Assembly: GCA_030425645.1 (NCBI GenBank)
Contig: JAUHZK010000001.1
Coordinates: 186,001 to 250,000 of the forward strand
From: Gammaproteobacteria bacterium
GTDB taxonomy: Bacteria > Pseudomonadota > Gammaproteobacteria > JAPPPA01
Reading direction: 5' to 3'
DNA: 64,000 nucleotides
Shown: in pieces, positions 1 to 64,000 of the stretch
Numbering within the stretch: position 1 is the first letter of the stretch
Layout: the number at the start of each line of letters is the position of its first letter
Position numbers and translations under genes: made by a program
The notes under the pieces: model-generated
Databases searched by the model: none
What the model saw: the letters and a program-made list of their open reading frames with translations, nothing else
What the model was told of the DNA's origin: nothing

Positions 1-275
1 TAGCAGGTATGCCGCGTCGTATTCCTGACTACAGCCTTCAGTTTGCGGAATTCAATTTCATGAGCTCGGTTGGCGCGTTTGCCTTCTTCATCACTCAGTT
101 CATCTTCTTGTACAACCTCATTACCACCTGCCGTGGTAAGTGGGAGAAGGCAACTGATCAAGTTTGGGAAGGCGCTAAAGGCGTTGAGTGGGAAATGCTT
201 CCTTCTCCACTGCCATACCACACCTTCGAGCAACAGCCAGACTTGTCTGACTACGAGCCACACCCTACTCACTAG
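1..275 (+). CDS. ctaD: Cytochrome c oxidase subunit I, C-terminal end (partial)
   Basis: This is the 3' end of a gene that begins before the window. The frame is open from the first bases and reads AGMPRRIPDY, a motif conserved near the C terminus of haem-copper oxidase subunit I, followed by the last transmembrane helix (about SSVGAFAFFITQFIFLYNL) and a cytoplasmic tail ending in HPTH. Subunit I carries haem a and the haem a3/CuB centre that reduces oxygen and pumps protons; none of those ligands lie in the visible part. An internal ATG at base 9 is not the start. The following genes (ctaG, ctaE, SURF1, ctaA) are the usual partners of an aa3-type oxidase, which supports the call. Confidence 0.95.
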   Translation, partial: AGMPRRIPDYSLQFAEFNFMSSVGAFAFFITQFIFLYNLITTCRGKWEKATDQVWEGAKGVEWEMLPSPLPYHTFEQQPDLSDYEPHPTH

Positions 276-288
276 GGCGTGGTATGGC

Positions 289-365
289 GCTGGCTCCGCG
301 TTTTAGGGGCCAGCCTATCGTCGGATGTCTTATTGCCTCGGCACTAAGGCATCCCGCAATAGGCT
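289..365 (+). other. Overlapping hairpins in the ctaD-ctaG spacer
   Basis: The 115-base spacer holds no convincing ORF but two overlapping stem structures. GCTGGCTCC (289-297) can pair with GGGGCCAGC (306-314) with one G-U pair. A two-part stem pairs AGCCTAT (312-318) with ATAGGCT (359-365) and, inside it, GGATGTCTTA (323-332) with TAAGGCATCC (345-354), also with one G-U pair. The two structures share bases 312-314, so they cannot both form fully. No U-tract follows, so this is not an ordinary terminator. An mRNA stability or processing element between oxidase subunit and assembly genes is a reasonable inference. Confidence 0.45.
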
Positions 366-390
366 TAGATCAACGTAAAGAGTAAGAAAA

Positions 391-939
391 CTGAGCGAAA
401 CCGCGAATCTCAAAAACGACACCCGCAATGCAACCCTGCGTTTAGTAGGCGCTGTGTTGGCGATGTTCGCTTTTGGTTATGCCCTCGTTCCTCTTTACGA
501 TCTGGTTTGTGAAATTACCGGCTATAACGGCCGTAATTCAGCCACTACCACGGTGGCTGATGTTAGTAGTTTCGAACCAGATGTGAGCCGAACAGTAAAA
601 GTTGAGTTTGTGACCAGTGTTGGCACCGATTTGCCATGGAAATTCTGGACCACATCCAACAGCATTCAATTGTATCCGGGTGAAATGACCACGGTGCAGT
701 TTTATGCCACGAACAAGGCGACAGAAACGCGTATTGGCCAGGCCATACCGGGTGTGTCGCCTACTTTGGCTTCAAAGTATTTCCGTAAAACGGAATGTTT
801 CTGCTTTAACGAGCAGCCTTTTGAAGCCGGACAAACTCGGGAAATGCCGGTGACGTTTTTGGTCGACCCTGCACTTCCTGATGATGTAGATACAATTACT
901 TTGTCGTATACGTTTTTTAAAGCGCCCGACAAAGGCTAG
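391..939 (+). CDS. ctaG: Cytochrome c oxidase assembly protein CtaG (Cox11), CTG start
   Basis: CtaG/Cox11 is a membrane-anchored periplasmic copper chaperone that delivers copper to the CuB site of subunit I. The protein shows an N-terminal transmembrane segment running into [20 protein letters not shown], and the copper-binding CFCF motif (Cys136 and Cys138 if the start is at 391). There is no in-frame ATG before the membrane segment. The first GTG (454) would truncate the helix. CTG at 391 follows AAAGAG with good spacing and gives [18 protein letters not shown], a normal cytoplasmic N terminus for the family, and a length of 182 residues, also usual. An in-frame TAA lies at 376. Family identity is secure; the start is inferred. 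Confidence 0.9.
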
Positions 940-976
940 AAAAGTTAACTAGACCCAACCGGAAAAGGATACCGCC

Positions 977-1897
977 ATGGCGCATTCCGCAGAAAACAAC
1001 CAGGACATTTATTACGTCCCTCACGAAGGCAGCCTGTGGCCAGCCATTGCCATTGTTGGCATGTTTGGCACCACCGTTGGCGCCTCTATGATGATGAACG
1101 AAAGCAGCTTTGGCGCGCCGCTAATGTACGCGGGCATCGCGGTACTGCTATTCATGTTCTACGGCTGGATTAAGCAAGTTGCTGGCGAAAGCATGAGCGG
1201 CCTATACAACAAGCGTATGGACCTTTCTTTCCGCTGGAGCATGGGCTGGTTTATCTTCTCTGAAGTGATGTTCTTTGCGGCCTTCTTCGGTGCGCTTTGG
1301 TACGCACGTGCTATTTCAATCCCATTCATTGGTGGTGAAGGCAATAACCTAGCAACCAACTTGTTCCTATGGGACGGCTGGGAAGCTCACTGGCCAACTA
1401 ACGGCCCGGCAGAATGGGGCGGCATCTTTCAAACGGTAGCGCCTTGGGGCGAATGGGGCCACGGTTTCAAAGAGTGGTTTAACCACAGTTTGCCGTTGGT
1501 TAACACCATGATTCTTCTAACTTCCGGCGTAACGCTTGAGTGGGCGCATCACCGCCTACTACAAGGCAAGAACGGCCGCGCCGCGATCATGTTGGGTATT
1601 ACCTCTGCACTAGGTGTGTGGTTCCTATACCTGCAGGCTTCTGAGTACGCACACGCTTACGCAGACCTGAACCTAACACTAGAAAGTGGCATTTACGGTT
1701 CAACCTTCTACATGTTGACCGGTTTCCACGGTATGCACGTTACCCTAGGTACCATCATGTTGATCGTGATCACCATTCGTACCGCAATGGGTCACTTCAG
1801 CAAAGAGCAACACTTCGGCTTCGAAGGTGTGGCTTGGTACTGGCACTTTGTTGACGTGGTATGGCTGGGTCTATTTATCTTTGTGTATATCCTTTAG
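977..1897 (+). CDS. ctaE: Cytochrome c oxidase subunit III
   Basis: Subunit III of the aa3-type oxidase is a seven-helix membrane protein that stabilises subunit I and its proton uptake. The 306-residue product has the family hallmarks: a helix with FIFSEVMFFAAFFGALWYAR, a large loop, then SGVTLEWAHHRL, the FYMLTGFHGMHV segment and the C-terminal EGVAWYWHFVDVVWLGLF. The start ATG follows GGAAAAGG at a normal distance. It lies 37 bases after ctaG in the same direction and ends just before a strong terminator, so it probably closes the structural part of the operon. Confidence 0.97.
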   Translation: MAHSAENNQDIYYVPHEGSLWPAIAIVGMFGTTVGASMMMNESSFGAPLMYAGIAVLLFMFYGWIKQVAGESMSGLYNKRMDLSFRWSMGWFIFSEVMFFAAFFGALWYARAISIPFIGGEGNNLATNLFLWDGWEAHWPTNGPAEWGGIFQTVAPWGEWGHGFKEWFNHSLPLVNTMILLTSGVTLEWAHHRLLQGKNGRAAIMLGITSALGVWFLYLQASEYAHAYADLNLTLESGIYGSTFYMLTGFHGMHVTLGTIMLIVITIRTAMGHFSKEQHFGFEGVAWYWHFVDVVWLGLFIFVYIL

Positions 1898-1915
1898 CGG
1901 AAATACATAAGACAT

Positions 1916-1943
1916 AAAAAAGGCGCCTTTCGGCGCCTTTTTT
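1916..1943 (+). terminator. Rho-independent terminator after ctaE
   Basis: The stem GGCGCC (1922-1927) / GGCGCC (1932-1937) with a TTTC loop is flanked by A6 and T6 runs, so it can work on both strands. It lies 18 bases past the ctaE stop and in front of the convergent DUF2909 gene. Confidence 0.9.
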
Positions 1944-1962
1944 GTTTTTGCTGACTGTGATT

Positions 1963-2178
1963 CTATTGATTCAGCATGCCGGAAAGTCCGGCATATAAAA
2001 TCACTACCATCGCTACTAATGAAAACGCCACGCGCTTAACTAGTGAGCGAAAAACACGCCGCTGATCGTCTTCGTCCTGCTCGCTTTTCATCAAATGGCG
2101 GAAGCCAAAACCCAAAGAAACAATCGCTGCCATTAGCAACAACACAATAATAATTTTGGCCGCGTTCCACTCAATCAC
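1963..2178 (-). CDS. DUF2909 twin-transmembrane protein
   Basis: A 71-residue protein with two predicted membrane helices, one near residues 8-26 (IIIVLLLMAAIVSLGFGF) and one near 50-68, separated by a charged loop rich in Asp, Glu and Arg. Its size, layout and location beside cox subunit III match DUF2909, a small membrane family recurrently found in gammaproteobacterial oxidase loci. The start is a GTG at 2178. The role is unknown; oxidase assembly or stability is only suggested by the neighbourhood. It lies on the opposite strand, head to head with the SURF1 gene. Confidence 0.75.
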   Translation of the reverse strand: MIEWNAAKIIIVLLLMAAIVSLGFGFRHLMKSEQDEDDQRRVFRSLVKRVAFSLVAMVVILYAGLSGMLNQ

Positions 2179-2217
2179 GGTTTGCCCCTTCGGCTGTTTT
2201 ACAATAGCGCTCAGTTT

Positions 2218-2946
2218 ATGCCTATAGGCCTGTTGCCACCAGTGAAAACCCTGATTACGCCGTCACGAGTGATTGCTTCGCTCATCATGTTGTCGCTGCT
2301 CGCGTTGTGTCTACGTTTGGGATTTTGGCAGCTAGAGCGAGCAGCGGAAAAGCAGCAGATTACGGATGCGGGAGCGCAAAAAATCCGTTTTGACGAAGCA
2401 GTAACGATGGCCGCTGATAATGTCGACGCTGCGTTTTGGCGTATCACGGAAGTAAGCGGCCGTTACCTAGATGAGATGCCCGTTCTGTTAGGCAATCAAA
2501 CCCGTAACGGCAAAGCCGGCTATCAGGTATTCAGCCGATTTATTGCGGCCGAGCAGTTGTTTTTGATAAACCGAGGCTGGGTAGCGATAGATGCCGAATT
2601 GACCGTGCCCGACACTGCCGAAACAACCGTGGCGGGTATTGTCGCGCCCTATCGCAAGGCCGGTATGCGCTTAGGTCCGGCGGTGGTAAGCCCACCAGCG
2701 CAGCAGCCAGTAGTGGTAAACTACCCCAACCAGCAAGAATGGGAAACGCTGTACCAACAGCCATTATTGCCATTCACGCTTTGGCTCGCTGCCGACCAAG
2801 CACAAGGCTTTGTGCGCGAATGGAAAGTGCAGAGCGCGCCGCCTGAAAAACACCTTGGCTACGCCTTTCAGTGGTTTGCAATGGCAACTGCTGTGGTGGT
2901 AATTAGCCTCATCCTGCTAGTGAGAGTTTTCCGTAGCAATGACTGA
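2218..2946 (+). CDS. SURF1 family oxidase assembly protein
   Basis: SURF1 proteins help insert haem a into subunit I. The product (242 residues from ATG 2218) has the family layout: an N-terminal helix (about 18-35) followed by RLGFWQLERAAEKQQ, a periplasmic domain with the conserved pattern LLGNQTRNGKAGYQVFSRF and FLINRGWVAID, the segment HLGYAFQWFAMA, and a C-terminal helix. The frame is open upstream to a TTG at 2182, but that start lacks a ribosome site and almost abuts the divergent DUF2909 start, so ATG 2218 is preferred. Its stop overlaps the next gene by eight bases, implying translational coupling. Confidence 0.9.
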   Translation: MPIGLLPPVKTLITPSRVIASLIMLSLLALCLRLGFWQLERAAEKQQITDAGAQKIRFDEAVTMAADNVDAAFWRITEVSGRYLDEMPVLLGNQTRNGKAGYQVFSRFIAAEQLFLINRGWVAIDAELTVPDTAETTVAGIVAPYRKAGMRLGPAVVSPPAQQPVVVNYPNQQEWETLYQQPLLPFTLWLAADQAQGFVREWKVQSAPPEKHLGYAFQWFAMATAVVVISLILLVRVFRSND

Positions 2947-3562
2947 AACTAACGATAATCCAAAGCAACAAAAGAAAGGCCGTCGGGTCTTTTTATCGAT
3001 TGTTGGAATTTACGCTGTTACCTTGAGTGTGGCGTGGATTTGGTCGCAGAACACTGACACCTTCGCCATTGAAGGAACGTCGAACAAAGGCACACTGATC
3101 GAGCCGCCGCGCCCGGTCTCCTTAGACGACAGCATTGAGCTAGAAGGCTTTGCTGCTGAGGATGCCTTGCGTCGCATCTGGACCATTATTTATGTGACAG
3201 ATAATAGCTGCGATACCATTTGCTTGGATCGCTTATACAAGCTCCGTCAAACTCGTTTGGCATTAGGTCCGCAGCGTATGGACCGCGTGCAAGGCTTGTT
3301 CTTACATAACGGCGAGTTCTCGACAGAAACCCAGGCGGTTTTAGAGCGTGACCATAACGGTTTAATGATTCACCAGTTGGCGGATACCAACCGCATTCGC
3401 ACTGCTCTCACCGAGTTGTATGGCGAGGGTTTTGAAGGCTTAGGCCACATTTATCTAGTTGACCCGTTTGGCAATCTGATGATGCAGTATGAAGGCGATG
3501 CTTCGCCATACGCCATTAAGAAAGACCTTAAACATCTACTTAAAGTATCTCGCGCAGGTTAG
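2939..3562 (+). CDS. SCO-like thioredoxin-fold protein of the oxidase locus
   Basis: A 207-residue protein with one N-terminal membrane anchor (about 17-36) and a periplasmic thioredoxin-like domain. It shows the SCO-type C-x3-C pair (Cys91 and Cys95 in SCDTICL) and a His (His170) in GLGHIYLVDPFGNLMMQY, the region that supplies the third copper ligand in SCO1. The usual Pro after the second Cys is absent, and the domain looks divergent. SCO1 proteins load or reduce the CuA site of subunit II. Given its place between SURF1 and ctaA, a copper or thiol function in oxidase assembly is likely but not shown. Confidence 0.75.
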   Translation: MTETNDNPKQQKKGRRVFLSIVGIYAVTLSVAWIWSQNTDTFAIEGTSNKGTLIEPPRPVSLDDSIELEGFAAEDALRRIWTIIYVTDNSCDTICLDRLYKLRQTRLALGPQRMDRVQGLFLHNGEFSTETQAVLERDHNGLMIHQLADTNRIRTALTELYGEGFEGLGHIYLVDPFGNLMMQYEGDASPYAIKKDLKHLLKVSRAG

Positions 3563-3568
3563 GACTCC

Positions 3569-4594
3569 ATGTACGCAGGCGACACAAAAAATTGGTTTCA
3601 CCGCTTAGGTAAATTGGCCCTGGTATTAACGCTAGTAGTGGTGGTGCTGGGTGCTTTTGTTAGATTGTCGGATGCCGGACTGGGTTGTCCAGACTGGCCG
3701 GGCTGTTATGGCCTAATTGATGTGCCTGAAACTCAGGAGGAAATTAGCCAAGCGAATGAGGCCTACCCAGAGCGACCTGTGGAAACGGGCAAAGCCTGGA
3801 AGGAAATGATTCACCGCTACGCCGCCACTACCCTTGGCTTTATCATTCTGGTGATGTGCTTGATGGCTTGGCTGCGTAAACGTAAGGAGCCGGAACAGCC
3901 GGTATGGTTGCCAACCTTCTTACTGTTTATGGTTATTTTCCAAGGCATGCTTGGCATGTGGACCGTGACCTTGCTGTTAAAACCGTTGGTGGTCAGCGCT
4001 CACCTTATGGGGGGCATGACGGTGCTAGGTCTGATCTGGTGGTTATTAATGCGGCAGGGCAATTATTTCGCGCCGAGTTCGATTTCTAACGCCTGGCGCT
4101 TGCGCCGTTTTACCTCCATTGCGCTGTTAGTGGTGATCGTGCAGATTGCACTAGGGGCATGGACTAGCACGAACTATGCGGCGACTTCCTGTGCCGATTT
4201 TCCAACTTGCCAAGGTCAATGGTGGCCGGCGAATATGGATTTTAAAGAGGCCTTTGTGCTTTGGCGTGGTTTGGGCGTTAACTATGAGTTTGGCGTTCTA
4301 GAGACGGCGGCACGTACCGCCATTCATTACACCCACCGCTTGGGTGCCATTGTCACTACCTTGGTGGTCTTGGTGTTGGCGTTTCGCCTAATTGCGGGTG
4401 AGCGTGATCAGCGTTTGAAGTCGGTAGGCGGCGCATTGCTGTTTGCGCTAACGCTGCAGTTAGCGATCGGCATCTTTATGATTGAGCTGCAGTTCCCGTT
4501 GTTAGTTGCGACTGCGCATAACGGTGGTGCCGCGGTGTTGCTGCTGGCTACCTTGGCGGCACATCATTCTGTGCGTACGGTACCGGTGTTATAG
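3569..4594 (+). CDS. ctaA: Heme A synthase (CtaA/COX15)
   Basis: CtaA oxidises the methyl group of haem O to the formyl group of haem A in the cytoplasmic membrane. The 341-residue protein has eight predicted helices in two similar halves, each with a cysteine pair in a periplasmic loop (LGCPDWPGCYG and SCADFPTCQGQWW), and histidines in HRYAATTLGF, SAHLMGGMTVLG, HYTHRLGAIVT and TAHNGGAAVLL as expected for haem ligands. It follows the SCO-like gene after six bases. In many proteobacteria ctaB (haem O synthase) comes next; here the next genes are on the other strand, so haem O synthase must be encoded elsewhere. Confidence 0.95.
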   Translation: MYAGDTKNWFHRLGKLALVLTLVVVVLGAFVRLSDAGLGCPDWPGCYGLIDVPETQEEISQANEAYPERPVETGKAWKEMIHRYAATTLGFIILVMCLMAWLRKRKEPEQPVWLPTFLLFMVIFQGMLGMWTVTLLLKPLVVSAHLMGGMTVLGLIWWLLMRQGNYFAPSSISNAWRLRRFTSIALLVVIVQIALGAWTSTNYAATSCADFPTCQGQWWPANMDFKEAFVLWRGLGVNYEFGVLETAARTAIHYTHRLGAIVTTLVVLVLAFRLIAGERDQRLKSVGGALLFALTLQLAIGIFMIELQFPLLVATAHNGGAAVLLLATLAAHHSVRTVPVL

Positions 4595-4600
4595 GGCACT

Positions 4601-5119
4601 CTATGGTGCCTGCGGCACCCTAGGCGGCCAGTCCAGTACCAAAATATCTACTCGTCGGGCGGCGGCTTCATTGTTGGCAACCGCTGCCCGTCCCATACCC
4701 TTCACTATCATGGCCGTCGCCGGAAGCTGCGACAGTTTTAATTGCCGAAAGACATTCTTAGCCCGTAATGACGACAGGTCTTCAGCGGGCGATTGGTCGG
4801 TACCGCCACCGTGAAAACCACGCACGGCGATTTGTGTGCCGGGAAAGGCGTTAACAATCCGCTTTAATTGCTTGGCGACATTTCTTAAGGCCAGTGTTTG
4901 TTCGGCGTTGATCCAGGCAGAACCGGGCTTAAACTGCACCGTGAACAGCTCACCGGTATGTTGAAAATGGCAGCCGCTGTTGTTTATCGCCGCGTTTGCG
5001 GGCGTTTTAGGGCAGCGGTCAATAGCGTCGCTAACGCCGTCTTGATCGCCATCATTGGCGGTCGCACTGGCGCTCACCGCCAATAGCAAGGCCGTTAGCA
5101 AGCCGCGTTGGCTAAGCAC
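4601..5119 (-). CDS. OmpA-domain protein with calcium-type DGDQDG repeat
   Basis: An exported protein of about 172 residues. From GTG 5119 it begins with a clear signal peptide (LSQRGLLTALLLAVSASATA), then a thrombospondin-type-3-like acidic repeat (NDGDQDGVSDAIDRCPKTP), then an OmpA-like C-terminal domain that usually binds peptidoglycan. The frame stays open upstream inside the preceding gene, but only GTG 5119 (or ATG 5143) puts the signal peptide at the N terminus. GTG 5119 overlaps the oxidoreductase stop by eight bases, the same overlap seen for SURF1/SCO-like. The peptidoglycan-binding motif is diverged (SLRAKNVFRQL where NxxLSxxRA is usual). Confidence 0.75.
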   Translation of the reverse strand: MLSQRGLLTALLLAVSASATANDGDQDGVSDAIDRCPKTPANAAINNSGCHFQHTGELFTVQFKPGSAWINAEQTLALRNVAKQLKRIVNAFPGTQIAVRGFHGGGTDQSPAEDLSSLRAKNVFRQLKLSQLPATAMIVKGMGRAAVANNEAAARRVDILVLDWPPRVPQAP

Positions 5120-6398
5120 GGCGCAGCACTCGCTTGGCGGCATAAGCGTCAATGCTAATGTTGCCGGATTTGTTTTCCATGTTCGCGGCAAGTAGCTCAG
5201 CGCTACCGGCGCAATGTGTCCAACCGAGGTGGCCGTGCCCGCTATTGAGGTAGAGTCGGTCGTAGTCGCCACCACGATCAACTGGCCCAATATACGGAAT
5301 GCCATCAGCACTCATGGGGCGTAATCCGGCCCACTCGCTTTGCTCGTTAGTAAGCAGTGTTTCCGCTTGTGCAGGCAGCATCTGTCGCACTAATTGCCGT
5401 AAATTTTGCAGCCGTGCGGGTGTTTTGCTTAGGTTGTAACCGGCAATTTCTGCGGTACCGGCAACACGAAGGCTGTTGTCAAAAGGGGTAATAGCGCCGT
5501 GTAGGGCTTCATCAATAATTGGTTGCTGTGGCAGGCTGCTAACGCCGGTGCAGTCTAGAGTTAGTGAATAACCCTTAATGGGTCTCACCATCAGCTCTAA
5601 GCCCAGGCTCTGCAATAGCTTAGGGCTATTACAGCCCGCCGCTAAGACAATGGCATCGGCATCGTAGTCGTTGCTGTTGCTAGAAAAACCGCTTAGTTTG
5701 CGGCCCTGCCAGCGCCAGCGGCGAAAGTTTTCGCCATAACAAAAACGGCCGCCGTCGTTGGTGATGCGCTCAGCAAGCGACCGGCAGAATAAGTGCGCGT
5801 TGCCGGAACTGTCTTGCGGATACCAAATGGCACCTACCAGTTCCTGCTCAATGGCCGCCAAAGCTGGCTCTTTGGCTACCGCGGCGGCGGCGTCTAAAGC
5901 GCTGTAGTCCAGCCCATGGCTGCTGAGCTGTTCGGCTAAGGCGAGCGACTTTTGCTGCTGATCAGCGTCACGAAATATCTTCATGGTGCCTAGCTGGCGT
6001 TGCTCAAACTCCAGCCCCAGCTCTTGCTGCCATTGTTGTAGGCACTCCAAGCTGTATTTCGCTAGCCTAAAGTTCGCTTCGCAGGCGTGGCGGTAGTCGG
6101 CGCGATTGCTGTGCTGTAGGAAGCGGAGGCTCCAAGCGGCGCTGCTAAATAAGCCGCCAGCGCGTAGCAAAAAACTGCTGCTTTCTTGGCCTAGATTTTT
6201 AAGTAGATAAGGTAACAACTCAGGGTTGTTCCAAGGGTCCGCCATCGACGGCGTTAACATGCCGGCATTGGCAAAACTGGTGCCCAGTGCAGCGGCGGGA
6301 TTGCTATCTACCACGGTGACTTGCCAGCCGCGCTTTTGTAGCGCGCGGGCTGAACATAAGCCGGCTAAACCGGCACCGATAATGACTGCGGTGGACAT
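5112..6398 (-). CDS. FAD-dependent D-amino acid dehydrogenase-like oxidoreductase
   Basis: A 428-residue DAO-family flavoprotein. The N terminus has the dinucleotide-binding motif GAGLAGLCSARAL followed by the acidic end of strand two (VVDSNP), then TSFANAGMLTPS and DPWNNPELL, typical of DadA (D-amino acid dehydrogenase, which feeds electrons from D-amino acids to quinone). The C-terminal half carries the substrate/FAD part with WAGLRPMSADGIPYIGP and LNSGHGHLGWTHCAGSAELLA. No alanine racemase or Lrp-type regulator lies beside it, so the substrate is uncertain. It is followed by an overlapping OmpA-type gene. Confidence 0.85.
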   Translation of the reverse strand: MSTAVIIGAGLAGLCSARALQKRGWQVTVVDSNPAAALGTSFANAGMLTPSMADPWNNPELLPYLLKNLGQESSSFLLRAGGLFSSAAWSLRFLQHSNRADYRHACEANFRLAKYSLECLQQWQQELGLEFEQRQLGTMKIFRDADQQQKSLALAEQLSSHGLDYSALDAAAAVAKEPALAAIEQELVGAIWYPQDSSGNAHLFCRSLAERITNDGGRFCYGENFRRWRWQGRKLSGFSSNSNDYDADAIVLAAGCNSPKLLQSLGLELMVRPIKGYSLTLDCTGVSSLPQQPIIDEALHGAITPFDNSLRVAGTAEIAGYNLSKTPARLQNLRQLVRQMLPAQAETLLTNEQSEWAGLRPMSADGIPYIGPVDRGGDYDRLYLNSGHGHLGWTHCAGSAELLAANMENKSGNISIDAYAAKRVLRRA

Positions 6399-6439
6399 AG
6401 ACGCATTCTATGCCGAAATGCGCTTAATTACTGCGGCGC

Positions 6440-7750
6440 TTAGAGCTTGGCCAGCGCCTCTTGTCGTTTTATTTCGCCTTCAACAAACTTTAACCAGTTG
6501 TTGGCTTGTTTTTCGCTGTTGGGAAATTCGATCGCTTTCACAAAGGCTTTCCGGGCAGCTTGATACTGCTTGGCGTTATAGCGCGCCATGCCGAGCTGCA
6601 TCAAGACGCTGCCCTCGCGTTCCAGCTCGCCTATGTGCAATGCTTGTTGGTAAGCGCTGGCGGCTGATTTCCATCGTCCTAGGGCGGCCTGCGCCTGGCC
6701 TAGGTATACATAGTGTTTACCCTCGCCACTCTTCTCCGCGGCTTTTTCCAGTATCGGCAGTTGCGCTTCATATTCCTGTGCAAGGCTTAGCGCTTGGGCG
6801 TAAAGCTGTAGGTTCTGCACGCTGTCTTCTATTTGTTGCGATTCGAGCCCCGCTTTCATCACACGCACGGCGCCATAAGGTGCTTGCTCGGCTAGATAAA
6901 GCCTAGCCATATTCACCAGCTCGCTTTCCTTGTCCAAATAACCGGCTTCGTTGGCAGCGTGCATGGTGGCTAGCTGGTCTTTCTGGCGGCCTTGAAGGCC
7001 GTACATGCCGGCTAGCTGAGTCCAATAAACCTTTTTCGGGTAGAGGCGCACCATCACTTCCAGCACTTTGGCAGCGCGCTCATAATTATTGAGTTCGTAA
7101 TAAACGGCGCGCAATAAACCCAACCAATTCTCTTTCGGGCGCTGCTTGCGCTGTTTCGCGGCTTTCAGTGCTGCCAAGATCGGTTTCTCAGCGGCTCGAT
7201 AATCACCTAGCTGGTAATGCGCTTGGGCCTCGAGCATATAAGCGTCGGGTTTAACGTTTTCAACCAAGCCATACCATTTCTGTAAAACCCGGATAGAGGT
7301 TGCGTAATCCTCAGTAACAAATAATAGCTGCGCGAGGCTGAAGAGGCTGTTATTGCGCAGGCCCTCGGGGATGTCTTTTTGTTTTAAAACGTTTTTATAG
7401 GCTGTTTTGGCCTTGTCGAGCTGCTCGGTTTGGTAATAAATAACCGCGTAAAAGTTGTAGATGGTGGCTTTTTCAAAGCTGTTAAGACGTTTTGGCTTGG
7501 CCATCAAGCCGTCTAAAAGGCTCAGCGCTTGCGGGTAATCTTTAGCGTCGTTGGCCGCTTGGGCATGCTCTAGAACCTTAAACACCTTCTGGCCGATGAC
7601 TTGGCTGCGTTTGGTTTTGCGTTTGCTTTCTTGCTTGGCCGACTTGTCGGCGGCGTAAGCTTGTCCTTGTGGCGATAACAAGCTGGGGGCTAGGCCTAAC
7701 GCTAGGGCAAGGCTTAAGTTAAACACTAATTTTGGCAGCATCACCCGCAT
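6440..7750 (-). CDS. TPR protein of the TonB2-type operon
   Basis: A periplasmic protein of about 436 residues, with a signal peptide (LVFNLSLALALGLAPSL) and then repeated helix pairs of tetratricopeptide type across the rest of the chain (for example AIYNFYAVIYYQTEQLDKAK, and AAKVLEVMVRLYPKKVYW). It is the last gene of the DUF3450-ttpC-exbB-exbD-tonB operon, the place where TonB2-type loci of marine gammaproteobacteria usually carry a TPR gene. It probably scaffolds the complex or its clients. The start is set at ATG 7750, right after the tonB stop; an in-frame TTG at 7762 and an ATG at 7741 are alternatives. Confidence 0.85.
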   Translation of the reverse strand: MRVMLPKLVFNLSLALALGLAPSLLSPQGQAYAADKSAKQESKRKTKRSQVIGQKVFKVLEHAQAANDAKDYPQALSLLDGLMAKPKRLNSFEKATIYNFYAVIYYQTEQLDKAKTAYKNVLKQKDIPEGLRNNSLFSLAQLLFVTEDYATSIRVLQKWYGLVENVKPDAYMLEAQAHYQLGDYRAAEKPILAALKAAKQRKQRPKENWLGLLRAVYYELNNYERAAKVLEVMVRLYPKKVYWTQLAGMYGLQGRQKDQLATMHAANEAGYLDKESELVNMARLYLAEQAPYGAVRVMKAGLESQQIEDSVQNLQLYAQALSLAQEYEAQLPILEKAAEKSGEGKHYVYLGQAQAALGRWKSAASAYQQALHIGELEREGSVLMQLGMARYNAKQYQAARKAFVKAIEFPNSEKQANNWLKFVEGEIKRQEALAKL

Positions 7751-7751
7751 T

Positions 7752-8411
7752 TTATTTCTCAAGCTGGAAGGTGATTAAGTGTTCAACACCGGGTACGGGT
7801 ACGGGCTTGCCGTCTTCTACTCGGGGTTTGTATTTGAATTTGAGCGCGGCACGAATGGCGGCGCGATCAAATACACCGGGTGGTACTGATTCCACCACTA
7901 TGGGGTCAACCACGGCGCCGGTCTCGTTTACGGTAAAGCTTAGAACGACATGGCCCTCGATGCCTCGCTGTGCGGCACGTCTTGGGTAAACCGGCGCGAC
8001 TTTGACGATTGGTAGGTATTCGCCATCGCTAGCGGAAAGCCCAAAGCCGGCATCGACGGCGATATCGGCATCAACCGACATATGACCGATGTCTACGGTG
8101 TTGGCCTGCGGGGCCTGTTGGCTTTGCTGGGGTACAGGTGCATCCGGCGGAGGCGTTTCTGGTTTAGGTGGTTTCTTTGGCTTTGGCTGATCAATGTTGA
8201 GTTCTTGTTCTTGTTTGACGCGCACAAAATCAACCAGGCGCCCTTCTTTGGCTTCGGTTAGCGCTTCTCGGCCAGTAGCTACCAGCTCCGCCATTAGCCA
8301 GTACAAGGAAAACGTCACCACCACAGCGGCGAGCATGGCCGCTAAGGCACGACCTAATAACGCTTTAGGTGAAGCATTGGAGGCTGCGACAATGTTTGAA
8401 GTTTGGCTCAT
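7752..8411 (-). CDS. tonB: TonB energy transducer
   Basis: TonB spans the periplasm and couples the proton motive force, harvested by ExbB/ExbD, to outer-membrane receptors. The 219-residue protein has an N-terminal helix (about 20-43), a short proline-rich stretch (QPKPKKPPKPETPPPDAPVP) and a C-terminal TonB domain with the conserved YPRRAAQRGIEGHVVLSF and the strand pattern VVESVPPGVFDRAAIRAALKFKY. The proline spacer is short compared with E. coli TonB, as is usual for TonB2 types. It lies 20 bases after exbD and just before the TPR gene. Confidence 0.93.
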   Translation of the reverse strand: MSQTSNIVAASNASPKALLGRALAAMLAAVVVTFSLYWLMAELVATGREALTEAKEGRLVDFVRVKQEQELNIDQPKPKKPPKPETPPPDAPVPQQSQQAPQANTVDIGHMSVDADIAVDAGFGLSASDGEYLPIVKVAPVYPRRAAQRGIEGHVVLSFTVNETGAVVDPIVVESVPPGVFDRAAIRAALKFKYKPRVEDGKPVPVPGVEHLITFQLEK

Positions 8412-8431
8412 CTAATAGACTTCTAACCAGC

Positions 8432-8836
8432 TTATTGGGCGGCAATAGAGACGTTATAAACACCGGCAGCACGGGCCGCGTCCATTACTACCACTAGCTT
8501 GTCGTTAGTGGAGGCTTCGTCAGCCTGAATCACCACCGCGCCACCGGGGCTCTCGGCATGTAGGCGCTCGATATTGGCTTGCACATTGCGTACGTCAATA
8601 CGGCGACGATTAATCCAAATGTCGCCTTTGGAACCAATACGCACAACGATGTTTTTCTTTTCCTGCTTTTGCGCTTGGCTGGCATCAGGGCGGTTAACTT
8701 CCAGTCCAGACTCTTTGATAAAAGAAGCGGTGACGATAAAGAAGATCAACATGATAAACACCACGTCGAGCATCGGCGTTAAGTCAATGCTGGACTCTTC
8801 TTCTTGTTTGTTGTCCATTCCGGCAATGCGGCGCAT
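8432..8836 (-). CDS. exbD: ExbD/TolR-family biopolymer transport protein
   Basis: A 134-residue protein with one N-terminal helix preceded by the family signature SIDLTPMLDVVFIMLIFF; the Asp in PMLDVVF is the proton-carrying residue of ExbD/TolR. A periplasmic domain follows. ExbD forms the proton channel together with ExbB and passes energy to TonB. The start codon overlaps the exbB stop by one base (TAATG), a sign of translational coupling. A downstream in-frame ATG at 8818 is possible but would lose the coupling. Confidence 0.94.
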   Translation of the reverse strand: MRRIAGMDNKQEEESSIDLTPMLDVVFIMLIFFIVTASFIKESGLEVNRPDASQAQKQEKKNIVVRIGSKGDIWINRRRIDVRNVQANIERLHAESPGGAVVIQADEASTNDKLVVVMDAARAAGVYNVSIAAQ

Positions 8837-9396
8837 TAGGCGGTGACCTCTTCGTCAGTGATTTCTATAGTTAAGTGGTCGCTAAGCTTTTCAACCCGAT
8901 GATTAACGGTGCGATCAAGTAACGCCAAAGCGAATACTCCAGACAGCGCGCCGACCATGCCTGCCATGGTGGGGATGGTGGCTTTCGATACCCCGGCAGC
9001 CATCAGCCGAGGGTTGCCCATGCCGCTGCCAGCCATCACGTCGAAGACTTCGATCATGCCGGTTACCGTGCCTAATAAACCCAGCATTGGGCAGATCGCA
9101 ACTAGCGTTTTAATAGTGTCGACGCCGCTGCGGGCATTCATGCGTAGGCCGGCGATTAGGGCTTCTCGGATTTGGTGGGCCTGCCAGCTTTGGCGCTCTG
9201 GACGCAGGTTCCAGCCGTGATGAACCGCCCGTGCTTGCTGCGGGAAGCGCAGGCTAAAGTAGAGTGCGCGCTCAATGAGTAAGGCCCACATCAGCACAAT
9301 CACGGCGGCAATAATCAGTAGCACGCCGCCGCCCGTGTCCAGAAAGCTCTGGACCTTAAAGCCGATTTCGCCGATTTGGTAGGCCAGCTCTTGCAT
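8836..9396 (-). CDS. exbB: ExbB/TolQ-family proton channel protein
   Basis: A 186-residue MotA/TolQ/ExbB-family protein with three helices: GGGVLLIIAAVIVLMWALL near the N terminus, then two in the conserved block TLVAICPMLGLLGTVTGMIE and MAGMVGALSGVFALALLD. Its size and lack of a periplasmic extension fit ExbB2. It sits between ttpC and exbD with one-base TAATG overlaps on both sides, so the three channel proteins are probably made in fixed ratio. Confidence 0.92.
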   Translation of the reverse strand: MQELAYQIGEIGFKVQSFLDTGGGVLLIIAAVIVLMWALLIERALYFSLRFPQQARAVHHGWNLRPERQSWQAHQIREALIAGLRMNARSGVDTIKTLVAICPMLGLLGTVTGMIEVFDVMAGSGMGNPRLMAAGVSKATIPTMAGMVGALSGVFALALLDRTVNHRVEKLSDHLTIEITDEEVTA

Positions 9397-10787
9397 TAGT
9401 CAGACTCGTGCTTGGCTTCCATTTGCTCGGCGATCAGGCCGGCGGCTTGATGCTCTAAAGTGTGATTAATCGACTTGGCACGTGAAGCCACAATGGTATG
9501 TAGTACCACGGTTGGGATGGCCACAACGAGGCCTAGCACGGTAGTCACTAGCGCCTGCGAGATGCCGCCCGCCATGGTTTTAGGATCGCCGGTGCCAAAC
9601 AAGGTGATTGCTTGGAAGGTGTTGATCATGCCAGTAACGGTGCCTTGCAGGCCCATTAGCGGCGCCACCACCGAGATGATTTTGAGAATGACGATAAAGC
9701 GATTAATGCGCGGCATTTCATCCAAAATGGCTTCTGCCAAACGCATTTCTAGGCTTTCGATGTCTAACGATTTGCTGCTGTTGTAAACCTGCAATACGCG
9801 GCCGAGTGGGTTGTTGTTCTGCGGGTTCGCGACGTCGCGTTTTTGGGCTGCGACTTTTACGGCGGTGATGTTGATGGTAACCAGTTTGTAGGCTGCGAGC
9901 AGAAGCGCAAAGGCACCCACCGCTAAGATAATGTAGCCGACAAGGCCGCCTTGTTGAACGCGTTCGCTTAGCGTGGGGCTATCGACCAGACGACTTAGCA
10001 GCGCGCCGCCGGTTGGGTCTACGGAAAGGCCTGCATAAGGGTTGTCAGACTCGGCGTAGTCTTCAATTTGTGCAAGTGCATTGCCACTAGGTTGGCGTTT
10101 TAACTCAGCCAGCTTTTGTACTTCGGCGCGCCAAGCCAAGTAGGCTGGGCTCGGGTCGTTAGTAATTAGGCCAAAACCACCCAGTCGGATCACTTCGCGG
10201 TTGCTCTCGCGGCCATCAGCGCCTAACACTGGGGCGTTAAAGCGTACTACTTTGCCGGTTTCCGTCATTTCGCGTTGTAGCTCAAACCACAGGCGCTCGA
10301 CTTCTTCGATGGTGGAAATTTCCGAGGCCTTGCTCATTTTCTTAGCAAAGGTTTCTAAAAATTCACCGCGATTGGGGTATTGGATTGAGGTCGCAGAGTT
10401 AAAGAACACACCCTGCAGGTCGCCAGCGGTTTGTTGGAAGATGCCAAATAGTTCTTTTAAAGAACCGAGTTTGTCGGATAAAACTTGTTGGTCTTCGCGG
10501 ATGGTCTTTTTGTTGTTATCGAATTGTTGTTCGAGTTCAACAGAGCGCTGTTCTTGGCGTTTTAATTCTGCTTGAGCTTCTTTTAGTAAGCGAGCCTGTT
10601 CGTCGCGCTTGCGTTTGAAAGTGGCTTCGCGGGATTGCAGTTCTTGTTGGTCTTCTAGCGTGCCTTGTTTGACCATTTCCAACAGCTCATCGAGGCTGTC
10701 GGCTTGATTTTGATTGGGCGCGGCGTCTTCGGCGTAAGCAGAAAAGGCCAAGCTGCTGGCCAGCAGTAGGGCGAATAAAGCTTTCAT
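9396..10787 (-). CDS. ttpC: TtpC-like MotA/TolQ/ExbB protein with periplasmic coiled coil
   Basis: A 463-residue protein with a signal peptide (ALFALLLASSLAFSAYA), a long periplasmic region that starts as coiled coil rich in Gln, Glu, Lys and Arg (residues about 45-110), and a C-terminal MotA/TolQ/ExbB channel domain (ISVVAPLMGLQGTVTGMI, then LVTTVLGLVVAIPTVVLH). This layout is that of TtpC, the fourth component needed by Vibrio TonB2 systems. It follows the DUF3450 gene directly (TAAATG) and overlaps exbB by one base. It probably links the ExbB2/D2 channel to TonB across the periplasm. Confidence 0.88.
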   Translation of the reverse strand: MKALFALLLASSLAFSAYAEDAAPNQNQADSLDELLEMVKQGTLEDQQELQSREATFKRKRDEQARLLKEAQAELKRQEQRSVELEQQFDNNKKTIREDQQVLSDKLGSLKELFGIFQQTAGDLQGVFFNSATSIQYPNRGEFLETFAKKMSKASEISTIEEVERLWFELQREMTETGKVVRFNAPVLGADGRESNREVIRLGGFGLITNDPSPAYLAWRAEVQKLAELKRQPSGNALAQIEDYAESDNPYAGLSVDPTGGALLSRLVDSPTLSERVQQGGLVGYIILAVGAFALLLAAYKLVTINITAVKVAAQKRDVANPQNNNPLGRVLQVYNSSKSLDIESLEMRLAEAILDEMPRINRFIVILKIISVVAPLMGLQGTVTGMINTFQAITLFGTGDPKTMAGGISQALVTTVLGLVVAIPTVVLHTIVASRAKSINHTLEHQAAGLIAEQMEAKHESD

Positions 10788-11555
10788 TTATAGCGCCTCC
10801 GCTGGAGTGGTAACGGGTAAGTTTAGGAGCCCCGGCGCGCTAAGCTTGCGAGCTACCTTAACGGCTTGGCGAACGGAGCTGCGATATTCACTGCCGAGCG
10901 CTTCCCAGCGTTTGCTATCGCGGTTCCATATGCCGGTTTCTTTGCCGTCTAGGGTTTGGTAGTACAGGCCAATGCGGCCTAGGCGTAGCACGTCGACTTC
11001 AACGTCGGCGCCGGCCAAATTGATGATGTCGGAATAGGCTTCAATATCGCGGCCAAACTGCAGCTCGATTTTGTATGCGTCGAGTACTTGGCGGAATTTT
11101 TCCGGCACCGTGACGTCGACCCGGTCAATGGCTTCTTTAATAAATTCGATACGGTCTTCGCGCTCTTCTGCCAAAAACGGCATATCGAGATCAATAAACT
11201 GTTCCAAAGCCCCGAGCATACGAATTAGCAGTGGCAGAATTTGGCGGTCGACTGAGGTGGCTTGGCTAATTGAGTCTGCCAAGGTTGCCAGCTCGTCTTC
11301 TTGTAGTTCTATCTGGCGGCTGATCTGGCGGTTGTAGGCTTTTAAACCTTCAATTTCACGTAATACCGTGCGGTATTCCTGCGCTAAATCTTGTTGTTCG
11401 TCAGCGTAGTTGTCGACTTTGGCTTGGCTTTGTTGTTGCGCGACTAGCCATTCTTGGCCTGCGTCTAATACGTCGTTGACTTTGGCTGCGGACGCCGCGG
11501 TGCTCATCAGCAGCGCCACAGAGAAGGTGGCGCAGGCTGCGATCAAAGGCTTCAT
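10788..11555 (-). CDS. DUF3450 periplasmic coiled-coil protein, first gene of TonB2-type operon
   Basis: A 255-residue exported protein. From ATG 11555, behind GGGAGA, it has a signal peptide (MKPLIAACATFSVALLMST to the ASAA cleavage region), a coiled-coil stretch (residues about 25-90, rich in Gln, Glu, Leu and Arg) and a C-terminal domain including LRLGRIGLYYQTLDGKETG. These are features of DUF3450, which accompanies ttpC in TonB2-type loci. Its function is not established; it may pair with the periplasmic part of TtpC. The open frame continues upstream to 11636, but that extension lacks a ribosome site and would bury the signal peptide. Confidence 0.88.
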   Translation of the reverse strand: MKPLIAACATFSVALLMSTAASAAKVNDVLDAGQEWLVAQQQSQAKVDNYADEQQDLAQEYRTVLREIEGLKAYNRQISRQIELQEDELATLADSISQATSVDRQILPLLIRMLGALEQFIDLDMPFLAEEREDRIEFIKEAIDRVDVTVPEKFRQVLDAYKIELQFGRDIEAYSDIINLAGADVEVDVLRLGRIGLYYQTLDGKETGIWNRDSKRWEALGSEYRSSVRQAVKVARKLSAPGLLNLPVTTPAEAL

Positions 11556-11650
11556 TCTTGTTGTCTCCCGAACTTCCTGTTCGGCACTGTAGCAAAATGC
11601 CGGGGCTTCTGGGTAGCGGTCGTTATATTGGGCCATGTTAGGGTGCGCGG

Positions 11651-12652
11651 ATGACTTCTTCAGTGCTTATCTCTGTGTTGTTACCGGTTCGAAACGGTGG
11701 CGCTTATTTATCTGCTGCGGTCGACAGTATTTTGCGGCAAAGCTACTCGAACATAGAGTTGATAGTGGTTGATGATCACAGTAGTGATGGTGCGGTGGAG
11801 GGGTTGCCAGCTGATCCGAAAATGCGTTGTGTCAAGAATAATGGCCAAGGCGTGAGTGCGGCGATGGCTACGGCTATGGAATTGGCAAAGGGCCAATTTA
11901 TAGCGCGAATGGACGCGGATGATATTTCGGAACCGTCCAGACTGCTGACGCAGCTGAGGTATTTGCAAGCCAAGCCTGATGTGGGTCTGTGCGGCGCTGA
12001 GGTTGAAATTTTTAGCGATGATGCTGAAGTCGGGGGCGGTTATCGGCGTTATCAATCGTGGATTAATGCTTTACATGAGCCGGATGAAATCGCCGCCAAT
12101 ATTTTTGTTGAGAGTCCTATCCCGAATCCGACGGTGATGTTTCGTCGCGAGGTTTACGAGCAGCTTGGCGGCTTCGCTGATCCGGTTTGGCATGAAGATT
12201 ACGACCTCTATTTGCGTGCCCATTTTGCCGGTATTCGGATGGGTAAACCGGCAGGTTGTTTGCTTAGATGGAGAGACCACGATTTACGGAGCACGCGAAA
12301 CCAGTCGCGTTATTTAGAGAAGCAGTTAATTGCCTGTAAGGCGCATTATTTGGCCAAGCATGTGTTGCAAGGTCGAGCGGCGGTCATTTGTGGCACGGGG
12401 CCAGTGGCTTCGGCTTTGCATGATGCTTTAGTGCTGGAAGGGGCCGAGGTATTGGCCTTTGTGGATGTGACGCCGTTGCAGCCGGGGCGTAGTAAGCGGG
12501 ATAAGCCGGTGTTGGCTTATGATTCGGTTAAAGCGGGTTCTGATGTTTTTTATTTGGGAGCTTTAGGCATGTCGTCGGCGCGACAGGCTTTGCAGCAGTT
12601 TTTTAATCAGCAGGCTATGCGGGTTTGGGAGGATTATTTGCTTTGTGCTTGA
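11651..12652 (+). CDS. Family 2 glycosyltransferase with C-terminal Rossmann-like segment
   Basis: A 333-residue protein. Residues 5-200 form a GT-A fold: ISVLLPVRNGGAYL, LIVVDDHSSDG, the metal-binding ARMDADD (Asp88-Asp90-Asp91) and PNPTVMFRREVYEQLGGF followed by HEDYDLYLRA, as in family 2 transferases that add sugars to cell-surface glycans or lipids. Residues about 240-333 are an extra segment with a nucleotide-binding-like motif (VICGTGPVASALHDAL, then EVLAFVDVTP) like that at the start of PglD-type sugar enzymes. It stands alone, divergent from the DUF3450 gene, with no other glycan genes nearby. Donor and acceptor are unknown. Confidence 0.82.
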   Translation: MTSSVLISVLLPVRNGGAYLSAAVDSILRQSYSNIELIVVDDHSSDGAVEGLPADPKMRCVKNNGQGVSAAMATAMELAKGQFIARMDADDISEPSRLLTQLRYLQAKPDVGLCGAEVEIFSDDAEVGGGYRRYQSWINALHEPDEIAANIFVESPIPNPTVMFRREVYEQLGGFADPVWHEDYDLYLRAHFAGIRMGKPAGCLLRWRDHDLRSTRNQSRYLEKQLIACKAHYLAKHVLQGRAAVICGTGPVASALHDALVLEGAEVLAFVDVTPLQPGRSKRDKPVLAYDSVKAGSDVFYLGALGMSSARQALQQFFNQQAMRVWEDYLLCA

Positions 12653-12680
12653 GCGGATGTTGGGTAAGGGTTGGCTTGGT

Positions 12681-12810
12681 TGGGGTGCTTGGAAGGATGG
12701 ACTCAAAACCGCTGTTCGCGGTTTTGCCCCTGCGGGCTCGCTGGCGCTCGGTCTAAAACGCGATGCGTTTTATCGAACCTGGCCTGCTGCGCAGGCTCGG
12801 TTCGAACCTC
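12681..12810 (-). repeat. Possible broken copy of a tRNA 3' end interrupted by palindromes
   Basis: Bases 12681-12698 match bases 12867-12884, the acceptor 3' strand and T-stem of tRNA-Arg, at 15 of 18 positions, beginning with the complement of CCA. The next stretch of the tRNA complement, TTCGAACCTC (12884-12893), appears exactly at 12801-12810. The two matches have the same order and direction, but are separated by about 100 bases that are almost filled by palindromes. The simplest readings are a tRNA 3'-end duplicate split by a palindromic insertion, or a chance assembly of short matches. The rest of a tRNA is not recognisable. Confidence 0.4.
12705..12804. repeat. Cluster of three palindromes (REP-like)
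   Basis: Three inverted repeats lie in 100 bases. The first is AAAACCGC (12705-12712) / GCGGTTTT (12718-12725). The second is AAAACGC (12755-12761) / GCGTTTT (12765-12771). The third is a compound stem, CGAACC..GCCTGC (12774-12787) / GCAGGC..GGTTCG (12791-12804), with two mismatched bases on each side. None is followed by a clean T-run. This is the density expected of a REP/BIME-like extragenic element. No second copy is present in the window. Confidence 0.6.
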
Positions 12811-12820
12811 TAGTACGGGA

Positions 12821-12866
12821 TATAAACAAAAAAGCCCTCGCATTTGCGAGGGCTTTTTTGTTTATA
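12821..12866 (-). terminator. 22-bp perfect palindrome terminating tRNA-Arg
   Basis: Arms 12821-12842 and 12845-12866 are perfectly complementary over 22 bases with a two-base centre. The GC core is GCCCTCGCA/TGCGAGGGC, flanked by A6/T6 and an AT-rich base, so it should terminate in both directions. It touches the encoded CCA of the tRNA gene with no spacer, and on the other strand follows the glycosyltransferase. Confidence 0.9.
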
Positions 12867-12943
12867 TGGCGCGCCTGGAAGGATTCGAACCTCCGACCGC
12901 CTGGTTCGTAGCCAGGTACTCTATCCAGCTGAGCTACAGGCGC
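12867..12943 (-). tRNA. tRNA-Arg (anticodon ACG)
   Basis: The reverse strand folds into a complete cloverleaf: acceptor GCGCCTG/CAGGCGC with G as discriminator and encoded CCA; D arm in AGCTCAGCTGGATAGAGT; anticodon stem CCTGG/CCAGG around loop CTACGAA, giving anticodon ACG (read as ICG after deamination, decoding CGU, CGC and CGA); T arm GGAGG TTCGAAT CCTTC. The gene has its own promoter upstream and a palindromic terminator directly downstream, so it is a single-gene transcription unit. Confidence 0.97.
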
Positions 12944-12950
12944 AGACCAT

Positions 12951-13005
12951 CTCAACCAGCGGTTGAGAGGGCGCGCATTCTATACAGATGTAGCAATAAG
13001 GTAAA
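12951..13005 (-). promoter_or_regulatory. tRNA-Arg promoter and leader palindrome
   Basis: On the reverse strand, TTTACC (13005-13000) and TAGAAT (12982-12977) are separated by 17 bases and followed by a GC-rich stretch (GCGCGCCCT), as in stringently controlled stable-RNA promoters. The transcribed leader contains the palindrome CTCAACC/GGTTGAG (12951-12967), ending seven bases before the mature tRNA 5' end, where RNase P would cut. Confidence 0.65.
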
Positions 13006-13020
13006 GCCCTAATTCGCGAT

Positions 13021-13833
13021 CTAGGCAACCTTTAGCTTGGGCTGCCAAGCTTCCGTCATAAATTGGCTAATAATGTTTGAAAGCCTAGCTGGGCGGTCCC
13101 GCAGTTCGAAGATGGATTCGGCAGCTACAAATTGCGCCGCTGGAATTTGCTTCGACAGCTTTTCGGCGTCAGTAAACGGGTGTAACGCGTCGTTGGGGTG
13201 CCCAATAATTAAGGTGGGTACACGGATTGATTGGCGCTCGGCCTTGGTTGGGGCAATTGGCCCAACTAGGGTGCCGCTGAGCACCGAGCCGATGGCGTCG
13301 GGGTCGTTGGCAAAAATGGTTCGTAGTGAATCCCAAGCGACCTTGTCGCGTTTAGGTAGCTTGCGTAGTAGGCGAGAGACTGGGCGCACAAGCCCCGGCG
13401 CAAAACGCGTGGCCATTAGCAGCGGTGCTAGCAGTACCACGACGCCGGGTACGGCGTGCTCCAGCACAGGCATCTCAAGCATTAGCGCTTGTACACGTTG
13501 TGGGTGGCGCAAATAAGCATGCATGGACACGTCGGCACCCAGCGAGAGGCCGCCAAATACGGCTTGCTTAATGCCGAGATGGTCTAATAGTGCAACGGCT
13601 TGATCTGCGTACTTGTCCATGCGCAGCACAGAGATGTCGTCGGGTTTGTCGGATAAGCCGTGCCCTAGTAGATCCAGCAGTAGAACTTTAAAGCCTTGCT
13701 TGGCTAGGTCTTGCCCTAGTGACCTATTAACGTCGGTGTCCATCAAAATGCCGTGGAGCAGCACGATGGTGCGAGAGCCTTCGCCCAGTTGCTGATAAAA
13801 CAAACGATGTTCTTGGTAATTGAAGTAGGCCAT
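13021..13833 (-). CDS. Alpha/beta hydrolase
   Basis: A 270-residue cytoplasmic alpha/beta-hydrolase. It has the oxyanion-region motif VLLHGILMD, a GHGLSDKP segment typical of the epoxide hydrolase/haloperoxidase-like group, and the nucleophile elbow GGLSLGADVS (Ser). An acid in LIIGHPNDALHPF follows. The usual C-terminal catalytic His is not obvious: the expected region reads AAESIFELRDRPARL, so activity may be altered or the His lies elsewhere. ATG 13833 is chosen because it begins the fold (MAYFNYQEHRLFY); the frame is open for another 34 codons upstream across the promoter. The shared operator-like sequence links it to the ETF operon. Confidence 0.82.
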   Translation of the reverse strand: MAYFNYQEHRLFYQQLGEGSRTIVLLHGILMDTDVNRSLGQDLAKQGFKVLLLDLLGHGLSDKPDDISVLRMDKYADQAVALLDHLGIKQAVFGGLSLGADVSMHAYLRHPQRVQALMLEMPVLEHAVPGVVVLLAPLLMATRFAPGLVRPVSRLLRKLPKRDKVAWDSLRTIFANDPDAIGSVLSGTLVGPIAPTKAERQSIRVPTLIIGHPNDALHPFTDAEKLSKQIPAAQFVAAESIFELRDRPARLSNIISQFMTEAWQPKLKVA

Positions 13834-14134
13834 GGGGCACCCGTGTTGTCTCTTGATATGTTGCTTTGCATCATAACAAAAGAAAGCCGTTGGCCAAGCG
13901 CTTGCTTGAATTTTACAGAAGCTAACTCTTTCCATCGAACGGCAACCGCGTAATACTTGCGTCCCGACAAATTGGCTTCTTAAACAAAGATGTGTGCCTT
14001 TTCGGCCAATCTAGGCTAGGCTTGTCGGCCGGTCTTCTGGCAGGAGCATGGGAGCTCATATCAGTAGGCCTTGGAATTTTTGGGGAGCTGGGCGTAAGTC
14101 TGGCGGTTTGCACAGAAAATTGGAGGAGAAACAC
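13834..14134. promoter_or_regulatory. Divergent control region between hydrolase and DUF1329 genes
   Basis: This 301-base spacer has no supported gene. On the reverse strand it carries a promoter for the hydrolase: TTGGCC (13897-13892), a 16-base spacer and TATGAT (13875-13870). Further right is a CTAGG direct repeat (about 14013-14022). GGAGGAG (14122-14128) is the ribosome site for the DUF1329 gene. No comparably good promoter toward the DUF1329 gene was recognised. Confidence 0.55.
13894..13908 (-). promoter_or_regulatory. Operator-like 15-mer overlapping the hydrolase -35
   Basis: The reverse strand reads CAAGCAAGCGCTTGG. The same 15 bases occur at 20584-20598 in front of the ETF-QO gene. 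Its last four bases (TTGG) are the start of the hydrolase -35 element, so a bound protein would block RNA polymerase. It contains the palindrome CAAGCGCTTG. The style resembles TetR-family operators, but the regulator is not identified. Confidence 0.6.
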
Positions 14135-15529
14135 ATGACTTCTACTAAAACATCGCTAACGCTAGGTGTTGCACTAGCGTTGCCATTGCTTGCGTTTAAC
14201 GCTCAAGCAAAAGTTAGCGCAGAAGAAGCTGCGAAATTGGGCGACAGCCTAACCATGGTGGGTGCCGAGGCTGGCGCCAATGCCGACGGCAGCATTCCTG
14301 CCTTCCAAGGAAAAACTCTCTTTTCCGACACCGAGTTGGCTTATACCTATGACGACATTGAGAAAATGTCTCGCCAAGAGCAAAGCGACACGCTGGCGGC
14401 CTATATGGCCCGCAATGAAGCAGCCGATGTTGTCTTTGAAATTACCGGTGCCAACTATCAGGAACACGCCGACAAGCTAACCGAGGGCCACAAGGCGCTG
14501 TTTGCCAAGTTCCCTAATAGCTACAAAATGAAGGTTTACAAAACCATGCGTAGCGCTTTCTTCCCAGAAGAAATTGAAGCTGCGACCAAGGCCAATGCGA
14601 CTACCGCAACCTTGAATGGTACTGATAGCCTGCAGGGTGCGACTCTAGGCTTCCCGTTCCCGATTCCTACATCTGGCGCTGAGCCGATTTGGAACCACAA
14701 AACCAAATATCGCGGCAACGCCGTTATTCGTTATAACAATCAGGCGATTGTGAAAACCGACGGTACCTTTAAGTTAACTAAAGTAGTAGAAGACGTGCTC
14801 TTCACTTATGCCAATTTGGCGGGTAATACCCAAGATGGCATCTTGTTGTACTACCTACAAACTGACTTGGGTTCTTCTGGTACGCGTACCTTGGTGCACG
14901 AGACTGCCGACCAAGCTAAAGACAAGCGCAACGCTTGGCTATATAACAAAGGTTTTGGCCGTTTGAAGCGTGCGCCTAACGTAGGTTACGACAACCCGTC
15001 ACAGACGTCTGATGGCGAACAGTTCAACGACCAAGTAGATATGTTTAACGGCGCTTTGGATCGTTACAACTGGAAACTGGTTGGCAAAAAAGAAATGTAC
15101 ATGCCGTACAACTCTGCTGACATCAACAGCCCAGTACTTAAGTACAACGAGATCCTAAAAGCTGGCCACGTGAACCAAGACCTAGCGCGTTACGAATTGC
15201 ACCGCGTATGGGTGGTTGAAGCGACCTTGCAAGATGGCAAGCGCCACAAGTTAGGTAAGCGCGTGATGTATATCGACGAAGATTCTTGGTCAATTAACGC
15301 GGTAGATGGCTACGATGGCCGTGGTGAATTGTGGAAATTCCAAGAAGGTCATATGGTATCAGTACCTTGGGTAGGTACAGCTTCAGCTGTTCCAGAACTC
15401 ATTTATGATTTACAGTCAGGTCGTTACTTTGCTACAGCGATGGTTAACGAAGAAAAATTGAATAATACGGACGCGGATTTCGCGGTTAAGTACTTCAAAC
15501 CTGCTAACGTAGACAAGCGTATTAAATAA
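14135..15529 (+). CDS. DUF1329 outer-membrane-associated protein
   Basis: A 464-residue exported protein with a signal peptide (SLTLGVALALPLLAFNAQA) and the DUF1329 pattern: an early LGDSLTMVGAEAGANADGSIP segment, NHKTKYRGNAVIRYNN in the middle, RVMYIDEDSWSINAVDGYDG and a C-terminal LIYDLQSGRYFATAM. The family has a LolB/LolA-like fold and accompanies DUF1302, YCF48-like and RND-type genes in gammaproteobacteria that handle hydrophobic substrates; its activity is unknown. ATG 14135 follows an ideal GGAGGAG site. The two genes downstream form the rest of the module; no DUF1302 gene is present here. Confidence 0.85.
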   Translation: MTSTKTSLTLGVALALPLLAFNAQAKVSAEEAAKLGDSLTMVGAEAGANADGSIPAFQGKTLFSDTELAYTYDDIEKMSRQEQSDTLAAYMARNEAADVVFEITGANYQEHADKLTEGHKALFAKFPNSYKMKVYKTMRSAFFPEEIEAATKANATTATLNGTDSLQGATLGFPFPIPTSGAEPIWNHKTKYRGNAVIRYNNQAIVKTDGTFKLTKVVEDVLFTYANLAGNTQDGILLYYLQTDLGSSGTRTLVHETADQAKDKRNAWLYNKGFGRLKRAPNVGYDNPSQTSDGEQFNDQVDMFNGALDRYNWKLVGKKEMYMPYNSADINSPVLKYNEILKAGHVNQDLARYELHRVWVVEATLQDGKRHKLGKRVMYIDEDSWSINAVDGYDGRGELWKFQEGHMVSVPWVGTASAVPELIYDLQSGRYFATAMVNEEKLNNTDADFAVKYFKPANVDKRIK

Positions 15530-15572
15530 TCGCAAGGTATAAGGCCGGTGTTTAGGCATTGGCTTTTGGCCG

Positions 15573-15604
15573 CAGCCCTGCTTCCTGAATAGGTTGCAGG
15601 GCTG
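15573..15604 (+). other. Hairpin between DUF1329 and YCF48-like genes
   Basis: CAGCCCTGC (15573-15581) and GCAGGGCTG (15596-15604) form a nine-base stem with a 14-base loop in the 135-base spacer. There is no T-run after it. It may stabilise or attenuate the mRNA between the two genes. Confidence 0.5.
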
Positions 15605-15664
15605 TGTGTCCTTGTAAAACAAGCTTTATAAGCAATTATCAGCTCTGTACAGAGGGGAGAATCT

Positions 15665-16720
15665 ATGAATAGGAGTATGCATTTGCGGACCGCGGTGGCA
15701 GGGGCGCTTATGTGCGTCGGTGCCGGTGCGAGTCTGCCCGTGGCCGCTGAGGTTACTGATCCAACGATGGTGCTACAGCCTGCTGAAATCATGCCGTTAG
15801 CTGCTGAAAGTCAGCTTTTGGACGTGACGGTGGCTGGCACGCGTTTGGTGGCGGTGGGTGACAAAGGTCACGTGCTGACATCAGATGACAAAGGTGACAC
15901 TTGGGTTCAGCAAAACGTACCTGCGCGCCAGATGCTTATTTCGGTCGACTTTGCAGACAGCCAAAACGGCTGGGCTGTGGGTCACGATTCAATTATCTTG
16001 CGCACCCGCGATGGTGGCGAGTCATGGGAATCGCAAAATTTTGACCCAGAAACGGGTCAACCTCTGTACGGCGTGCTTGCGCTAAGTGAAACAGACGCTT
16101 GGGCGGTTGGTTCATTTGGTAAGTTCTTCCGCACTACCGACGGTGGTGACAACTGGGAAGTACAAGAAGTTGGTATTACCGAGCCAGGCGTACACTTAAT
16201 CTCGATCACGCAGTTGCCTAGCGGCACCTTGGTGGTTGTAGGTGAGGCGGGCATGGTTGCTTACTCTAACGACAACGGTGACAACTGGAACCTAGGCCAA
16301 ACGGCTTATGCGGGCTCTTACTTTGGCGTGCTGCCAATGGGTAACAATGGCGTTATGTTGTACGGCCTACGCGGCACTGCACGTAGTGCGGTTGATGTGA
16401 GTGTGTTGCCTGAGATGGACCCTTGGGATCTGGACGCATTTTCTATCCAGTCTGAGTGGACGGATGAAGAGCTGGCGGCGATTGGTTACGAAAACGTAGC
16501 CGTACCGGCAGCTACGGCGGTATTTGGTGGTGCTATCACTTATGACGGTAACTACGTCATGGTTGGCCAGAACGGTTCTTTGTATAAAGGCGCTCCGGGC
16601 AAAACGGAGCTCACTAGCGTACCAAGCCCGACCAACAAATCCCTTAACTCTGTAGTTGCACTTGATGATCGTCTGATTGCCGTTGGCTTATCTGGCGTGC
16701 AAGTGATCGAACTGCAGTAA
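15665..16720 (+). CDS. YCF48-like beta-propeller protein
   Basis: A 351-residue exported protein with an N-terminal signal (TAVAGALMCVGAGASLPVAA) and repeats of the YCF48/BNR kind: a GDKGHVLTSDDKGDTW block, then GHDSIILRTRDGGESW, GSFGKFFRTTDGGDNW, GEAGMVAYSNDNGDNW and a late GQNGSLYKG. Such repeats form a beta propeller; the plant and cyanobacterial relatives assist photosystem II assembly, which is not relevant here. In proteobacteria it travels with DUF1329 and MMPL/RND genes, and may be a periplasmic partner of the exporter that follows. GGGGAGA supplies the ribosome site. Confidence 0.85.
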   Translation: MNRSMHLRTAVAGALMCVGAGASLPVAAEVTDPTMVLQPAEIMPLAAESQLLDVTVAGTRLVAVGDKGHVLTSDDKGDTWVQQNVPARQMLISVDFADSQNGWAVGHDSIILRTRDGGESWESQNFDPETGQPLYGVLALSETDAWAVGSFGKFFRTTDGGDNWEVQEVGITEPGVHLISITQLPSGTLVVVGEAGMVAYSNDNGDNWNLGQTAYAGSYFGVLPMGNNGVMLYGLRGTARSAVDVSVLPEMDPWDLDAFSIQSEWTDEELAAIGYENVAVPAATAVFGGAITYDGNYVMVGQNGSLYKGAPGKTELTSVPSPTNKSLNSVVALDDRLIAVGLSGVQVIELQ

Positions 16721-16746
16721 CCGCACAGGATCTAGGAGTAAGAAAA

Positions 16747-19317
16747 ATGAGTGACGATAAGAACCAGGTCACAATTACAGACCGCATCCTGAATGTGGTG
16801 ATTCCGCCGATTTACCACCACCGTGTGGTAACTCATATTATTTTGTTGGCTTTGACAGTCTTCTTTGGCTATCAGGCGTCGCAAATTCAGCCGGATGCGG
16901 GTTTTGAAAAGTCCATTCCGCAACAGCATGAATACATGCAAATTCGTGCCAAATGGGCGCGAGATTTTGGTGGTGGTAACACCATTCTGGTGTCGTTGAT
17001 TAATCGCAACGGCCAAGACGGTGAGCATATCTACAACGAAGAATTCCTAACCAAACTAAGCAAGGTGACGGATGAGGTGTTCTTTGTTGAAGGTGTTAAC
17101 CGTAAGTCAGTAACCTCGCTGTTTACCCCTAACACTCGCTACATCGAGGTGGTTGAGGGCGGTCTAGCTGGTGAGGACGTGATTCCTTCTGATTACGTGC
17201 CTAACGAAAAGAACTTCCGTCGCATTCGCGACAACGTCGGTAAGGCGCAGATTATCGGTCGTTTGGTAACGGAGTCTGAAAATGGCGCCATGATTACCGC
17301 TGAGATCGAAGAGTTTGACCCGTTTACCGGCGAGAAGCGCGACCTTAAGCGGATTGCTGATCAACTAGAAGAAATTCGTCAGAAATACCAAACCGAAGAT
17401 ATCGGTATTCATATCATTGGCTTCGCTAAAGTCGTAGGTGATGTGACCGATGCGATTCCAAAGGTTATTGGTTTCTTCTTTATTGCCTTGGTCTTTACCT
17501 TGGTCATGCTGTGGATGTACCTCGGTTCGTTCAAGCTTTCCTTGCTGCCACTAGGTTCGGCAATTGTTGCCGTTATCTGGGAGTTTGGTTTATTCCGCTT
17601 CTTCGGTTACGGCTTGGATCCGTTCGCGATTCTTGTGCCGTTCTTGATTTTGTCGGTATCGGTATCTCACGGCGTACAGTACGCCAACGCATGGGTATCA
17701 GAAATTTTCAATGACAAGAGTTCGTACGACGCTTCATTGATTACCTTCCGCCGTCTAGCGATTCCGGGCACTACAGCCTTGATTACGGACGTTGCCGGCT
17801 TCCTGACCATTCTGTTGATTGATATCGACATTATTCAAGAGATGGCGATCAACGCTACCTTGGGTATGGCGGCGATTATCGTGACCAACAAAATGTTGAT
17901 GCCGATTTGGTTGACCTACGTTTCCGTTGGTGACATTGATAAGTTCAAAGTTGGCCAAGCCAAGCGTGAACAAATGGGCGACGGCCTGTGGAAATTCCTT
18001 GCCAAAGGTACCCGCACTGGTCCTGCCATTGTGATCATTATCTTGGCTGGTTTTGCCGCTGCTTGGGGCTTCTACAAGTATCCACAGCTGCAGGTAGGTG
18101 ACGCCCAGGCTGGTGTGCCAGAGCTATGGCCTGAGTCGCGCTATAACCAAGATACCGACGCGATCGTGAATAACTTCTCGATTGGTGCCGATATCATTAC
18201 GGTAATTGGCGAAACTCAACCGGAAGGCAACTCGCATTACCAGTTGATGGAGCAGCTTGACCGCTTTGAGTGGCATATGCGTAATACGGCTGGCGTGCAG
18301 AGTGTAATTACCCTGGGCACCTTCGCTAAGTTGGTGAACTCAGGTTTCCAAGATGGCCGTTTAGATGCTGTGCGTTTGCCGCGTAACAGCTTCTCTTTGG
18401 CACAATCGACGAACTACATTCCAACCACATCTGGCTTGTGGAATGACAAGCGTGACGGTTATGCGATCCATATCTTTACTAAGGATCACAAAGCCGAAAC
18501 CATCATCCATATTGTTGATGAAGTGAAGAAGTTCAACGCCGAAAATAAAGCTAACTTCATCGCTCTGAAAGACGATGTGGATGAAGCTTACTGCGATGAC
18601 AAATATGCAGCTGCTAGTGTCTTGAAAGAGGCCGACGATAAGGTAGCGATCTTGACTCAGGCTCGTTCTGACCAAGCCGTTATTGACGAGGCTATTGCTA
18701 AGAGTAAAGACGCCGCGTCGGAATACTCGCAGTTCGATAAGATTTGTCCAATGAACTTTGCCTTGGCGACTGGTAACGTCGGTGTAATGGCCGCGACCAA
18801 CGAGGTAATTAAGGCCAAAGAGATCGTTACCATTGCGATTGTATACGTGGTGATTTTGATCTTTATGTACCTGAGCTTCTGGCAAGTGGGTGGCGTGTTA
18901 TGCGTTGTCTTGCCGCTGTCGCTGGTGTCACTAACTGCATACGGTGTAATGGCAGAGCTACAGATTGGTATGAAGGTTGCGACGTTGCCGGTAGTGGCGC
19001 TGGCGGTAGGTATTGGTGTGGATTACGGTATTTACATCTACTCCACCATCCAAGAAGGCCTATACAACGGTGATGACCTTGAGACCGCCATGTACAACAC
19101 ACTCCGTAAAACGGGTAAGGCGGTGGTATTCACCGGTATTACCTTGGGCGGCGGTGTAATTACTTGGCTCTGGTCTGACCTTAAGTTCCAGGCGGATATG
19201 GGCTTGATGCTGCTCTATATGTTCACCGCGAACATGTTTGGTGCGATCTTGCTATTGGGCGCCTTGGCGCGCTTCTTGGCCAAGCCGCCTAAGAACAAGC
19301 CTGCTATCGCCCACTAG
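16747..19317 (+). CDS. RND/MMPL-family transporter
   Basis: An 856-residue RND-superfamily protein of the single-protein MMPL/hydrophobe-exporter type. It has one N-terminal helix (about 25-40), a periplasmic domain, a five-helix bundle (about 225-420) with a sterol-sensing-like region, a second helix and periplasmic domain, and a second bundle near 690-845. The expected acidic transport motif is seen as AVGIGVDYGIYIYSTIQEG. It probably moves a lipid or other hydrophobic compound across or out of the membrane, together with the DUF1329 and YCF48-like proteins; the substrate is unknown. AGGAGTAAG precedes the ATG, and a terminator follows the stop. Confidence 0.88.
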   Translation: MSDDKNQVTITDRILNVVIPPIYHHRVVTHIILLALTVFFGYQASQIQPDAGFEKSIPQQHEYMQIRAKWARDFGGGNTILVSLINRNGQDGEHIYNEEFLTKLSKVTDEVFFVEGVNRKSVTSLFTPNTRYIEVVEGGLAGEDVIPSDYVPNEKNFRRIRDNVGKAQIIGRLVTESENGAMITAEIEEFDPFTGEKRDLKRIADQLEEIRQKYQTEDIGIHIIGFAKVVGDVTDAIPKVIGFFFIALVFTLVMLWMYLGSFKLSLLPLGSAIVAVIWEFGLFRFFGYGLDPFAILVPFLILSVSVSHGVQYANAWVSEIFNDKSSYDASLITFRRLAIPGTTALITDVAGFLTILLIDIDIIQEMAINATLGMAAIIVTNKMLMPIWLTYVSVGDIDKFKVGQAKREQMGDGLWKFLAKGTRTGPAIVIIILAGFAAAWGFYKYPQLQVGDAQAGVPELWPESRYNQDTDAIVNNFSIGADIITVIGETQPEGNSHYQLMEQLDRFEWHMRNTAGVQSVITLGTFAKLVNSGFQDGRLDAVRLPRNSFSLAQSTNYIPTTSGLWNDKRDGYAIHIFTKDHKAETIIHIVDEVKKFNAENKANFIALKDDVDEAYCDDKYAAASVLKEADDKVAILTQARSDQAVIDEAIAKSKDAASEYSQFDKICPMNFALATGNVGVMAATNEVIKAKEIVTIAIVYVVILIFMYLSFWQVGGVLCVVLPLSLVSLTAYGVMAELQIGMKVATLPVVALAVGIGVDYGIYIYSTIQEGLYNGDDLETAMYNTLRKTGKAVVFTGITLGGGVITWLWSDLKFQADMGLMLLYMFTANMFGAILLLGALARFLAKPPKNKPAIAH

Positions 19318-19338
19318 GCCTAGTAGACATGTTCTAAG

Positions 19339-19370
19339 AAAAAGCGCTGCGGGTGACTGCAGCGCTTTTT
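19339..19370 (+). terminator. Terminator after the RND transporter gene
   Basis: AAAAAGCGCTGC (19339-19350) pairs with GCAGCGCTTTTT (19359-19370), with an eight-base loop and a T-run continuing to 19372. It ends the DUF1329-YCF48-RND unit and separates it from the AraC-type gene. Confidence 0.9.
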
Positions 19371-19494
19371 TTATGGCTGCCCCTTGCTGTATGCCGTTCG
19401 TCGGAAGCGAATTAATGTTTTTGCGCAGTGCAACATTTTGCGTTAGGGTGTCAGCCAATCAAATATATTGACTTCAGCGACAAGAGGTAAGCGT

Positions 19495-20547
19495 ATGTTG
19501 ACCGAAGCAGAAGCCACACAAGAATTACGAGACTCCGGCCTCGCCATGCTGCATTTGCATGAGGCGATGATGGCTTTGGAGATTGATGTTGGCAAAGTTT
19601 ATAGCCAGTTAGGACTCTCAACCGAGCGCCTGGTTGAGCAGTTGCGGGATCGTAAATTACGTACTCGCCACGATGCGGTCGCGGCTTTTTGGCAGGCCGT
19701 GGAAAATGTATCTGCTGATAAAGATATCGGCCTGCACTTGGGCGAATGCGCACCGCTATATAGAGGTCAGGTGCTGGAGTACCTATTCTTATCTAGCCTA
19801 ACCTTTGGTGAAGGCCTGAAGCGCGCGCTGAAATACCAGCGACTGTTCTCCGATGCTGCTCAAGGTGAGTTAGGGATCGAAGGCGACCAAGCTTGGCTGG
19901 CTTTTGATGTGGTGACCCATGCCACCGAAACCCCTAGGCACTTAGCTGAGTGGTTGGCTTGCGTGTTTATTCGTTTCTACCGCTTTGTTACCAATCGAAG
20001 CTTTGTACCCAATCGCATTACCTTTCGGCACTCGATGCCCACAGACACTAGCGAGCATGAGCGTATTCTGCGCTGCCCGGTAGATTTTGACCGTGGCAGT
20101 AATCGCATCTATTTTGATGCGGCATTGCTCGAGGCGCGTTCTCCGCATGCTGAACCCGAATTGTTAAAACTGCATGAGCAGGTGGCTAGTAAGCAGCTAC
20201 ATCAGTTGGAAAAGCAGGATGTGGTGGGTGATGTGCGTAGCGCCATCGCTGAGGTCTTGGAAGAGGGCGGCGCCAATCTTGAAGGCGTTAGCGAGCGCTT
20301 GGGCTATCGCCCACGAGAACTGCGTCATACCTTGTCTGAAGCCGGTACCAACTTTAACCAAATCTTAAATGACTACCGTCGAAACCTGGCGCGTCGCCTA
20401 TTGATCGAGACGGAAGAATCAATCGAGAATGTCGTCTATCTGACCGGGTTTTCCGAGCCGAGTACCTTCTATCGGGCCTTCAAGCGCTGGTTTGACGATA
20501 CGCCGGCGGGTTTCCGCAATAAATTTAAAGGTGAGCAAGCGCACTAG
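19495..20547 (+). CDS. AraC-family transcriptional regulator
   Basis: A 350-residue regulator with the arrangement of the OruR/ArgR-like AraC subgroup: an N-terminal ligand-sensing domain (about 1-235, including LGLHLGE-type segment GLHLGECAPLYRGQVLEYLF and HMPTD-like FRHSMPTDTSEHERIL) and a C-terminal double helix-turn-helix (about 250-345; LGYRPRELRHTL, then NVVYLTGFSEPSTFYRAFKRW). ATG 19495 follows AAGAGGT; a TTG further up (19468) has no ribosome site. It lies between the RND module and the ETF operon and could control either; the ligand is unknown. Confidence 0.88.
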   Translation: MLTEAEATQELRDSGLAMLHLHEAMMALEIDVGKVYSQLGLSTERLVEQLRDRKLRTRHDAVAAFWQAVENVSADKDIGLHLGECAPLYRGQVLEYLFLSSLTFGEGLKRALKYQRLFSDAAQGELGIEGDQAWLAFDVVTHATETPRHLAEWLACVFIRFYRFVTNRSFVPNRITFRHSMPTDTSEHERILRCPVDFDRGSNRIYFDAALLEARSPHAEPELLKLHEQVASKQLHQLEKQDVVGDVRSAIAEVLEEGGANLEGVSERLGYRPRELRHTLSEAGTNFNQILNDYRRNLARRLLIETEESIENVVYLTGFSEPSTFYRAFKRWFDDTPAGFRNKFKGEQAH

Positions 20548-20578
20548 CCGATTGTTGGCTTAAGAAATTTTTTCTGCG

Positions 20579-20602
20579 ACTACCAAGCAAGCGCTTGGTA
20601 GT
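20579..20602 (+). promoter_or_regulatory. Perfect 10-bp-arm palindrome before ETF-QO
   Basis: ACTACCAAGC (20579-20588), a four-base centre, then GCTTGGTAGT (20593-20602) make a perfect inverted repeat. Bases 20584-20598 are identical to the operator-like 15-mer before the alpha/beta hydrolase. It lies about 40 bases before the likely GTG start and the following T-run is absent, so an operator fits better than a terminator. A repressor of acyl-CoA/ETF metabolism is a plausible reader. Confidence 0.65.
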
Positions 20603-20639
20603 GTTATCCTGCCTGCTGATTTTTTGGCGGGAAGGGCCG

Positions 20640-22283
20640 GTGGAAGCCAATAATAACCATCAAAATATAAGCCAAGCGACAACGGACGAGATTGAACGCG
20701 ATGAAATGGCGTTCGATTACCTAATCGTTGGTGCTGGACCGGCCGGTCTAGCCACGGCGATTAGGTTAAAGCAGAAAAACGCCGATTTAACCGTTTGCGT
20801 GATCGAAAAGGCTAGCCAGCCGGGTATGCATTCCTTGGCGGGTGCCGTGATCGAAACCGCTGCTCTAGATGAGTTGTTTTCGGATTGGCGTCAAACGCCG
20901 CCAGACGTTTGGGTGCCGGTCACAAAAGACGAATTTAGCCTGCTGTCCGCAAGTTCTAAAACGCCGCTGCCGCTGCCGCCGCAGCAGAGAAATCATGACA
21001 ATGTGATTACCTCGTTAGGTGCTTTGGTTGCTTGGCTGGTGGAAAAAGCCGAGGCGCTTGGCGTAGAGGTTTATGCAGGTTTTCCAGCACAGCAGGCTCT
21101 GCTTGATGAGGGGCGTGTAGTTGGTGTGCGCACCGGCGACATGGGCCTTGATAAGCAAGGTTCGCCGAAAGACAGTTTCCAGCCCGGAATGGATTTGAAA
21201 GCCAAGGTAACTGTGTTGGCGGAAGGTTGTCGCGGTTCCGTGAGCAAGCAGCTGATAAAGCATTTTTCCTTGGACAAGAATAGCCAGCCGCAAACCTACG
21301 GAATTGGAATCAAAGAGCTGTGGCAGTTGCCTCCGGGTAGAGTCACGCCGGGCCTTGTGCAGCATAGTATTGGCTGGCCGTTAGATACGGCGACCTATGG
21401 TGGAAGCTTTCTTTACCACCTCGAAAACGACCAGGTCGCAGTGGGCTTTGTGGTTGGCCTGGATTATCAAGACCCGCGCTTTTCGCCGTTCGAAGCTTTT
21501 CAGCAGTTTAAACATCACCCCACAGTGAAGCCTGTATTGGAAGGGGGCGAAATTGTTTCATCTGGTGCTCGCGCCTTGGTGGAGGGTGGTTGGCAGTCTT
21601 TGCCGACGATGGATGCACCAGGGGTAATGTTAATTGGCGATGCCGCCGGTACTTTAAATGTGCCGAAGATTAAGGGTGTTCATACTGCCCTATGGAGCGG
21701 TATCTATGCGGCCGACCACTTGGTTGAGCAAGCCGACAGCGCGGGCTGGGACCAAGCCTTCCGCCAGTCGCCGGTGGCCAAAGAGCTTTACCAAGTCCGA
21801 AATATTCGTCCAGGTTTTCAATACGGGCTTTGGCGTGGCCTGCTAAACGCGGCCTGGCAAACATTAACGCGCGGATTGGTGCCGGGGGTGATGAAACACC
21901 ACGAAGATCATAGTGCTTTGAAGCGTTTGTCCGAGATGACCCAGCGTGACCGTCAATGGGTAGAGCGCGATTTGCCGCCAAGGGACCGTCTCGCGTCAGT
22001 TTATTTTGCAGCAACGGAGCATGACGAAGATCAGCCGGTGCATTTGCAAATTGCCGATCCTGATATTTGCACCAGTCGCTGCGCGCAAGAATATGGCAAC
22101 CCCTGTACAAAATTTTGCCCGGCCAATGTTTATGAAATGATAGAAACAGAGCAAGGTCGTCAGCTGCAGATCAATGCGGCCAACTGCGTGCACTGCAAAA
22201 CCTGCGACATTAAAGATCCTTATCAAATTATTAACTGGGTCCCGCCTGAGGGTGGTTCAGGCCCCAACTATAGAAACCTATAA
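20640..22283 (+). CDS. Electron transfer flavoprotein-ubiquinone oxidoreductase
   Basis: ETF-QO takes electrons from reduced ETF, fed by acyl-CoA dehydrogenases, and passes them to ubiquinone at the membrane. The 547-residue protein has the FAD motif YLIVGAGPAGLATAIRLKQ, HSLAGAVIE, the second FAD motif GVMLIGDAAGTLNVPKIKG, and a C-terminal 4Fe-4S domain with Cys in DICTSRC, CTKFCP and NCVHCKTCDIKDP. GTG 20640 behind GGAAGGG is chosen; the protein would be 22 residues longer than from ATG 20706 (MAFDYLIVG). Homologues have a few residues before that Met, so the exact start is uncertain. It is followed within six bases by etfB. Confidence 0.95.
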   Translation: MEANNNHQNISQATTDEIERDEMAFDYLIVGAGPAGLATAIRLKQKNADLTVCVIEKASQPGMHSLAGAVIETAALDELFSDWRQTPPDVWVPVTKDEFSLLSASSKTPLPLPPQQRNHDNVITSLGALVAWLVEKAEALGVEVYAGFPAQQALLDEGRVVGVRTGDMGLDKQGSPKDSFQPGMDLKAKVTVLAEGCRGSVSKQLIKHFSLDKNSQPQTYGIGIKELWQLPPGRVTPGLVQHSIGWPLDTATYGGSFLYHLENDQVAVGFVVGLDYQDPRFSPFEAFQQFKHHPTVKPVLEGGEIVSSGARALVEGGWQSLPTMDAPGVMLIGDAAGTLNVPKIKGVHTALWSGIYAADHLVEQADSAGWDQAFRQSPVAKELYQVRNIRPGFQYGLWRGLLNAAWQTLTRGLVPGVMKHHEDHSALKRLSEMTQRDRQWVERDLPPRDRLASVYFAATEHDEDQPVHLQIADPDICTSRCAQEYGNPCTKFCPANVYEMIETEQGRQLQINAANCVHCKTCDIKDPYQIINWVPPEGGSGPNYRNL

Positions 22284-22288
22284 ACGTT

Positions 22289-23035
22289 ATGAAAGTACTG
22301 GTTGGCGTAAAGCGCGTAGTCGATTTTAATACCCGCATTCAGGTCAAATCTGACGGCAGTGGCGTACAAACTGACGGCGTTAAGTTCAGCATGAACCCGT
22401 TTGATGAAATTGCTGTAGAAGAGGCGATTCGCCTAAAGGAAGCCGGCCTTGCAACCGAGGTGATTGCGGTCAGTATCGGCGGCGACAAAAACCAAGACAC
22501 ATTGCGCTCAGCGTTGGCAATGGGTGCCGACAGTGCTTTGTTGGTAAAAACAGACGACGAAATCCAGCCGCTAATGGCGGCCAAAATACTTAAAAACCTG
22601 GTCGAACAACAGCAGCCGAAACTCGTCTTGCTGGGTAAGCAGGCCATCGACGATGACGCCAATCAAACACCGCAAATGTTGGCAGGCCTGCTAGGCTGGC
22701 CGCAGGCAACATTTGCCTCGAAGTTGGAAATTGACGGTGATACCGCGGCAGTGACGAGAGAAGTTGATGCCGGACTTGAGACTTTGAGTGTCGACTTGCC
22801 TGCGGTCGTTAGTAGTGATTTGCGCCTTAATGAGCCTCGCTATATTAAGTTGCCAGACATCATGAAGGCAAAGCGTAAACCGTTAGAAGTGATCGATCTG
22901 GCCGATCTGAATATCGCCGCTAGCGCAAGTATTGCAACCCTCAAGACCTCGGCGCCGCCACAACGTCAAGCAGGCATCAAGGTTGAGTCCAGCGAGGCTC
23001 TAGTGGCTGAGCTAAAAGCCCGCAATTTGGTATAG
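22289..23035 (+). CDS. etfB: Electron transfer flavoprotein beta subunit
   Basis: EtfB forms the FAD- and AMP-binding ETF heterodimer with EtfA, and accepts electrons from acyl-CoA and related dehydrogenases. The 248-residue sequence shows MKVLVGVKRVVDFNTRI at the start, MNPFDEIAVEEAIRLKEAG, LGKQAIDDDANQTPQMLAG and the signature region VSSDLRLNEPRYIKLPDIMKAKRKP with the recognition loop. It lies between ETF-QO and etfA with short spacers, one operon. Confidence 0.97.
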   Translation: MKVLVGVKRVVDFNTRIQVKSDGSGVQTDGVKFSMNPFDEIAVEEAIRLKEAGLATEVIAVSIGGDKNQDTLRSALAMGADSALLVKTDDEIQPLMAAKILKNLVEQQQPKLVLLGKQAIDDDANQTPQMLAGLLGWPQATFASKLEIDGDTAAVTREVDAGLETLSVDLPAVVSSDLRLNEPRYIKLPDIMKAKRKPLEVIDLADLNIAASASIATLKTSAPPQRQAGIKVESSEALVAELKARNLV

Positions 23036-23048
23036 GAGAGCCGTTGTT

Positions 23049-23987
23049 ATGAACAAGATTTTAGTAATTGCTGAACATGCTAATGGCGTTCTAAATAGCA
23101 GTACTGCACGGGCGGTAGCTTGTGCAGCGGCCATTGGTGGAGAGATTACCGTCGCCGTGCTAACCACGGGGAGCTGCGACGTTGCCGCGCAAGCGGCTGG
23201 TCTCGAGGGCGTGGTCTCTGTCGCCGAGCTGACGAACCCTGGTAATGCGCAGGCCTTGGCGGCCTTACAGGCGCCTCAGCTGTTGGAAATCTCAGCGGGC
23301 TACACTCACGTGCTGGCGCCAAACAGTACTTTTGGCAAAGACCTAATGCCGCGTTTGGCGGCATTGCTAGATCGGCCAATGGTGACTGACATTATGGCGG
23401 TGCAGGATGCCCGCACCTTTGATCGCCCTGTATACGCGGGCAACGCTATCACCACGGTGCAGGTGGATGATGATGGATTGGTGCTGGCAACCGTTCGAGG
23501 GGCGTCTTGGCCGCCCGTTGTTCAGACCCAAGCGCCAGTGACGGTTGAGTGCCAAACCAGCGACATCGATCTACCGGCTCACACCCGCTTTGTCGCCTTA
23601 GACGGTGAGCAGGGTGACCGACCAGATTTGCAAGCGGCGGAAAAAGTTATTTCTGGTGGTCGTGGACTGGGTGCGGCTGAGCACTTCGCCCTGGTTGAGG
23701 CCGTGGCCGATAAGCTAGGTGCGGCGGTTGGTGCGTCTCGAGCAGCGGTAGACTCTGGCTGGGTGCCAAATGATCTGCAGGTTGGTCAAACCGGTAAAAT
23801 TATCGCGCCGGACTTGTATATTGCGGCCGGTATATCAGGTGCTATTCAGCACCTTGCCGGTATTAAAGATGCCGGCACCATTGTGGCGATCAACAAAGAC
23901 CCTGACGCGCCTATATTTGAGGTTGCCGATATTGGTTTGGTGGCGGATCTGCATGAGGTGCTGCCGGCGCTGACGGAAATGCTTTAG
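23049..23987 (+). CDS. etfA: Electron transfer flavoprotein alpha subunit
   Basis: EtfA carries most of the FAD site of ETF. The 312-residue protein begins MNKILVIAEHANGVLNSST and shows the FAD-domain run with SGGRGLGAAEHF, GASRAAVDSGWVPN, VGQTGKIIAPDLYIAAGISG and AGIKDAGTIVAINKDPDAPI, all typical. AGGAG lies before the ATG. The gene ends the ETF operon; no strong terminator follows, only a small TTTGGG/CCCAAA hairpin. Confidence 0.97.
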   Translation: MNKILVIAEHANGVLNSSTARAVACAAAIGGEITVAVLTTGSCDVAAQAAGLEGVVSVAELTNPGNAQALAALQAPQLLEISAGYTHVLAPNSTFGKDLMPRLAALLDRPMVTDIMAVQDARTFDRPVYAGNAITTVQVDDDGLVLATVRGASWPPVVQTQAPVTVECQTSDIDLPAHTRFVALDGEQGDRPDLQAAEKVISGGRGLGAAEHFALVEAVADKLGAAVGASRAAVDSGWVPNDLQVGQTGKIIAPDLYIAAGISGAIQHLAGIKDAGTIVAINKDPDAPIFEVADIGLVADLHEVLPALTEML

Positions 23988-24339
23988 CGGTTTCTTTGGG
24001 TCGCCCAAAAGTACTCACTACGGCTAAACAGTCGCTAGGGAAACACAAAACGGTCGGTATTCTTTGCTGGTCAAAAAAACCTAAGCTAATCAGCTTCTTA
24101 GCTTTGCTGTTGGGGCTAGCTCCGAAAAACATAATAAATGGTTAGGAAAAACCTAACGATTGTCGAGTTAATTGAACAAGCAGTTTGTTTCGACTTAATG
24201 CTTGTTAGGTTGCGCTGCCTATAATCTACTGTTGAGTAGATTTGTGTGAGGGCGATCTGCTAGGATGCCTTGCCTAGCGTTTACTATGACGACGTTAGAT
24301 GATGGCAATACTCCTGTTTGTACCGCTTAAGGCAGCCTA
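23988..24339 (+). other. Intergenic region with several short inverted repeats
   Basis: No gene is supported in these 352 bases. Visible structure comprises TTTGGG/CCCAAA (23995-24009), GTTAGG/CCTAAC (24141-24157) and AACAAGC/GCTTGTT (24175-24206, 18-base loop). A TATAAT (24220-24225) lies 115 bases before the ferredoxin-reductase gene, but no acceptable -35 stands 16-18 bases upstream. The region probably holds the control signals for the next gene; none can be assigned firmly. Confidence 0.4.
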
Positions 24340-25413
24340 ATGTTTGGATTATTTAAAAAAGACAAAACCCCTAGTGGCCCGCGCCGGGTGACGATTCAGC
24401 CGCTGGGTACAACCCTGGATCATCAGGGGGATGACAGCATTCTGACCTTGGCCCTCGAGCAGGGCATAGCGTTTCCTCATAACTGCCGTGTGGGTGGTTG
24501 TGCCAGCTGTAAGTGTCAGTTGCTGGAAGGCGAGGTGACGGAGCTTACCGACAAAAGTTATTTGTTGAGCCCCGAGGAAGTGGAAGCCAACTATATTCTC
24601 GGTTGCCAATCGATTCCTCGCGGCGACGTTGTGGTACGCGTCGACGGCTTAGAGCCGGGTGCTACGGCGGCGGCCATTACTAAAACCACGGCGACCATCA
24701 CGGCTCAGCGTGCGCTGACCCACGACATTGTTGAGCTCTCGATGACTCTAGAGCAGGACATGGACTATCTTGCCGGGCAGTATGCAGAGCTGACTTTGCC
24801 GGCAGAGTTGGGTAGTGGTGTACGCAGTTATTCTTTTGCGCAGGCCCCGAGCAAAAGGGCTGGCAATTCTGACTTAGTGTTTCATGTGCGCAAAGTACCG
24901 AATGGTGCCTTTACCGAATGGCTACATGCCGCCGATAGAACCGGCACGGCCTTGGAAATTGCTGGTCCCTATGGTGATTTTCACTTGCGTGAGGCTGGCG
25001 CGCCGTTATTGGCCATTGCCGGTGGTAGCGGCATGGCGCCGTTGAAGGCGTTGTTGGAGCAGGCGGAGCGCGACCAAGTGTCAGCCGATGTGCTTTATTT
25101 ATTTGGTGCTCGAACTCAGGCAGACCTTTATTGCTTAGATGAAATGTCAGCCTTGGCGAAATCGTGGCATGGCGAGTTTCGCTTCGTGCCGGTGCTAAGT
25201 GCCGAGCCCGACGGCTCAGATTGGCAGGGGCGTCGAGGGCTGGTCACTGAGCATATTGACGAACTGTTGGGCGATCAGCTTGCGCAGCAACATGTCTATA
25301 TGTGTGGTCCGCCGCCAATGATTGATGCCGCTGAGGCCGCGCTTACTAGGGCAGGCGTAGAAGCTGGCAATATCCATTACGACAAGTTTTTAGATAGTAG
25401 TCACAGCGCCTAG
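24340..25413 (+). CDS. Ferredoxin-flavin reductase fusion protein
   Basis: A 357-residue two-part electron-transfer protein. Residues about 15-105 are a plant-type 2Fe-2S ferredoxin domain with Cys49, Cys54, Cys57 and Cys89 as ligands (NCRVGGCASCKC). The rest is a ferredoxin-NADP reductase-like module: FAD site in VRSYSFAQAP, NAD(P) site from AIAGGSGMAPLKALL, and the terminal VYMCGPPPMIDAAE. The order 2Fe-2S, FAD, NAD is that of reductase components of oxygenases such as phenol hydroxylase. No oxygenase subunit lies beside it, so its partner is unknown. Confidence 0.88.
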   Translation: MFGLFKKDKTPSGPRRVTIQPLGTTLDHQGDDSILTLALEQGIAFPHNCRVGGCASCKCQLLEGEVTELTDKSYLLSPEEVEANYILGCQSIPRGDVVVRVDGLEPGATAAAITKTTATITAQRALTHDIVELSMTLEQDMDYLAGQYAELTLPAELGSGVRSYSFAQAPSKRAGNSDLVFHVRKVPNGAFTEWLHAADRTGTALEIAGPYGDFHLREAGAPLLAIAGGSGMAPLKALLEQAERDQVSADVLYLFGARTQADLYCLDEMSALAKSWHGEFRFVPVLSAEPDGSDWQGRRGLVTEHIDELLGDQLAQQHVYMCGPPPMIDAAEAALTRAGVEAGNIHYDKFLDSSHSA

Positions 25414-25540
25414 CTAACGGCACTAGCCTTGAGTGTTGTCGCCAGCGGGCGCGATCGGTAAATAAGCTTTATTGTCGGCGCGGCAAGTGGTAGTTTGCTA
25501 CTTAGTCCTATACCTGACCTGCTAGTTTAGGGAGTCGCCT

Positions 25541-26155
25541 GTGTCATTCTATAACCGTCACGTTTTGCCGTACGTTATCGATCTAGCCTGCGGAATGAAG
25601 GCCGTTGGTCAGCAGCGACAAAAAGTCGTCCCTAGCGCCAGTGGCCGGGTGCTTGAGATTGGTATCGGCACCGGTCTAAACCTTTCACATTACCAGCCCG
25701 GTTTGGTAGATGAGCTTGTTGGTATTGATCCAGAGTTGGCGATGCATCGCTTGGCGAAAAAACGCCTCAAGCAAACCAGTTTAGAAGCCCGCCTTGTGGG
25801 TTTGGACGCTGAAACAATTCCTCTCGATGACAACAGTTTTGACACCATTGTCTGTACCTATACGCTCTGCAGCATTCCTGACCCAGTGGCGGCTTTATTG
25901 GAAATGAAACGAGTGCTGGCTGCCGATGGGCGTTTGTTGTTTTGTGAGCACGGCAAGGCGCCGGACCCCAACGTGAGACGCTGGCAGCAGCGTTTGAACT
26001 CGGTCTGGGGGCGCTTTGCTGGCGGTTGTAATTTAAACCGTGCGATTCCGGATTTATTAACGGATGCTGGTTTTAATGTTGATCGACTCGAAGAGATGTA
26101 TATTCCGGGGCCTAAATTTGCGACATATAACTACTGGGGCACGGCGAGCAAGTAA
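25541..26155 (+). CDS. Class I SAM-dependent methyltransferase
   Basis: A 204-residue cytosolic methyltransferase. It shows motif I (VLEIGIGTGLNLSHY), an acidic end of strand two (LVGIDPELAMHRLAKK), motif II-like DTIVCTYTLCSIPDP and LEMKRVLAADGRLLFCEHG. The FCEHG-type ending resembles the UbiE/phospholipid methyltransferase-like group. The start is a GTG behind AGGGAG. The substrate is unknown. The next gene (gspA) begins after about 15 bases. Confidence 0.85.
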   Translation: MSFYNRHVLPYVIDLACGMKAVGQQRQKVVPSASGRVLEIGIGTGLNLSHYQPGLVDELVGIDPELAMHRLAKKRLKQTSLEARLVGLDAETIPLDDNSFDTIVCTYTLCSIPDPVAALLEMKRVLAADGRLLFCEHGKAPDPNVRRWQQRLNSVWGRFAGGCNLNRAIPDLLTDAGFNVDRLEEMYIPGPKFATYNYWGTASK

Positions 26156-26170
26156 CGTTTGAACTCATCC

Positions 26171-27733
26171 ATGGCGATTTTTAACAATTATTTTGGTTTT
26201 TCCCAAAACCCATTTTCAATCACGCCGAACCCGGCATTTTTATACCTTAGCCTGAGCCACCAAGATGCCCTTGGGCACTTGGTCTATGGTGTTGGGCAAG
26301 GCGGTGGTTTTGTGGCGCTAACCGGTGAAGTCGGAACTGGCAAAACCACCTTGATCCGGAGCTTGCTAGAGCAAGAGCTAGACAATATTGAAGTCGCCTT
26401 GTGTCTCAATCCGCAACTTACCGCGCCAGAGTTTGTGGCCAATATTTGTGATGAGTTGAATGTTGAGTACAACGACGGCAAGTCCTTAAAAGAGCTAATC
26501 GACAACCTAAATAAGTACCTGCTCGAGGCTCATGCTGCTGGCAAGCGGGTGGTGGCTATTATTGACGAGGCTCAGCAGCTGAGCCGCGACGTTTTGGAAG
26601 AGGTTAGGCTGTTAACCAACCTAGAAACCGCCAACGAAAAGCTACTGCGAATCATTCTAGTTGGGCAGCCAGAGCTACAAGCCATGCTTGCTCGTAATGA
26701 CTTGCGCCAGCTTAGCCAGCGTATTACCGCGCGTTCGCACCTATCACCGTTAGACGCGAAGGACACGGCAGCCTATGTGAGGCATCGTATCCGTGTGGCC
26801 GGTGGTCATCCTGATGTGTTTTCAGCTGCTGCATTGAAACGTATATATCGTCTTAGCGAGGGCGTGCCCCGCCTGATTAACGTGCTCTGCGAGCGCTCCC
26901 TGATGGGCGCTTACAGTCAGGAGAAGCGTCGAGTGACGGTGGCCACCGTGAATCGCGCGGCGGAAGAATCGCTGGGCGTTAGTCGCCGTGCGTCATGGCC
27001 GTTATGGCTGGCGTTAAGTGCGGGGTTGATTGCTGCATCGGCCGCCTTTGGTTGGTGGTTGGCGGGAGATAAACCTAGCGCTGTAGAGAGCCCCGCGGCT
27101 GTAGCTCCGGCCTCCGTGCCCGCCGCGGCAGCTACACAGATTAATGCCGCCAACCCGGATTACTTGGCGCAGCAACTACTGCGGCAATGGCAGCTGGATG
27201 CCAGTGACGTGACGCGTGCAAGTCTATGCCCGCCGGCGAAAGTGGACGTTGCTTGCTTGGCCGGCGAAGCTGATTGGCGGATGCTGCAATTAATAGATCG
27301 ACCGGCCTTAGTTGAGGTGGTGCAGCAAGGTCGTTCAGAGGAAGTGCTGTTGCTATCCACTGATGGCGAGCAAGCCACCGTATTGGCAGCCGATGGTGCT
27401 AAGTTGCTACCGCTTAATACCTTGCTGGCGTTATGGAACGGTCAATTCACCGCGCTCTATAAAAACGCCAGCGGTAGTCTGTTAATTGAACCGGGGCAAC
27501 GAAGCCCTAGTGTTACCTGGTTACGGCGGCGAATGAGTATGGCTGATGGTTTGCCTGCTATCGAAGGGGTGAAAGCGGAATTCTATGACACGGCCTTGCG
27601 TTTACGTGTCGAAGACTTCCAGACCCGTTACGGGCTGCCGGCCGATGGCTTGGTGGGTGCCAGAACCTTGGCACTGCTGGATAACCTGGCACCAGCCTCG
27701 GGTACGCCTCGGCTCGTTAGGGAGCAGCGCTAA
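26171..27733 (+). CDS. gspA: General secretion pathway ATPase GspA (ExeA-like)
   Basis: GspA/ExeA with GspB promotes insertion of the type II secretion secretin through the peptidoglycan. The protein starts YFGFSQNPFSITPNP, typical of ExeA, and has Walker A LTGEVGTGKTTL, Walker B VVAIIDEAQQL, LVGQPELQAML and a sensor region; a membrane helix follows (PLWLALSAGLIAASAAFGWW), and the periplasmic end carries a peptidoglycan-binding repeat (LRVEDFQTRYGLPADGLVG). ATG 26171 begins MAIFNNYFGF; a TTG at 26159 is also in frame. Its stop overlaps gspB by one base. Confidence 0.9.
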   Translation: MAIFNNYFGFSQNPFSITPNPAFLYLSLSHQDALGHLVYGVGQGGGFVALTGEVGTGKTTLIRSLLEQELDNIEVALCLNPQLTAPEFVANICDELNVEYNDGKSLKELIDNLNKYLLEAHAAGKRVVAIIDEAQQLSRDVLEEVRLLTNLETANEKLLRIILVGQPELQAMLARNDLRQLSQRITARSHLSPLDAKDTAAYVRHRIRVAGGHPDVFSAAALKRIYRLSEGVPRLINVLCERSLMGAYSQEKRRVTVATVNRAAEESLGVSRRASWPLWLALSAGLIAASAAFGWWLAGDKPSAVESPAAVAPASVPAAAATQINAANPDYLAQQLLRQWQLDASDVTRASLCPPAKVDVACLAGEADWRMLQLIDRPALVEVVQQGRSEEVLLLSTDGEQATVLAADGAKLLPLNTLLALWNGQFTALYKNASGSLLIEPGQRSPSVTWLRRRMSMADGLPAIEGVKAEFYDTALRLRVEDFQTRYGLPADGLVGARTLALLDNLAPASGTPRLVREQR

Positions 27734-28614
27734 TGTCCTATATTTTGGATGCGCTTAAGCGCGCTGAGCAAGAGCGCCAGATTGGCCAGATTCCTAATGC
27801 GGCCGCGCAGACCGCACCGGATCCGTATGAAAGCGACAGCCGCCGTTGGCCGTGGTTGGTGCTGCTGGTGTTGATGCTAGCCATGGCAGTGGCGGCCTTC
27901 AGTTTTTGGTTATCAGCCCAGCTGCCCTCGAGCAAGTCTAGCGCCATTGCGGTGAAAGTAGAGCGACCTGCCGCTGTTCCGGTGACAGCAGTAGAGCCAG
28001 TGGCTGGCAGTTCGCTGCCTACGCGAGTCACTGCCGTGAAGACAGAACCGACGGTCATTGTGCAGGCAGCTCCGGTCACGGTGACCGAAGTTTCCGAAGT
28101 GGTGCTGGCTGACGAGAGCTCTGAATCAAGGGTTGCGCCCCTTAATGAGCCTGTTAATGCGCCTATTAGCGAGCCAACTAATGAAGTGGCGACTGAGGAG
28201 GTGGCGGCACCCGAGGCAGTAGTAGCGCCGCAAGCGCCGATGGCGCTGCCGACAGGGGAGTCCGCGGCGGTAGCAGCGAGCGACTCGCCAGTTGAACCGG
28301 CGTCCGTCGATACTGATACCGAGGTTGATGTTGCTAGTGCTGCGGTTGATACAAACGACGCGGCAGAGCCAGAGCTGCACTCGCTACCTTGGTTAAGGGA
28401 GAAGTCTCTGGCCTTCCGTCGTGACCTGCCAAGCTTAGATATCCAGTTTCATCGCTATAGCGATGAGCCGTCGCGCCGCTTTGTAATGATTGCCGGCGTG
28501 CGCTACCGCGAGGGAGAGCGGCTAAAATCTGGCCCCAAACTCGAGCACATCGTCGAGGAGGGGCTGGTGCTGCTTTGGCGTGGTGAGCGTTTTATTTACC
28601 CTTTAGGCGGCTAA
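27733..28614 (+). CDS. gspB: General secretion pathway protein GspB
   Basis: A 293-residue partner of GspA. It starts MSYILDALKRAEQERQIGQ, a near-invariant GspB opening, has a membrane helix (about 37-56), a long low-complexity periplasmic linker rich in Pro, Ala, Val and Glu, and a C-terminal GspB domain (FVMIAGVRYREGERL to LVLLWRGERFIYPL). Translational coupling with gspA is indicated by TAATG. No other type II secretion genes are in the window. The stop overlaps that of the convergent gene by four bases. Confidence 0.9.
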   Translation: MSYILDALKRAEQERQIGQIPNAAAQTAPDPYESDSRRWPWLVLLVLMLAMAVAAFSFWLSAQLPSSKSSAIAVKVERPAAVPVTAVEPVAGSSLPTRVTAVKTEPTVIVQAAPVTVTEVSEVVLADESSESRVAPLNEPVNAPISEPTNEVATEEVAAPEAVVAPQAPMALPTGESAAVAASDSPVEPASVDTDTEVDVASAAVDTNDAAEPELHSLPWLREKSLAFRRDLPSLDIQFHRYSDEPSRRFVMIAGVRYREGERLKSGPKLEHIVEEGLVLLWRGERFIYPLGG

Positions 28615-30275
28615 GCGCGAGCGGGTATATCCGGTACGGCGATATCTCCCAATTCGCGTGCTATTCGCTTGGCGGCTCGGTGTCCTGACATCAGTGCGCC
28701 CAATACGCCGTGGCCAGCGCGAGTGTTGGCGCCAGCTAGGAACAGGCCTTCAATTGGTCCTGCGTAGCCTGGGCGATGCTCAAAGAACTGTTCAGGAGTC
28801 GCGGCGATGCCATAGCCGGTGCCGTCAGTAGCTCGCGTGTAGCGAATATGTGACATTGGTGACGCCGATTCACAGAAAACCAAGTTTTCCTTGGCGCCTG
28901 GAAACAGTGCGTCAACACGGTTGACCATGTCTTCTTCAATGCGTTGTTTTAGCTCAAGGTAATGGTCTGACTTCTTATAGTCCCATTGCTCGGCGCCTTG
29001 CTGATTAATGCCCCAGTCGGAGGCCTTGCCTGATAACACGGTCATGGCTTCAACGGTTTGGATGCCTTCCGGTGCGTGGTGGCTAGTATGGGGGTCTTTG
29101 AGGCTGCCGCTAGTGATGTAGGCGCCGCGAGGTTTCATGTCGTTACTAGTGTCGTAGAAGCCCTCAAAGTCATAGTCGTCAAAGGTCCAATAGTTGGCGG
29201 TGCGCATGCCGCGGTCACGCATATCGCCTTTGATGCCCATGCAGCTCATGTAAATGGCGGCTGCCATTTCAAAGTTTTCGGTTTTTTGTTTCCACTCGTC
29301 TGGCACATGCTCAGGCGCGAGTAGTTTGTCGAAAGTAACGCGGATGTCGGCATTGGACAGTACGGCCTTGGCGCGTATCTCGTCTTGGCCTTTTTTGGTG
29401 GCCTCAGTGCGGAGACCAACGGCGCGACCGTTCTCAACGATAATTTCATCCACGCCTTTGCGTAGGTGAACGGTGCCGCCCTTGGCTTCAATGTATTCGG
29501 CGAGCTTGTCGGCAATGATTTGACCACCGCCCTTAGGGTAGTAAGCGCCTGCAAAGTAATGATTGGTTAAGCCAGCATGTAGCGCTGCGCTGACTTTGCT
29601 TGGCTGTACGCCGTAGTCGCCGCTTTGGCCCGCCATAACGGCGCGAACCTGTGGGTTGCGGCTGCAATCATCGAGTACTTCTTTGAGGGTGGCGCGCTGG
29701 TATTTGGCCGCTAAACGTCCGCTGGTGGCTGCCCATACAGCCATGCCCATGCCCATTTTGCCTTTTGAAGCGTCTAGCTTGCGTCCAAAGGTGTCGACTT
29801 CTTTGAGGAAGCGAACGTAGCGGTCAATGCCTTTTTTGTCTTCCGGAAACATTTCCACAAAGCGGTCGCGATAGCGGTCATGGTCGGCCGGCATGGGGAA
29901 TTGGAAATCAGGGAATACGAGGGTGTCGAAGCCGTCTTGGTCCATCGGCTCGTAGTCTAGATGGATGCCGAGCCCAGCCAATAAACGTGGAATTTTTCCT
30001 TCTGGGCCGCAGTCGCCAATGTAGTGCAAGCCGATGTCGAAGTTGTAGCGATTATTGGGGCCGCCGCGGCTGAATTGAGTGCAGCAACCGCCGGCCACGT
30101 AGTGGTGGTCAAAGACCGCTACCTTTTTGCCTTCTTGCGCTAGATAGGCGGCAGCAATGAGCCCGCCAAGGCCAGCGCCAACCACGGCAACGTCAACTGT
30201 TGCGGGGACTGGGGTTTTGACCCGTTGCTTTGTTTTGTAAGTTGGGTCGTAATCGTGTTCGTCTTTTAAGCGCAT
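28611..30275 (-). CDS. CrtI/phytoene-desaturase-like FAD oxidoreductase
   Basis: A 554-residue flavoprotein of the CrtI/CrtISO/retinol-saturase superfamily. The N terminus has [18 protein letters not shown] and [15 protein letters not shown]; the C terminus has [21 protein letters not shown], the FAD-closing motif. The family includes carotenoid desaturases and isomerases and all-trans-retinol 13,14-reductases. No carotenoid synthesis gene is nearby, so the substrate may be another isoprenoid or lipid. ATG 30275 follows GGAGGA; an upstream TTG/ATG extension to 30320 is not needed. Convergent overlap with gspB. Confidence 0.82.
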
Positions 30276-30396
30276 CTGTCCTCCGGCGCGGGTTAGCCTG
30301 TCTGTATATTTTTTAATCAATGACAGGACAAGTCGGTTACGGCAAAATACGCGCCCTTTTTACGTTTGGCAATGGCCTAACAGGTTTAAAAGCGTT

Positions 30397-31296
30397 ATGA
30401 CTGAAGTTGCGCGGATTTCCGTAGAGTCGCTGGTGCAGCAAGCGCCGGCTAGGCGAGGCCGTGCCGATGTTGCCCAGCTGAATAGCAAGAAGCTATATAA
30501 GCGACTACGCCGAAACGTCGGCCAAGCGATTATGGATTACCGCATGATTGAGCACGGTGACCGCATTATGGTTTGCTTGTCGGGCGGCAAGGACAGCTAC
30601 GGCATGTTAGATGTGCTGCGTAGCTTGCAGATTTCGGCGCCAGTCGACTTTGAGTTGTTCGCTGTTAACTTGGATCAAAAACAGCCGGGTTTTCCTGAAC
30701 ATGTGCTGCCTGAGTATTTGCAGAGTCTTGAGCAACCATTTGAGGTGGTCGAGCGCGATACATATAGCATTGTTAGAGAGAAAACGCCGCAAGGTAAAAC
30801 TACTTGTGCCTTATGCTCGCGACTGCGCCGAGGGATTTTGTACGACTATGCGCGAGAGCATGGGTTTAACAAGATTGCGCTTGGTCACCATATGGACGAC
30901 ATGGTGGAAACCTTGTTTTTGAATATGTTTCATGGCGGTACGATGAAATCAATGCCGCCAAAACTGCTTAACGACGAAGGCGATGTCACGGTCATCAGGC
31001 CGCTGGCCTACTGCCGCGAAAAAGAGCTTGCGCGCTTGAGTGAGCTGAAGCAGTTTCCAATCATTCCCTGCAACTTGTGTGGTTCTCAAGACGGCTTGCA
31101 GCGGCAGGTGGTGAAAGCGATGTTGCAGGGCTGGGATCAGTCTCACCCGGGCCGCGTTGAGACCATCTTTAAGGCCATCAAGAATGTCGCGCCTTCGCAG
31201 CTAGCAGATACTGAGCTGTTTGATTTTGCCAGCCTCGGCAGTCAGGGCCTGGCTTCATCGGAATGGTTAGTGCCAAACCGGGACGATGCTAATTAG
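30397..31296 (+). CDS. ttcA: tRNA 2-thiocytidine synthetase TtcA
   Basis: TtcA thiolates cytidine 32 of some tRNAs using ATP and an iron-sulfur cluster. The 299-residue protein has the PP-loop SGGKDS (residues 62-67), the cysteine pair CALC (137 and 140) and a further pair in PCNLCGSQ (225 and 228), as well as [15 protein letters not shown]. The target C32 is also present in the tRNA-Arg(ACG) encoded in this window, a known type of TtcA substrate. The stop overlaps the convergent histidine kinase gene. Confidence 0.95.
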
Positions 31297-33653
31297 CTGT
31301 CTTCTGACGCCGCCGGCGAGTTGATCTTTTTCAGCTCGGTTAGCAACGCTTGCCGGTCAATTGGTTTCGCCACATAGCCGTTCATGCCTGCGGCGACGCA
31401 CATTTCCCGGTCTCCACGCATGGCGTTAGCGGTTAAGGCAATGATAAAAGGTTGGTGAACGCTGTCTCCAAACTCGCGGATGGCGAGGGTGGCTTTAAGG
31501 CCATCAAGCACTGGCATCTGAATATCCATCAAGACGGCGTCATAGGGCTTATGTTGTACGGCTTCAACGGCGGCCTCACCGTTTTCAACAATGTCGCAGT
31601 CAAGCCCCATGCGCTCCAAGATCATGGCGGCAACACGTTGATTCATGTGGTTGTCTTCGGCCAATAGAATAGATAGCGGCGGTAGTGAGTAAGGTTCGTT
31701 GGCGGCATCGGGTTGCGATACTAAGGTGGCGTTATCAAATAGTTCGGCAATGGCGTCGAATAGGCTGGATTGGCGTAGGGGCTTGGTTAATACCGTTGCA
31801 AAAGGCGTGTCGCCGCGGGCAGCTAGGCTTAGGCTGGCGCTTTGGCTGCTCATAAGCACGAGCGGGGCGGTGGTGAGCTGTTGGTCGCGAATGCGGGTCG
31901 CAAGCTCAATGCCATCCATGTCCGGCATGTGGTGGTCGATAATGACGAGGTCACAGTGCGGATTTGCCGTTAGCCAGTTGAGCGCTTCGGTGCCGCCGTG
32001 GGTGCTATGAACGCGCATGCCCCATGCCTGTGCTTGTTGCTGCATGATTTCAATGTTGGTGCTGTTGTCGTCCACCAATAACAACTGCTTTCCGGTTAGG
32101 AAGCGGTGGTTTGAGGTGTTGCTGCCTTTCGGTTCGACATCGCAATGATGGGCTGGCAACGTAAATTCAAAGCAACTGCCTTTGTTGAGCTTGCTTTGTA
32201 CCCATATTTTGCCGCCATGCAGATTTACTAAGGCCTGACATATAGCTAGCCCTAAGCCGGTGCCACCGTAGTTTCTGGCGGTGCTGGCGTCGGCCTGTTT
32301 GAACTCTTGGAACAGCAAGGGTAGTTGCTCGGCACTAATGCCAATGCCGGTATCTTCGATTCGGAAATGGAACTGTGATTGCTCCGCTCCAATAGGGCTG
32401 GCGGCGACGCTGACGACAACCTCGCCGTGCTGGGTGAATTTGACGGCATTGGACAGTAAATTGATTAACACCTGTCGAATGCGCGCCTCATCCGCTTCTA
32501 GTCCAGCGGGGACGCCGTCCTCGATGCGATAGTTGAGCTCTATGCCTTTGGTATCTGCGGCGCCAGCAACGACATCTAGAGCGGCCTCAATAGTGAGCCG
32601 TAGTTCGAATGGTGCACGCTCCAGCTCGAGCTTGCCAGAAGCCATCTTGGAAAAGTCGAGGATATTGTTAATAACGCCCAATAGGTGGTCGCCACTTTTG
32701 CGGATTGAGCTGACAAAGTCTTTTTGGCTGTGGTCCAGATGGGTGTCGGACAGGAGGCCAGCGAAACCAACCACGGCGTTCATGGGAGTGCGTATTTCGT
32801 GGCTCATGGTGGCCAAGAAAGCCGCTTTCGACTTCGCCGCCTGTTCGGCGGCATCGCGTGCCTCGCTTAAGGCTTTATTGGCAAGTTCCAGTTCGCTGGC
32901 TTTTGCTGTTTGTACTGCCGAGGCCACCATGCTGGCCAGCATCAGCTGCGCAATAATGACAGCGATGCCAATGCCCATCGCTTGAGTGTCTAGCGCGAAC
33001 ACGCCGTTGCTGAGGCCGGCGCCGCAGATGGCATTAGGTGCGATTTCTGCGGCGGCCATGCCGGTGTAGTGCATGCCGGCAATCGCGCAACCCATAAATA
33101 ACGCAGCCCCGAACCGGCGCAACAGGCCCTTGCTGTCGGTAGCGGTGCGCAGCGTAAAGCAGAGTCTAAGAGCAGCCATAGAGGCAAGTAGGGCGATCAC
33201 TACTGAGATGCCAAACAGGCCGGGCTGGTATTGAATAGCAGGCTGCATTTTCATAGCTGCCATGCCGCTGTAATGCATGCCGCTGTAATGCATGCCGCAG
33301 ATGCCGGCCGCCATGGCTGTGCCGCCGCCGAAAACGGTGCGCCAGTTTAGTTCTCGCAAGCTAACTAACCAGAGCGCGAGACCGGATAGCAGTATCGCAA
33401 AAACCAGCGAGATCAGCGTGATGAGGGGGTCGTAGCGCATCGGGATCGGAAGCTGGTAAGCCAGCATGCCGACAAAGTGCATAGACCAGATGCCCGAGCC
33501 CATGGCAGTGGCGCCCGCGAGTAACCAGGCCAGAGAGGTGCGCCGGCTTTGGGCTTGGCTAACGCGGCCGGACATATCCAGCGCGGTATATGCTGCCATT
33601 ACCGCCACAATCAGCGATAAGGCGACCAGTTTTAGATCGTAGCTGCCATACAC
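31293..33653 (-). CDS. MHYT-domain hybrid histidine kinase with two receiver domains
   Basis: A 786-residue sensor. The membrane part (about 1-250) is an MHYT domain, with MHF at 58-60, MHYS at 121-124 (duplicated at 126-129) and MHYT at 194-197; the family is proposed to bind copper and sense gases. Then come HisKA with phosphoacceptor His285 (SHEIRTPMN), an ATPase domain ([24 protein letters not shown]) and two receiver domains with phosphoacceptor Asp573 ([11 protein letters not shown]) and Asp710 ([11 protein letters not shown]). No Hpt domain is present, so phosphotransfer must pass to a separate protein. The start is a GTG. Signal and output are unknown. Confidence 0.9.
33261..33290. 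repeat. 15-bp exact tandem duplication in the MHYT domain
   Basis: The unit CATGCCGCTGTAATG occurs twice in tandem (33261-33275, 33276-33290). In the kinase it adds five residues, giving [12 protein letters not shown], so one MHYT motif is doubled without a frameshift. Confidence 0.9.
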
Positions 33654-33767
33654 GCCGTCAGTAAGTCCCTTTAAGTAATCCCCATTTAGAGGTTACGCGG
33701 CTAGGTCCTGGCTGTCGAGCGGCTGTGTGTCCCTAGTTAAGCTTAGCGGGCACCGATAAGTTCGTGA

Positions 33768-35111
33768 TTATTCGTAGACAGGCGTCGCAAATAGGTCGTA
33801 CTCGTCGGCGCCAGTAATGGTGGCTTCAATGACGTCACCAACGGCTAGGTCAAAACTATCTGCGAGGTGTACGCGACCGTCGATTTCGGGCGCGTCTGCA
33901 GTTGAGCGGCCGATAGCGCCGTTGGCGTTGACTTCGTCAATAATCACCAACTGCGTAGAGCCGACTTTAGCCGCTAGGCGTTCAGCACTAATGCGTTGTG
34001 CAACTTCCATAAAGCGGTTCCAGCGGTCTTTTTTCACGGCGTCGGGTACCGGGTCGGCTAGTTCGTTGGCGTCTGCGCCGTCTACTGCGGAGTACTCGAA
34101 GCAACCGACTCGGTCTAGCTGGGCCTCTTCGAGCCAGTCTAATAACTCTTGAAACTCTTCCTCAGTTTCGCCGGGGAAACCGACAATAAAGGTGCTGCGA
34201 ATGGTGAGCTCGGGGCAGATTTCACGCCAGCGCTTGATGCGCTCAAGCGTGTTTTCAGCAAATGCCGGGCGCTTCATGCGTTTAAGTACGCTAGGGCTGC
34301 CATGCTGAAATGGGATGTCGAGATAGGGCAGGATTTTTCCCTCTGCCATTAGCGGGATAACTTCGTCTACATGTGGGTAAGGGTAGACATAGTGCAGGCG
34401 TGTCCAAACGCCTAGGGAAGAGAGTGCCTCACAAAGCTCAAGCATGCGGCTTTTGACCGGTTTGCCACCCCAAAATGAGGTTTTGTATTTGATATCAACA
34501 CCATAAGCGCTGGTGTCTTGGGAGATAACCAGTAGCTCTTTAACGCCGGCCTTGGCTAAGCGCTCAGCTTCATTAAGTACGTCTCCAGCTTCGCGGCTCA
34601 CGAGCTTGCCGCGCATTGAGGGGATGATGCAGAAGCTGCACTTATGGTTGCAGCCTTCAGAGATTTTTAGATAGGCGTAATGACGCGGAGTGAGTTTGAC
34701 GCCCTGTGGAGGCACTAAGTCTGTAAATGGGTCGTGCTCAGCAGTTTGCGGTACGTATTTGTGTACGGCGCTGACTACGTCTTCATATTGTTGCGGGCCG
34801 CTAACCGACAAAACTTGAGGGTGCTGCTCAAGAATGTTTTCGGCTTCTACGCCCATGCAGCCGGTGACGATAACTTTGCCGTTTTCAGCGACAGCTTCGC
34901 CGATAGCGTCAAGGGACTCGGCCTTGGCACTGTCAATAAAGCCGCAAGTATTCACGACGACGATGTCTGCATTGTCGTAGTTACCGACTACTTCGTAGCC
35001 GTCGGTGCGTAGTTGGGTGAGGATTCGCTCCGAATCCACCAACGCTTTGGGGCAGCCTAAGCTTACAAAACCAACCCGGCCTTGTTTGGGGGTGTTTGTT
35101 GAAGAAGTCAT
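33768..35111 (-). CDS. rimO: Ribosomal protein S12 methylthiotransferase RimO
   Basis: RimO is a radical-SAM enzyme that methylthiolates an aspartate of ribosomal protein S12. The 447-residue chain has the N-terminal cluster domain with Cys20, Cys56 and Cys85 ([26 protein letters not shown]), the radical-SAM CxxxCxxC at Cys154, Cys158 and Cys161 ([14 protein letters not shown]), and a C-terminal TRAM domain. The [12 protein letters not shown] opening distinguishes RimO from MiaB. It appears to be transcribed alone. Confidence 0.96.
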
Positions 35112-35297
35112 GTAAATATCTAAACGTCAGCGGCAATAAAGGCGGCATTGTACCGCCGTCGCTCGAAAACGCTTAGCCTTAGCGCCAGAAACACTTGCGT
35201 GCCGGGGCCAATCTGCGCATGATGGTTGGGTTAAGGAGTGTGGTGTAACGCCACTAACAGAAATTAATAACAGAGCACAGTAGGGAGACTGCCCATC

Positions 35298-36950
35298 ATG
35301 TCGCAACAGGCCCCAATACAGGCTTTTCTAAGTCGTGTAGAACAACATCCGAATAAAGTTTATCTTCGTCAGCCGGTCAACGGCGTATGGAACGAATACA
35401 CCTGGGCACAGGTAGCTGATCAGGTCGCCCGTATGGCGACAGCGCTAAAGGGCATGGGAATTGGCCCAGGCGATGTGATCGCAACCTCTGGTCGCAATAC
35501 CGCCCATTGGATCATGGGTGATCTGGCAGCCCTATATGTGGGTGCTTGTAATGTCGGCCTTTATCCGAAGATGTCAGGCGAGCATATCGAGTTTGTAATG
35601 CGCCATTGTGGCGCCAAAGCATTGCTTATTAACCCTGCTGAAGACGTTGCTAACGTTGCTGCGAATGCCCCAGATGGCGTGATCAAAATTGCCGCACCTT
35701 ATGAGGAAGTGAGCTGTGCGGTTGATCATCAGTGGGATGATTTGGTTGCTAACAATGAGCCGATGGCGTCTCCACATGAAGCCCAAGACGGTGACTTGGC
35801 AACGCTAATTTACACCTCTGGTACTACCGGTAATCCGAAAGGTGTTGAGCTGCGTTTAGGTGGCGTTAAGTGGGCCATGGGCGGTCTAGTACAAAAATTG
35901 GGTTCTGCTGACCCTGAGCCACGTTGGTTCTCATATTTGCCGCTAGCACACGTGTTTGAGCGTGGCGTTGTTGGCCTTGCCAGTATTTATATGGGCGCCG
36001 AGGTTTCATTCTTAGAAAACTTGAACACCTTCCAGCGTGACCTGCAATCGGTGGCGCCAAGCCGCATGGTTGGTGTGCCGCTGATTTGGCAGCGTTTGCA
36101 AGCTGGTATTTTGCAGAAGATGCCAGAGAAGAAACTAAACACAATGCTTAAAATCCCGGTTTTAAGTGGCATTGTTAAGAAGAAGATTAAAGAAGGCTTG
36201 GGTCTGCAAAACTCTAAGATCAATATTTCTGGCGCCGCTCCGTTGGCACCGGCGACCATCGAGTTTTTCACCAAGTTGGGTCTTCCGATTTCGCAGGGTT
36301 ACGGCATGTCGGAAAACATGGCTTATACCTCTATCGATTACCCTACGCATGACATGATCGGTTCTGTTGGTAAGCCACTACCCGGTTGTGAAACGCATAT
36401 TAATGACGAGGGTGAGTTGATGATTCGTCACCCGGCCGTCTTCAGCGGTTATTTTAACGACCCAGAGAAAACCGCGGAAACCATTAACCAAGATGGCTGG
36501 ATGCATACCGGCGACCGTGCCCGTATCGATGAAAACGGTTATCTGTTTATTACTGGTCGTGTGAAAGACCTGTTCAAGACAGATAAAGGTAAATATGTAT
36601 CGCCAGTGCCGATTGAAACTAAGCTTGGCAAAAATGGCTTTATTGAATCTTTATGTTTGATTGGTGCCGGACAGAAACAGCCGGTCATGGTTTGCACCAC
36701 CTCTGAAGCCGCTCAAGATGTTAGCGACGAAGAACTGTTGGCAAGTATCGAAGCCAGTGTAGTGGAACTGAATAAAGACCTAGAGAACCACGAGTTTATT
36801 GCTAAGACTATCGTTAGCCGAACTCAGTGGACTATTGATGACGGTCACTTCACACCTACTATGAAAGTGCGTCGTCACTTTATTGAGGAGCTCTACAACG
36901 AGCAGATCCCAACTTGGTATAAAGAAGAAGCCGACGTTATTCTGATTTAA
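35298..36950 (+). CDS. Long-chain acyl-CoA synthetase (AMP-binding)
   Basis: A 550-residue ANL-superfamily ligase that activates a fatty acid via an acyl-adenylate. It shows the P-loop YTSGTTGNPKGV, PLAHVFERG, the A5 motif QGYGMSEN, and GWMHTGDRARIDENGYLFITGR, then FKTDKGKYVSP where the usual catalytic-lysine region approaches the C-terminal lid. The shape fits long-chain acyl-CoA synthetases of the FadD/bubblegum type. AGGGAG precedes the ATG. Its product could feed the ETF-linked acyl-CoA dehydrogenase route, but the gene is not linked to that operon. Confidence 0.88.
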   Translation: MSQQAPIQAFLSRVEQHPNKVYLRQPVNGVWNEYTWAQVADQVARMATALKGMGIGPGDVIATSGRNTAHWIMGDLAALYVGACNVGLYPKMSGEHIEFVMRHCGAKALLINPAEDVANVAANAPDGVIKIAAPYEEVSCAVDHQWDDLVANNEPMASPHEAQDGDLATLIYTSGTTGNPKGVELRLGGVKWAMGGLVQKLGSADPEPRWFSYLPLAHVFERGVVGLASIYMGAEVSFLENLNTFQRDLQSVAPSRMVGVPLIWQRLQAGILQKMPEKKLNTMLKIPVLSGIVKKKIKEGLGLQNSKINISGAAPLAPATIEFFTKLGLPISQGYGMSENMAYTSIDYPTHDMIGSVGKPLPGCETHINDEGELMIRHPAVFSGYFNDPEKTAETINQDGWMHTGDRARIDENGYLFITGRVKDLFKTDKGKYVSPVPIETKLGKNGFIESLCLIGAGQKQPVMVCTTSEAAQDVSDEELLASIEASVVELNKDLENHEFIAKTIVSRTQWTIDDGHFTPTMKVRRHFIEELYNEQIPTWYKEEADVILI

Positions 36951-36971
36951 CGGCAGCTTTATCAAAGCCAA

Positions 36972-37001
36972 AAAAAAGGCCCCTTTATAGGGGCCTTTTT
37001 T
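36972..37001. terminator. Bidirectional terminator after acyl-CoA synthetase
   Basis: AAAAAAGGCCCC (36972-36983), a six-base loop and GGGGCCTTTTTT (36990-37001) make a stem with A and T runs on both sides. It serves both the acyl-CoA synthetase gene and the convergent OmpA-type gene. Confidence 0.92.
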
Positions 37002-37019
37002 GTATCGGCTGGCTAATGA

Positions 37020-37514
37020 CTAGCGAGCGCGATGCAGCTCTACGCGACGGTTTTTAGCGCGGCCTTCTGCAGTGCCATTGTCGGCAACTGGGCGGCTTTC
37101 GCCACGACCAATCGCGCTTAGGCGACTGCCGTCAACGCCGTTATCTACAAGCCATGCTTTAACTGCTTGGGCGCGTTGCTCTGAAAGTGTCTTGTTGTAA
37201 GTATCTGAACCTTTGCTGTCAGTATGACCTTCTACAACAAAGTGGCCATTGCGATCCGCGCGGATAATTGCTTTGGCTTTATCAAGATCTGCTTGTGAAC
37301 CAGAAACGGAAGTCGACTTATAGCCAAAGGTGATCGAGTTAAAGGTCGCTACCTTAGTTGGTTTGTAGCTAGGTGCAGCAGCGGTAGTGGTTGCGGCTGC
37401 AGTTGCATCGGTACCAAATAGTGTTGGCCAATCGATGCCGCCGTTGTCGCGGTATGCGGCGTCAGCGCCTAGGCTAGCGGTTAATGCCGCAGCAAGTACT
37501 AGTGTTTTTTTCAT
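37020..37514 (-). CDS. OmpA-family protein
   Basis: A 164-residue exported protein: a signal peptide (MKKTLVLAAALTASLGADA), a short linker with Ala/Thr repeats and an OmpA-like C-terminal domain, with VVEGHTDSKGSDTYNKTLSEQRA and GRGESRPVADNGTAEGRAKNRR. These contain the Asp and Arg that bind diaminopimelate of peptidoglycan. Lacking a barrel, it is probably a periplasmic or outer-membrane peptidoglycan tether. The 5' untranslated region holds repeated and inverted sequences. Confidence 0.88.
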   Translation of the reverse strand: MKKTLVLAAALTASLGADAAYRDNGGIDWPTLFGTDATAAATTTAAAPSYKPTKVATFNSITFGYKSTSVSGSQADLDKAKAIIRADRNGHFVVEGHTDSKGSDTYNKTLSEQRAQAVKAWLVDNGVDGSRLSAIGRGESRPVADNGTAEGRAKNRRVELHRAR

Positions 37515-37536
37515 GTTGACTCCCAGTCTATATTTT

Positions 37537-37593
37537 CAATAACGCGGCTCGATGATTAGCTGTTTATTCGAGCCCCGCCTCCACAATAACGCG
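37537..37593 (-). repeat. Direct repeats and stem in the OmpA gene leader
   Basis: CAATAACGCG occurs at 37537-37546 and again at 37584-37593. Between them GGCTCGA (37546-37552) can pair with TCGAGCC (37568-37574), with a 15-base loop. The element lies upstream of the OmpA-type gene and may be part of its leader or operator. Confidence 0.5.
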
Positions 37594-37609
37594 TGTTTTC
37601 AATTTAGGC

Positions 37610-37636
37610 AAAAAAAAGCCGCGATCAAGTCGCGGC
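37610..37636 (-). terminator. Terminator of the PrcB-like lipoprotein gene
   Basis: On the reverse strand GCCGCGA/TCGCGGC (37618-37636) with a five-base loop is followed by a run of eight T. It lies about 45 bases past the lipoprotein stop and in front of the OmpA gene leader. Confidence 0.85.
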
Positions 37637-37680
37637 CAAGGGTTCACGGAGAACCGGTATAGGCAGATGCCTATGTTTGG

Positions 37681-38199
37681 TTAGTCGCAGTCCTGTTGTT
37701 CTTCTATATGGCTGCGAAACTGAATATTGTTCTCGCTGCGCGTTAGGGCAACGAATTGGTAGGGGCGGGTGACCACGGTTAAATGCTGGCAGTGGTCAAA
37801 ATTGGCTGGGGTGCTGAGCACTAGATCAACTACCAACTCATTCCCGTGATCTTCTATGGCAACCACGTGGATGTTGTAACCGCTGCTGTCGGTTTCACCA
37901 TAAAAAACCGCAACTACCATTTGTTTTTCAAAGTCGACGCTAGGTAAATCGCCTAGTTCGTCGTTTTCAGTCCAAAGCGTTTCAAAGGCTTCGGCGGTTT
38001 TTACCACCATAAAACTGCGGCTATTGGTGTAGCTGCCGTCTTGTCCTGCTGCTAGTTCAGCGTACGGTATGTCTTCAGGGCATTGATTTGCTGAGCAGTT
38101 CGGTAGTGTGCCAGCGGCATCACCATCGTCGCCGCCAGCGCCGCAAGCGCTTAGGACAACCAGTAGGCCAAGTGCAAAGAGTTGCTTTGGTCCCTTCAT
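37681..38199 (-). CDS. PrcB-like lipoprotein
   Basis: A 172-residue protein from ATG 38199, behind a GGAGATAAGAGGA run. The N terminus is a lipoprotein signal (LFALGLLVVLSAC, lipobox Cys then GAGG). The mature part shows SFMVVKTAEAFETLW, VDFEKQMVVAVFYGE and the C-terminal TVVTRPYQFVALTRS, like the PrcB C-terminal domain named after the Treponema dentilisin complex. In other bacteria such proteins are of unknown role. No protease gene is adjacent. It has its own promoter and terminator. Confidence 0.7.
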   Translation of the reverse strand: MKGPKQLFALGLLVVLSACGAGGDDGDAAGTLPNCSANQCPEDIPYAELAAGQDGSYTNSRSFMVVKTAEAFETLWTENDELGDLPSVDFEKQMVVAVFYGETDSSGYNIHVVAIEDHGNELVVDLVLSTPANFDHCQHLTVVTRPYQFVALTRSENNIQFRSHIEEQQDCD

Positions 38200-38224
38200 T
38201 CCTCTTATCTCCGTGAAGAGTTTT

Positions 38225-38290
38225 CCAACCACTCATTGTTGGTTGGTAAGTAAGGGAAAGAATTATCTACCGTACATTCCGCATAATCAA
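38225..38290 (-). promoter_or_regulatory. Promoter and palindrome before the PrcB-like gene
   Basis: On the reverse strand TTGATT (38290-38285) and GATAAT (38267-38262) are 17 bases apart. About 15 bases downstream the palindrome CCAACC/GGTTGG (38225-38246) with a ten-base centre lies at or just after the start of transcription and could be an operator or leader hairpin. Confidence 0.55.
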
Positions 38291-38360
38291 CCGTTTGTCG
38301 GATTTAAACGCCGCTGGTTCCATTGTGCGTTTAAAAACAATCATTTATTAAACGAGTGTT

Positions 38361-39416
38361 TTAGCCGAAATTGATGCGAGCTTCGAGGTTTGCGCTGGAG
38401 TCAGCGTGTCGGAGGGCTTCTTCGAGAGTGATGGTTTCGCTGCGATAGAGGTCAAGTAGCGCAGTGTCAAAGGTTTGCATGCCGCGGGTAGTGCTTTTTT
38501 CCATGGCTTCGGCAACTTCGTCGAAACGGCCGTCGCGTATCAGCTCAGCCGTATGGGCGTTGTTAACCAATATTTCGACAGCGGCGACGCGGCGCCCGTT
38601 GCGGGTTTGCACCAGCCGCTGGGAGACGATGGCTTTGAGGTTGAGAGACAAATCCATCAACAGTAGCCGCTGCATGTCCTCTGGGAACATATTCAGTATG
38701 CGATCTAGAGCTTGGTGGGCATTGTTGGCGTGTAGGGTGGAGATGCATAGGTGGCCAGAACCAGCGAGCTCGACTACCGACTCCATGGTTTCGCGCTCTC
38801 TAACCTCGCCCACAAGAATCACGTCAGGTGCCTCGCGTAAAGCTGAGCGTAGGGCATTGCTGTAGCTGTGCGTATCGGTGCCGACTTCGCGTTGATTGAC
38901 AATGCTTTTACGATTGCTGTGCACAAACTCAATCGGGTCTTCAATGCTCAAGATATGGCCGCTGGCGTTAGCGTTGCGGTAATCAAGCATTGAGGCTAGG
39001 GTGGTCGTTTTGCCAGACCCCGTAGCGCCCACTACGAGCACCATGCCGCGTTTGATCATCGCCAGTTCTTTTAGCGACTCGGGTAGTTGTAAAGAGTCGA
39101 GTTCGGGAATGTCGCTCTTGATATAACGCAAGACCATGGCGACGTTGCCACGTTGGTGGAAAGCGTTAACGCGAAAACGGCCGAGGCCTGGCTCGTATAG
39201 CGCAAAGTCGAGCTCTAAATTATCGGTGAACTGTTCGATTTGGCGCTCACTCATGAGCGCGTGCACGGCATCTTGTACAGCCCGAGGTGTTAACAAGGTT
39301 TTACCGACCGGTGTGATGCGGCCGTCAATTTTGACCTGCACCGGAGAGTCGGCAGTAAAAAACAGGTCAGACCCGTCTCGTTCGACCAATAATTGAAGGT
39401 ACGGTTTGATGACCAT
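38361..39416 (-). CDS. Third PilT/PilU-family ATPase (PilU paralogue)
   Basis: A 351-residue secretion ATPase of the PilT/PilU group, with Walker A GATGSGKT (130-137), ILSIEDPIEFVH, the Walker B region APDVILVGEVRERETM and HLCISTLHANNAHQALDRIL. It resembles PilU more than PilT: it has ISTLHANNAHQALDRI where PilU has LSTLHANSANQALDRI, and MQTFD in the C-terminal part. The AIRNLIRE motif essential in PilT is replaced by NAHTAELIRDGR. It lies 21 bases after pilU in the same direction, likely a third gene of the operon. Whether it retracts type IV pili or modulates PilT/PilU is unknown. Confidence 0.85.
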   Translation of the reverse strand: MVIKPYLQLLVERDGSDLFFTADSPVQVKIDGRITPVGKTLLTPRAVQDAVHALMSERQIEQFTDNLELDFALYEPGLGRFRVNAFHQRGNVAMVLRYIKSDIPELDSLQLPESLKELAMIKRGMVLVVGATGSGKTTTLASMLDYRNANASGHILSIEDPIEFVHSNRKSIVNQREVGTDTHSYSNALRSALREAPDVILVGEVRERETMESVVELAGSGHLCISTLHANNAHQALDRILNMFPEDMQRLLLMDLSLNLKAIVSQRLVQTRNGRRVAAVEILVNNAHTAELIRDGRFDEVAEAMEKSTTRGMQTFDTALLDLYRSETITLEEALRHADSSANLEARINFG

Positions 39417-39437
39417 ATGACTTGGCTCTGGCTGGGC

Positions 39438-40601
39438 TTAAAGTTTGTTATCGGGATTGTCGGCGTCGTAGTCGACCATCATTAGGTTGCTGTCGGTTTC
39501 GCCAAGGTCGTCGGCATCTTTACCTTCCAGCTTAATGCGTAAACGTAACTCGTTCTTGGAGTCGGCATTGCGCAACGCTTCTTCGTAACTAATCTCGTTG
39601 TTCTCATATAGATCGAACAGGCACTGGTCGAAGGTCTGCATCCCGAGTTCGCGAGACTTAGCCATGATGCCTTTGATGGCATCGGTTTCGCCCTTAAAGA
39701 TGAGATCTTTAACGAGCGGGGTGTCGAGTAAAATTTCCATCGCGCAGGCGCGACCTTGGCCGCCTACCTTGGGTAATAAGCGCTGTGAAATGATGCCGCG
39801 CATATTCAGCGATAAATCCATTAGCAGCTGTTCGCGCCTCTCCTCTGGGAAGAAGTTAATAATGCGATCCAGCGCTTGGTTGGCGCTATTGGCGTGCAGC
39901 GTTGATAGGCACAGGTGGCCGGTTTCGGCAAAATGAATGGCGTGCTCCATAGTTTCCATGTCGCGAATTTCGCCAATCAAAATCACGTCTGGGGCTTGCC
40001 GCAGGGTGTTTTTCAGAGCGGCGTGCCAATTGTCCGTATCTACCCCAACTTCGCGTTGGGTAATCACGCAACCTTGGTGAGGATGCACGTACTCGATGGG
40101 GTCTTCGATCGTAATGATATGCCCCTGTGTGCTCTTGTTTCGGTGTCCCAACATCGCTGCGAGGGTGGTCGATTTGCCCGAGCCGGTGCCGCCCACCAGC
40201 AGTACTAAGCCTCGCTTGCTCATGACTACGTCACGCAATATAGGCGGTAGTTTCAGCGTTTCAAAATCAGGGATTTCGGTGGTGATGGTCCGCAGCACCG
40301 CGCCCACCTTGCCTTGCTGCACAAAGGCGTTGACCCGAAAGCGGCCGACGCCCGGTGGCGCAATAGCAAAATTGCATTCGCGGGTGGCTTCAAACTCCTT
40401 GGCCTGTTTGTCGCTCATCATGGATCGAACCATGACAGCGCTTTGTTCTTCGCTTAGGGCCTGTTTGCTAACTGGCTGTATTTTGCCGTCGACTTTAATA
40501 GCGGGTGGAAAGCCCGCCGTTAAAAACAGGTCGGAGCCGTCGCGCTGCTTCATCGCGGTCAGCAAGTCGCGAACAAATTTTATGCCCTGTTCTCGTTCCA
40601 T
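39438..40601 (-). CDS. pilU: Type IV pilus retraction ATPase PilU
   Basis: PilU assists PilT in pulling back type IV pili. The 387-residue protein has Walker A GGTGSGKS (137-144), HIITIEDPIEYVHPHQ, APDVILIGEIRDMETM and CLSTLHANSANQALDRIINF, the last typical of PilU. It also has the acidic C-terminal extension usual for PilU (DDLGETDSNLMMVDYDADN). It follows pilT after 11 bases. Confidence 0.92.
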   Translation of the reverse strand: MEREQGIKFVRDLLTAMKQRDGSDLFLTAGFPPAIKVDGKIQPVSKQALSEEQSAVMVRSMMSDKQAKEFEATRECNFAIAPPGVGRFRVNAFVQQGKVGAVLRTITTEIPDFETLKLPPILRDVVMSKRGLVLLVGGTGSGKSTTLAAMLGHRNKSTQGHIITIEDPIEYVHPHQGCVITQREVGVDTDNWHAALKNTLRQAPDVILIGEIRDMETMEHAIHFAETGHLCLSTLHANSANQALDRIINFFPEERREQLLMDLSLNMRGIISQRLLPKVGGQGRACAMEILLDTPLVKDLIFKGETDAIKGIMAKSRELGMQTFDQCLFDLYENNEISYEEALRNADSKNELRLRIKLEGKDADDLGETDSNLMMVDYDADNPDNKL

Positions 40602-40612
40602 AGCTCGGTACC

Positions 40613-41647
40613 CTAAAACTGTTCTTTATTGACGGCCTTGTGACGGGCTGCGTCGCGACTAATAACGCCTTGTTTAACCAAACCCTGCAGGCACTGATCC
40701 AAGGTTTGCATGCCAACTTTCTCACCGGTTTGAATGGACGAGTACATTTGCGCGACTTTGTTTTCGCGGATTAGATTGCGGATGGCTGGCGTGCCGATCA
40801 TGATTTCGTGTGCTGCGACGCGTCCGCCGCCTTGTTTCTTCAGCAGTGTTTGCGAAATAACGGCGCGCAAGGACTCTGACAACATTGAGCGCACCATGTC
40901 TTTTTCAGCGGCCGGGAAGACGTCAACAATACGGTCGACGGTTTTAGCTGCTGAGCTGGTATGCAAGGTGCCGAACACTAAGTGGCCGGTCTCAGCTGCG
41001 GACAGCGCTAAGCGGATGGTTTCTAGGTCGCGCATCTCGCCAACCAGAACAACATCGGGGTCTTCACGCAGCGCCGAACGCAAGGCCGGGCCGAAGCCGA
41101 GGGTGTCGCGGTGTACTTCGCGTTGGTTGATCAGGCACTTCTTGCTCTGGTGAACAAATTCAATCGGGTCTTCGATGGTGAGAATGTGGCCAGCATGATT
41201 CTCGTTAATGTAATCCACCATGCCCGCCAGTGTTGTCGATTTGCCGGAGCCGGTAGGCCCCGTGACTAGGACAATGCCTCTAGGCGTATTGGCAATGTCC
41301 TTAAAGATGGCTGGTGCGTTCAACTGCTCTAGTGTCAGAATCTCGCTCGGAATAGTCCTGAAAACGGCACCCGCGCCGCGGTTATGGTTGAAGGCGTTGA
41401 CCCGGAAACGGGCCAAATTAGGAATCTCGAAAGAAAAGTCGGTTTCTAGATGTTCCTCGTATTCCTTTCGTTGCCGGTCGTTCATGATGTCGTAGACCAT
41501 GTCATGGACGTCTTTATGTTCCATGGCGGGCAAATTGACGCGGCGAATATCTCCATCAACCCTAATCATGGGCGGCACGCCGGCCGATAGATGTAAATCA
41601 GACGCGCCGTTTTTAACCCCGAATGCTAACAGCTGCGCTATATCCAT
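40613..41647 (-). CDS. pilT: Type IV pilus retraction ATPase PilT
   Basis: PilT is the hexameric ATPase that depolymerises type IV pili and powers twitching motility. The 344-residue protein begins MDIAQLLAFGVKNGASDLHL, with Walker A GPTGSGKS (130-137), DPDVVLVGEMRDLETI, HLVFGTLHTSSAAKTVDRI and the retraction motif AIRNLIREN, a complete canonical set. It is first of three tandem ATPase genes and is divergent from yggS, the arrangement seen in Pseudomonas. Confidence 0.97.
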   Translation of the reverse strand: MDIAQLLAFGVKNGASDLHLSAGVPPMIRVDGDIRRVNLPAMEHKDVHDMVYDIMNDRQRKEYEEHLETDFSFEIPNLARFRVNAFNHNRGAGAVFRTIPSEILTLEQLNAPAIFKDIANTPRGIVLVTGPTGSGKSTTLAGMVDYINENHAGHILTIEDPIEFVHQSKKCLINQREVHRDTLGFGPALRSALREDPDVVLVGEMRDLETIRLALSAAETGHLVFGTLHTSSAAKTVDRIVDVFPAAEKDMVRSMLSESLRAVISQTLLKKQGGGRVAAHEIMIGTPAIRNLIRENKVAQMYSSIQTGEKVGMQTLDQCLQGLVKQGVISRDAARHKAVNKEQF

Positions 41648-41739
41648 GATGTTGTTCCCCTTGTGTGTTCTGAGACCACGATCTAGACGTTATAGTAGCC
41701 TTCCCAGTCGCAGTTTTATACGTTCCTATCCTAACTCTG

Positions 41740-42429
41740 ATGAATAGCCCCGCCAACACTCCCGATAGTGCTGTAAATGTTGCTGAGAATCTGACTCGGC
41801 TGCAGGCCCGCATTGCAACCGCGGCCAAAGAGTCTGGTCGAGCAGCCGAGGCGGTGCAGTTAATTGCGGTTAGTAAGACTAAACCGCTGAGTTTGGTGCA
41901 AGCGGCAGTCGCTGCAGGGCACGCTTGCTTCGGAGAGAACTATGCCCAAGAGTTGGCTGACAAAGCGGAGCAGCAGGCGGCAGAATGGCACTTTATTGGT
42001 CCCTTGCAGAGTAATAAGGTCAAACTGGTCGCGAATGCCGCGAGTTGGGTGCATAGCATTGATCGCTTAAAAACAGCGCAGCGGTTGTCGTCAATGCGTG
42101 ATCCTGCATTGTCCCCGCTAAATGTCTGTCTACAGGTAAACATTAGCGCCGAGCCACAAAAGGCCGGAGTGCAGGTTGAGGAAGTCGAGGCCTTATTGGC
42201 GCAAGTGTCTGCGTTGCCGCGCTTACGCCTGCGTGGCCTGATGTGTATTCCGGCGCCGGACGATACAAACGCCTTTGCGAGAATGGCGGCCTTGGCGGCG
42301 GACTTGCGGGCGAAAGGCTTTGAACTAGATGTGCTATCGATGGGTATGAGTCGTGACTTCGAATCGGCGATTTTGGCGGGCGCTACTCATGTTCGAATCG
42401 GCACCGCCATTTTTGGGAGTCGCCAGTGA
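41740..42429 (+). CDS. yggS: PLP-binding homeostasis protein YggS
   Basis: YggS/PLPBP binds pyridoxal phosphate without known catalysis and balances vitamin B6 and amino-acid pools. The 229-residue chain shows LIAVSKTKPLSLVQAAVAAG (PLP lysine in SKTK), FGENYAQELADKA, EWHFIGPLQSNKVK, HSIDRLKTAQRLS and the C-terminal LSMGMSRDFESAILAGATHVRIGTAIFG split across the family's last motifs. It begins the operon running through metW, and is divergent from pilT. Confidence 0.95.
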   Translation: MNSPANTPDSAVNVAENLTRLQARIATAAKESGRAAEAVQLIAVSKTKPLSLVQAAVAAGHACFGENYAQELADKAEQQAAEWHFIGPLQSNKVKLVANAASWVHSIDRLKTAQRLSSMRDPALSPLNVCLQVNISAEPQKAGVQVEEVEALLAQVSALPRLRLRGLMCIPAPDDTNAFARMAALAADLRAKGFELDVLSMGMSRDFESAILAGATHVRIGTAIFGSRQ

Positions 42430-43373
42430 ATAAGACAGCATGGTTGTTGTTGAGCTTGCTGCTGGCTCCGGTGGTGATGGCAGGAGAGAATGATTGCTTG
42501 CAGTCGGCCCTCCAGAACGCCAGCGCAGAGATCACCGTCGGCGAGCTAAAGCAGCAATGTCAGCTTGCGCAGCAAAACTCCTTAGATGCTCGTGCACAGC
42601 AAGAGCGCGCAGCTCGCTACAACCCGTTCACCATTACGGCGCATAAGCCGAATTATCTGCTGCCCTTAAGTTACAACCTGCGTCCGAATAATTTGGGCGT
42701 TTATGACTACGATCTGCAGCGTAGTGAAATCAAGTTCCAAATGAGCTTCAAATTCCCGATTGGCCCGGCGCTCTGGGATGGTCGGCTGCGGTTCTATGGT
42801 GCTTACACTCATCAAAGTTGGTGGCAGGCCTACAACAGTCGCGCCTCGGCGCCGTTCCGGGAAACTAATCACGAGCCAGAGTTGTTTGCCGTCATGCCGC
42901 TATCGCTAAATCCTTGGGGTGTAGATGCGGCGTTTTTGACACTGGGACTCAGTCATCAATCTAATGGTCAATCGGGCTTGCGTTCACGCAGCTGGAACCG
43001 CGTGTACGCCAACCTGGCCTTGGAAAAAGGGGCTTGGGTGGTAGCGCTGAAGCCCTGGTTAAGGTTGCCAGAAGATGAAAAGGAAAATCCCAACGACCCG
43101 AAGGGTGATGACAACCCTGATATTGAACAATTTACGGGTCACTTTGAACTGGGCCTGTTCCGTCGCTATGAGCAGGGCAGCAGCTTGTCATTAATTGTGC
43201 GCCATAACTTCTCTAGCCATAAGGGTGCGCTGCAGCTCGGTTATAGCTATCCGTTAAATAAGCGGTTCAAAGGTTATGTTGAGTTCTTTGACGGCTATGC
43301 CGAGAGTCTTATTGATTACAACCATCACGGCACTCGTTTGGGTATTGGTATTCTTTTAACCGATTGGCTTTAA
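42426..43373 (+). CDS. pldA: Outer-membrane phospholipase A (OMPLA)
   Basis: PldA is a calcium-dependent outer-membrane barrel that hydrolyses misplaced phospholipids. The 315-residue protein has a signal peptide (WLLLSLLLAPVVMA), the substrate-region sequences YTHQSWWQAYN and SAPFRETNHEPELF, and the catalytic set His177, Ser179 and Asn191 in LSHQSNGQSG and RSRSWNRVY, with the same spacing as E. coli His142, Ser144 and Asn156. It overlaps yggS by four bases (ATGA) and sits between yggS and proC, which are neighbours in most relatives. Confidence 0.94.
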   Translation: MNKTAWLLLSLLLAPVVMAGENDCLQSALQNASAEITVGELKQQCQLAQQNSLDARAQQERAARYNPFTITAHKPNYLLPLSYNLRPNNLGVYDYDLQRSEIKFQMSFKFPIGPALWDGRLRFYGAYTHQSWWQAYNSRASAPFRETNHEPELFAVMPLSLNPWGVDAAFLTLGLSHQSNGQSGLRSRSWNRVYANLALEKGAWVVALKPWLRLPEDEKENPNDPKGDDNPDIEQFTGHFELGLFRRYEQGSSLSLIVRHNFSSHKGALQLGYSYPLNKRFKGYVEFFDGYAESLIDYNHHGTRLGIGILLTDWL

Positions 43374-43402
43374 CTTCAGTACACGAACCCCATAATAGGC
43401 GT

Positions 43403-44272
43403 ATGAATAACAGCAAACTTGTTTTTATTGGCGGTGGCAACATGGCTACCAGCTTGGTCGGTGGTCTTTGTGCCGCCGGCGTGCCAGCCAGCAATATCAC
43501 GGTAGTTGACCCGCAAGCCGAACAGCGTGCCCGCTTGGCAGCGGAGTTTCCGATTAATACTGCCGCCGAGGCTTCGTCTGAGTTGCTCGCAGCGGCCGAC
43601 GTGGTGACCCTAGCGGTAAAGCCGCAGATCCTGCAAAGTGTTTGTCGTGGCTTGGCTGCGCAGCTCGCTGATTGTGAGACCAAGCCATTGGTGCTATCGG
43701 TCGCGGCCGGTATTCGTGCGGGCAGCATTAAGCGCTGGCTAGGTGGCGATGTTGCTATCGTTCGCGCGATGCCCAATACCCCTGCGCTTATTCAGGCGGG
43801 CGCTACGGCTCTGGTTGCTGACGCAGCCTGCAAGGCCGAGCAAAAAAGCTTGGCAGAAGAAATTATGCGCACCGCTGGTTTATGTGTGTGGGTTAAAGAC
43901 GAGGCCGATATTGACGCGGTAACCGCTATTTCTGGTTCTGGCCCAGCTTACTTTTTCCTCTTTATTGAGGCACTGGAAGCGGCCGGCGAAAAGCTTGGTT
44001 TAGAGGCGCGCACTAGTCGATTATTGGCGCTGCAGACCGCATTTGGTGCGGCTCGTATGGCGCTGGAAAGCGATGAGGACCCAGCCGAGTTGCGGCGCAA
44101 AGTGACTTCGCCCGGTGGCACAACAGAGCAAGCTATTTTGAGCTTTGAGAACAACCAGTTGCGGGCGCTGGTGGAAGCAGCAACGCAGGCGGCGGCTACT
44201 CGCAGTTTGGAATTAGCTAATCAGCTAGGTAATGACGCCTTGCCGAATGGCGATACCGGAGAAGCATCATGA
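43403..44272 (+). CDS. proC: Pyrroline-5-carboxylate reductase
   Basis: ProC makes the last step of proline synthesis, reducing pyrroline-5-carboxylate with NAD(P)H. The 289-residue product shows the nucleotide site VFIGGGNMATSLVGGL, AVKPQIL, RAMPNTPALIQAGAT and the C-terminal signature AISGSGPAYFFLFIEALEAAGEKLGL followed in the helix by KVTSPGGTTEQAI. ATG 43403 is used rather than the in-frame TTG/ATG inside pldA (43364), since the protein fold starts at MNNSKLVFIG. Overlaps yggT by four bases. Confidence 0.96.
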   Translation: MNNSKLVFIGGGNMATSLVGGLCAAGVPASNITVVDPQAEQRARLAAEFPINTAAEASSELLAAADVVTLAVKPQILQSVCRGLAAQLADCETKPLVLSVAAGIRAGSIKRWLGGDVAIVRAMPNTPALIQAGATALVADAACKAEQKSLAEEIMRTAGLCVWVKDEADIDAVTAISGSGPAYFFLFIEALEAAGEKLGLEARTSRLLALQTAFGAARMALESDEDPAELRRKVTSPGGTTEQAILSFENNQLRALVEAATQAAATRSLELANQLGNDALPNGDTGEAS

Positions 44273-44832
44273 GTGGCGGTATCGGCTTAGTGCACTGGCT
44301 GATTACAGCCTTTTCCTATGTATTGGCGTTGCGCTTTCTGCTGCAGTTGGTGCAGGCGGATTTTTACAATCCAGTGTCTCAATATGTGCTGAAATTTTCT
44401 GACCCGGTTTGCGGCCCAGTGCGCAAACTAATTCCCGCCAAGGGGCGCTTGGATGCGGCATCGTTGCTGGTGATGGTGCTGCTACATGTGGTGTTCTGGC
44501 TGTTTGTACAGAAAAACAGCATTGGCTTTCCGGAGTCGGCTGTGGCGCCTTTTGCCTACAGCGGTTTTAACATTACCAGTATCTTTTTGAATGTGTTTTT
44601 TGCCGCCCTAATTGTATTGGTCGTTCTGAGTTGGTTAATGATGGCTAATCCGGCGGGTGCGCAAAATCCAATCTGGCCGATTGTGAATCAACTAGTAGAG
44701 CCGCTGGCGGCACCGCTGCGACAAATTATTCCGCCATTGGGTGGTTTGGACTTGTCCGTCTTGGTGCTGTTTTTGGGTATCCAGTTTGCAAAAATGTTGA
44801 ATGCTCAATTTTGGAGCTTATGGCTGCGCTAA
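44269..44832 (+). CDS. yggT: YggT-family membrane protein
   Basis: A 187-residue membrane protein of the YggT family, with two repeats of the family unit: [20 protein letters not shown] then [12 protein letters not shown] near the N terminus, and a second half with [23 protein letters not shown] and [12 protein letters not shown]. About four to five helices are expected. The family is conserved next to proC and is linked to cell-envelope and osmotic functions, without a firm role. Coupled to proC through ATGA. Confidence 0.92.
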
Positions 44833-44860
44833 CGCGGAACATGTTGGGTACAATGCTGGC

Positions 44861-45988
44861 ATGACTAACTACCCCGCGGACAGCGTCGGCTTGGTTGCCC
44901 CGCAGGCGGCCAACTTTAATGAGCCTTTTACACTAGAGTCCGGCATTCAATTGCCGGGCTTTGAGCTCGTCTATGAAACTTATGGCGAGCTTAACGCTGA
45001 CGGTAGTAATGCTATTTTGGTATGTCATGCCCTAACCGGTACGCACCATGCCGCTGGTTATCACGAGGGTTCGGACAAGCCCGGTTGGTGGGAAACCTGC
45101 ATTGGGCCCGGCAAGCCGATCGACACCAACCGCTTCTTTGTCGTGAGTCCCAATAACATTGGTGGCTGCGGCGGCTCCACTGGGCCATTGAGCGTTAACC
45201 CTGCCACAGGCAAAGCTTGGGGGCCTGAGTTCCCGATTGTTACGGTCAAAGACTGGGTTCACAGTCAGGCGCGCTTAATGGCGCATCTGAATATTTCTCA
45301 ATGGGCGGCCGTGGTTGGCGGCAGCTTGGGCGGCATGACGGTTCTGCAGTGGGCCATCGACTTGCCCGATAAATTGCGCCATGCCGCCATCATTGCCGCG
45401 GCGCCTAAGTTGTCGGCGCAAAACATTGCCTTTAATGAAGTGGCGAGAACAGCGATTCGCTCTGACCCTGCCTTTTGTGATGGTCATTACCGGGAACAGG
45501 GCAGCAAACCCCAGCAGGGACTAGCTATTGCCCGTATGCTTGGCCATATCACCTATCTGTCGGATGACAGTATGGGTAAAAAGTTTGGCCGCGACTTGCG
45601 CGACGGTAAGCTGAGTTTTGGTTTTGACGTCGATTTTGAGGTTGAAAGTTATTTGCGCTATCAAGGCAGCCGCTTTGTTGACCGTTTTGACGCTAATAGC
45701 TATTTGTTGCTGACGCGAACCTTGGACTACTTTGACCCGGCGCGTGAATACGGTGACGATTTGGCGGCGGCCTGTCGCCGCATTCAAGCCCGCTGTTTTG
45801 TGGCCTCGTTCAACAAAGATTGGCGCTTCTCCTCGAAGCGTTCGCGCGAGTTAGTGAAGGCCTTGCTAGACGCTGACCGAGATGTGTCCTATATCGATTT
45901 TGAATCGCGGGTGGGTCACGACGATTTCTTGCTGAATATTCCGCAGTATTTGGAAAGCTTTAATGCCTGGATGGAAGGTGTGCGATGA
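44861..45988 (+). CDS. metX: Homoserine O-acyltransferase MetX
   Basis: MetX acylates homoserine as the first committed step of methionine synthesis. The 375-residue alpha/beta-hydrolase-fold enzyme shows [28 protein letters not shown], the nucleophile elbow [14 protein letters not shown] (Ser155) and a C-terminal [10 protein letters not shown] with the catalytic His. The acyl donor (acetyl- or succinyl-CoA) cannot be told from sequence reading alone. ATG 44861 is preferred; the frame is open 20 codons upstream, inside yggT. It overlaps metW by four bases. Confidence 0.95.
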
Positions 45989-46578
45989 GTTTGCGGGCCG
46001 ATTTAGAACTCATTAGTGAGTGGATAACGCCAGGCAGTCGCACCTTAGACTTAGGCTGCGGCGACGGTTCGCTGCTCGCCCATCTGCGTGATCAACGGCA
46101 GGTCAATGGTTACGGTCTAGAGTTGGACGTTAAGCACGTTACCGCCGGTATTCGCCGTGGTGTCAAAGTGATTCATACGGATTTGAATGCCGGTCTTGCT
46201 GATTTTGACGTCGATAGTTTTGACTATGTAGTGATGACGCAGGCGCTGCAGATGGTGCGCCACCCAGACAAGCTGTTGGACGAGATGCTGCGCATTGGCA
46301 AAGAAGGCATTGTTACCTTTCCCAACTTTGGTTACTGGAAATGTCGCTTAGCGGTGGCGCGAGGCCAGATGCCGGTAACGCCGGGGCTTCCCAATCACTG
46401 GTATAACACCGATAACATTCACCTGTGTACGGTGCGTGATTTCGAGAATCTCTGTGCTCAGAAAGGCATCAAAATTCTGCGCCGCGTGGTGCTAGATAGT
46501 AATCATCAGGCTGATTTGCGGGCCAAGACGCTGCCTAATTTATTTGGTGAAATAGCGCTTTACCATTTCAGTCGCTAG
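45985..46578 (+). CDS. metW: Methionine biosynthesis protein MetW
   Basis: MetW is a small SAM-methyltransferase-fold protein that pairs with MetX and is needed for its activity in some bacteria. The 197-residue protein has motif [35 protein letters not shown], the [19 protein letters not shown] segment, and the MetW-specific [19 protein letters not shown] and [19 protein letters not shown] overlap with metX suggests equal synthesis. Confidence 0.95.
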
Positions 46579-46592
46579 CGTTGAACTAGCCA

Positions 46593-46622
46593 TAAAAAAG
46601 CCCGCTTAAGCGGGCTTTTTTA
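46593..46622. terminator. Bidirectional terminator between metW and the barrel gene
   Basis: A 30-base perfect palindrome with AGCCCGC/GCGGGCT core and A6/T6 flanks, centred on TTAA. It lies between the convergent metW and outer-membrane protein genes and can serve both. Confidence 0.93.
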
Positions 46623-46636
46623 TGAGTGCGGTGTCG

Positions 46637-47359
46637 TTATAAACCAAAGCCGAGACGGGCTGAAATGGTGTCGATGTCGCCGGTCTTTTCATATTCCACT
46701 GCTAGCTGGAATCCGAGGTTCACTTTGGCACCAGCGAACACACGGGTTTCTGAAAAGTCTTCTTCATCAAGTAGCGCCGTGGCGGTAGTGCTAGTTGGTG
46801 TGCCGGTGATAAAGACTTGGCCAATGCCGGCGTACGGTGTAATGGCGGTAAAACCTTTAGAGACAGTGAAGTCGATGCTCTTGGTTTCGAAGTCAAAGTC
46901 TTCAATGCCTTGGCCCTTGGTGTAACCGAGGCGGATGGCAACGGCCGGAGCAATAATGCTGCCTTCTTCTAGCGCGTAGCTAACAGCCGCGCCCCAGAAA
47001 CTCGCGTCGGTGCCCGGCACAATATTGTAAAAACCGCTGACGTCTAAGCCGAGTGGCAGCCCCTTAGATAGCTTGACGCCAATGGAGCCAATTTGCTCGA
47101 TGTTTTCACCCGTGGCGGTTTGCCATGCGGCTTTATCTGAGACCTCAGCATAGGTGGCGTTGACGCTGAGGTCGAAGCCAATCAGTCCTTGTGGTTCGGC
47201 TGGATTAAGCGCTTTAAAGTTAAAGGCGCCGCCCATGTCGCTAACAATGGTTCTAAAGGTCGCTTGGGTTGGCGTGCCGTTGTCTAAGTTAATAGTGTCG
47301 GCAGCGTGGCTGCTGCTAGCAAACGCTAGGCCCAGCAAAACGGCGGTGGTTTTTTTCAT
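46637..47359 (-). CDS. Predicted outer-membrane beta-barrel protein
   Basis: A 240-residue protein with a signal peptide (MKKTTAVLLGLAFASSSHA). The mature part alternates hydrophobic and polar residues in strands with Gly-rich turns (GSIGVKLSKGLPLGLDVSGF, AVAIRLGYTKG, ITPYAGIGQVFI, VFAGAKVNLGFQLAVEYE), and ends in ISARLGFGL, similar to a barrel-ending strand although the final residue is Leu, not Phe. I do not recognise a named family. It precedes nothing obvious and is downstream of ctpA in the same direction by 12 bases. Confidence 0.7.
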   Translation of the reverse strand: MKKTTAVLLGLAFASSSHAADTINLDNGTPTQATFRTIVSDMGGAFNFKALNPAEPQGLIGFDLSVNATYAEVSDKAAWQTATGENIEQIGSIGVKLSKGLPLGLDVSGFYNIVPGTDASFWGAAVSYALEEGSIIAPAVAIRLGYTKGQGIEDFDFETKSIDFTVSKGFTAITPYAGIGQVFITGTPTSTTATALLDEEDFSETRVFAGAKVNLGFQLAVEYEKTGDIDTISARLGFGL

Positions 47360-47371
47360 CTTAGGGTCTCT

Positions 47372-48715
47372 TTATCGGCGTTGCGCATTCAGAATGGCCA
47401 GGCCTTTTAGTAGGTTAAGGGCCTCAAATAACTCAAAGTCAGTCTCGGCTAACGATTTTTCGTTTTCGACTTCTGCCTCTTCGCCTTTTGCGAGTGCTTG
47501 AGCGGCTTTTTCGTCGTCTTCCCGAGACTCAGCGTTGTCGAGGCGGCCCTTAAGGTCGGCTTCTCGTAAACGACGGAAGTCACTGCCTTCTCTGGCGGTT
47601 ACGGTGAGGCGCTGTAGTTCAATATCGGGCTCAATGCCGTCCGCTTGGATTGAGCGCCCAGAAGGGGTGTAATAGCGCGCCGTGGTGAGTTTAATAGCGG
47701 ACTTTTCGCTCAGCGGCATAATGGTTTGTACCGAACCCTTGCCAAAACTCTTGCGGCCCATAATCACGGCGCGGTGGCGATCTTGCAGTGCGCCGGCCAC
47801 AATCTCTGATGCGGAGGCGGAGCCTTCGTTAATGAGTACGACAACCGGTGCGCCCTTAAGCTTGTCGCCGCCGCCAGCGTTATAGTCTCGACGGCTGGCT
47901 TCATCGCGGCCTTGGATATAAACCACTAGGCCGCCTTCCAAAAAGGCGTCGGATACGTCGACTGCTGCGTTTAGAACGCCGCCAGGGTTGTTGCGTAGGT
48001 CGAGTACTAAGCCCTTAAGTGGATCTTTGTTCTCATTCTCTAGGGTCTTTAAGGCTTTCAGCATATTGCTGCCAGTGTTACCTTGGAACTGCGTGATGCG
48101 CACATAGCCAATGCCGTCATCGAGCATGCGCTGCTTCACAGAAGTGACTTTGATTACGTCACGAACAATATCCACATTAAACGGCGCCGCTTCACCTTCG
48201 CGGACAACGGTCAAAACGATTTTCTCACCCGGTTTGCCGCGCATAATGTTGACAGCTTCCCGCAGGGTTAGTCCTTTTACGGGTTTGTCGTCTAAGCGAA
48301 TAATGATGTCGCCAGGTTCCATGCCGGCGGCTTTGGCAGGGGTGTCGTCCAGTGGCGTTACTACGCGTACAAAGCCATCTTGCATGGTGACTTCAATCCC
48401 TAGGCCGCCGAATTGGCCAGAGGTGCTGATGTTCATGTCTTCGAAGGCTTCTGCATCTAGATAACTAGAATGTGGGTCCAGCCCTTCGAGCATGCCGCGA
48501 ATCGCGTTCTTTAATAATTCAGCGTCTTCAACTGGTTCAACGTACTGCTCGCGTACTCGGCGCATCACTTGCGTTAGCGCAATAACCTCTTGGTAGGCCA
48601 CGCCGCCGTTAAATTCGTTATCGGACTTTAGCGCTAGTACGCCTTGTGTTGCGGTAAGCGCAACCCCAACAGTTAGTCCAACCCCAAGCCAGAGGCCCTT
48701 GCCTTTGGTAGTCAT
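47372..48715 (-). CDS. ctpA: S41 carboxy-terminal processing protease
   Basis: A periplasmic serine protease of the CtpA/Prc group, anchored or exported by an N-terminal hydrophobic segment (LWLGVGLTVGVALTATQG). It has a PDZ domain (about 95-180; GQFGGLGIEVTMQDGFVRVV) and a catalytic domain with LVLDLRNNPGG, Ser301 in NEGSASASEIVAG and Lys326 in GRKSFGKGSVQT, the Ser/Lys dyad. ATG 48715 follows GGAG; upstream ATG 48727 lacks a site. CtpA-type enzymes process cell-wall hydrolases and envelope proteins, fitting the EnvC neighbour. Confidence 0.93.
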   Translation of the reverse strand: MTTKGKGLWLGVGLTVGVALTATQGVLALKSDNEFNGGVAYQEVIALTQVMRRVREQYVEPVEDAELLKNAIRGMLEGLDPHSSYLDAEAFEDMNISTSGQFGGLGIEVTMQDGFVRVVTPLDDTPAKAAGMEPGDIIIRLDDKPVKGLTLREAVNIMRGKPGEKIVLTVVREGEAAPFNVDIVRDVIKVTSVKQRMLDDGIGYVRITQFQGNTGSNMLKALKTLENENKDPLKGLVLDLRNNPGGVLNAAVDVSDAFLEGGLVVYIQGRDEASRRDYNAGGGDKLKGAPVVVLINEGSASASEIVAGALQDRHRAVIMGRKSFGKGSVQTIMPLSEKSAIKLTTARYYTPSGRSIQADGIEPDIELQRLTVTAREGSDFRRLREADLKGRLDNAESREDDEKAAQALAKGEEAEVENEKSLAETDFELFEALNLLKGLAILNAQRR

Positions 48716-48761
48716 GTTTGTCTCCATCGAGCCAACTTTGTTGGCCACCTATATTACGCGG

Positions 48762-49922
48762 CTAAAGAGCCGCTTTCTTGCACCATTGGTGCGGATTACG
48801 AAAGTTTGATCCTTTTCGGACCTCAAAATACAACGCAGATTCCGTGCGCCCGCCACTATTGCCAACGCTGGCAATCAAATCGCCGGCGGCGACCTTTTCG
48901 CCAGGCTTTTTGTACAAAGCTTGATTGTGTCCGTAAAGCGTTAGGTAGTTGTCACCATGATCCACAATCATGAGCAACCCGAGACGCCCCAGCCAGTCGG
49001 CAAATATCACTTCGCCGTTGGCTACAGCGCGTACTGTAGCGCCTTGTTTTGCTTTAATGGTAACCCCGTTCCACTTTAAGCGGCCATCGGCTCGCGGCGA
49101 GCCGTAATCGTGCAGTATTTTGCCCTTGCTAGGCCAGTGCAATTTGCCAGTTAGTTCGGCAAAAGGTTTAGCTGGTATCTTCGGTGCGGGAGGCGCTTGG
49201 GCGGCCAGTTTTTTTAAGCGCTCGATTAGCGCATTCAGTTGTGCCTGCTCTTTCTTAAGTTTGCTGAGCTGGTTCTGCTCCGCCGTAATGCGGGCTTGGC
49301 TCGAGCTTAGTAACTCGCGCCGTTGTTGGCGTGCCGCTGAAAGCTGCTCAATATTGCGCGCCTCTTGCTGGCGCAGAGTTAGTAGGCGCTCACTGGTTTG
49401 GCTGATTTGTTGTTCGGTTTGAACTAGCACTTCAAGCTCATTGGCGAGGTCAATTACCGTGCCAGCGCGGTTCTTGTTGATGTAGTCGTACCAAGTGATG
49501 ACGGGGCCAAATAACTTAACGTCACCGCCGCTTAGCCACAGCTGAAGGCGTTCTTGATTGCCAGCCATCCAAGCGCCGCGCAATTGCTTGGCAAGTAGTT
49601 TTTGTTGTGCGCTGAGTGCTGCCTGCTGTTCTGCTTGTTGGTTTTCGAGCCGTGACAGGCGGCTTTGATTGGTGGCTATTTCACGATCTAGGCGGCGAAT
49701 GTTGCTCGCCTGTGACTGCACCCGGCGCTCGATGTCTGCGAGCTTTTTCTGTAGGTCGCTGTAGCGGTTCTTCTCGGCTTCAATTTCTTTAACGACGTCG
49801 CCGATGGCACTTTCTAGCGCACGTTGGCGTTTTTGGTGGCTGTCGTTGGCATAGCTTGGCAGTGACGTTGCTAGCAGCAACGTCAGTATTGTCAGCCCCG
49901 TGTATGAAATTAATTTAGGCAG
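48762..49922 (-). CDS. envC: EnvC-like murein hydrolase activator, CTG start
   Basis: EnvC activates amidases AmiA/B at the division site. The protein has a long coiled coil (about 30-245, with [15 protein letters not shown]) and a C-terminal degenerate LytM/M23 domain ([48 protein letters not shown]-type region in pieces). The first ATG/GTG/TTG candidate, TTG 49880, would begin at [10 protein letters not shown] and cut off the signal peptide. The frame continues upstream as [20 protein letters not shown], and CTG 49922 stands five bases after AGGAAGG and overlaps the gpmI stop by eight bases. That start gives 386 residues and a full signal peptide. Confidence 0.9.
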
Positions 49923-51474
49923 AGGCGCCTTCCTCGTTGGCCTTCACGATTAATGATTGTCCGGTCATTTCCGCTGGCTGCGGCAGCCCCATTAGTTGCA
50001 GCAATGATGGCGCAATGTCTTGCAGGCTACCGCCGCTGCGTAACTGTGCTTTGTTGCCCTGCGGGCCAAAATAAACCAGCGGTACGGTAAAGGTGGTGTG
50101 TGCGGTATGCGCTTGCCCGGTGTCGTGGTCATGCATCAGTTCAACATTGCCGTGGTCGGCAGTGACTAACATTTCGCCGCCGACCTGCTCGAGCGCTTCG
50201 CGCACGCGGCCGAGACATTCATCAATGGCTTCGACTGCTTTGACGGCAGCGTCAAATACGCCGGTATGGCCAACCATGTCTGGGTTGGCGTAGTTGCAGA
50301 CGATTAAGTCGTACGCTTGACTGGTAATGGCTTCGACGAGGTGGTCGGTGACCTCTGGGGCCGACATTTCCGGCTTAAGGTCATAGGTGGCAACGTCGGG
50401 AGAGGGCACTAGGGTGCGAGTTTCGCCGGCATATTCGGCGTCTTTGCCGCCGCTAAAGAAAAAGCTGACATGGGCGTATTTTTCAGTTTCGGCAATGCGC
50501 AGCTGGGTTTTGCCGCAACTTGATACGTATTCGCCGAGGCCGTTAACGATAGCCTCGGGAGGATAGGCGACCGGGGCGTCAAAGTCGGCGTGGTATTCGG
50601 TTAGGCAAACGAAATGCGACAATTGTGGCGTCGCTTCGCGGTCAAAACCGTCAAAGTCTGGCTCAATAAAGGCGCGGGTGATTTCGCGGGCACGATCCGC
50701 GCGGAAGTTAAAGAACAGTACGGCATCACCATCATTCATCGGCGCGCGTTCACCAATGCAGGTGGCGGCGACAAACTCGTCGTTTTCGTCGCGGGCGTAG
50801 GCGGCTTGCAGGCCAATTACGGCTTCGTCAGCTTGGTGGTCGGCTTGGCCGCTGGTGAGTAAGTCATAGGCCGGTTTTACCCGCTCCCAACGATTGTCTC
50901 GGTCCATTGCGTAATAACGCCCTACGAGACTAGCAATGCGGCCAATGCCGGTTTCCGTCAGCACTTGCTCGGTCGCCCGGAGTGACGGCTCAGCACTGCG
51001 AGGTGGCGTGTCGCGGCCGTCCAAGAAGGCGTGAACATAAAGCTGTTTAACGCCTTTGCGAGCAGCTAGGCGAATCAGTCCATGTAAATGTTCTTCATGT
51101 GAATGCACGCCGCCGGGTGATAGCAGGCCCATCAGGTGCAAGGCTTTGCCGCTGTCGGCTAGCTCGTCCATGGCGGCACAGATAACGCTATTGTTGGCGA
51201 TGCTGTCTTCGGCAATGGCTTTGCTAATGCGGGTGTAGTCTTGATAGATCACGCGTCCCGCGCCAAGCGTCACATGGCCAACTTCTGAGTTGCCCATTTG
51301 GCCATCTGGCAAACCTACCGCTAGACCTGAGGTGTCGATAGTGCTGAAGGCTGAATCGTTTTTCAAAGCATCCCAGTTTGGGGTGTTAGCAGCGGCAATG
51401 GCGTTATCTTCAATAGCTTCACGATGACCGAAGCCGTCGAGAACAATAAGCATGGCAGGTTTAGGTGCGGGCAT
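49915..51474 (-). CDS. gpmI: 2,3-bisphosphoglycerate-independent phosphoglycerate mutase
   Basis: GpmI interconverts 3- and 2-phosphoglycerate with two manganese ions in glycolysis and gluconeogenesis. The 519-residue protein has [16 protein letters not shown] (metal Asp13), [19 protein letters not shown] with the phosphorylated Ser63, [28 protein letters not shown], and the late [14 protein letters not shown] and [11 protein letters not shown] metal sites. It is followed by envC and ctpA as in many gammaproteobacteria and is divergent from yibN. Confidence 0.96.
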
Positions 51475-51575
51475 GGCGAACTAGTAATACGTTAAGTTGC
51501 GTGCATTTTAGCAGGCGCGAGGCCAGTGGTTATACGGCTGCTGGGCAGAAGTTGACGTCAGAACGTGAAATAATA

Positions 51576-51609
51576 TGCGTCACTGAATTAAAAACTTTGT
51601 AATGACGCA
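51576..51609 (+). other. Inverted repeat at the yibN start
   Basis: TGCGTCA (51576-51582) and TGACGCA (51603-51609) are separated by 20 bases, the second ending at the yibN ATG. No clear Shine-Dalgarno is seen before that ATG. The pair could occlude the start in the mRNA or act as a protein site. Confidence 0.35.
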
Positions 51610-52041
51610 ATGGACTCTTCTCAATTAATCGAATTTATTGGTAATCACGGCTTTCTGAGTGCGGCAATGTTGCTGGTCACGATTTTGCTGTTGGGCAATG
51701 AAATCACCATCAAAATGCGTGGCTTTGCAGCCATGATTCCGGCTGCTGCGGTTCAGTTGATTAACCAAAAGCAAGCCCAGGTATTGGATGTAAGAGACGC
51801 GGCGACGTTCAACAAGGGGCATGTGGCTAACGCGCATAACGCGCCGTTGGAGCAGCTGCTAAAGACACCGTCGAACCTCAAGTTGCAGCAAGATAAGCCG
51901 GTGTTGGTGGTTTGTGAAAATGGCCATAGCGCAAATCGTGCTGCGGTGCAGTTAAAGCAAGCTGGTTACAGTGAGCTGTACACCCTGAAAGGCGGTGTAA
52001 TGGCTTGGCGTGACGACAAGCTGCCGCTGACGCGAAAGTAA
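51610..52041 (+). CDS. yibN: Rhodanese-domain membrane protein YibN
   Basis: A 143-residue protein with an N-terminal helix (about 15-30) and a cytoplasmic rhodanese domain: VLDVRDAATFNKGHVANAHN and the active-site Cys102 in VVCENGHSANRAAVQL, then YTLKGGVMAW. It is the conserved neighbour of grxC and secB. E. coli YibN has been tied to membrane-protein insertion; its sulfur chemistry is not settled. A helix before the rhodanese domain fits membrane location. Confidence 0.92.
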   Translation: MDSSQLIEFIGNHGFLSAAMLLVTILLLGNEITIKMRGFAAMIPAAAVQLINQKQAQVLDVRDAATFNKGHVANAHNAPLEQLLKTPSNLKLQQDKPVLVVCENGHSANRAAVQLKQAGYSELYTLKGGVMAWRDDKLPLTRK

Positions 52042-52045
52042 TCTG

Positions 52046-52315
52046 ATGGCGACAGCAAACGTGGTGGTATACGCCACGCAATGGTGCCCTTTTTGTGTGC
52101 GTGCTCGGCAATTACTGGAGCATAAGCAGGTTGCTTATGAGCTGATTGACGTTGGCCAGGAGCCGGCCCGTCGCGGCGAAATGATGTCACGTGCCGCTGG
52201 CGCGCATACCGTGCCGCAAATCTTTATTAATGGTGAGCACATTGGTGGTTGTGATGACCTTTATGCTTTGGAGCGTGCGCAACAGCTCGACTCTAAGCTC
52301 GCCCCTAACCCTTAA
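52046..52315 (+). CDS. grxC: Glutaredoxin 3
   Basis: An 89-residue glutaredoxin with the CPFC redox pair (Cys14 and Cys17 in TQWCPFCVRARQLL), the cis-proline region AHTVPQIFING and the GGCDDLYALE glutathione-binding end. It reduces disulfides and mixed glutathione disulfides in the cytosol. It lies four bases after yibN and nine before secB, one operon. Confidence 0.96.
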   Translation: MATANVVVYATQWCPFCVRARQLLEHKQVAYELIDVGQEPARRGEMMSRAAGAHTVPQIFINGEHIGGCDDLYALERAQQLDSKLAPNP

Positions 52316-52324
52316 GTCGCATTA

Positions 52325-52792
52325 ATGTCTGAAAATAAACAGTTCAACCTGCAACGTATTTACCTTAAAGACGCCTCGTTGGAAGTGCCGCATGCGCCAA
52401 CGGTATTCAAGCACGCTTGGAAGCCGAAAGTTGACGTACAGGTGAATACACAAGTTCAGCCGCTTGAGGCTGAGCAAGGTCACTTTGAAGTTGAGCTGCA
52501 AATAACGGTGACGGTGACCAACGCGGAGCAAACCGCTTATATCGTTGAGGTCAAACAGGCCGGTCTGTTTACGCACCGGGGGCTCAGCGATAGCGAGCTG
52601 AAGCCAGCGCTTGGTGTGCATGGGCCGACGGCGCTATTCCCTTATGTTAGAGAAACCATTGCCGACTTGGTGATGAAAGCAAGCTTTCCACAGTTTGTGT
52701 TGCAGCCGATTAACTTTGAAGCTATTTATCAGCAACACGTACAGCAGTTGCAGCAAGCGCAACATGAAGCGGCGCAACAAGCTAAGCATTAG
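52325..52792 (+). CDS. secB: Protein-export chaperone SecB
   Basis: SecB is a tetrameric cytosolic chaperone that keeps outer-membrane and periplasmic precursors unfolded and delivers them to SecA. The 155-residue sequence shows FNLQRIYLKDASLEVPHAP, VEVKQAGLF, FPYVRETIADLVMKASFPQF, and LQPINFEAIYQQ near the C terminus, all diagnostic. Its 3' end contains the start of the next small lipoprotein gene. In E. coli gpsA follows; here it is 4.6 kb further on. Confidence 0.97.
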   Translation: MSENKQFNLQRIYLKDASLEVPHAPTVFKHAWKPKVDVQVNTQVQPLEAEQGHFEVELQITVTVTNAEQTAYIVEVKQAGLFTHRGLSDSELKPALGVHGPTALFPYVRETIADLVMKASFPQFVLQPINFEAIYQQHVQQLQQAQHEAAQQAKH

Positions 52793-53135
52793 TGCTCTCG
52801 TTTTGTTGCTGCTGGCTTGTTCAGCTTCACAGCAGCGCCTAGAGCAGTGCAAAGAGGTAGTGCGAACATACCTGCCGTTGGAAACCTTTAGTTCTGAGCA
52901 GTGGTTGCGAGATGAACAGTTCTGGCGGGCTGATTTGGTTTTTAGCGTTCGCTCTGCCCTAGGGCCGCAGCCAGCCAAGGCGAGTTGTGAATATGCGGTG
53001 ACGAGCGACGGTGAAGCGGCGGCTCGGCCCTATGCTATTGTCTTGGGTTCAACTCGCCACATTGGCGACGCCAATATTGATGACCTGCTTAGGGGGCGCT
53101 ACGCCGAGGGGCTGCCGGCCCATGTCGGGCATTAA
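52764..53135 (+). CDS. Small predicted lipoprotein
   Basis: A 123-residue protein that starts inside the secB 3' end (29-base overlap). It has a basic start (MKRRNKL), a hydrophobic core and a lipobox ending at LLLAC, then a mature region with two more cysteines (QCKEVV, ASCEYAV). No family is recognised. Its overlap with secB and same direction suggest co-expression. No strong ribosome site is visible, which fits coupling to secB translation. Confidence 0.65.
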   Translation: MKRRNKLSISALVLLLLACSASQQRLEQCKEVVRTYLPLETFSSEQWLRDEQFWRADLVFSVRSALGPQPAKASCEYAVTSDGEAAARPYAIVLGSTRHIGDANIDDLLRGRYAEGLPAHVGH

Positions 53136-53156
53136 TTGACTGCTGGTGACAGCGTC

Positions 53157-54914
53157 CTAATCTGGCAGTAGTCCACAAACGCTAGGTGCCTGCGTGACCG
53201 TAAACGCCTCAGACAATACGCGACCGTCGAAGCCACTGCGGTTGGCGGCGTCGCCGTAGTCTGGAAATGTCACTCCGGCGTCAGGAAATTGGCTGTCTTG
53301 AACATTTAGTCCTAGTAACCATGCCACTGTGGGCGCGATATCGATATTCTCTGACTGGCCCGCAGCGCGTTCAAAGTGATCATCGTTACCAGAGTCAATG
53401 TTGCCGTTGCTGGCGATAAAGTTGGCACCGCCGGAGACAATCACGGTGTTATGGATGGTGGGCATATGGCCGTGATTGCCGGGTATCGGATTGCCAGTTG
53501 AATCAGATTCAGAAAATTTGAAGCCGTCGGCAATCACCAATACAAGGTCACCTAAGTTCTCGTGCCGTGATTTGATGCTGGCCGGCATGATGCCGCCCGT
53601 GTCGGCAGCCAGCGCGCCGTTTAAGGCATTACCGCTGTAGAGGTCGGGATTTGCATACCAGGCATGCTCAACAGCGCGAATATTTATCGGCTGGGTAAGG
53701 CTGCTATAGCAGGCGCTGCCAACAACGCTTTCGCAGCTGGCGGGCGCGTCGTTAGCGGCATTGTCGCCGGTGAAGTTCATTAGGCAGGCCCGCGCTGCGC
53801 TCAGGGTGGTTTCACGTTCATTATCAGTGGCCGAAAGATCGGTGATAACAATGCTATTGGTGCCGCCATTTTGCACTGCCAACATTGGCTTGATCGTGCC
53901 GACGTCGGCTGTGGTGCAAGCGCTGAGCTCGTCAAGCAGAGGCTGGGTGCTCAGTGAATCTAGCAGGTAATTGCCGAGCGCTTGGGGCGTGGTGGCGAGC
54001 GCTAAATCGGTTGGGAACCCTGGCCCCAATTCGCTGGGCTCAGGCGCTGAGAAGTCCATGCCGTGGTCGCTGGCGATTATAAGTACCGTTTTTTCCCAAC
54101 GTCCAGCATCTTGCAACGCGGTAATAAGGCTGCCAATTTGTTGGTCAGCGGTAATTCGGGTGACCTGGCGGCCGGTGCTACCGGAAGCATGGGCGCTGCG
54201 GTCGACGTCACCGAGATTAATAAAGATAAAGTCGGCCTCGGGCAGCGTCGCTACCGCCTCCTGCCCGGTAAATGGGTCTGGGGTGTGCTCGGAGCCGGGG
54301 CCAATGTAACCAGGGCTGGATTGCGGGTCCCAGTGGATATCTGGACTAATGTTGCTGATGCCAATGTCGTTGCTTTGGCTGTCAGCGCCATCGCCGCGGA
54401 AAATCTCCCAAAGGTAGGTTTTAGAGAGCACGGCAGCATGTCGAATGTTTGGATTGAGTGGTGCAGAGCCTTGTCGGCATTGTTCGTCAATCCATGTGAA
54501 TAGCGTTTTCGCCTCGAGTTCGTTGGGGTTATCTAAGTCTTCATCGCCGGGGGTGTTTGGCAATGCTTCTTTGTCCCAAAAATTGTTGGTTGGTATGCCG
54601 TTCCGGTCGGGGTAGACTCCCGTCATCATGGCAACGTGGTTAGGGATGGTTTCGGCTGAAAAAACCGAACGGCTTTCCACGTAGTAGCTGCCGTTGTTGA
54701 TGAGGCCAGTAACATTGGGCATGGCGGTGGCGTCAATGTCTTCAGGCATGAGGCTATCGATTGCCACGACCACCACTGTGAGTGCGTTTTCACCAGATGG
54801 CGGCGCGGGCGGTGGATTGTTGCCGCTGTTGTTGTTATTTGAGTCTGGGCTGCTGCAGCTGGCAAGAGAAACTGCGAAGCAGCAGCTGATAAGGCAGTGT
54901 AGAGCGGTTTTCAT
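53157..54914 (-). CDS. Alkaline-phosphatase-superfamily lipoprotein (phosphodiesterase-like)
   Basis: A 585-residue exported protein with a lipobox (CFAVSLASC) and a Ser/Asn/Pro-rich linker. The catalytic domain resembles type I phosphodiesterase/nucleotide pyrophosphatase enzymes: VVVVAIDSLMPEDI (first metal site), SVFSAETIPNHVAMMTGVYP with Thr/Ser nucleophile region, a DRNGIPTNNFWD segment, VLIIASDHGMDFS (second metal Asp-His) and a late NHGHMPTIHN. It probably releases phosphate or nucleotides from extracellular substrates. ATG 54914 follows AGGTGA; a GTG three codons up is also in frame. It follows the PhoD gene directly. Confidence 0.85.
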   Translation of the reverse strand: MKTALHCLISCCFAVSLASCSSPDSNNNNSGNNPPPAPPSGENALTVVVVAIDSLMPEDIDATAMPNVTGLINNGSYYVESRSVFSAETIPNHVAMMTGVYPDRNGIPTNNFWDKEALPNTPGDEDLDNPNELEAKTLFTWIDEQCRQGSAPLNPNIRHAAVLSKTYLWEIFRGDGADSQSNDIGISNISPDIHWDPQSSPGYIGPGSEHTPDPFTGQEAVATLPEADFIFINLGDVDRSAHASGSTGRQVTRITADQQIGSLITALQDAGRWEKTVLIIASDHGMDFSAPEPSELGPGFPTDLALATTPQALGNYLLDSLSTQPLLDELSACTTADVGTIKPMLAVQNGGTNSIVITDLSATDNERETTLSAARACLMNFTGDNAANDAPASCESVVGSACYSSLTQPINIRAVEHAWYANPDLYSGNALNGALAADTGGIMPASIKSRHENLGDLVLVIADGFKFSESDSTGNPIPGNHGHMPTIHNTVIVSGGANFIASNGNIDSGNDDHFERAAGQSENIDIAPTVAWLLGLNVQDSQFPDAGVTFPDYGDAANRSGFDGRVLSEAFTVTQAPSVCGLLPD

Positions 54915-54923
54915 TGGTGTCAC

Positions 54924-57248
54924 CTAGCTACTGCTCACCGGCGCCAGCGCCGGTGCGTTCGGTCTTTCGGGTTCATATTCTGCTGCTGCGACGCCGCCTT
55001 TAGGGACATGAATGTCTCCGGCGTTGTTGTTCACCGCCCGATGTGTAAAGAGTACATCGTGAGAATCTTGGCGGCTTGCCTGGGCCGCCTCTAGGCCAAC
55101 GGTCCACCATTGTGCTTGTACGTAGGATTCTCGCACGTCGAGTAGTAAATAGCCTTTATTGGTGAAGTCGGCTTGGCGTAAATGCGGATTTTGGGTTTGC
55201 AATAAATTGGCAGCACTAATTTTTCCAACACCCGGAATGTCTTGCTCAGGAAGGTCGAGCCCGGGGGAGGTTACTGACATGCAGACGAATTCGGCGGCCA
55301 ATGAACCGGCGCCGGTGTCGGCGTTATAGGCCGCGGTGCTGGGCAGGCTAGGCAGCGGTACAGGTAGCAATCCGCCGGTGATGTTTAGTGGGTCGCCAAC
55401 ACCGGGGTCACGGGTCACATCAAAGGCCCACGAGGTGTGGATGTCGCCGGTGAGCACAATGGCGTTTTTCTTGTCACTGCCGTCGTTAAAAATGCAGTTG
55501 GTTTCAAACTGATCGAGTAGCGCCGAGCGGGCTTGAATGTAGCCATCCCATTGATCAGGGTTTAGAAATTCTCGGTAGGCGAGGGTTGATGAAAGGCCGC
55601 TGTTAACCAAGAACAGTGGTGTCACAATGATTTGTTGGCCAATAAGATTCCAGCGCTTATTCAGGGCTTTGCTTTGCTGTAGTTGACTCTGAAGCCAGTT
55701 GCGTTGAGTCGGGCCTAGCAGCGTGTGTGCGGTGCCTGGGGCGTCGTTTGGCGTGCTGTCTTCGTGTCGCGCTTGCTCGGCAGGGCTGTTATCAGCGGTG
55801 CTGCAGAGTAGTTCTTCGCCAGCGCTATCTAGTGGCTGGTTGGCGCCGGGGTCGTCGGGGGTGAAGGTGCTAAAACCTGCAGCGCCGCCTAGGTTGCCGT
55901 TGCCCTGTGTTTCCACGTCGCGACCAATGAACCGAGTATCGAGCATGTGTGCTGTGGCCAAGCTGCCAAAGTCGAAGCTGCGGAAGATGATCGGCGATTG
56001 CGCTCGGAACAGGTTGCGAGAGGTCTCGTCTGGTAAAGCGTCCAAATAGGCGCTGATGTCTATGCTGCTGCCGTTTATCGACAGGCTGTTGCCGCTTAGT
56101 GATGGTTCGCGAATGGGTAACCACTCGCGGAAGGCTTGAATGGCATTGAAGGCCCTGTCGACCCAGAGCTCGGATACGGTGTCGGTGTTGGTGGTGTCGG
56201 CGCGGTCTGCGGACTGCCCTTCGGTTTGCGGGTTGCCGGCGTCGTCAAAACGATGGCCGTTATTGACGTTGTGGTTCTTGGCCAGGCAGCGATAGGCGTT
56301 GTCGACGAGCTCATGATCATCCCAAATGTTAATCATGGCATTTTGTCGGTGCAGCTCTTGGAGGTCGGTGTCCCGTTTGTAGTGGGCGTGCCGGCTGCGA
56401 TAGTCCTCTAGCGAGGAAATTTCATGTTTAGGTTCATAGGTGCGGACGTTGCCGTAAACGTATTCGGCTTCGTCGCCTTCGGTGCCGGCCGGCGCTGGGG
56501 TGGCGCCATCATTTTGACTGCCGCCGGGAGCGTTAACATCAACACTGGCATAGTCGTAGATGTAATCACCCAAGTGCATGACGACGTCCAAATCTGGCCG
56601 CTCGGCAAGCCGCGCATAGGCATTGAAAAAACCGTGCGCTAGGCTGGAGCAAGACACAATGCCGAGGCGTAGATGTTTCTCATCGCCGCCGCCGTTCGGA
56701 CGTGCGTCGGTGATCTTGGCGTCGTCAGCGCTGCTGCTGGTTGGTAAGGTCTTGGTGCGGCCAATCGCCGATTTGAAACTATGGCCGCCTAGGCTGGTTT
56801 CAAATTGGTAGTAATACGTGCTGTATGAGGCTAAGCCGTTAATATCTAACTTGATGGTGTAATCGCGGGCCGCGATCGCTGTTTCGTTACGCGTGATAAT
56901 CGGTATTGCTTGGCCGTTATCAATATTATCGACATCGAGTGCGCGATAAATTTTCAAGGTAACTGAATTGCTGTTGCCGAATAGGCTTTGGTCGTAGGTG
57001 ATGCGTGTCCAGAAAACAACACGGTCACTTAGAGGGTCGCCGGTGGCAATGCCATGCTGGAATGGGTTGTCGGGTTCGCTACCGTTAGGGGTAACGGTGC
57101 TGCGGCCGCCATCCTGCTGTGGTGAGCTAGAGCAACCGCCAAGTAAGCCGGCACCGGCAGTGGCGGCAACGCCAGCCGTGCTGGCGCTGCGCAAAAAATC
57201 GCGGCGGGAAACGCCACCTGAGTCATGATGGTTTTGATTGTTCTTCAT
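54924..57248 (-). CDS. phoD: PhoD-like alkaline phosphatase, Tat-exported
   Basis: A 774-residue secreted phosphatase with a twin-arginine signal (SRRDFLRSAS followed by a hydrophobic run and a Cys-containing GLLGGCSSS, so lipidation is possible). The PhoD N-terminal domain shows FQHGIATGDPLSDRVVFWTR, and the metallophosphatase core LGIVSCSS, VVMHLGDYIYDY, INIWDDHELVDN, LIGQQIIVTPL and AIVLTGDIHTSW, which hold the iron and calcium ligands. It probably scavenges phosphate from organic esters or diesters. It has its own promoter upstream and is followed by the second phosphatase gene. Confidence 0.9.
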   Translation of the reverse strand: MKNNQNHHDSGGVSRRDFLRSASTAGVAATAGAGLLGGCSSSPQQDGGRSTVTPNGSEPDNPFQHGIATGDPLSDRVVFWTRITYDQSLFGNSNSVTLKIYRALDVDNIDNGQAIPIITRNETAIAARDYTIKLDINGLASYSTYYYQFETSLGGHSFKSAIGRTKTLPTSSSADDAKITDARPNGGGDEKHLRLGIVSCSSLAHGFFNAYARLAERPDLDVVMHLGDYIYDYASVDVNAPGGSQNDGATPAPAGTEGDEAEYVYGNVRTYEPKHEISSLEDYRSRHAHYKRDTDLQELHRQNAMINIWDDHELVDNAYRCLAKNHNVNNGHRFDDAGNPQTEGQSADRADTTNTDTVSELWVDRAFNAIQAFREWLPIREPSLSGNSLSINGSSIDISAYLDALPDETSRNLFRAQSPIIFRSFDFGSLATAHMLDTRFIGRDVETQGNGNLGGAAGFSTFTPDDPGANQPLDSAGEELLCSTADNSPAEQARHEDSTPNDAPGTAHTLLGPTQRNWLQSQLQQSKALNKRWNLIGQQIIVTPLFLVNSGLSSTLAYREFLNPDQWDGYIQARSALLDQFETNCIFNDGSDKKNAIVLTGDIHTSWAFDVTRDPGVGDPLNITGGLLPVPLPSLPSTAAYNADTGAGSLAAEFVCMSVTSPGLDLPEQDIPGVGKISAANLLQTQNPHLRQADFTNKGYLLLDVRESYVQAQWWTVGLEAAQASRQDSHDVLFTHRAVNNNAGDIHVPKGGVAAAEYEPERPNAPALAPVSSS

Positions 57249-57343
57249 TGATATATCCTCCCGGTTGAGCGTCCTGTTGATTCACGCAGACTGCGTTGAG
57301 GCGATAGCCTAGGGACGACAACCACATATTATTGTTGGGGGGA

Positions 57344-57372
57344 ATATTACCTGCCTTGCATCTGCATGACAA
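57344..57372 (-). promoter_or_regulatory. Sigma70-type promoter for the phosphatase pair
   Basis: On the reverse strand TTGTCA (57372-57367) and TAATAT (57349-57344) are separated by exactly 17 bases, about 100 bases before phoD. The -35 contains TGTCAT, a half-site like those of the PhoB box, but a second half-site at 11-base spacing is poor. Confidence 0.65.
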
Positions 57373-57438
57373 AAACAGCTCAATGCTCGCTAAAATGAGG
57401 ACAAGGTATAAACCCAGATAATTGCTTAAGGATCTTTC

Positions 57439-58446
57439 ATGTCAAACACACTTCAGCCAATTGCTGCCCTCGGTGCAGGCTCTTGGGGCACTGCTGTGGC
57501 TATTCAAATAGCCCGTTGTGAACAGCCGGTGAAGCTTTGGGGTAGAGACGAGGCGCAGATGCGAGGGATGGCAGAGACGCGCCGGAATGCGCGTTATCTA
57601 CCCGATGCGCCGTTTCCTGATTTGCTTGGCGCGCATGTTAGCTTGCAAGAGACTTGCGAGGGCTGCCGCGACTTTATGATTAGTGTGCCTAGTCATGCAT
57701 TTCGTGAGACCTTAGAAAGCATCAAGCCGTACTTCCCGGAAGACGGGCGTATCTTTTGGATTACCAAGGGCTTAGAGCGTGGTACCGGTGAGTTTTTGCA
57801 TAATGTGGCCATGAAGATTATGGGGCCGGTGCCGGTCGCCATTGTCTCTGGTCCTACGTTTGCGAAGGAGGTGGCTGCTGGTTTGCCGGCCGCCGTTACT
57901 GTGGCTTCGCCAAATCCTGAGTTTGCTAAAGATATCGTGGGTTATTTACATGGCCACGGTATGCGGGCTTACACGCATGGCGACATTATTGGTGTGCAAC
58001 TGGGCGGTGCCATTAAAAATGTGTTGGCGATTGCCGCGGGTATTATTGATGGCTTGAATCTTGGCGCCAATACTCGTGCTGGAATGATTACGCGGGGCCT
58101 GGCGGAGATGAACCGCTTGGGTATGAAGCTCGGCGCTCAGCGCGAAACCTTTATGGGCTTGGCAGGCCTTGGTGATTTGGTACTGACCTGTACTGATAAC
58201 TTAAGTCGGAATCGGCGCATGGGTTTGGCCTTAGCCAAAGGTTTGACCGTAGACGAGGCCAAAGCCGAAATTCAGCAGGTGGTTGAAGGGGTGATGACAA
58301 CCGATGAGGTTTGGCGGGTGGCCCAGAAATTTGAGGTGGATATGCCGATTACGCAGCAGATTTATGCGGTGTTGTATGAAGGCCAAACGCCGATGGATGC
58401 GGTCAAAGCCCTAATCGCGAGAACGCCCAAGGAAGAAATGGCTTAG
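57439..58446 (+). CDS. gpsA: Glycerol-3-phosphate dehydrogenase (NAD(P)+)
   Basis: GpsA reduces dihydroxyacetone phosphate to sn-glycerol-3-phosphate for phospholipid synthesis. The 335-residue protein has the nucleotide site AALGAGSWGTAVAIQ, WITKGLERGTGEFL, the active-site region VSGPTFAKEVAAGLPAAVTV, LGGAIKNVLAIAAGI (catalytic Lys) and GLAGLGDLVLTCT-type signature. It is separated from its usual neighbour secB by the phosphatase genes. Confidence 0.97.
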   Translation: MSNTLQPIAALGAGSWGTAVAIQIARCEQPVKLWGRDEAQMRGMAETRRNARYLPDAPFPDLLGAHVSLQETCEGCRDFMISVPSHAFRETLESIKPYFPEDGRIFWITKGLERGTGEFLHNVAMKIMGPVPVAIVSGPTFAKEVAAGLPAAVTVASPNPEFAKDIVGYLHGHGMRAYTHGDIIGVQLGGAIKNVLAIAAGIIDGLNLGANTRAGMITRGLAEMNRLGMKLGAQRETFMGLAGLGDLVLTCTDNLSRNRRMGLALAKGLTVDEAKAEIQQVVEGVMTTDEVWRVAQKFEVDMPITQQIYAVLYEGQTPMDAVKALIARTPKEEMA

Positions 58447-58478
58447 CGCCTATTCCACTCCAAAAAAATTTAGGCAAT

Positions 58479-58514
58479 AAAAAAGGCGCGTTGATTACTC
58501 AACGCGCCTTTTTT
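58479..58514. terminator. Bidirectional terminator between gpsA and pntB
   Basis: AAAAAAGGCGCGTTGA (58479-58494), a TTAC loop and TCAACGCGCCTTTTTT (58499-58514) form a 16-base perfect stem with A and T runs, between two convergent genes. Confidence 0.95.
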
Positions 58515-58532
58515 TGTTGCTGTGGCTAAAGT

Positions 58533-59918
58533 TTAGAATTCTTTAGCGTTAGCAATCAGGTCATTAGCAACAGCTTGTGCATCACCGTAAAGCATGCGGC
58601 TGTTGTCTAAGAAGAACAGTTTGTTCTGAATGCCTGAGAAACCAGCACCTTGACCACGCTTAACGATGATGACGTTTTTAGCTTCATCTACGTTAAGTAC
58701 CGGCATGCCATAAATTGGGCTGCTTGGGTCGTCTTTAGCGACTGGATTAACCACGTCGTTAGCACCAATAACCATGGCAACGTCAGCGGTCGCGAATTCG
58801 TTGTTGATCTCATCAAGGTCATAAATGATGTCGTAAGGCACGCCAGCTTCGGCAAGCAATACGTTCATATGGCCAGGCATACGACCAGCAACTGGGTGGA
58901 TCGCGAATTTAACGGTTACGTTTTTCTCGCGTAGTACTTGTACTAGTTCCCAGATCTTGTGCTGTGCTTGTGCAACCGCCATACCGTAACCCGGTACGAT
59001 GATGACTTTTTCAGCGTAAGCCATTTGAATAGCAGCGTCGGCTAGTTCAATAGATTTCATTTCGCCGTCGTATTCAGCGGCTTCGCCGCCACTAACTTCG
59101 CCGAAGTTCGAGAACAGTACATTGGCTACTGAACGGTTCATGGCGTCAGCCATTAGCGCGGTCAGTAGTGAACCTGCAGAACCTACGATGGTACCGGCGA
59201 TAATCATCGCTGGGTTGCCCAGTACAAAACCTTCAAACGCAACCGCTAGGCCGGTAAAGGCGTTGTAAAGCGAGATCACAACCGGCATATCGGCGCCGCC
59301 GATAGGTAGGGTCATCATTACGCCGAAGAACAAGGCTAGTACGAAGAACGCGGTAACCACGGTGGCGTCGCCGTGAGCAAAGGCAATGTAACCACCCAGC
59401 GCCAAAGTGGCGAGGAAGGTTAGGCCGTTAAAGGCTTGGATGCCTTTAAAGCGCAATACGCCTTTGATGCGACCGTCGAGCTTGGCCCAAGCAATTAAAG
59501 AGCCAGAGAACGAAACCGTACCAATTATGCCGCCGAGTACCGCTAGCACCATAATCACAGGGGCGTGCTCGCCGCCTTTGAATAGCTCAATCGCAGAAAT
59601 CGCGCCAGCCGCGCCGCCGCCCATACCGTTGTAAAGGGCGATCATTTGCGGCATGTCGGTCATTTCAACACGCTTGCCTGTTACCCAAGCCAATACCGTA
59701 CCTACCAAGGTACCGGCGATGATCAGGATCAGGTTGGTGGTGTTATCAATAACGCCCGGGTAAGCAAAGGTAGCCAAGGTGGCTACAACCATACCGGCGC
59801 CGGCCCATTTAATGCCTGAAGCGGCAGTCTTTGGGTGGGCCATACGCTTAAGGCCCATAATGAATAGGAAGATCGCAGCGAAGTAACTAACGTCTACCAA
59901 TAATTTAATGATATCCAT
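58533..59918 (-). CDS. pntB: NAD(P) transhydrogenase subunit beta
   Basis: PntB holds the NADP(H)-binding domain III and most of the proton-translocating helices of the energy-linked transhydrogenase. The 461-residue chain has about nine helices in its first 260 residues (IALYNGMGGGAAGAISAIEL), and a C-terminal nucleotide domain with VIIVPGYGMAVAQAQH, HPVAGRMPGHMNVLLAEAGV, VIGANDVVNPVA and VIIVKRGQGAGFSGI. The product supplies NADPH using the proton gradient. It is last in pntAA-pntAB-pntB. Confidence 0.97.
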   Translation of the reverse strand: MDIIKLLVDVSYFAAIFLFIMGLKRMAHPKTAASGIKWAGAGMVVATLATFAYPGVIDNTTNLILIIAGTLVGTVLAWVTGKRVEMTDMPQMIALYNGMGGGAAGAISAIELFKGGEHAPVIMVLAVLGGIIGTVSFSGSLIAWAKLDGRIKGVLRFKGIQAFNGLTFLATLALGGYIAFAHGDATVVTAFFVLALFFGVMMTLPIGGADMPVVISLYNAFTGLAVAFEGFVLGNPAMIIAGTIVGSAGSLLTALMADAMNRSVANVLFSNFGEVSGGEAAEYDGEMKSIELADAAIQMAYAEKVIIVPGYGMAVAQAQHKIWELVQVLREKNVTVKFAIHPVAGRMPGHMNVLLAEAGVPYDIIYDLDEINNEFATADVAMVIGANDVVNPVAKDDPSSPIYGMPVLNVDEAKNVIIVKRGQGAGFSGIQNKLFFLDNSRMLYGDAQAVANDLIANAKEF

Positions 59919-59930
59919 GATTTCCTCGCC

Positions 59931-60215
59931 TTAGTCTTTGCTGGACTTAAACATGTCGAGCATGCGGTCAGTCACTACGTAACCACCAGCGGCATTGCCA
60001 GCGCCAAGCGCGACGCCAATAACACCGATGATTTGGCCAAGTAGGCTGTCAGCGTGGCCCAAAGCCACCATGGCGCCTACCAATACAATGCCGTGAACGA
60101 AGTTCGAACCAGACATTAGCGGGGTGTGAAGAATCGCCGGTACTTTGGCGATCACTTCGTAACCGGTAAAACCGGCCAACATGAAGATATATAGAGCAAC
60201 CATTCCTTCAATCAT
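59931..60215 (-). CDS. pntAB: NAD(P) transhydrogenase subunit alpha part 2 (membrane)
   Basis: A 94-residue membrane subunit with three or four helices: ALYIFMLAGFTGYEVI, SNFVHGIVLVGAMVALG and IIGVIGVALGAGNAAGGYVVTDRML in pieces. It corresponds to the membrane end of the single-chain E. coli PntA, here a separate gene as in Rhodospirillum and Pseudomonas. It lies four bases after pntAA and 12 before pntB. Confidence 0.95.
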   Translation of the reverse strand: MIEGMVALYIFMLAGFTGYEVIAKVPAILHTPLMSGSNFVHGIVLVGAMVALGHADSLLGQIIGVIGVALGAGNAAGGYVVTDRMLDMFKSSKD

Positions 60216-60219
60216 GGTT

Positions 60220-61350
60220 CTATCCCTCTAGTAATGCTTTAGTAGGTGCGTGCTTAACTTCACCTTCGTGAGTTAGGCAGCAACCAGCGATGATTTCGTC
60301 TTCCCAGTCCAGGGCAACTTCGCCTTCTGCAACCATGATGTCGAGTAGGTTCTCGAGGTTCTTGGAATACATTTCAGAAGCGTGCTCGGCCATTGAAGAG
60401 GCTAAGTTGGTTGGGCCGCAGATGGTGACGTTGTTGTAAACCACGTCTTTGCCAGCTTCGGTTAGCTCGGTGTTGCCACCGGTCTCAGCCGCGATATCAA
60501 CAATCACCGCACCCGGCTTCATGTTGTCGATCATGTCTTTGAAGATGATCTTCGGTGCTGGGCGACCAGGAATGGCAGCGGTGGTTACTAGCAAGTCACA
60601 TTTAGCAACGTGTTGTGCCAATACTTCTCGCTGCTGTGCGATTTCGTCTTCGGTTAGCTCGCGGGCGTAACCACCTTCACCATCGGCATAAACGCCTACG
60701 TCGACGAACTTGGCACCGAGCGACTCAACCTGCTCAGCCGTCGCTTTACGCACATCGTAGCCTTCTACAATCGCACCCAAGCGGCGCGCAGTACCAATAG
60801 CCTGAAGGCCTGCAACACCGGCACCAATAATCAGTGCAGTAGCCGGGCGAATGGTGCCCGCAGCGGTGGTTAACATCGGCAAGAAACGACCGATTTTGCT
60901 AGCTCCAATCAACACGGCTTTATAGCCCGCAACGTTAGCTTGTGAAGACAACGCATCCATGTATTGCGCACGAGAGGTACGCGGGATGTATTCCATACCA
61001 AAAGCAGTGCTGTTTTTAGCCGCTAGCGCTTTGGTCTCATCCAAGCGATTGTGCGCCTGCATGAATGAAATAATGATGTTGCCGTCTTTTAGCTTGGCAA
61101 TTTCATCAGCAGATGGCGGCGCTACTTTTAGCACGATATCTGCAGCGAACACTTCATCGGTGCTGCCAAGTTTGACGTTTTCGTGAGCGTCGGTATACGC
61201 CGAATCAGGCATCGCAATGCCTTCTCCCGCACCGTTCTCAATTAAAATATTAACGCCCTTGCTGGCAAGCTTGCCGGCAACTGAAGGCACGAGCGCAACG
61301 CGCTTTTCGCCTTCAAGCGTTTCTTTGGGTACCGCAACGGTAATCGGCAT
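60220..61350 (-). CDS. pntAA: NAD(P) transhydrogenase subunit alpha part 1
   Basis: The 376-residue NAD(H)-binding domain I of the transhydrogenase. It shows VPKETLEGEKRVALVPS, a conserved alanine-dehydrogenase-like opening, ALSSQANVAGYKAVL, the NAD site ALIIGAGVAGLQAIGTARRLGA in parts, and the loop VTTAAIPGRPAPKIIF. ATG 61350 follows GGAG at six bases; the ATG at 61356 sits too close to the site. First gene of the operon. Confidence 0.96.
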   Translation of the reverse strand: MPITVAVPKETLEGEKRVALVPSVAGKLASKGVNILIENGAGEGIAMPDSAYTDAHENVKLGSTDEVFAADIVLKVAPPSADEIAKLKDGNIIISFMQAHNRLDETKALAAKNSTAFGMEYIPRTSRAQYMDALSSQANVAGYKAVLIGASKIGRFLPMLTTAAGTIRPATALIIGAGVAGLQAIGTARRLGAIVEGYDVRKATAEQVESLGAKFVDVGVYADGEGGYARELTEDEIAQQREVLAQHVAKCDLLVTTAAIPGRPAPKIIFKDMIDNMKPGAVIVDIAAETGGNTELTEAGKDVVYNNVTICGPTNLASSMAEHASEMYSKNLENLLDIMVAEGEVALDWEDEIIAGCCLTHEGEVKHAPTKALLEG

Positions 61351-61555
61351 GGTCATCTCCACGTCGATGGTTATAAAAATCCAGTGACAAACCCGTGTTT
61401 TTTCTCAAAAACGCGAGCCATTTTGCACAGGGACGCAAAAGTTAAGGGGCGCGATTGTGCAATGCGCAAAGCATAGGCGCAAGTGCAGCGCCGCCCAACG
61501 CTAACCGCGCAAAGGCAAAAGCCAACCTAAGCTGGAATGATTTTTCTGCCAAAAG

Positions 61556-62293
61556 CTATTGACCGGCAGTCTCACGGTAGTCATCAGGGACCTGAAACCA
61601 GGCTGCCGAAAGGGTATCGGTCTCGACCCTTATGAGCCTCGTCGCCTTGTTATCTCCATCTACAGTTCTCACGGGTATCCCGCCAGTGTCTTCAGGGCTT
61701 ATCGCTGTTTCCATCATGCCGCCGCCCATCTTGTTACTAAGGTCAGCCAACATCACCAACATTGCAGAGATTGCTTCATAATCTTGTTGCGACACATTCA
61801 ACGCTTTCGCATCGGCCACGCAGAGCCTTTGGCTAGGCTTGTCGTTCTCAAATACCTGATAGCTGACGCAGTCAACACCGGCCACTTTGTCTTTGTCGCC
61901 TTTTTCAATACGTTGCTCGCGCGCCTCGGCCACCGCCATGCGCTCAATCATTGGTTGTATCTGTTTTTGTTGCTCCGGCGACAGATTGGCAAAATTTTCA
62001 CGCAACTTGGCTTTAGCGGTGGCGATTTTCTCGGCCGCCTGATCAATACGCGCCTGATCAATACGCTGAAATGTTTTGTTGTCGATATTAACCACGGTCA
62101 ATAGGTCTTGCTTCACATCAAACAACATAAACATTTTTTTAGAGCCCGCTTTTTCCACCCGGACCATGTCAGATTTAGCTAACACAAAGCTCTGTTCATC
62201 ATTAGGATCAACGAAACGCAACTCAGCGTCGGCCATCGCCGTCCCGACAAACAAATTCAAAACCAATAAAACTTTTAAATAAATAACACGCAT
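61556..62293 (-). CDS. Predicted periplasmic protein, DUF4412-like
   Basis: A 245-residue exported protein with an N-terminal signal (LKVLLVLNLFVGTAMA). The mature part has a LAKSDMVRVEKAGSKKMFMLF strand pattern, FDVKQDLLTVVNIDNKTF, a helical Lys/Glu/Gln-rich middle and VAGVDCVSYQVFENDKPSQRLCVA with two cysteines. The layout (short strands on D-x-k residues, then a Cys-containing motif) is like DUF4412 lipoprotein-sorting-like proteins; this assignment is tentative. It contains a 15-base in-frame tandem duplication (RIDQARIDQA). It lies ten bases after the MATE gene in the same direction. Confidence 0.6.
   Translation of the reverse strand: MRVIYLKVLLVLNLFVGTAMADAELRFVDPNDEQSFVLAKSDMVRVEKAGSKKMFMLFDVKQDLLTVVNIDNKTFQRIDQARIDQAAEKIATAKAKLRENFANLSPEQQKQIQPMIERMAVAEAREQRIEKGDKDKVAGVDCVSYQVFENDKPSQRLCVADAKALNVSQQDYEAISAMLVMLADLSNKMGGGMMETAISPEDTGGIPVRTVDGDNKATRLIRVETDTLSAAWFQVPDDYRETAGQ
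62037..62066. repeat. 15-bp exact tandem duplication in the DUF4412-like gene
   Basis: The unit GCCTGATCAATACGC occurs at 62037-62051 and again at 62052-62066, without a spacer. On the coding strand it gives RIDQA twice in a helical region, keeping the frame. Confidence 0.9.
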
Positions 62294-62302
62294 TGTTTCT
62301 GC

Positions 62303-63628
62303 TTAAACCTTAATGTCCTTCCAATCGGCCTTTTGCCATAAATACCCGAACACACCCGCTTGCAAGGCACGATACGCAAATTGCGCCACCCATACCGCGA
62401 TAAGCCCACCACCTAGCCACGGGCCCACCACCCAGGCAACTGGCAGAAATAAGCCCCACTGCAACCCTATCGATACTTTCATCACCACTTGTGCGGCACC
62501 GACGCCCAGCAGAGCGTTCATCAAAATCAGACCAACGCCATCAAACGCCATGCACCAACCGACCATTTTTAACGGCAATGTGGCCACGGCAATCGTCGCT
62601 GCGTCCGTCACAAACACAGACAATACCCATTCAGTCGCCGCCCACATGGGCACACCAAGCAATACCAGAAATACAAAACCCACCTTGGCCACATCCCAGC
62701 CCCAGCTCTTGGCATCCATTGGATCACCCGCGCCAAGCGCCTGGCCGGATAAGGAAGCAGCCGCCAGACCGAGCCCAATGGCCGGCAATATGCACACCAG
62801 CATAATGTTGACCAGCACATTCGCAGCGGCGAGCTCTCGCGTGCCTACTTGGCCAATAATCCAATACATGGCGGTTAAGCCCGCCGCGAAAAAGAAGGTT
62901 TGAATAGAAGAGGGCATTGCCAATTTGAGCATATTGCTAAATTGCTCAGAAGTTGGCACGCCAACCAAAAACCCGTTTGGCCGGGCGTGGCGCAAGCCTA
63001 AATAAAAGTAATACGCGGTGCCGAAAACCAACGCTAGGCTAGTACCCACACCTGCACCGGTAGCACCCATCTCTGGAAAACCAAAGTTGCCAAAAATAAG
63101 CGCGTAGTTAAAAAAGATATTCAGCGCATGCATCATCAGCAAGGTGCGCATGTAGTAGCCGGATTGATTGACGCCGTTCCAGTAACCGCGAAAGCAAAAG
63201 TTCATGCCGACAAAAATCATGCCCGCCAAACGGGCTTGCCAATAGGGCACGCCCACTTCAACCACAGCGGGATCTCCATTCAGTAACGGGAATAGAAACG
63301 GCGCGGCAAAAAACAGAATTACACTTAATGGCACACCGATACCGAGAGCCAGCAACAAACCGCCGTTTAGACCCACGGCCATTTCTTGGGTATTGCCCTC
63401 TCCCTTTCTACGGGCCGCGATGGCTTGCACACCAGACGATAGCCCCGTGATAAAGGCAATCGCCATAAAGTTGGCAAAACCACCCAAACCGACAGCCGCC
63501 AAGGCAGCATCACCGAGGCGCCCGACAAATGCCGTGTCTACCAAATTGAGAATATTTTGGCTGGTCATGCCGCCGATAATCGGCAGCGCGAGCGCCAAAA
63601 CTCTATTTAAACGATCTCGAGCGAGCAT
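62303..63628 (-). CDS. MATE-family efflux transporter
   Basis: A 441-residue multidrug and toxin extrusion family transporter with about 12 helices. Family marks include LALPIIGGMTSQNILNLVDTAF split near the start, VDTAFVGRLGDAALAAVGLG, ARRKGEGNTQEMAVGLNGG, and the second-half GLAAASLSGQALGAGDP. Such proteins export cations, drugs or metabolites with sodium or proton antiport. The substrate is unknown. The downstream periplasmic protein gene is probably co-transcribed. Confidence 0.92.
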   Translation of the reverse strand: MLARDRLNRVLALALPIIGGMTSQNILNLVDTAFVGRLGDAALAAVGLGGFANFMAIAFITGLSSGVQAIAARRKGEGNTQEMAVGLNGGLLLALGIGVPLSVILFFAAPFLFPLLNGDPAVVEVGVPYWQARLAGMIFVGMNFCFRGYWNGVNQSGYYMRTLLMMHALNIFFNYALIFGNFGFPEMGATGAGVGTSLALVFGTAYYFYLGLRHARPNGFLVGVPTSEQFSNMLKLAMPSSIQTFFFAAGLTAMYWIIGQVGTRELAAANVLVNIMLVCILPAIGLGLAAASLSGQALGAGDPMDAKSWGWDVAKVGFVFLVLLGVPMWAATEWVLSVFVTDAATIAVATLPLKMVGWCMAFDGVGLILMNALLGVGAAQVVMKVSIGLQWGLFLPVAWVVGPWLGGGLIAVWVAQFAYRALQAGVFGYLWQKADWKDIKV

Positions 63629-63680
63629 TGAGCGGGTTCAAAACAGGAATGGGAACAGCTTACAATCTTATGAGATTTCA

Positions 63681-63709
63681 TTGAGCTTTAATATACGGTG
63701 GTGTATAAA
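63681..63709 (+). promoter_or_regulatory. Sigma70-type promoter for the last gene
   Basis: TTGAGC (63681-63686), a 17-base spacer and TATAAA (63704-63709) lie about 90 bases before the ATG of the partial gene at 63801. The long leader that results has no clear stem. Confidence 0.65.
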
Positions 63710-63800
63710 GCCAAGGTACTGGCGTTGCGCTTAGGTTCTGGTTCGCGCGCGAGGCCGTTCAACAAGTTTTAAAATTAGCAAATCTGGACAAGGGATAACA

Positions 63801-64000
63801 ATGCTTAAAACTGTGAAAATTATGTCGGCAGGCCTTTTGGCTAGCGCCGCACTTTCTGCTACTGGCGTTGCATCAGCAGCAGGCTATGAACTTAGTGACG
63901 ACCAAAAACGCGCCATTGTTGCCTTGCTGACTGCTCCTAAAGCGGCTCCAGGTATCGGCATTGGCGTTCCAACGGGTTTTGGCGCTGGTTCCGGCCAAGT
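63801..64000 (+). CDS. Exported protein, N-terminal part only (partial)
   Basis: The gene starts at ATG 63801 behind AAGGGA and runs out of the window after about 66 codons. The N terminus is a signal peptide (VKIMSAGLLASAALSATGVA, cleavage near ASAAG), then YELSDDQKRAIVALLTAPKA and a Gly-rich GIGIGVPTGFGAGSG. The Gly-rich alternation resembles the first strands of an outer-membrane protein, but too little is visible for a family call. Confidence 0.75.
   Translation, partial: MLKTVKIMSAGLLASAALSATGVASAAGYELSDDQKRAIVALLTAPKAAPGIGIGVPTGFGAGSGQ

Follow-up and report, generated by a model that had tools for sequence, protein, structure and literature searches.

The window analysed here, a stretch of 64,000 nucleotides from a gammaproteobacterial genome, carries the same 15-mer, CAAGCAAGCGCTTGG, in two promoter regions: at 13894–13908 on the minus strand, upstream of an alpha/beta hydrolase gene, and at 20584–20598 on the plus strand, upstream of the ETF-QO gene. 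The original prediction, which gave the positions and strands of both exact copies correctly, read the repeat as the site of a TetR-type repressor of an acyl-CoA/ETF regulon that includes the hydrolase. Is this a shared operator and, if so, which protein would bind it, and how many genes would it reach? We conclude that the repeat is very probably the operator of L019, a TetR repressor of the AtuR/PfiT/KstR2 kind that would control a core acyl-CoA regulon. About a dozen genes that serve the breakdown of fatty-acid-like molecules are thus probably switched together by one repressor, whose own gene lies outside the window. The sites across the genome, a site at the regulator's own gene and conservation in a congener all support the regulon as it was predicted.

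The repeat and its setting in the window

At ETF-QO, the 15-mer forms part of a longer palindrome, ACTACCAAGC-AAGC-GCTTGGTAGT (20579–20602), which had been described as perfect with ten-base arms and proves to be so on direct reading of the sequence, the arms being separated by a 4-nt spacer. The unit that matches an operator is a 14-bp dyad within it (AGCAAGCGCTTGGT, 20586–20599, plus strand), which agrees exactly with ANCAAGCGCTTGNT and has its centre 2 bp off that of the long palindrome. Its counterpart at the hydrolase (13893–13906, minus strand; AGCAAGCGCTTGGC in minus-strand letters) has one mismatch to ANCAAGCGCTTGNT and contains the exact 13-mer AGCAAGCGCTTGG. The outer palindrome, CAAGC-N4-GCTTG, was rejected as the unit: it has 209 sites within one mismatch, and the inner dyad is far more specific.

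Within the window, 47 distinct 15-mers recur, compared with ~9 in a first-order Markov simulation (~0.5 with both copies noncoding). Recurrence of a 15-mer is thus not rare here, and the case for the site needs the whole genome; the earlier argument that chance is very unlikely is weaker than stated for the window and stands at the genomic scale considered below.

The hydrolase (270 aa), a proposed target, is encoded at 13021–13833 on the minus strand, with its start placed at the ATG at 13833, not 13935, on the basis of its congener ortholog (L140). The predicted sigma70-like promoter, TTGGCC-16-TATGAT, is present on the minus strand (13870–13897; 9/12, with TG before the −10), and its −35 overlaps the operator, sharing four bases with the 15-mer; the corresponding positions in the congener read TTGGCT and TAATAT in an alignment inspected by eye. 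Divergent from the hydrolase is a DUF1329 gene (14135–15529, plus strand; start assigned from the congener), which begins ~235 bp from the hydrolase-side site and is followed by YCF48-like (PSII_BNR) and MMPL/RND genes (15665–19317, plus strand). It is possible that this DUF1329–YCF48–RND module is under the control of the window site. An AraC-type regulator gene (Arabinose_bd and HTH_18; 19495–20547, plus strand; start likewise from the congener) lies directly upstream of the ETF-QO operator, as it does in the congener. ETF-QO itself (20640–22283, plus strand), also a proposed target, has its predicted start at the GTG at 20640, after GGAAGGG, and would form an operon with etfB and etfA (22289–23987, plus strand), judging by orientation and short spacers. 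A promoter scan at the ETF-QO dyad gave no consensus promoter; a weak, possible extended −10, TGTTATCCT, can be read just 3' of the dyad (20602–20610, plus strand).

Sites across the genome

The scan of the whole genome that had been proposed for the palindrome finds most strong sites in the promoters of acyl-CoA catabolic genes. ANCAAGCGCTTGNT occurs exactly eight times in 2.75 Mb, against ~0.16 expected (our own arithmetic, for equal base frequencies), and 30 times within one mismatch, against 6 for a reversed control pattern. Six of the eight exact sites lie in promoters of acyl-CoA genes: fadB1 (C2:107268), thiolase–fadB (C2:156026), ETF-QO (window position 20586), the atuA operon (C10:44194), the BVMO/DUF1302 pair (C11:196209) and a second hydrolase of 291 aa (C11:93318). 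Sites with one mismatch include that of the window hydrolase, together with those of two fadE genes (C8:261542 and C9:183743), IcmF (C12:241627) and a tetR gene (C8:220057), and the panC–panD spacer holds a site with two mismatches (C6:41044). The target families were confirmed by Pfam. Both window sites contain the exact 13-mer AGCAAGCGCTTGG, as do the thiolase–fadB, fadB1 and second-hydrolase promoters; of 369 genomes from the class, 4 contain the 17-mer CCAAGCAAGCGCTTGGT.

The remaining two exact sites fall within coding DNA, one of them in rpsM. Since ATCAAGCGCTTGAT lies within rpsM both in this genome (L116, 3052–3065) and in a Pseudomonas (L275, 2925–2938), coding constraint explains this copy, a coincidence to be left out of motif scans.

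In the atuA operon, the exact site is ~30 bp before atuA, which is followed by genes for a carboxyltransferase, an acyl-CoA dehydrogenase, a hydratase-like protein and a biotin carboxylase. The operator at the DUF1302 gene (L029, G000:C11, 4210–4223) immediately precedes the likely ribosome-binding site, and the BVMO-like gene is divergent. Both DUF1302 and the DUF1329 module of the window adjoin an operator, and the DUF1302/DUF1329 pair may share control. Between panC and panD, the palindrome reads CCAAGC-N4-GCTTGG (L036, G000:C6, 4045–4058) and is retained in the congener (L152) with a different spacer sequence. Through this site, the acyl-CoA regulon could be linked to pantothenate/CoA supply.

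Conservation in related genomes

Comparison with related genomes, which had also been suggested, shows the site to be kept. In the congener G001, the dyad is present at 11 orthologous loci, which is every target tested (fadE760, fadE821, fadB1, thiolase–fadB, atuA, ETF-QO, both hydrolases, IcmF, tetR and panC–panD; the BVMO/DUF1302 locus lay outside the stretches compared). The dyads of the window hydrolase and of thiolase–fadB are identical at 14/14 positions, against averages of 8.8/14 and 6.8, respectively, for other windows of the spacers, and that of ETF-QO is likewise identical at 14/14. Fisher's combined p for dyad conservation is ~2.5e-5, a rough value since the windows overlap. At fadB1, fadE821 and some other sites, the spacers are too conserved for an informative footprint test, and at the panD and IcmF sites the two species have different spacers, with the outer CCAAGC and GCTTGG arms retained.

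Beyond the genus, three other lineages have a self-site before their tetR homologs. In G008, which belongs to another family and has a TetR homolog with 40% identity, the sole exact site of the genome is in the atuA–tetR spacer. In G331, from a further family (49% identity), each of the four exact sites is at a promoter, that of tetR or of one of three acyl-CoA dehydrogenase loci. The homologs in Neisseriales (L156–L170; Chromobacterium, Aquitalea and relatives) are ~48% identical with nearly the same recognition helix; upstream of them, the operator is absent and a shared palindrome was not found. These genes mostly follow a glycosyltransferase-like gene, not atuA.

A candidate regulator

The regulator's gene had been expected outside the window, and the candidate, L019, does lie there (196 aa; G000:C8:219427–220014). 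A search for a TetR gene with the site in its own promoter had been proposed as a check, and L019 has such a site, ACCGAGCGCTTGCT beside TATAAT, as do its homologs in the other lineages described above and in the congener (ATCGAGCGCTTGGT beside TATACT). Twelve TetR genes were found in the genome, and only L019 has TetR_C_24 above cut-off (90.5 bits; TetR_N, also over its cut-off, 59.1 bits). In a PDB search, the nearest solved structures were 4mxm/4mo7 (PfiT, a homolog of PA2885, which we take to be AtuR), 3vpr and KstR2 (4w1u); 3vpr, from Thermus, and 5k7f, from Myxococcus, are TetR regulators within the similarity range of L019, presumably PfmR and AibR, respectively, both acyl-CoA-linked. 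The L019 gene is on contig C8, where it adjoins a folD-like gene and no target gene; atuA is on C10. In a protein tree of TetR sequences (from which the G331 TetR was omitted), L019 falls outside the Pseudomonas AtuR clade, beside Pseudomonas and Neisseriales clades, with the branching order not resolved.

Alternative explanations

A PsrA-type TetR is improbable as the protein that binds the site. In Pseudomonas and Shewanella, PsrA is known to control ETF and fad genes, the same role over ETF and fatty-acid degradation, and its operator has a related layout: in P. aeruginosa, where it controls the ETF genes, this is C/GAAAC-N2-4-GTTTG/C (PMC13104628), which the outer arms CAAGC-N4-GCTTG resemble. 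However, it differs in both its C-terminal domain and its operator letters: the letters of the present site fit AtuR/KstR2, and it is a TetR_C_24 gene that carries the self-site. Moreover, PF17939 (TetR_C_30), the C-terminal domain of PsrA, is present in every Pseudomonas genome checked and has no match in this genome (G000; 99.5% complete), on which ground PsrA was rejected. Five Pseudomonas and Vreelandella genomes have 1–3 exact sites and a clear PsrA-domain match each, compared with eight sites and no match here; the congener has one weak PF17939 match (45 bits), so the loss of PsrA is not clean. For an E. coli-type FadR, the only match was a GntR homolog below cut-off (fadR_gamma, 86.8 bits versus 249), and a general acyl regulator of the FadR kind may possibly be present as well. 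This FadR-like GntR gene (L280; G000:C10:119375–119995, minus strand) adjoins a fatty-acid-hydroxylase-like gene both here and in the congener.

Local binding by the AraC-type protein encoded at 19495–20547, or by another regulator, is suggested by the position of its gene, which has a window site on either side and adjoins ETF-QO in the congener as well. We consider this very unlikely: some ten more operons outside the window are preceded by this site, as are tetR genes in lineages of other families, and AraC-family sites are usually direct repeats. The original prediction, too, ranked the AraC-type protein as the weaker candidate. Equally doubtful is a non-regulatory origin, by chance, through a bias towards GC palindromes or as a terminator hairpin that follows the AraC gene. 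The many recurrent 15-mers of the window speak for it, and the ten-base arms could form a hairpin; against it, no run of T follows the palindrome, the terminator scan returned only a weak 5-pair stem elsewhere, and the genomic excess of exact sites, mostly in promoters, their conservation in the congener and their identity to a published operator are not those of a chance repeat.

Proposed mechanism

With L019 as the preferred regulator, a dimer of this protein would bind the 14-bp dyad AnCAAGCGCTTGnT, which is next to or over the −10 and −35 elements of its targets, and would thereby block RNA polymerase; release would then come from an acyl-CoA or a similar thioester. By analogy with AtuR, RdmA and KstR2, the simplest model is steric repression, rather than activation, relieved by a ligand of the acyl-CoA kind. 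The predicted regulon comprises ETF-QO/etfBA, the two fadB/thiolase loci, the two fadE genes, the atuA–carboxylase–acyl-CoA dehydrogenase operon, the IcmF-type mutase, the BVMO/DUF1302 pair, the two hydrolases and the L019 gene itself, and perhaps panD. An anonymous repeat thereby gains a name as an operator, a candidate for its regulator and a list of targets open to testing.

Comparison with known systems

The AtuR site of P. aeruginosa consists of two 13-bp repeats, AGCAAGCGCTTGG and CCAAGCGCTTGCT, to which RdmA of P. nitroreducens also binds in EMSAs (PMC9973270), and the KstR2 operator is AnCAAGnnCTTGnT, again with positive EMSAs (PMC3068626). By sequence, the window sites are operators of the AtuR/KstR2 type, letter for letter: the first of these repeats is present unchanged, and the genome sites fit the KstR2 motif. 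A literature search for the FadP operator yielded no motif.

The likeness to AtuR extends to the protein, as the Pseudomonas TetR at atuA is ~44–45% identical to L019 with a near-identical HTH, and to the atuA–carboxylase–acyl-CoA dehydrogenase operon, which carries the site here. The arrangement differs: the AtuR site is formed by two inverted repeats ~40 bp apart, both found in most Pseudomonas atuR–atuA spacers of our sample, whereas each promoter here (window, atuA spacer) has a single dyad; and atuR is divergent from atuA in Pseudomonas, which is not so for L019 but is for the G008 homolog. Operator, domain and the site at the atuA operon fit AtuR, and L019 would work like AtuR without necessarily being its ortholog. 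KstR2 of Mycobacterium shares the 14-bp motif and an acyl-CoA degradation regulon; it is a distant relative (phmmer E 7e-17) that controls cholesterol C/D-ring genes in actinobacteria, and no ipd/cholesterol cluster is among the loci with sites. PfiT/PA2885 belongs to the same protein group, studied as a Crohn's-associated antigen (PMC3873459), which gives the bacterial role some wider interest.

What is new is scope: in the literature, AtuR is a local terpene regulator, and the Pseudomonas genomes sampled have 1–3 exact sites each, one of them at atuR–atuA, whereas the eight here extend to fad, ETF and hydrolase genes, with a further site at IcmF. In this genome, where no PsrA is detected, core beta-oxidation appears to be under the control of the site. 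On balance, we lean slightly towards a non-orthologous replacement, in which an AtuR-type regulator took the place of PsrA over beta-oxidation and ETF and its unchanged operator spread to about a dozen promoters, one of them perhaps tying CoA supply (panD) to acyl-CoA breakdown. A narrow terpene/branched-acid repressor would then have widened into a core regulator of lipid catabolism, with operator letters that it still shares with AtuR of Pseudomonas and KstR2 of mycobacteria.
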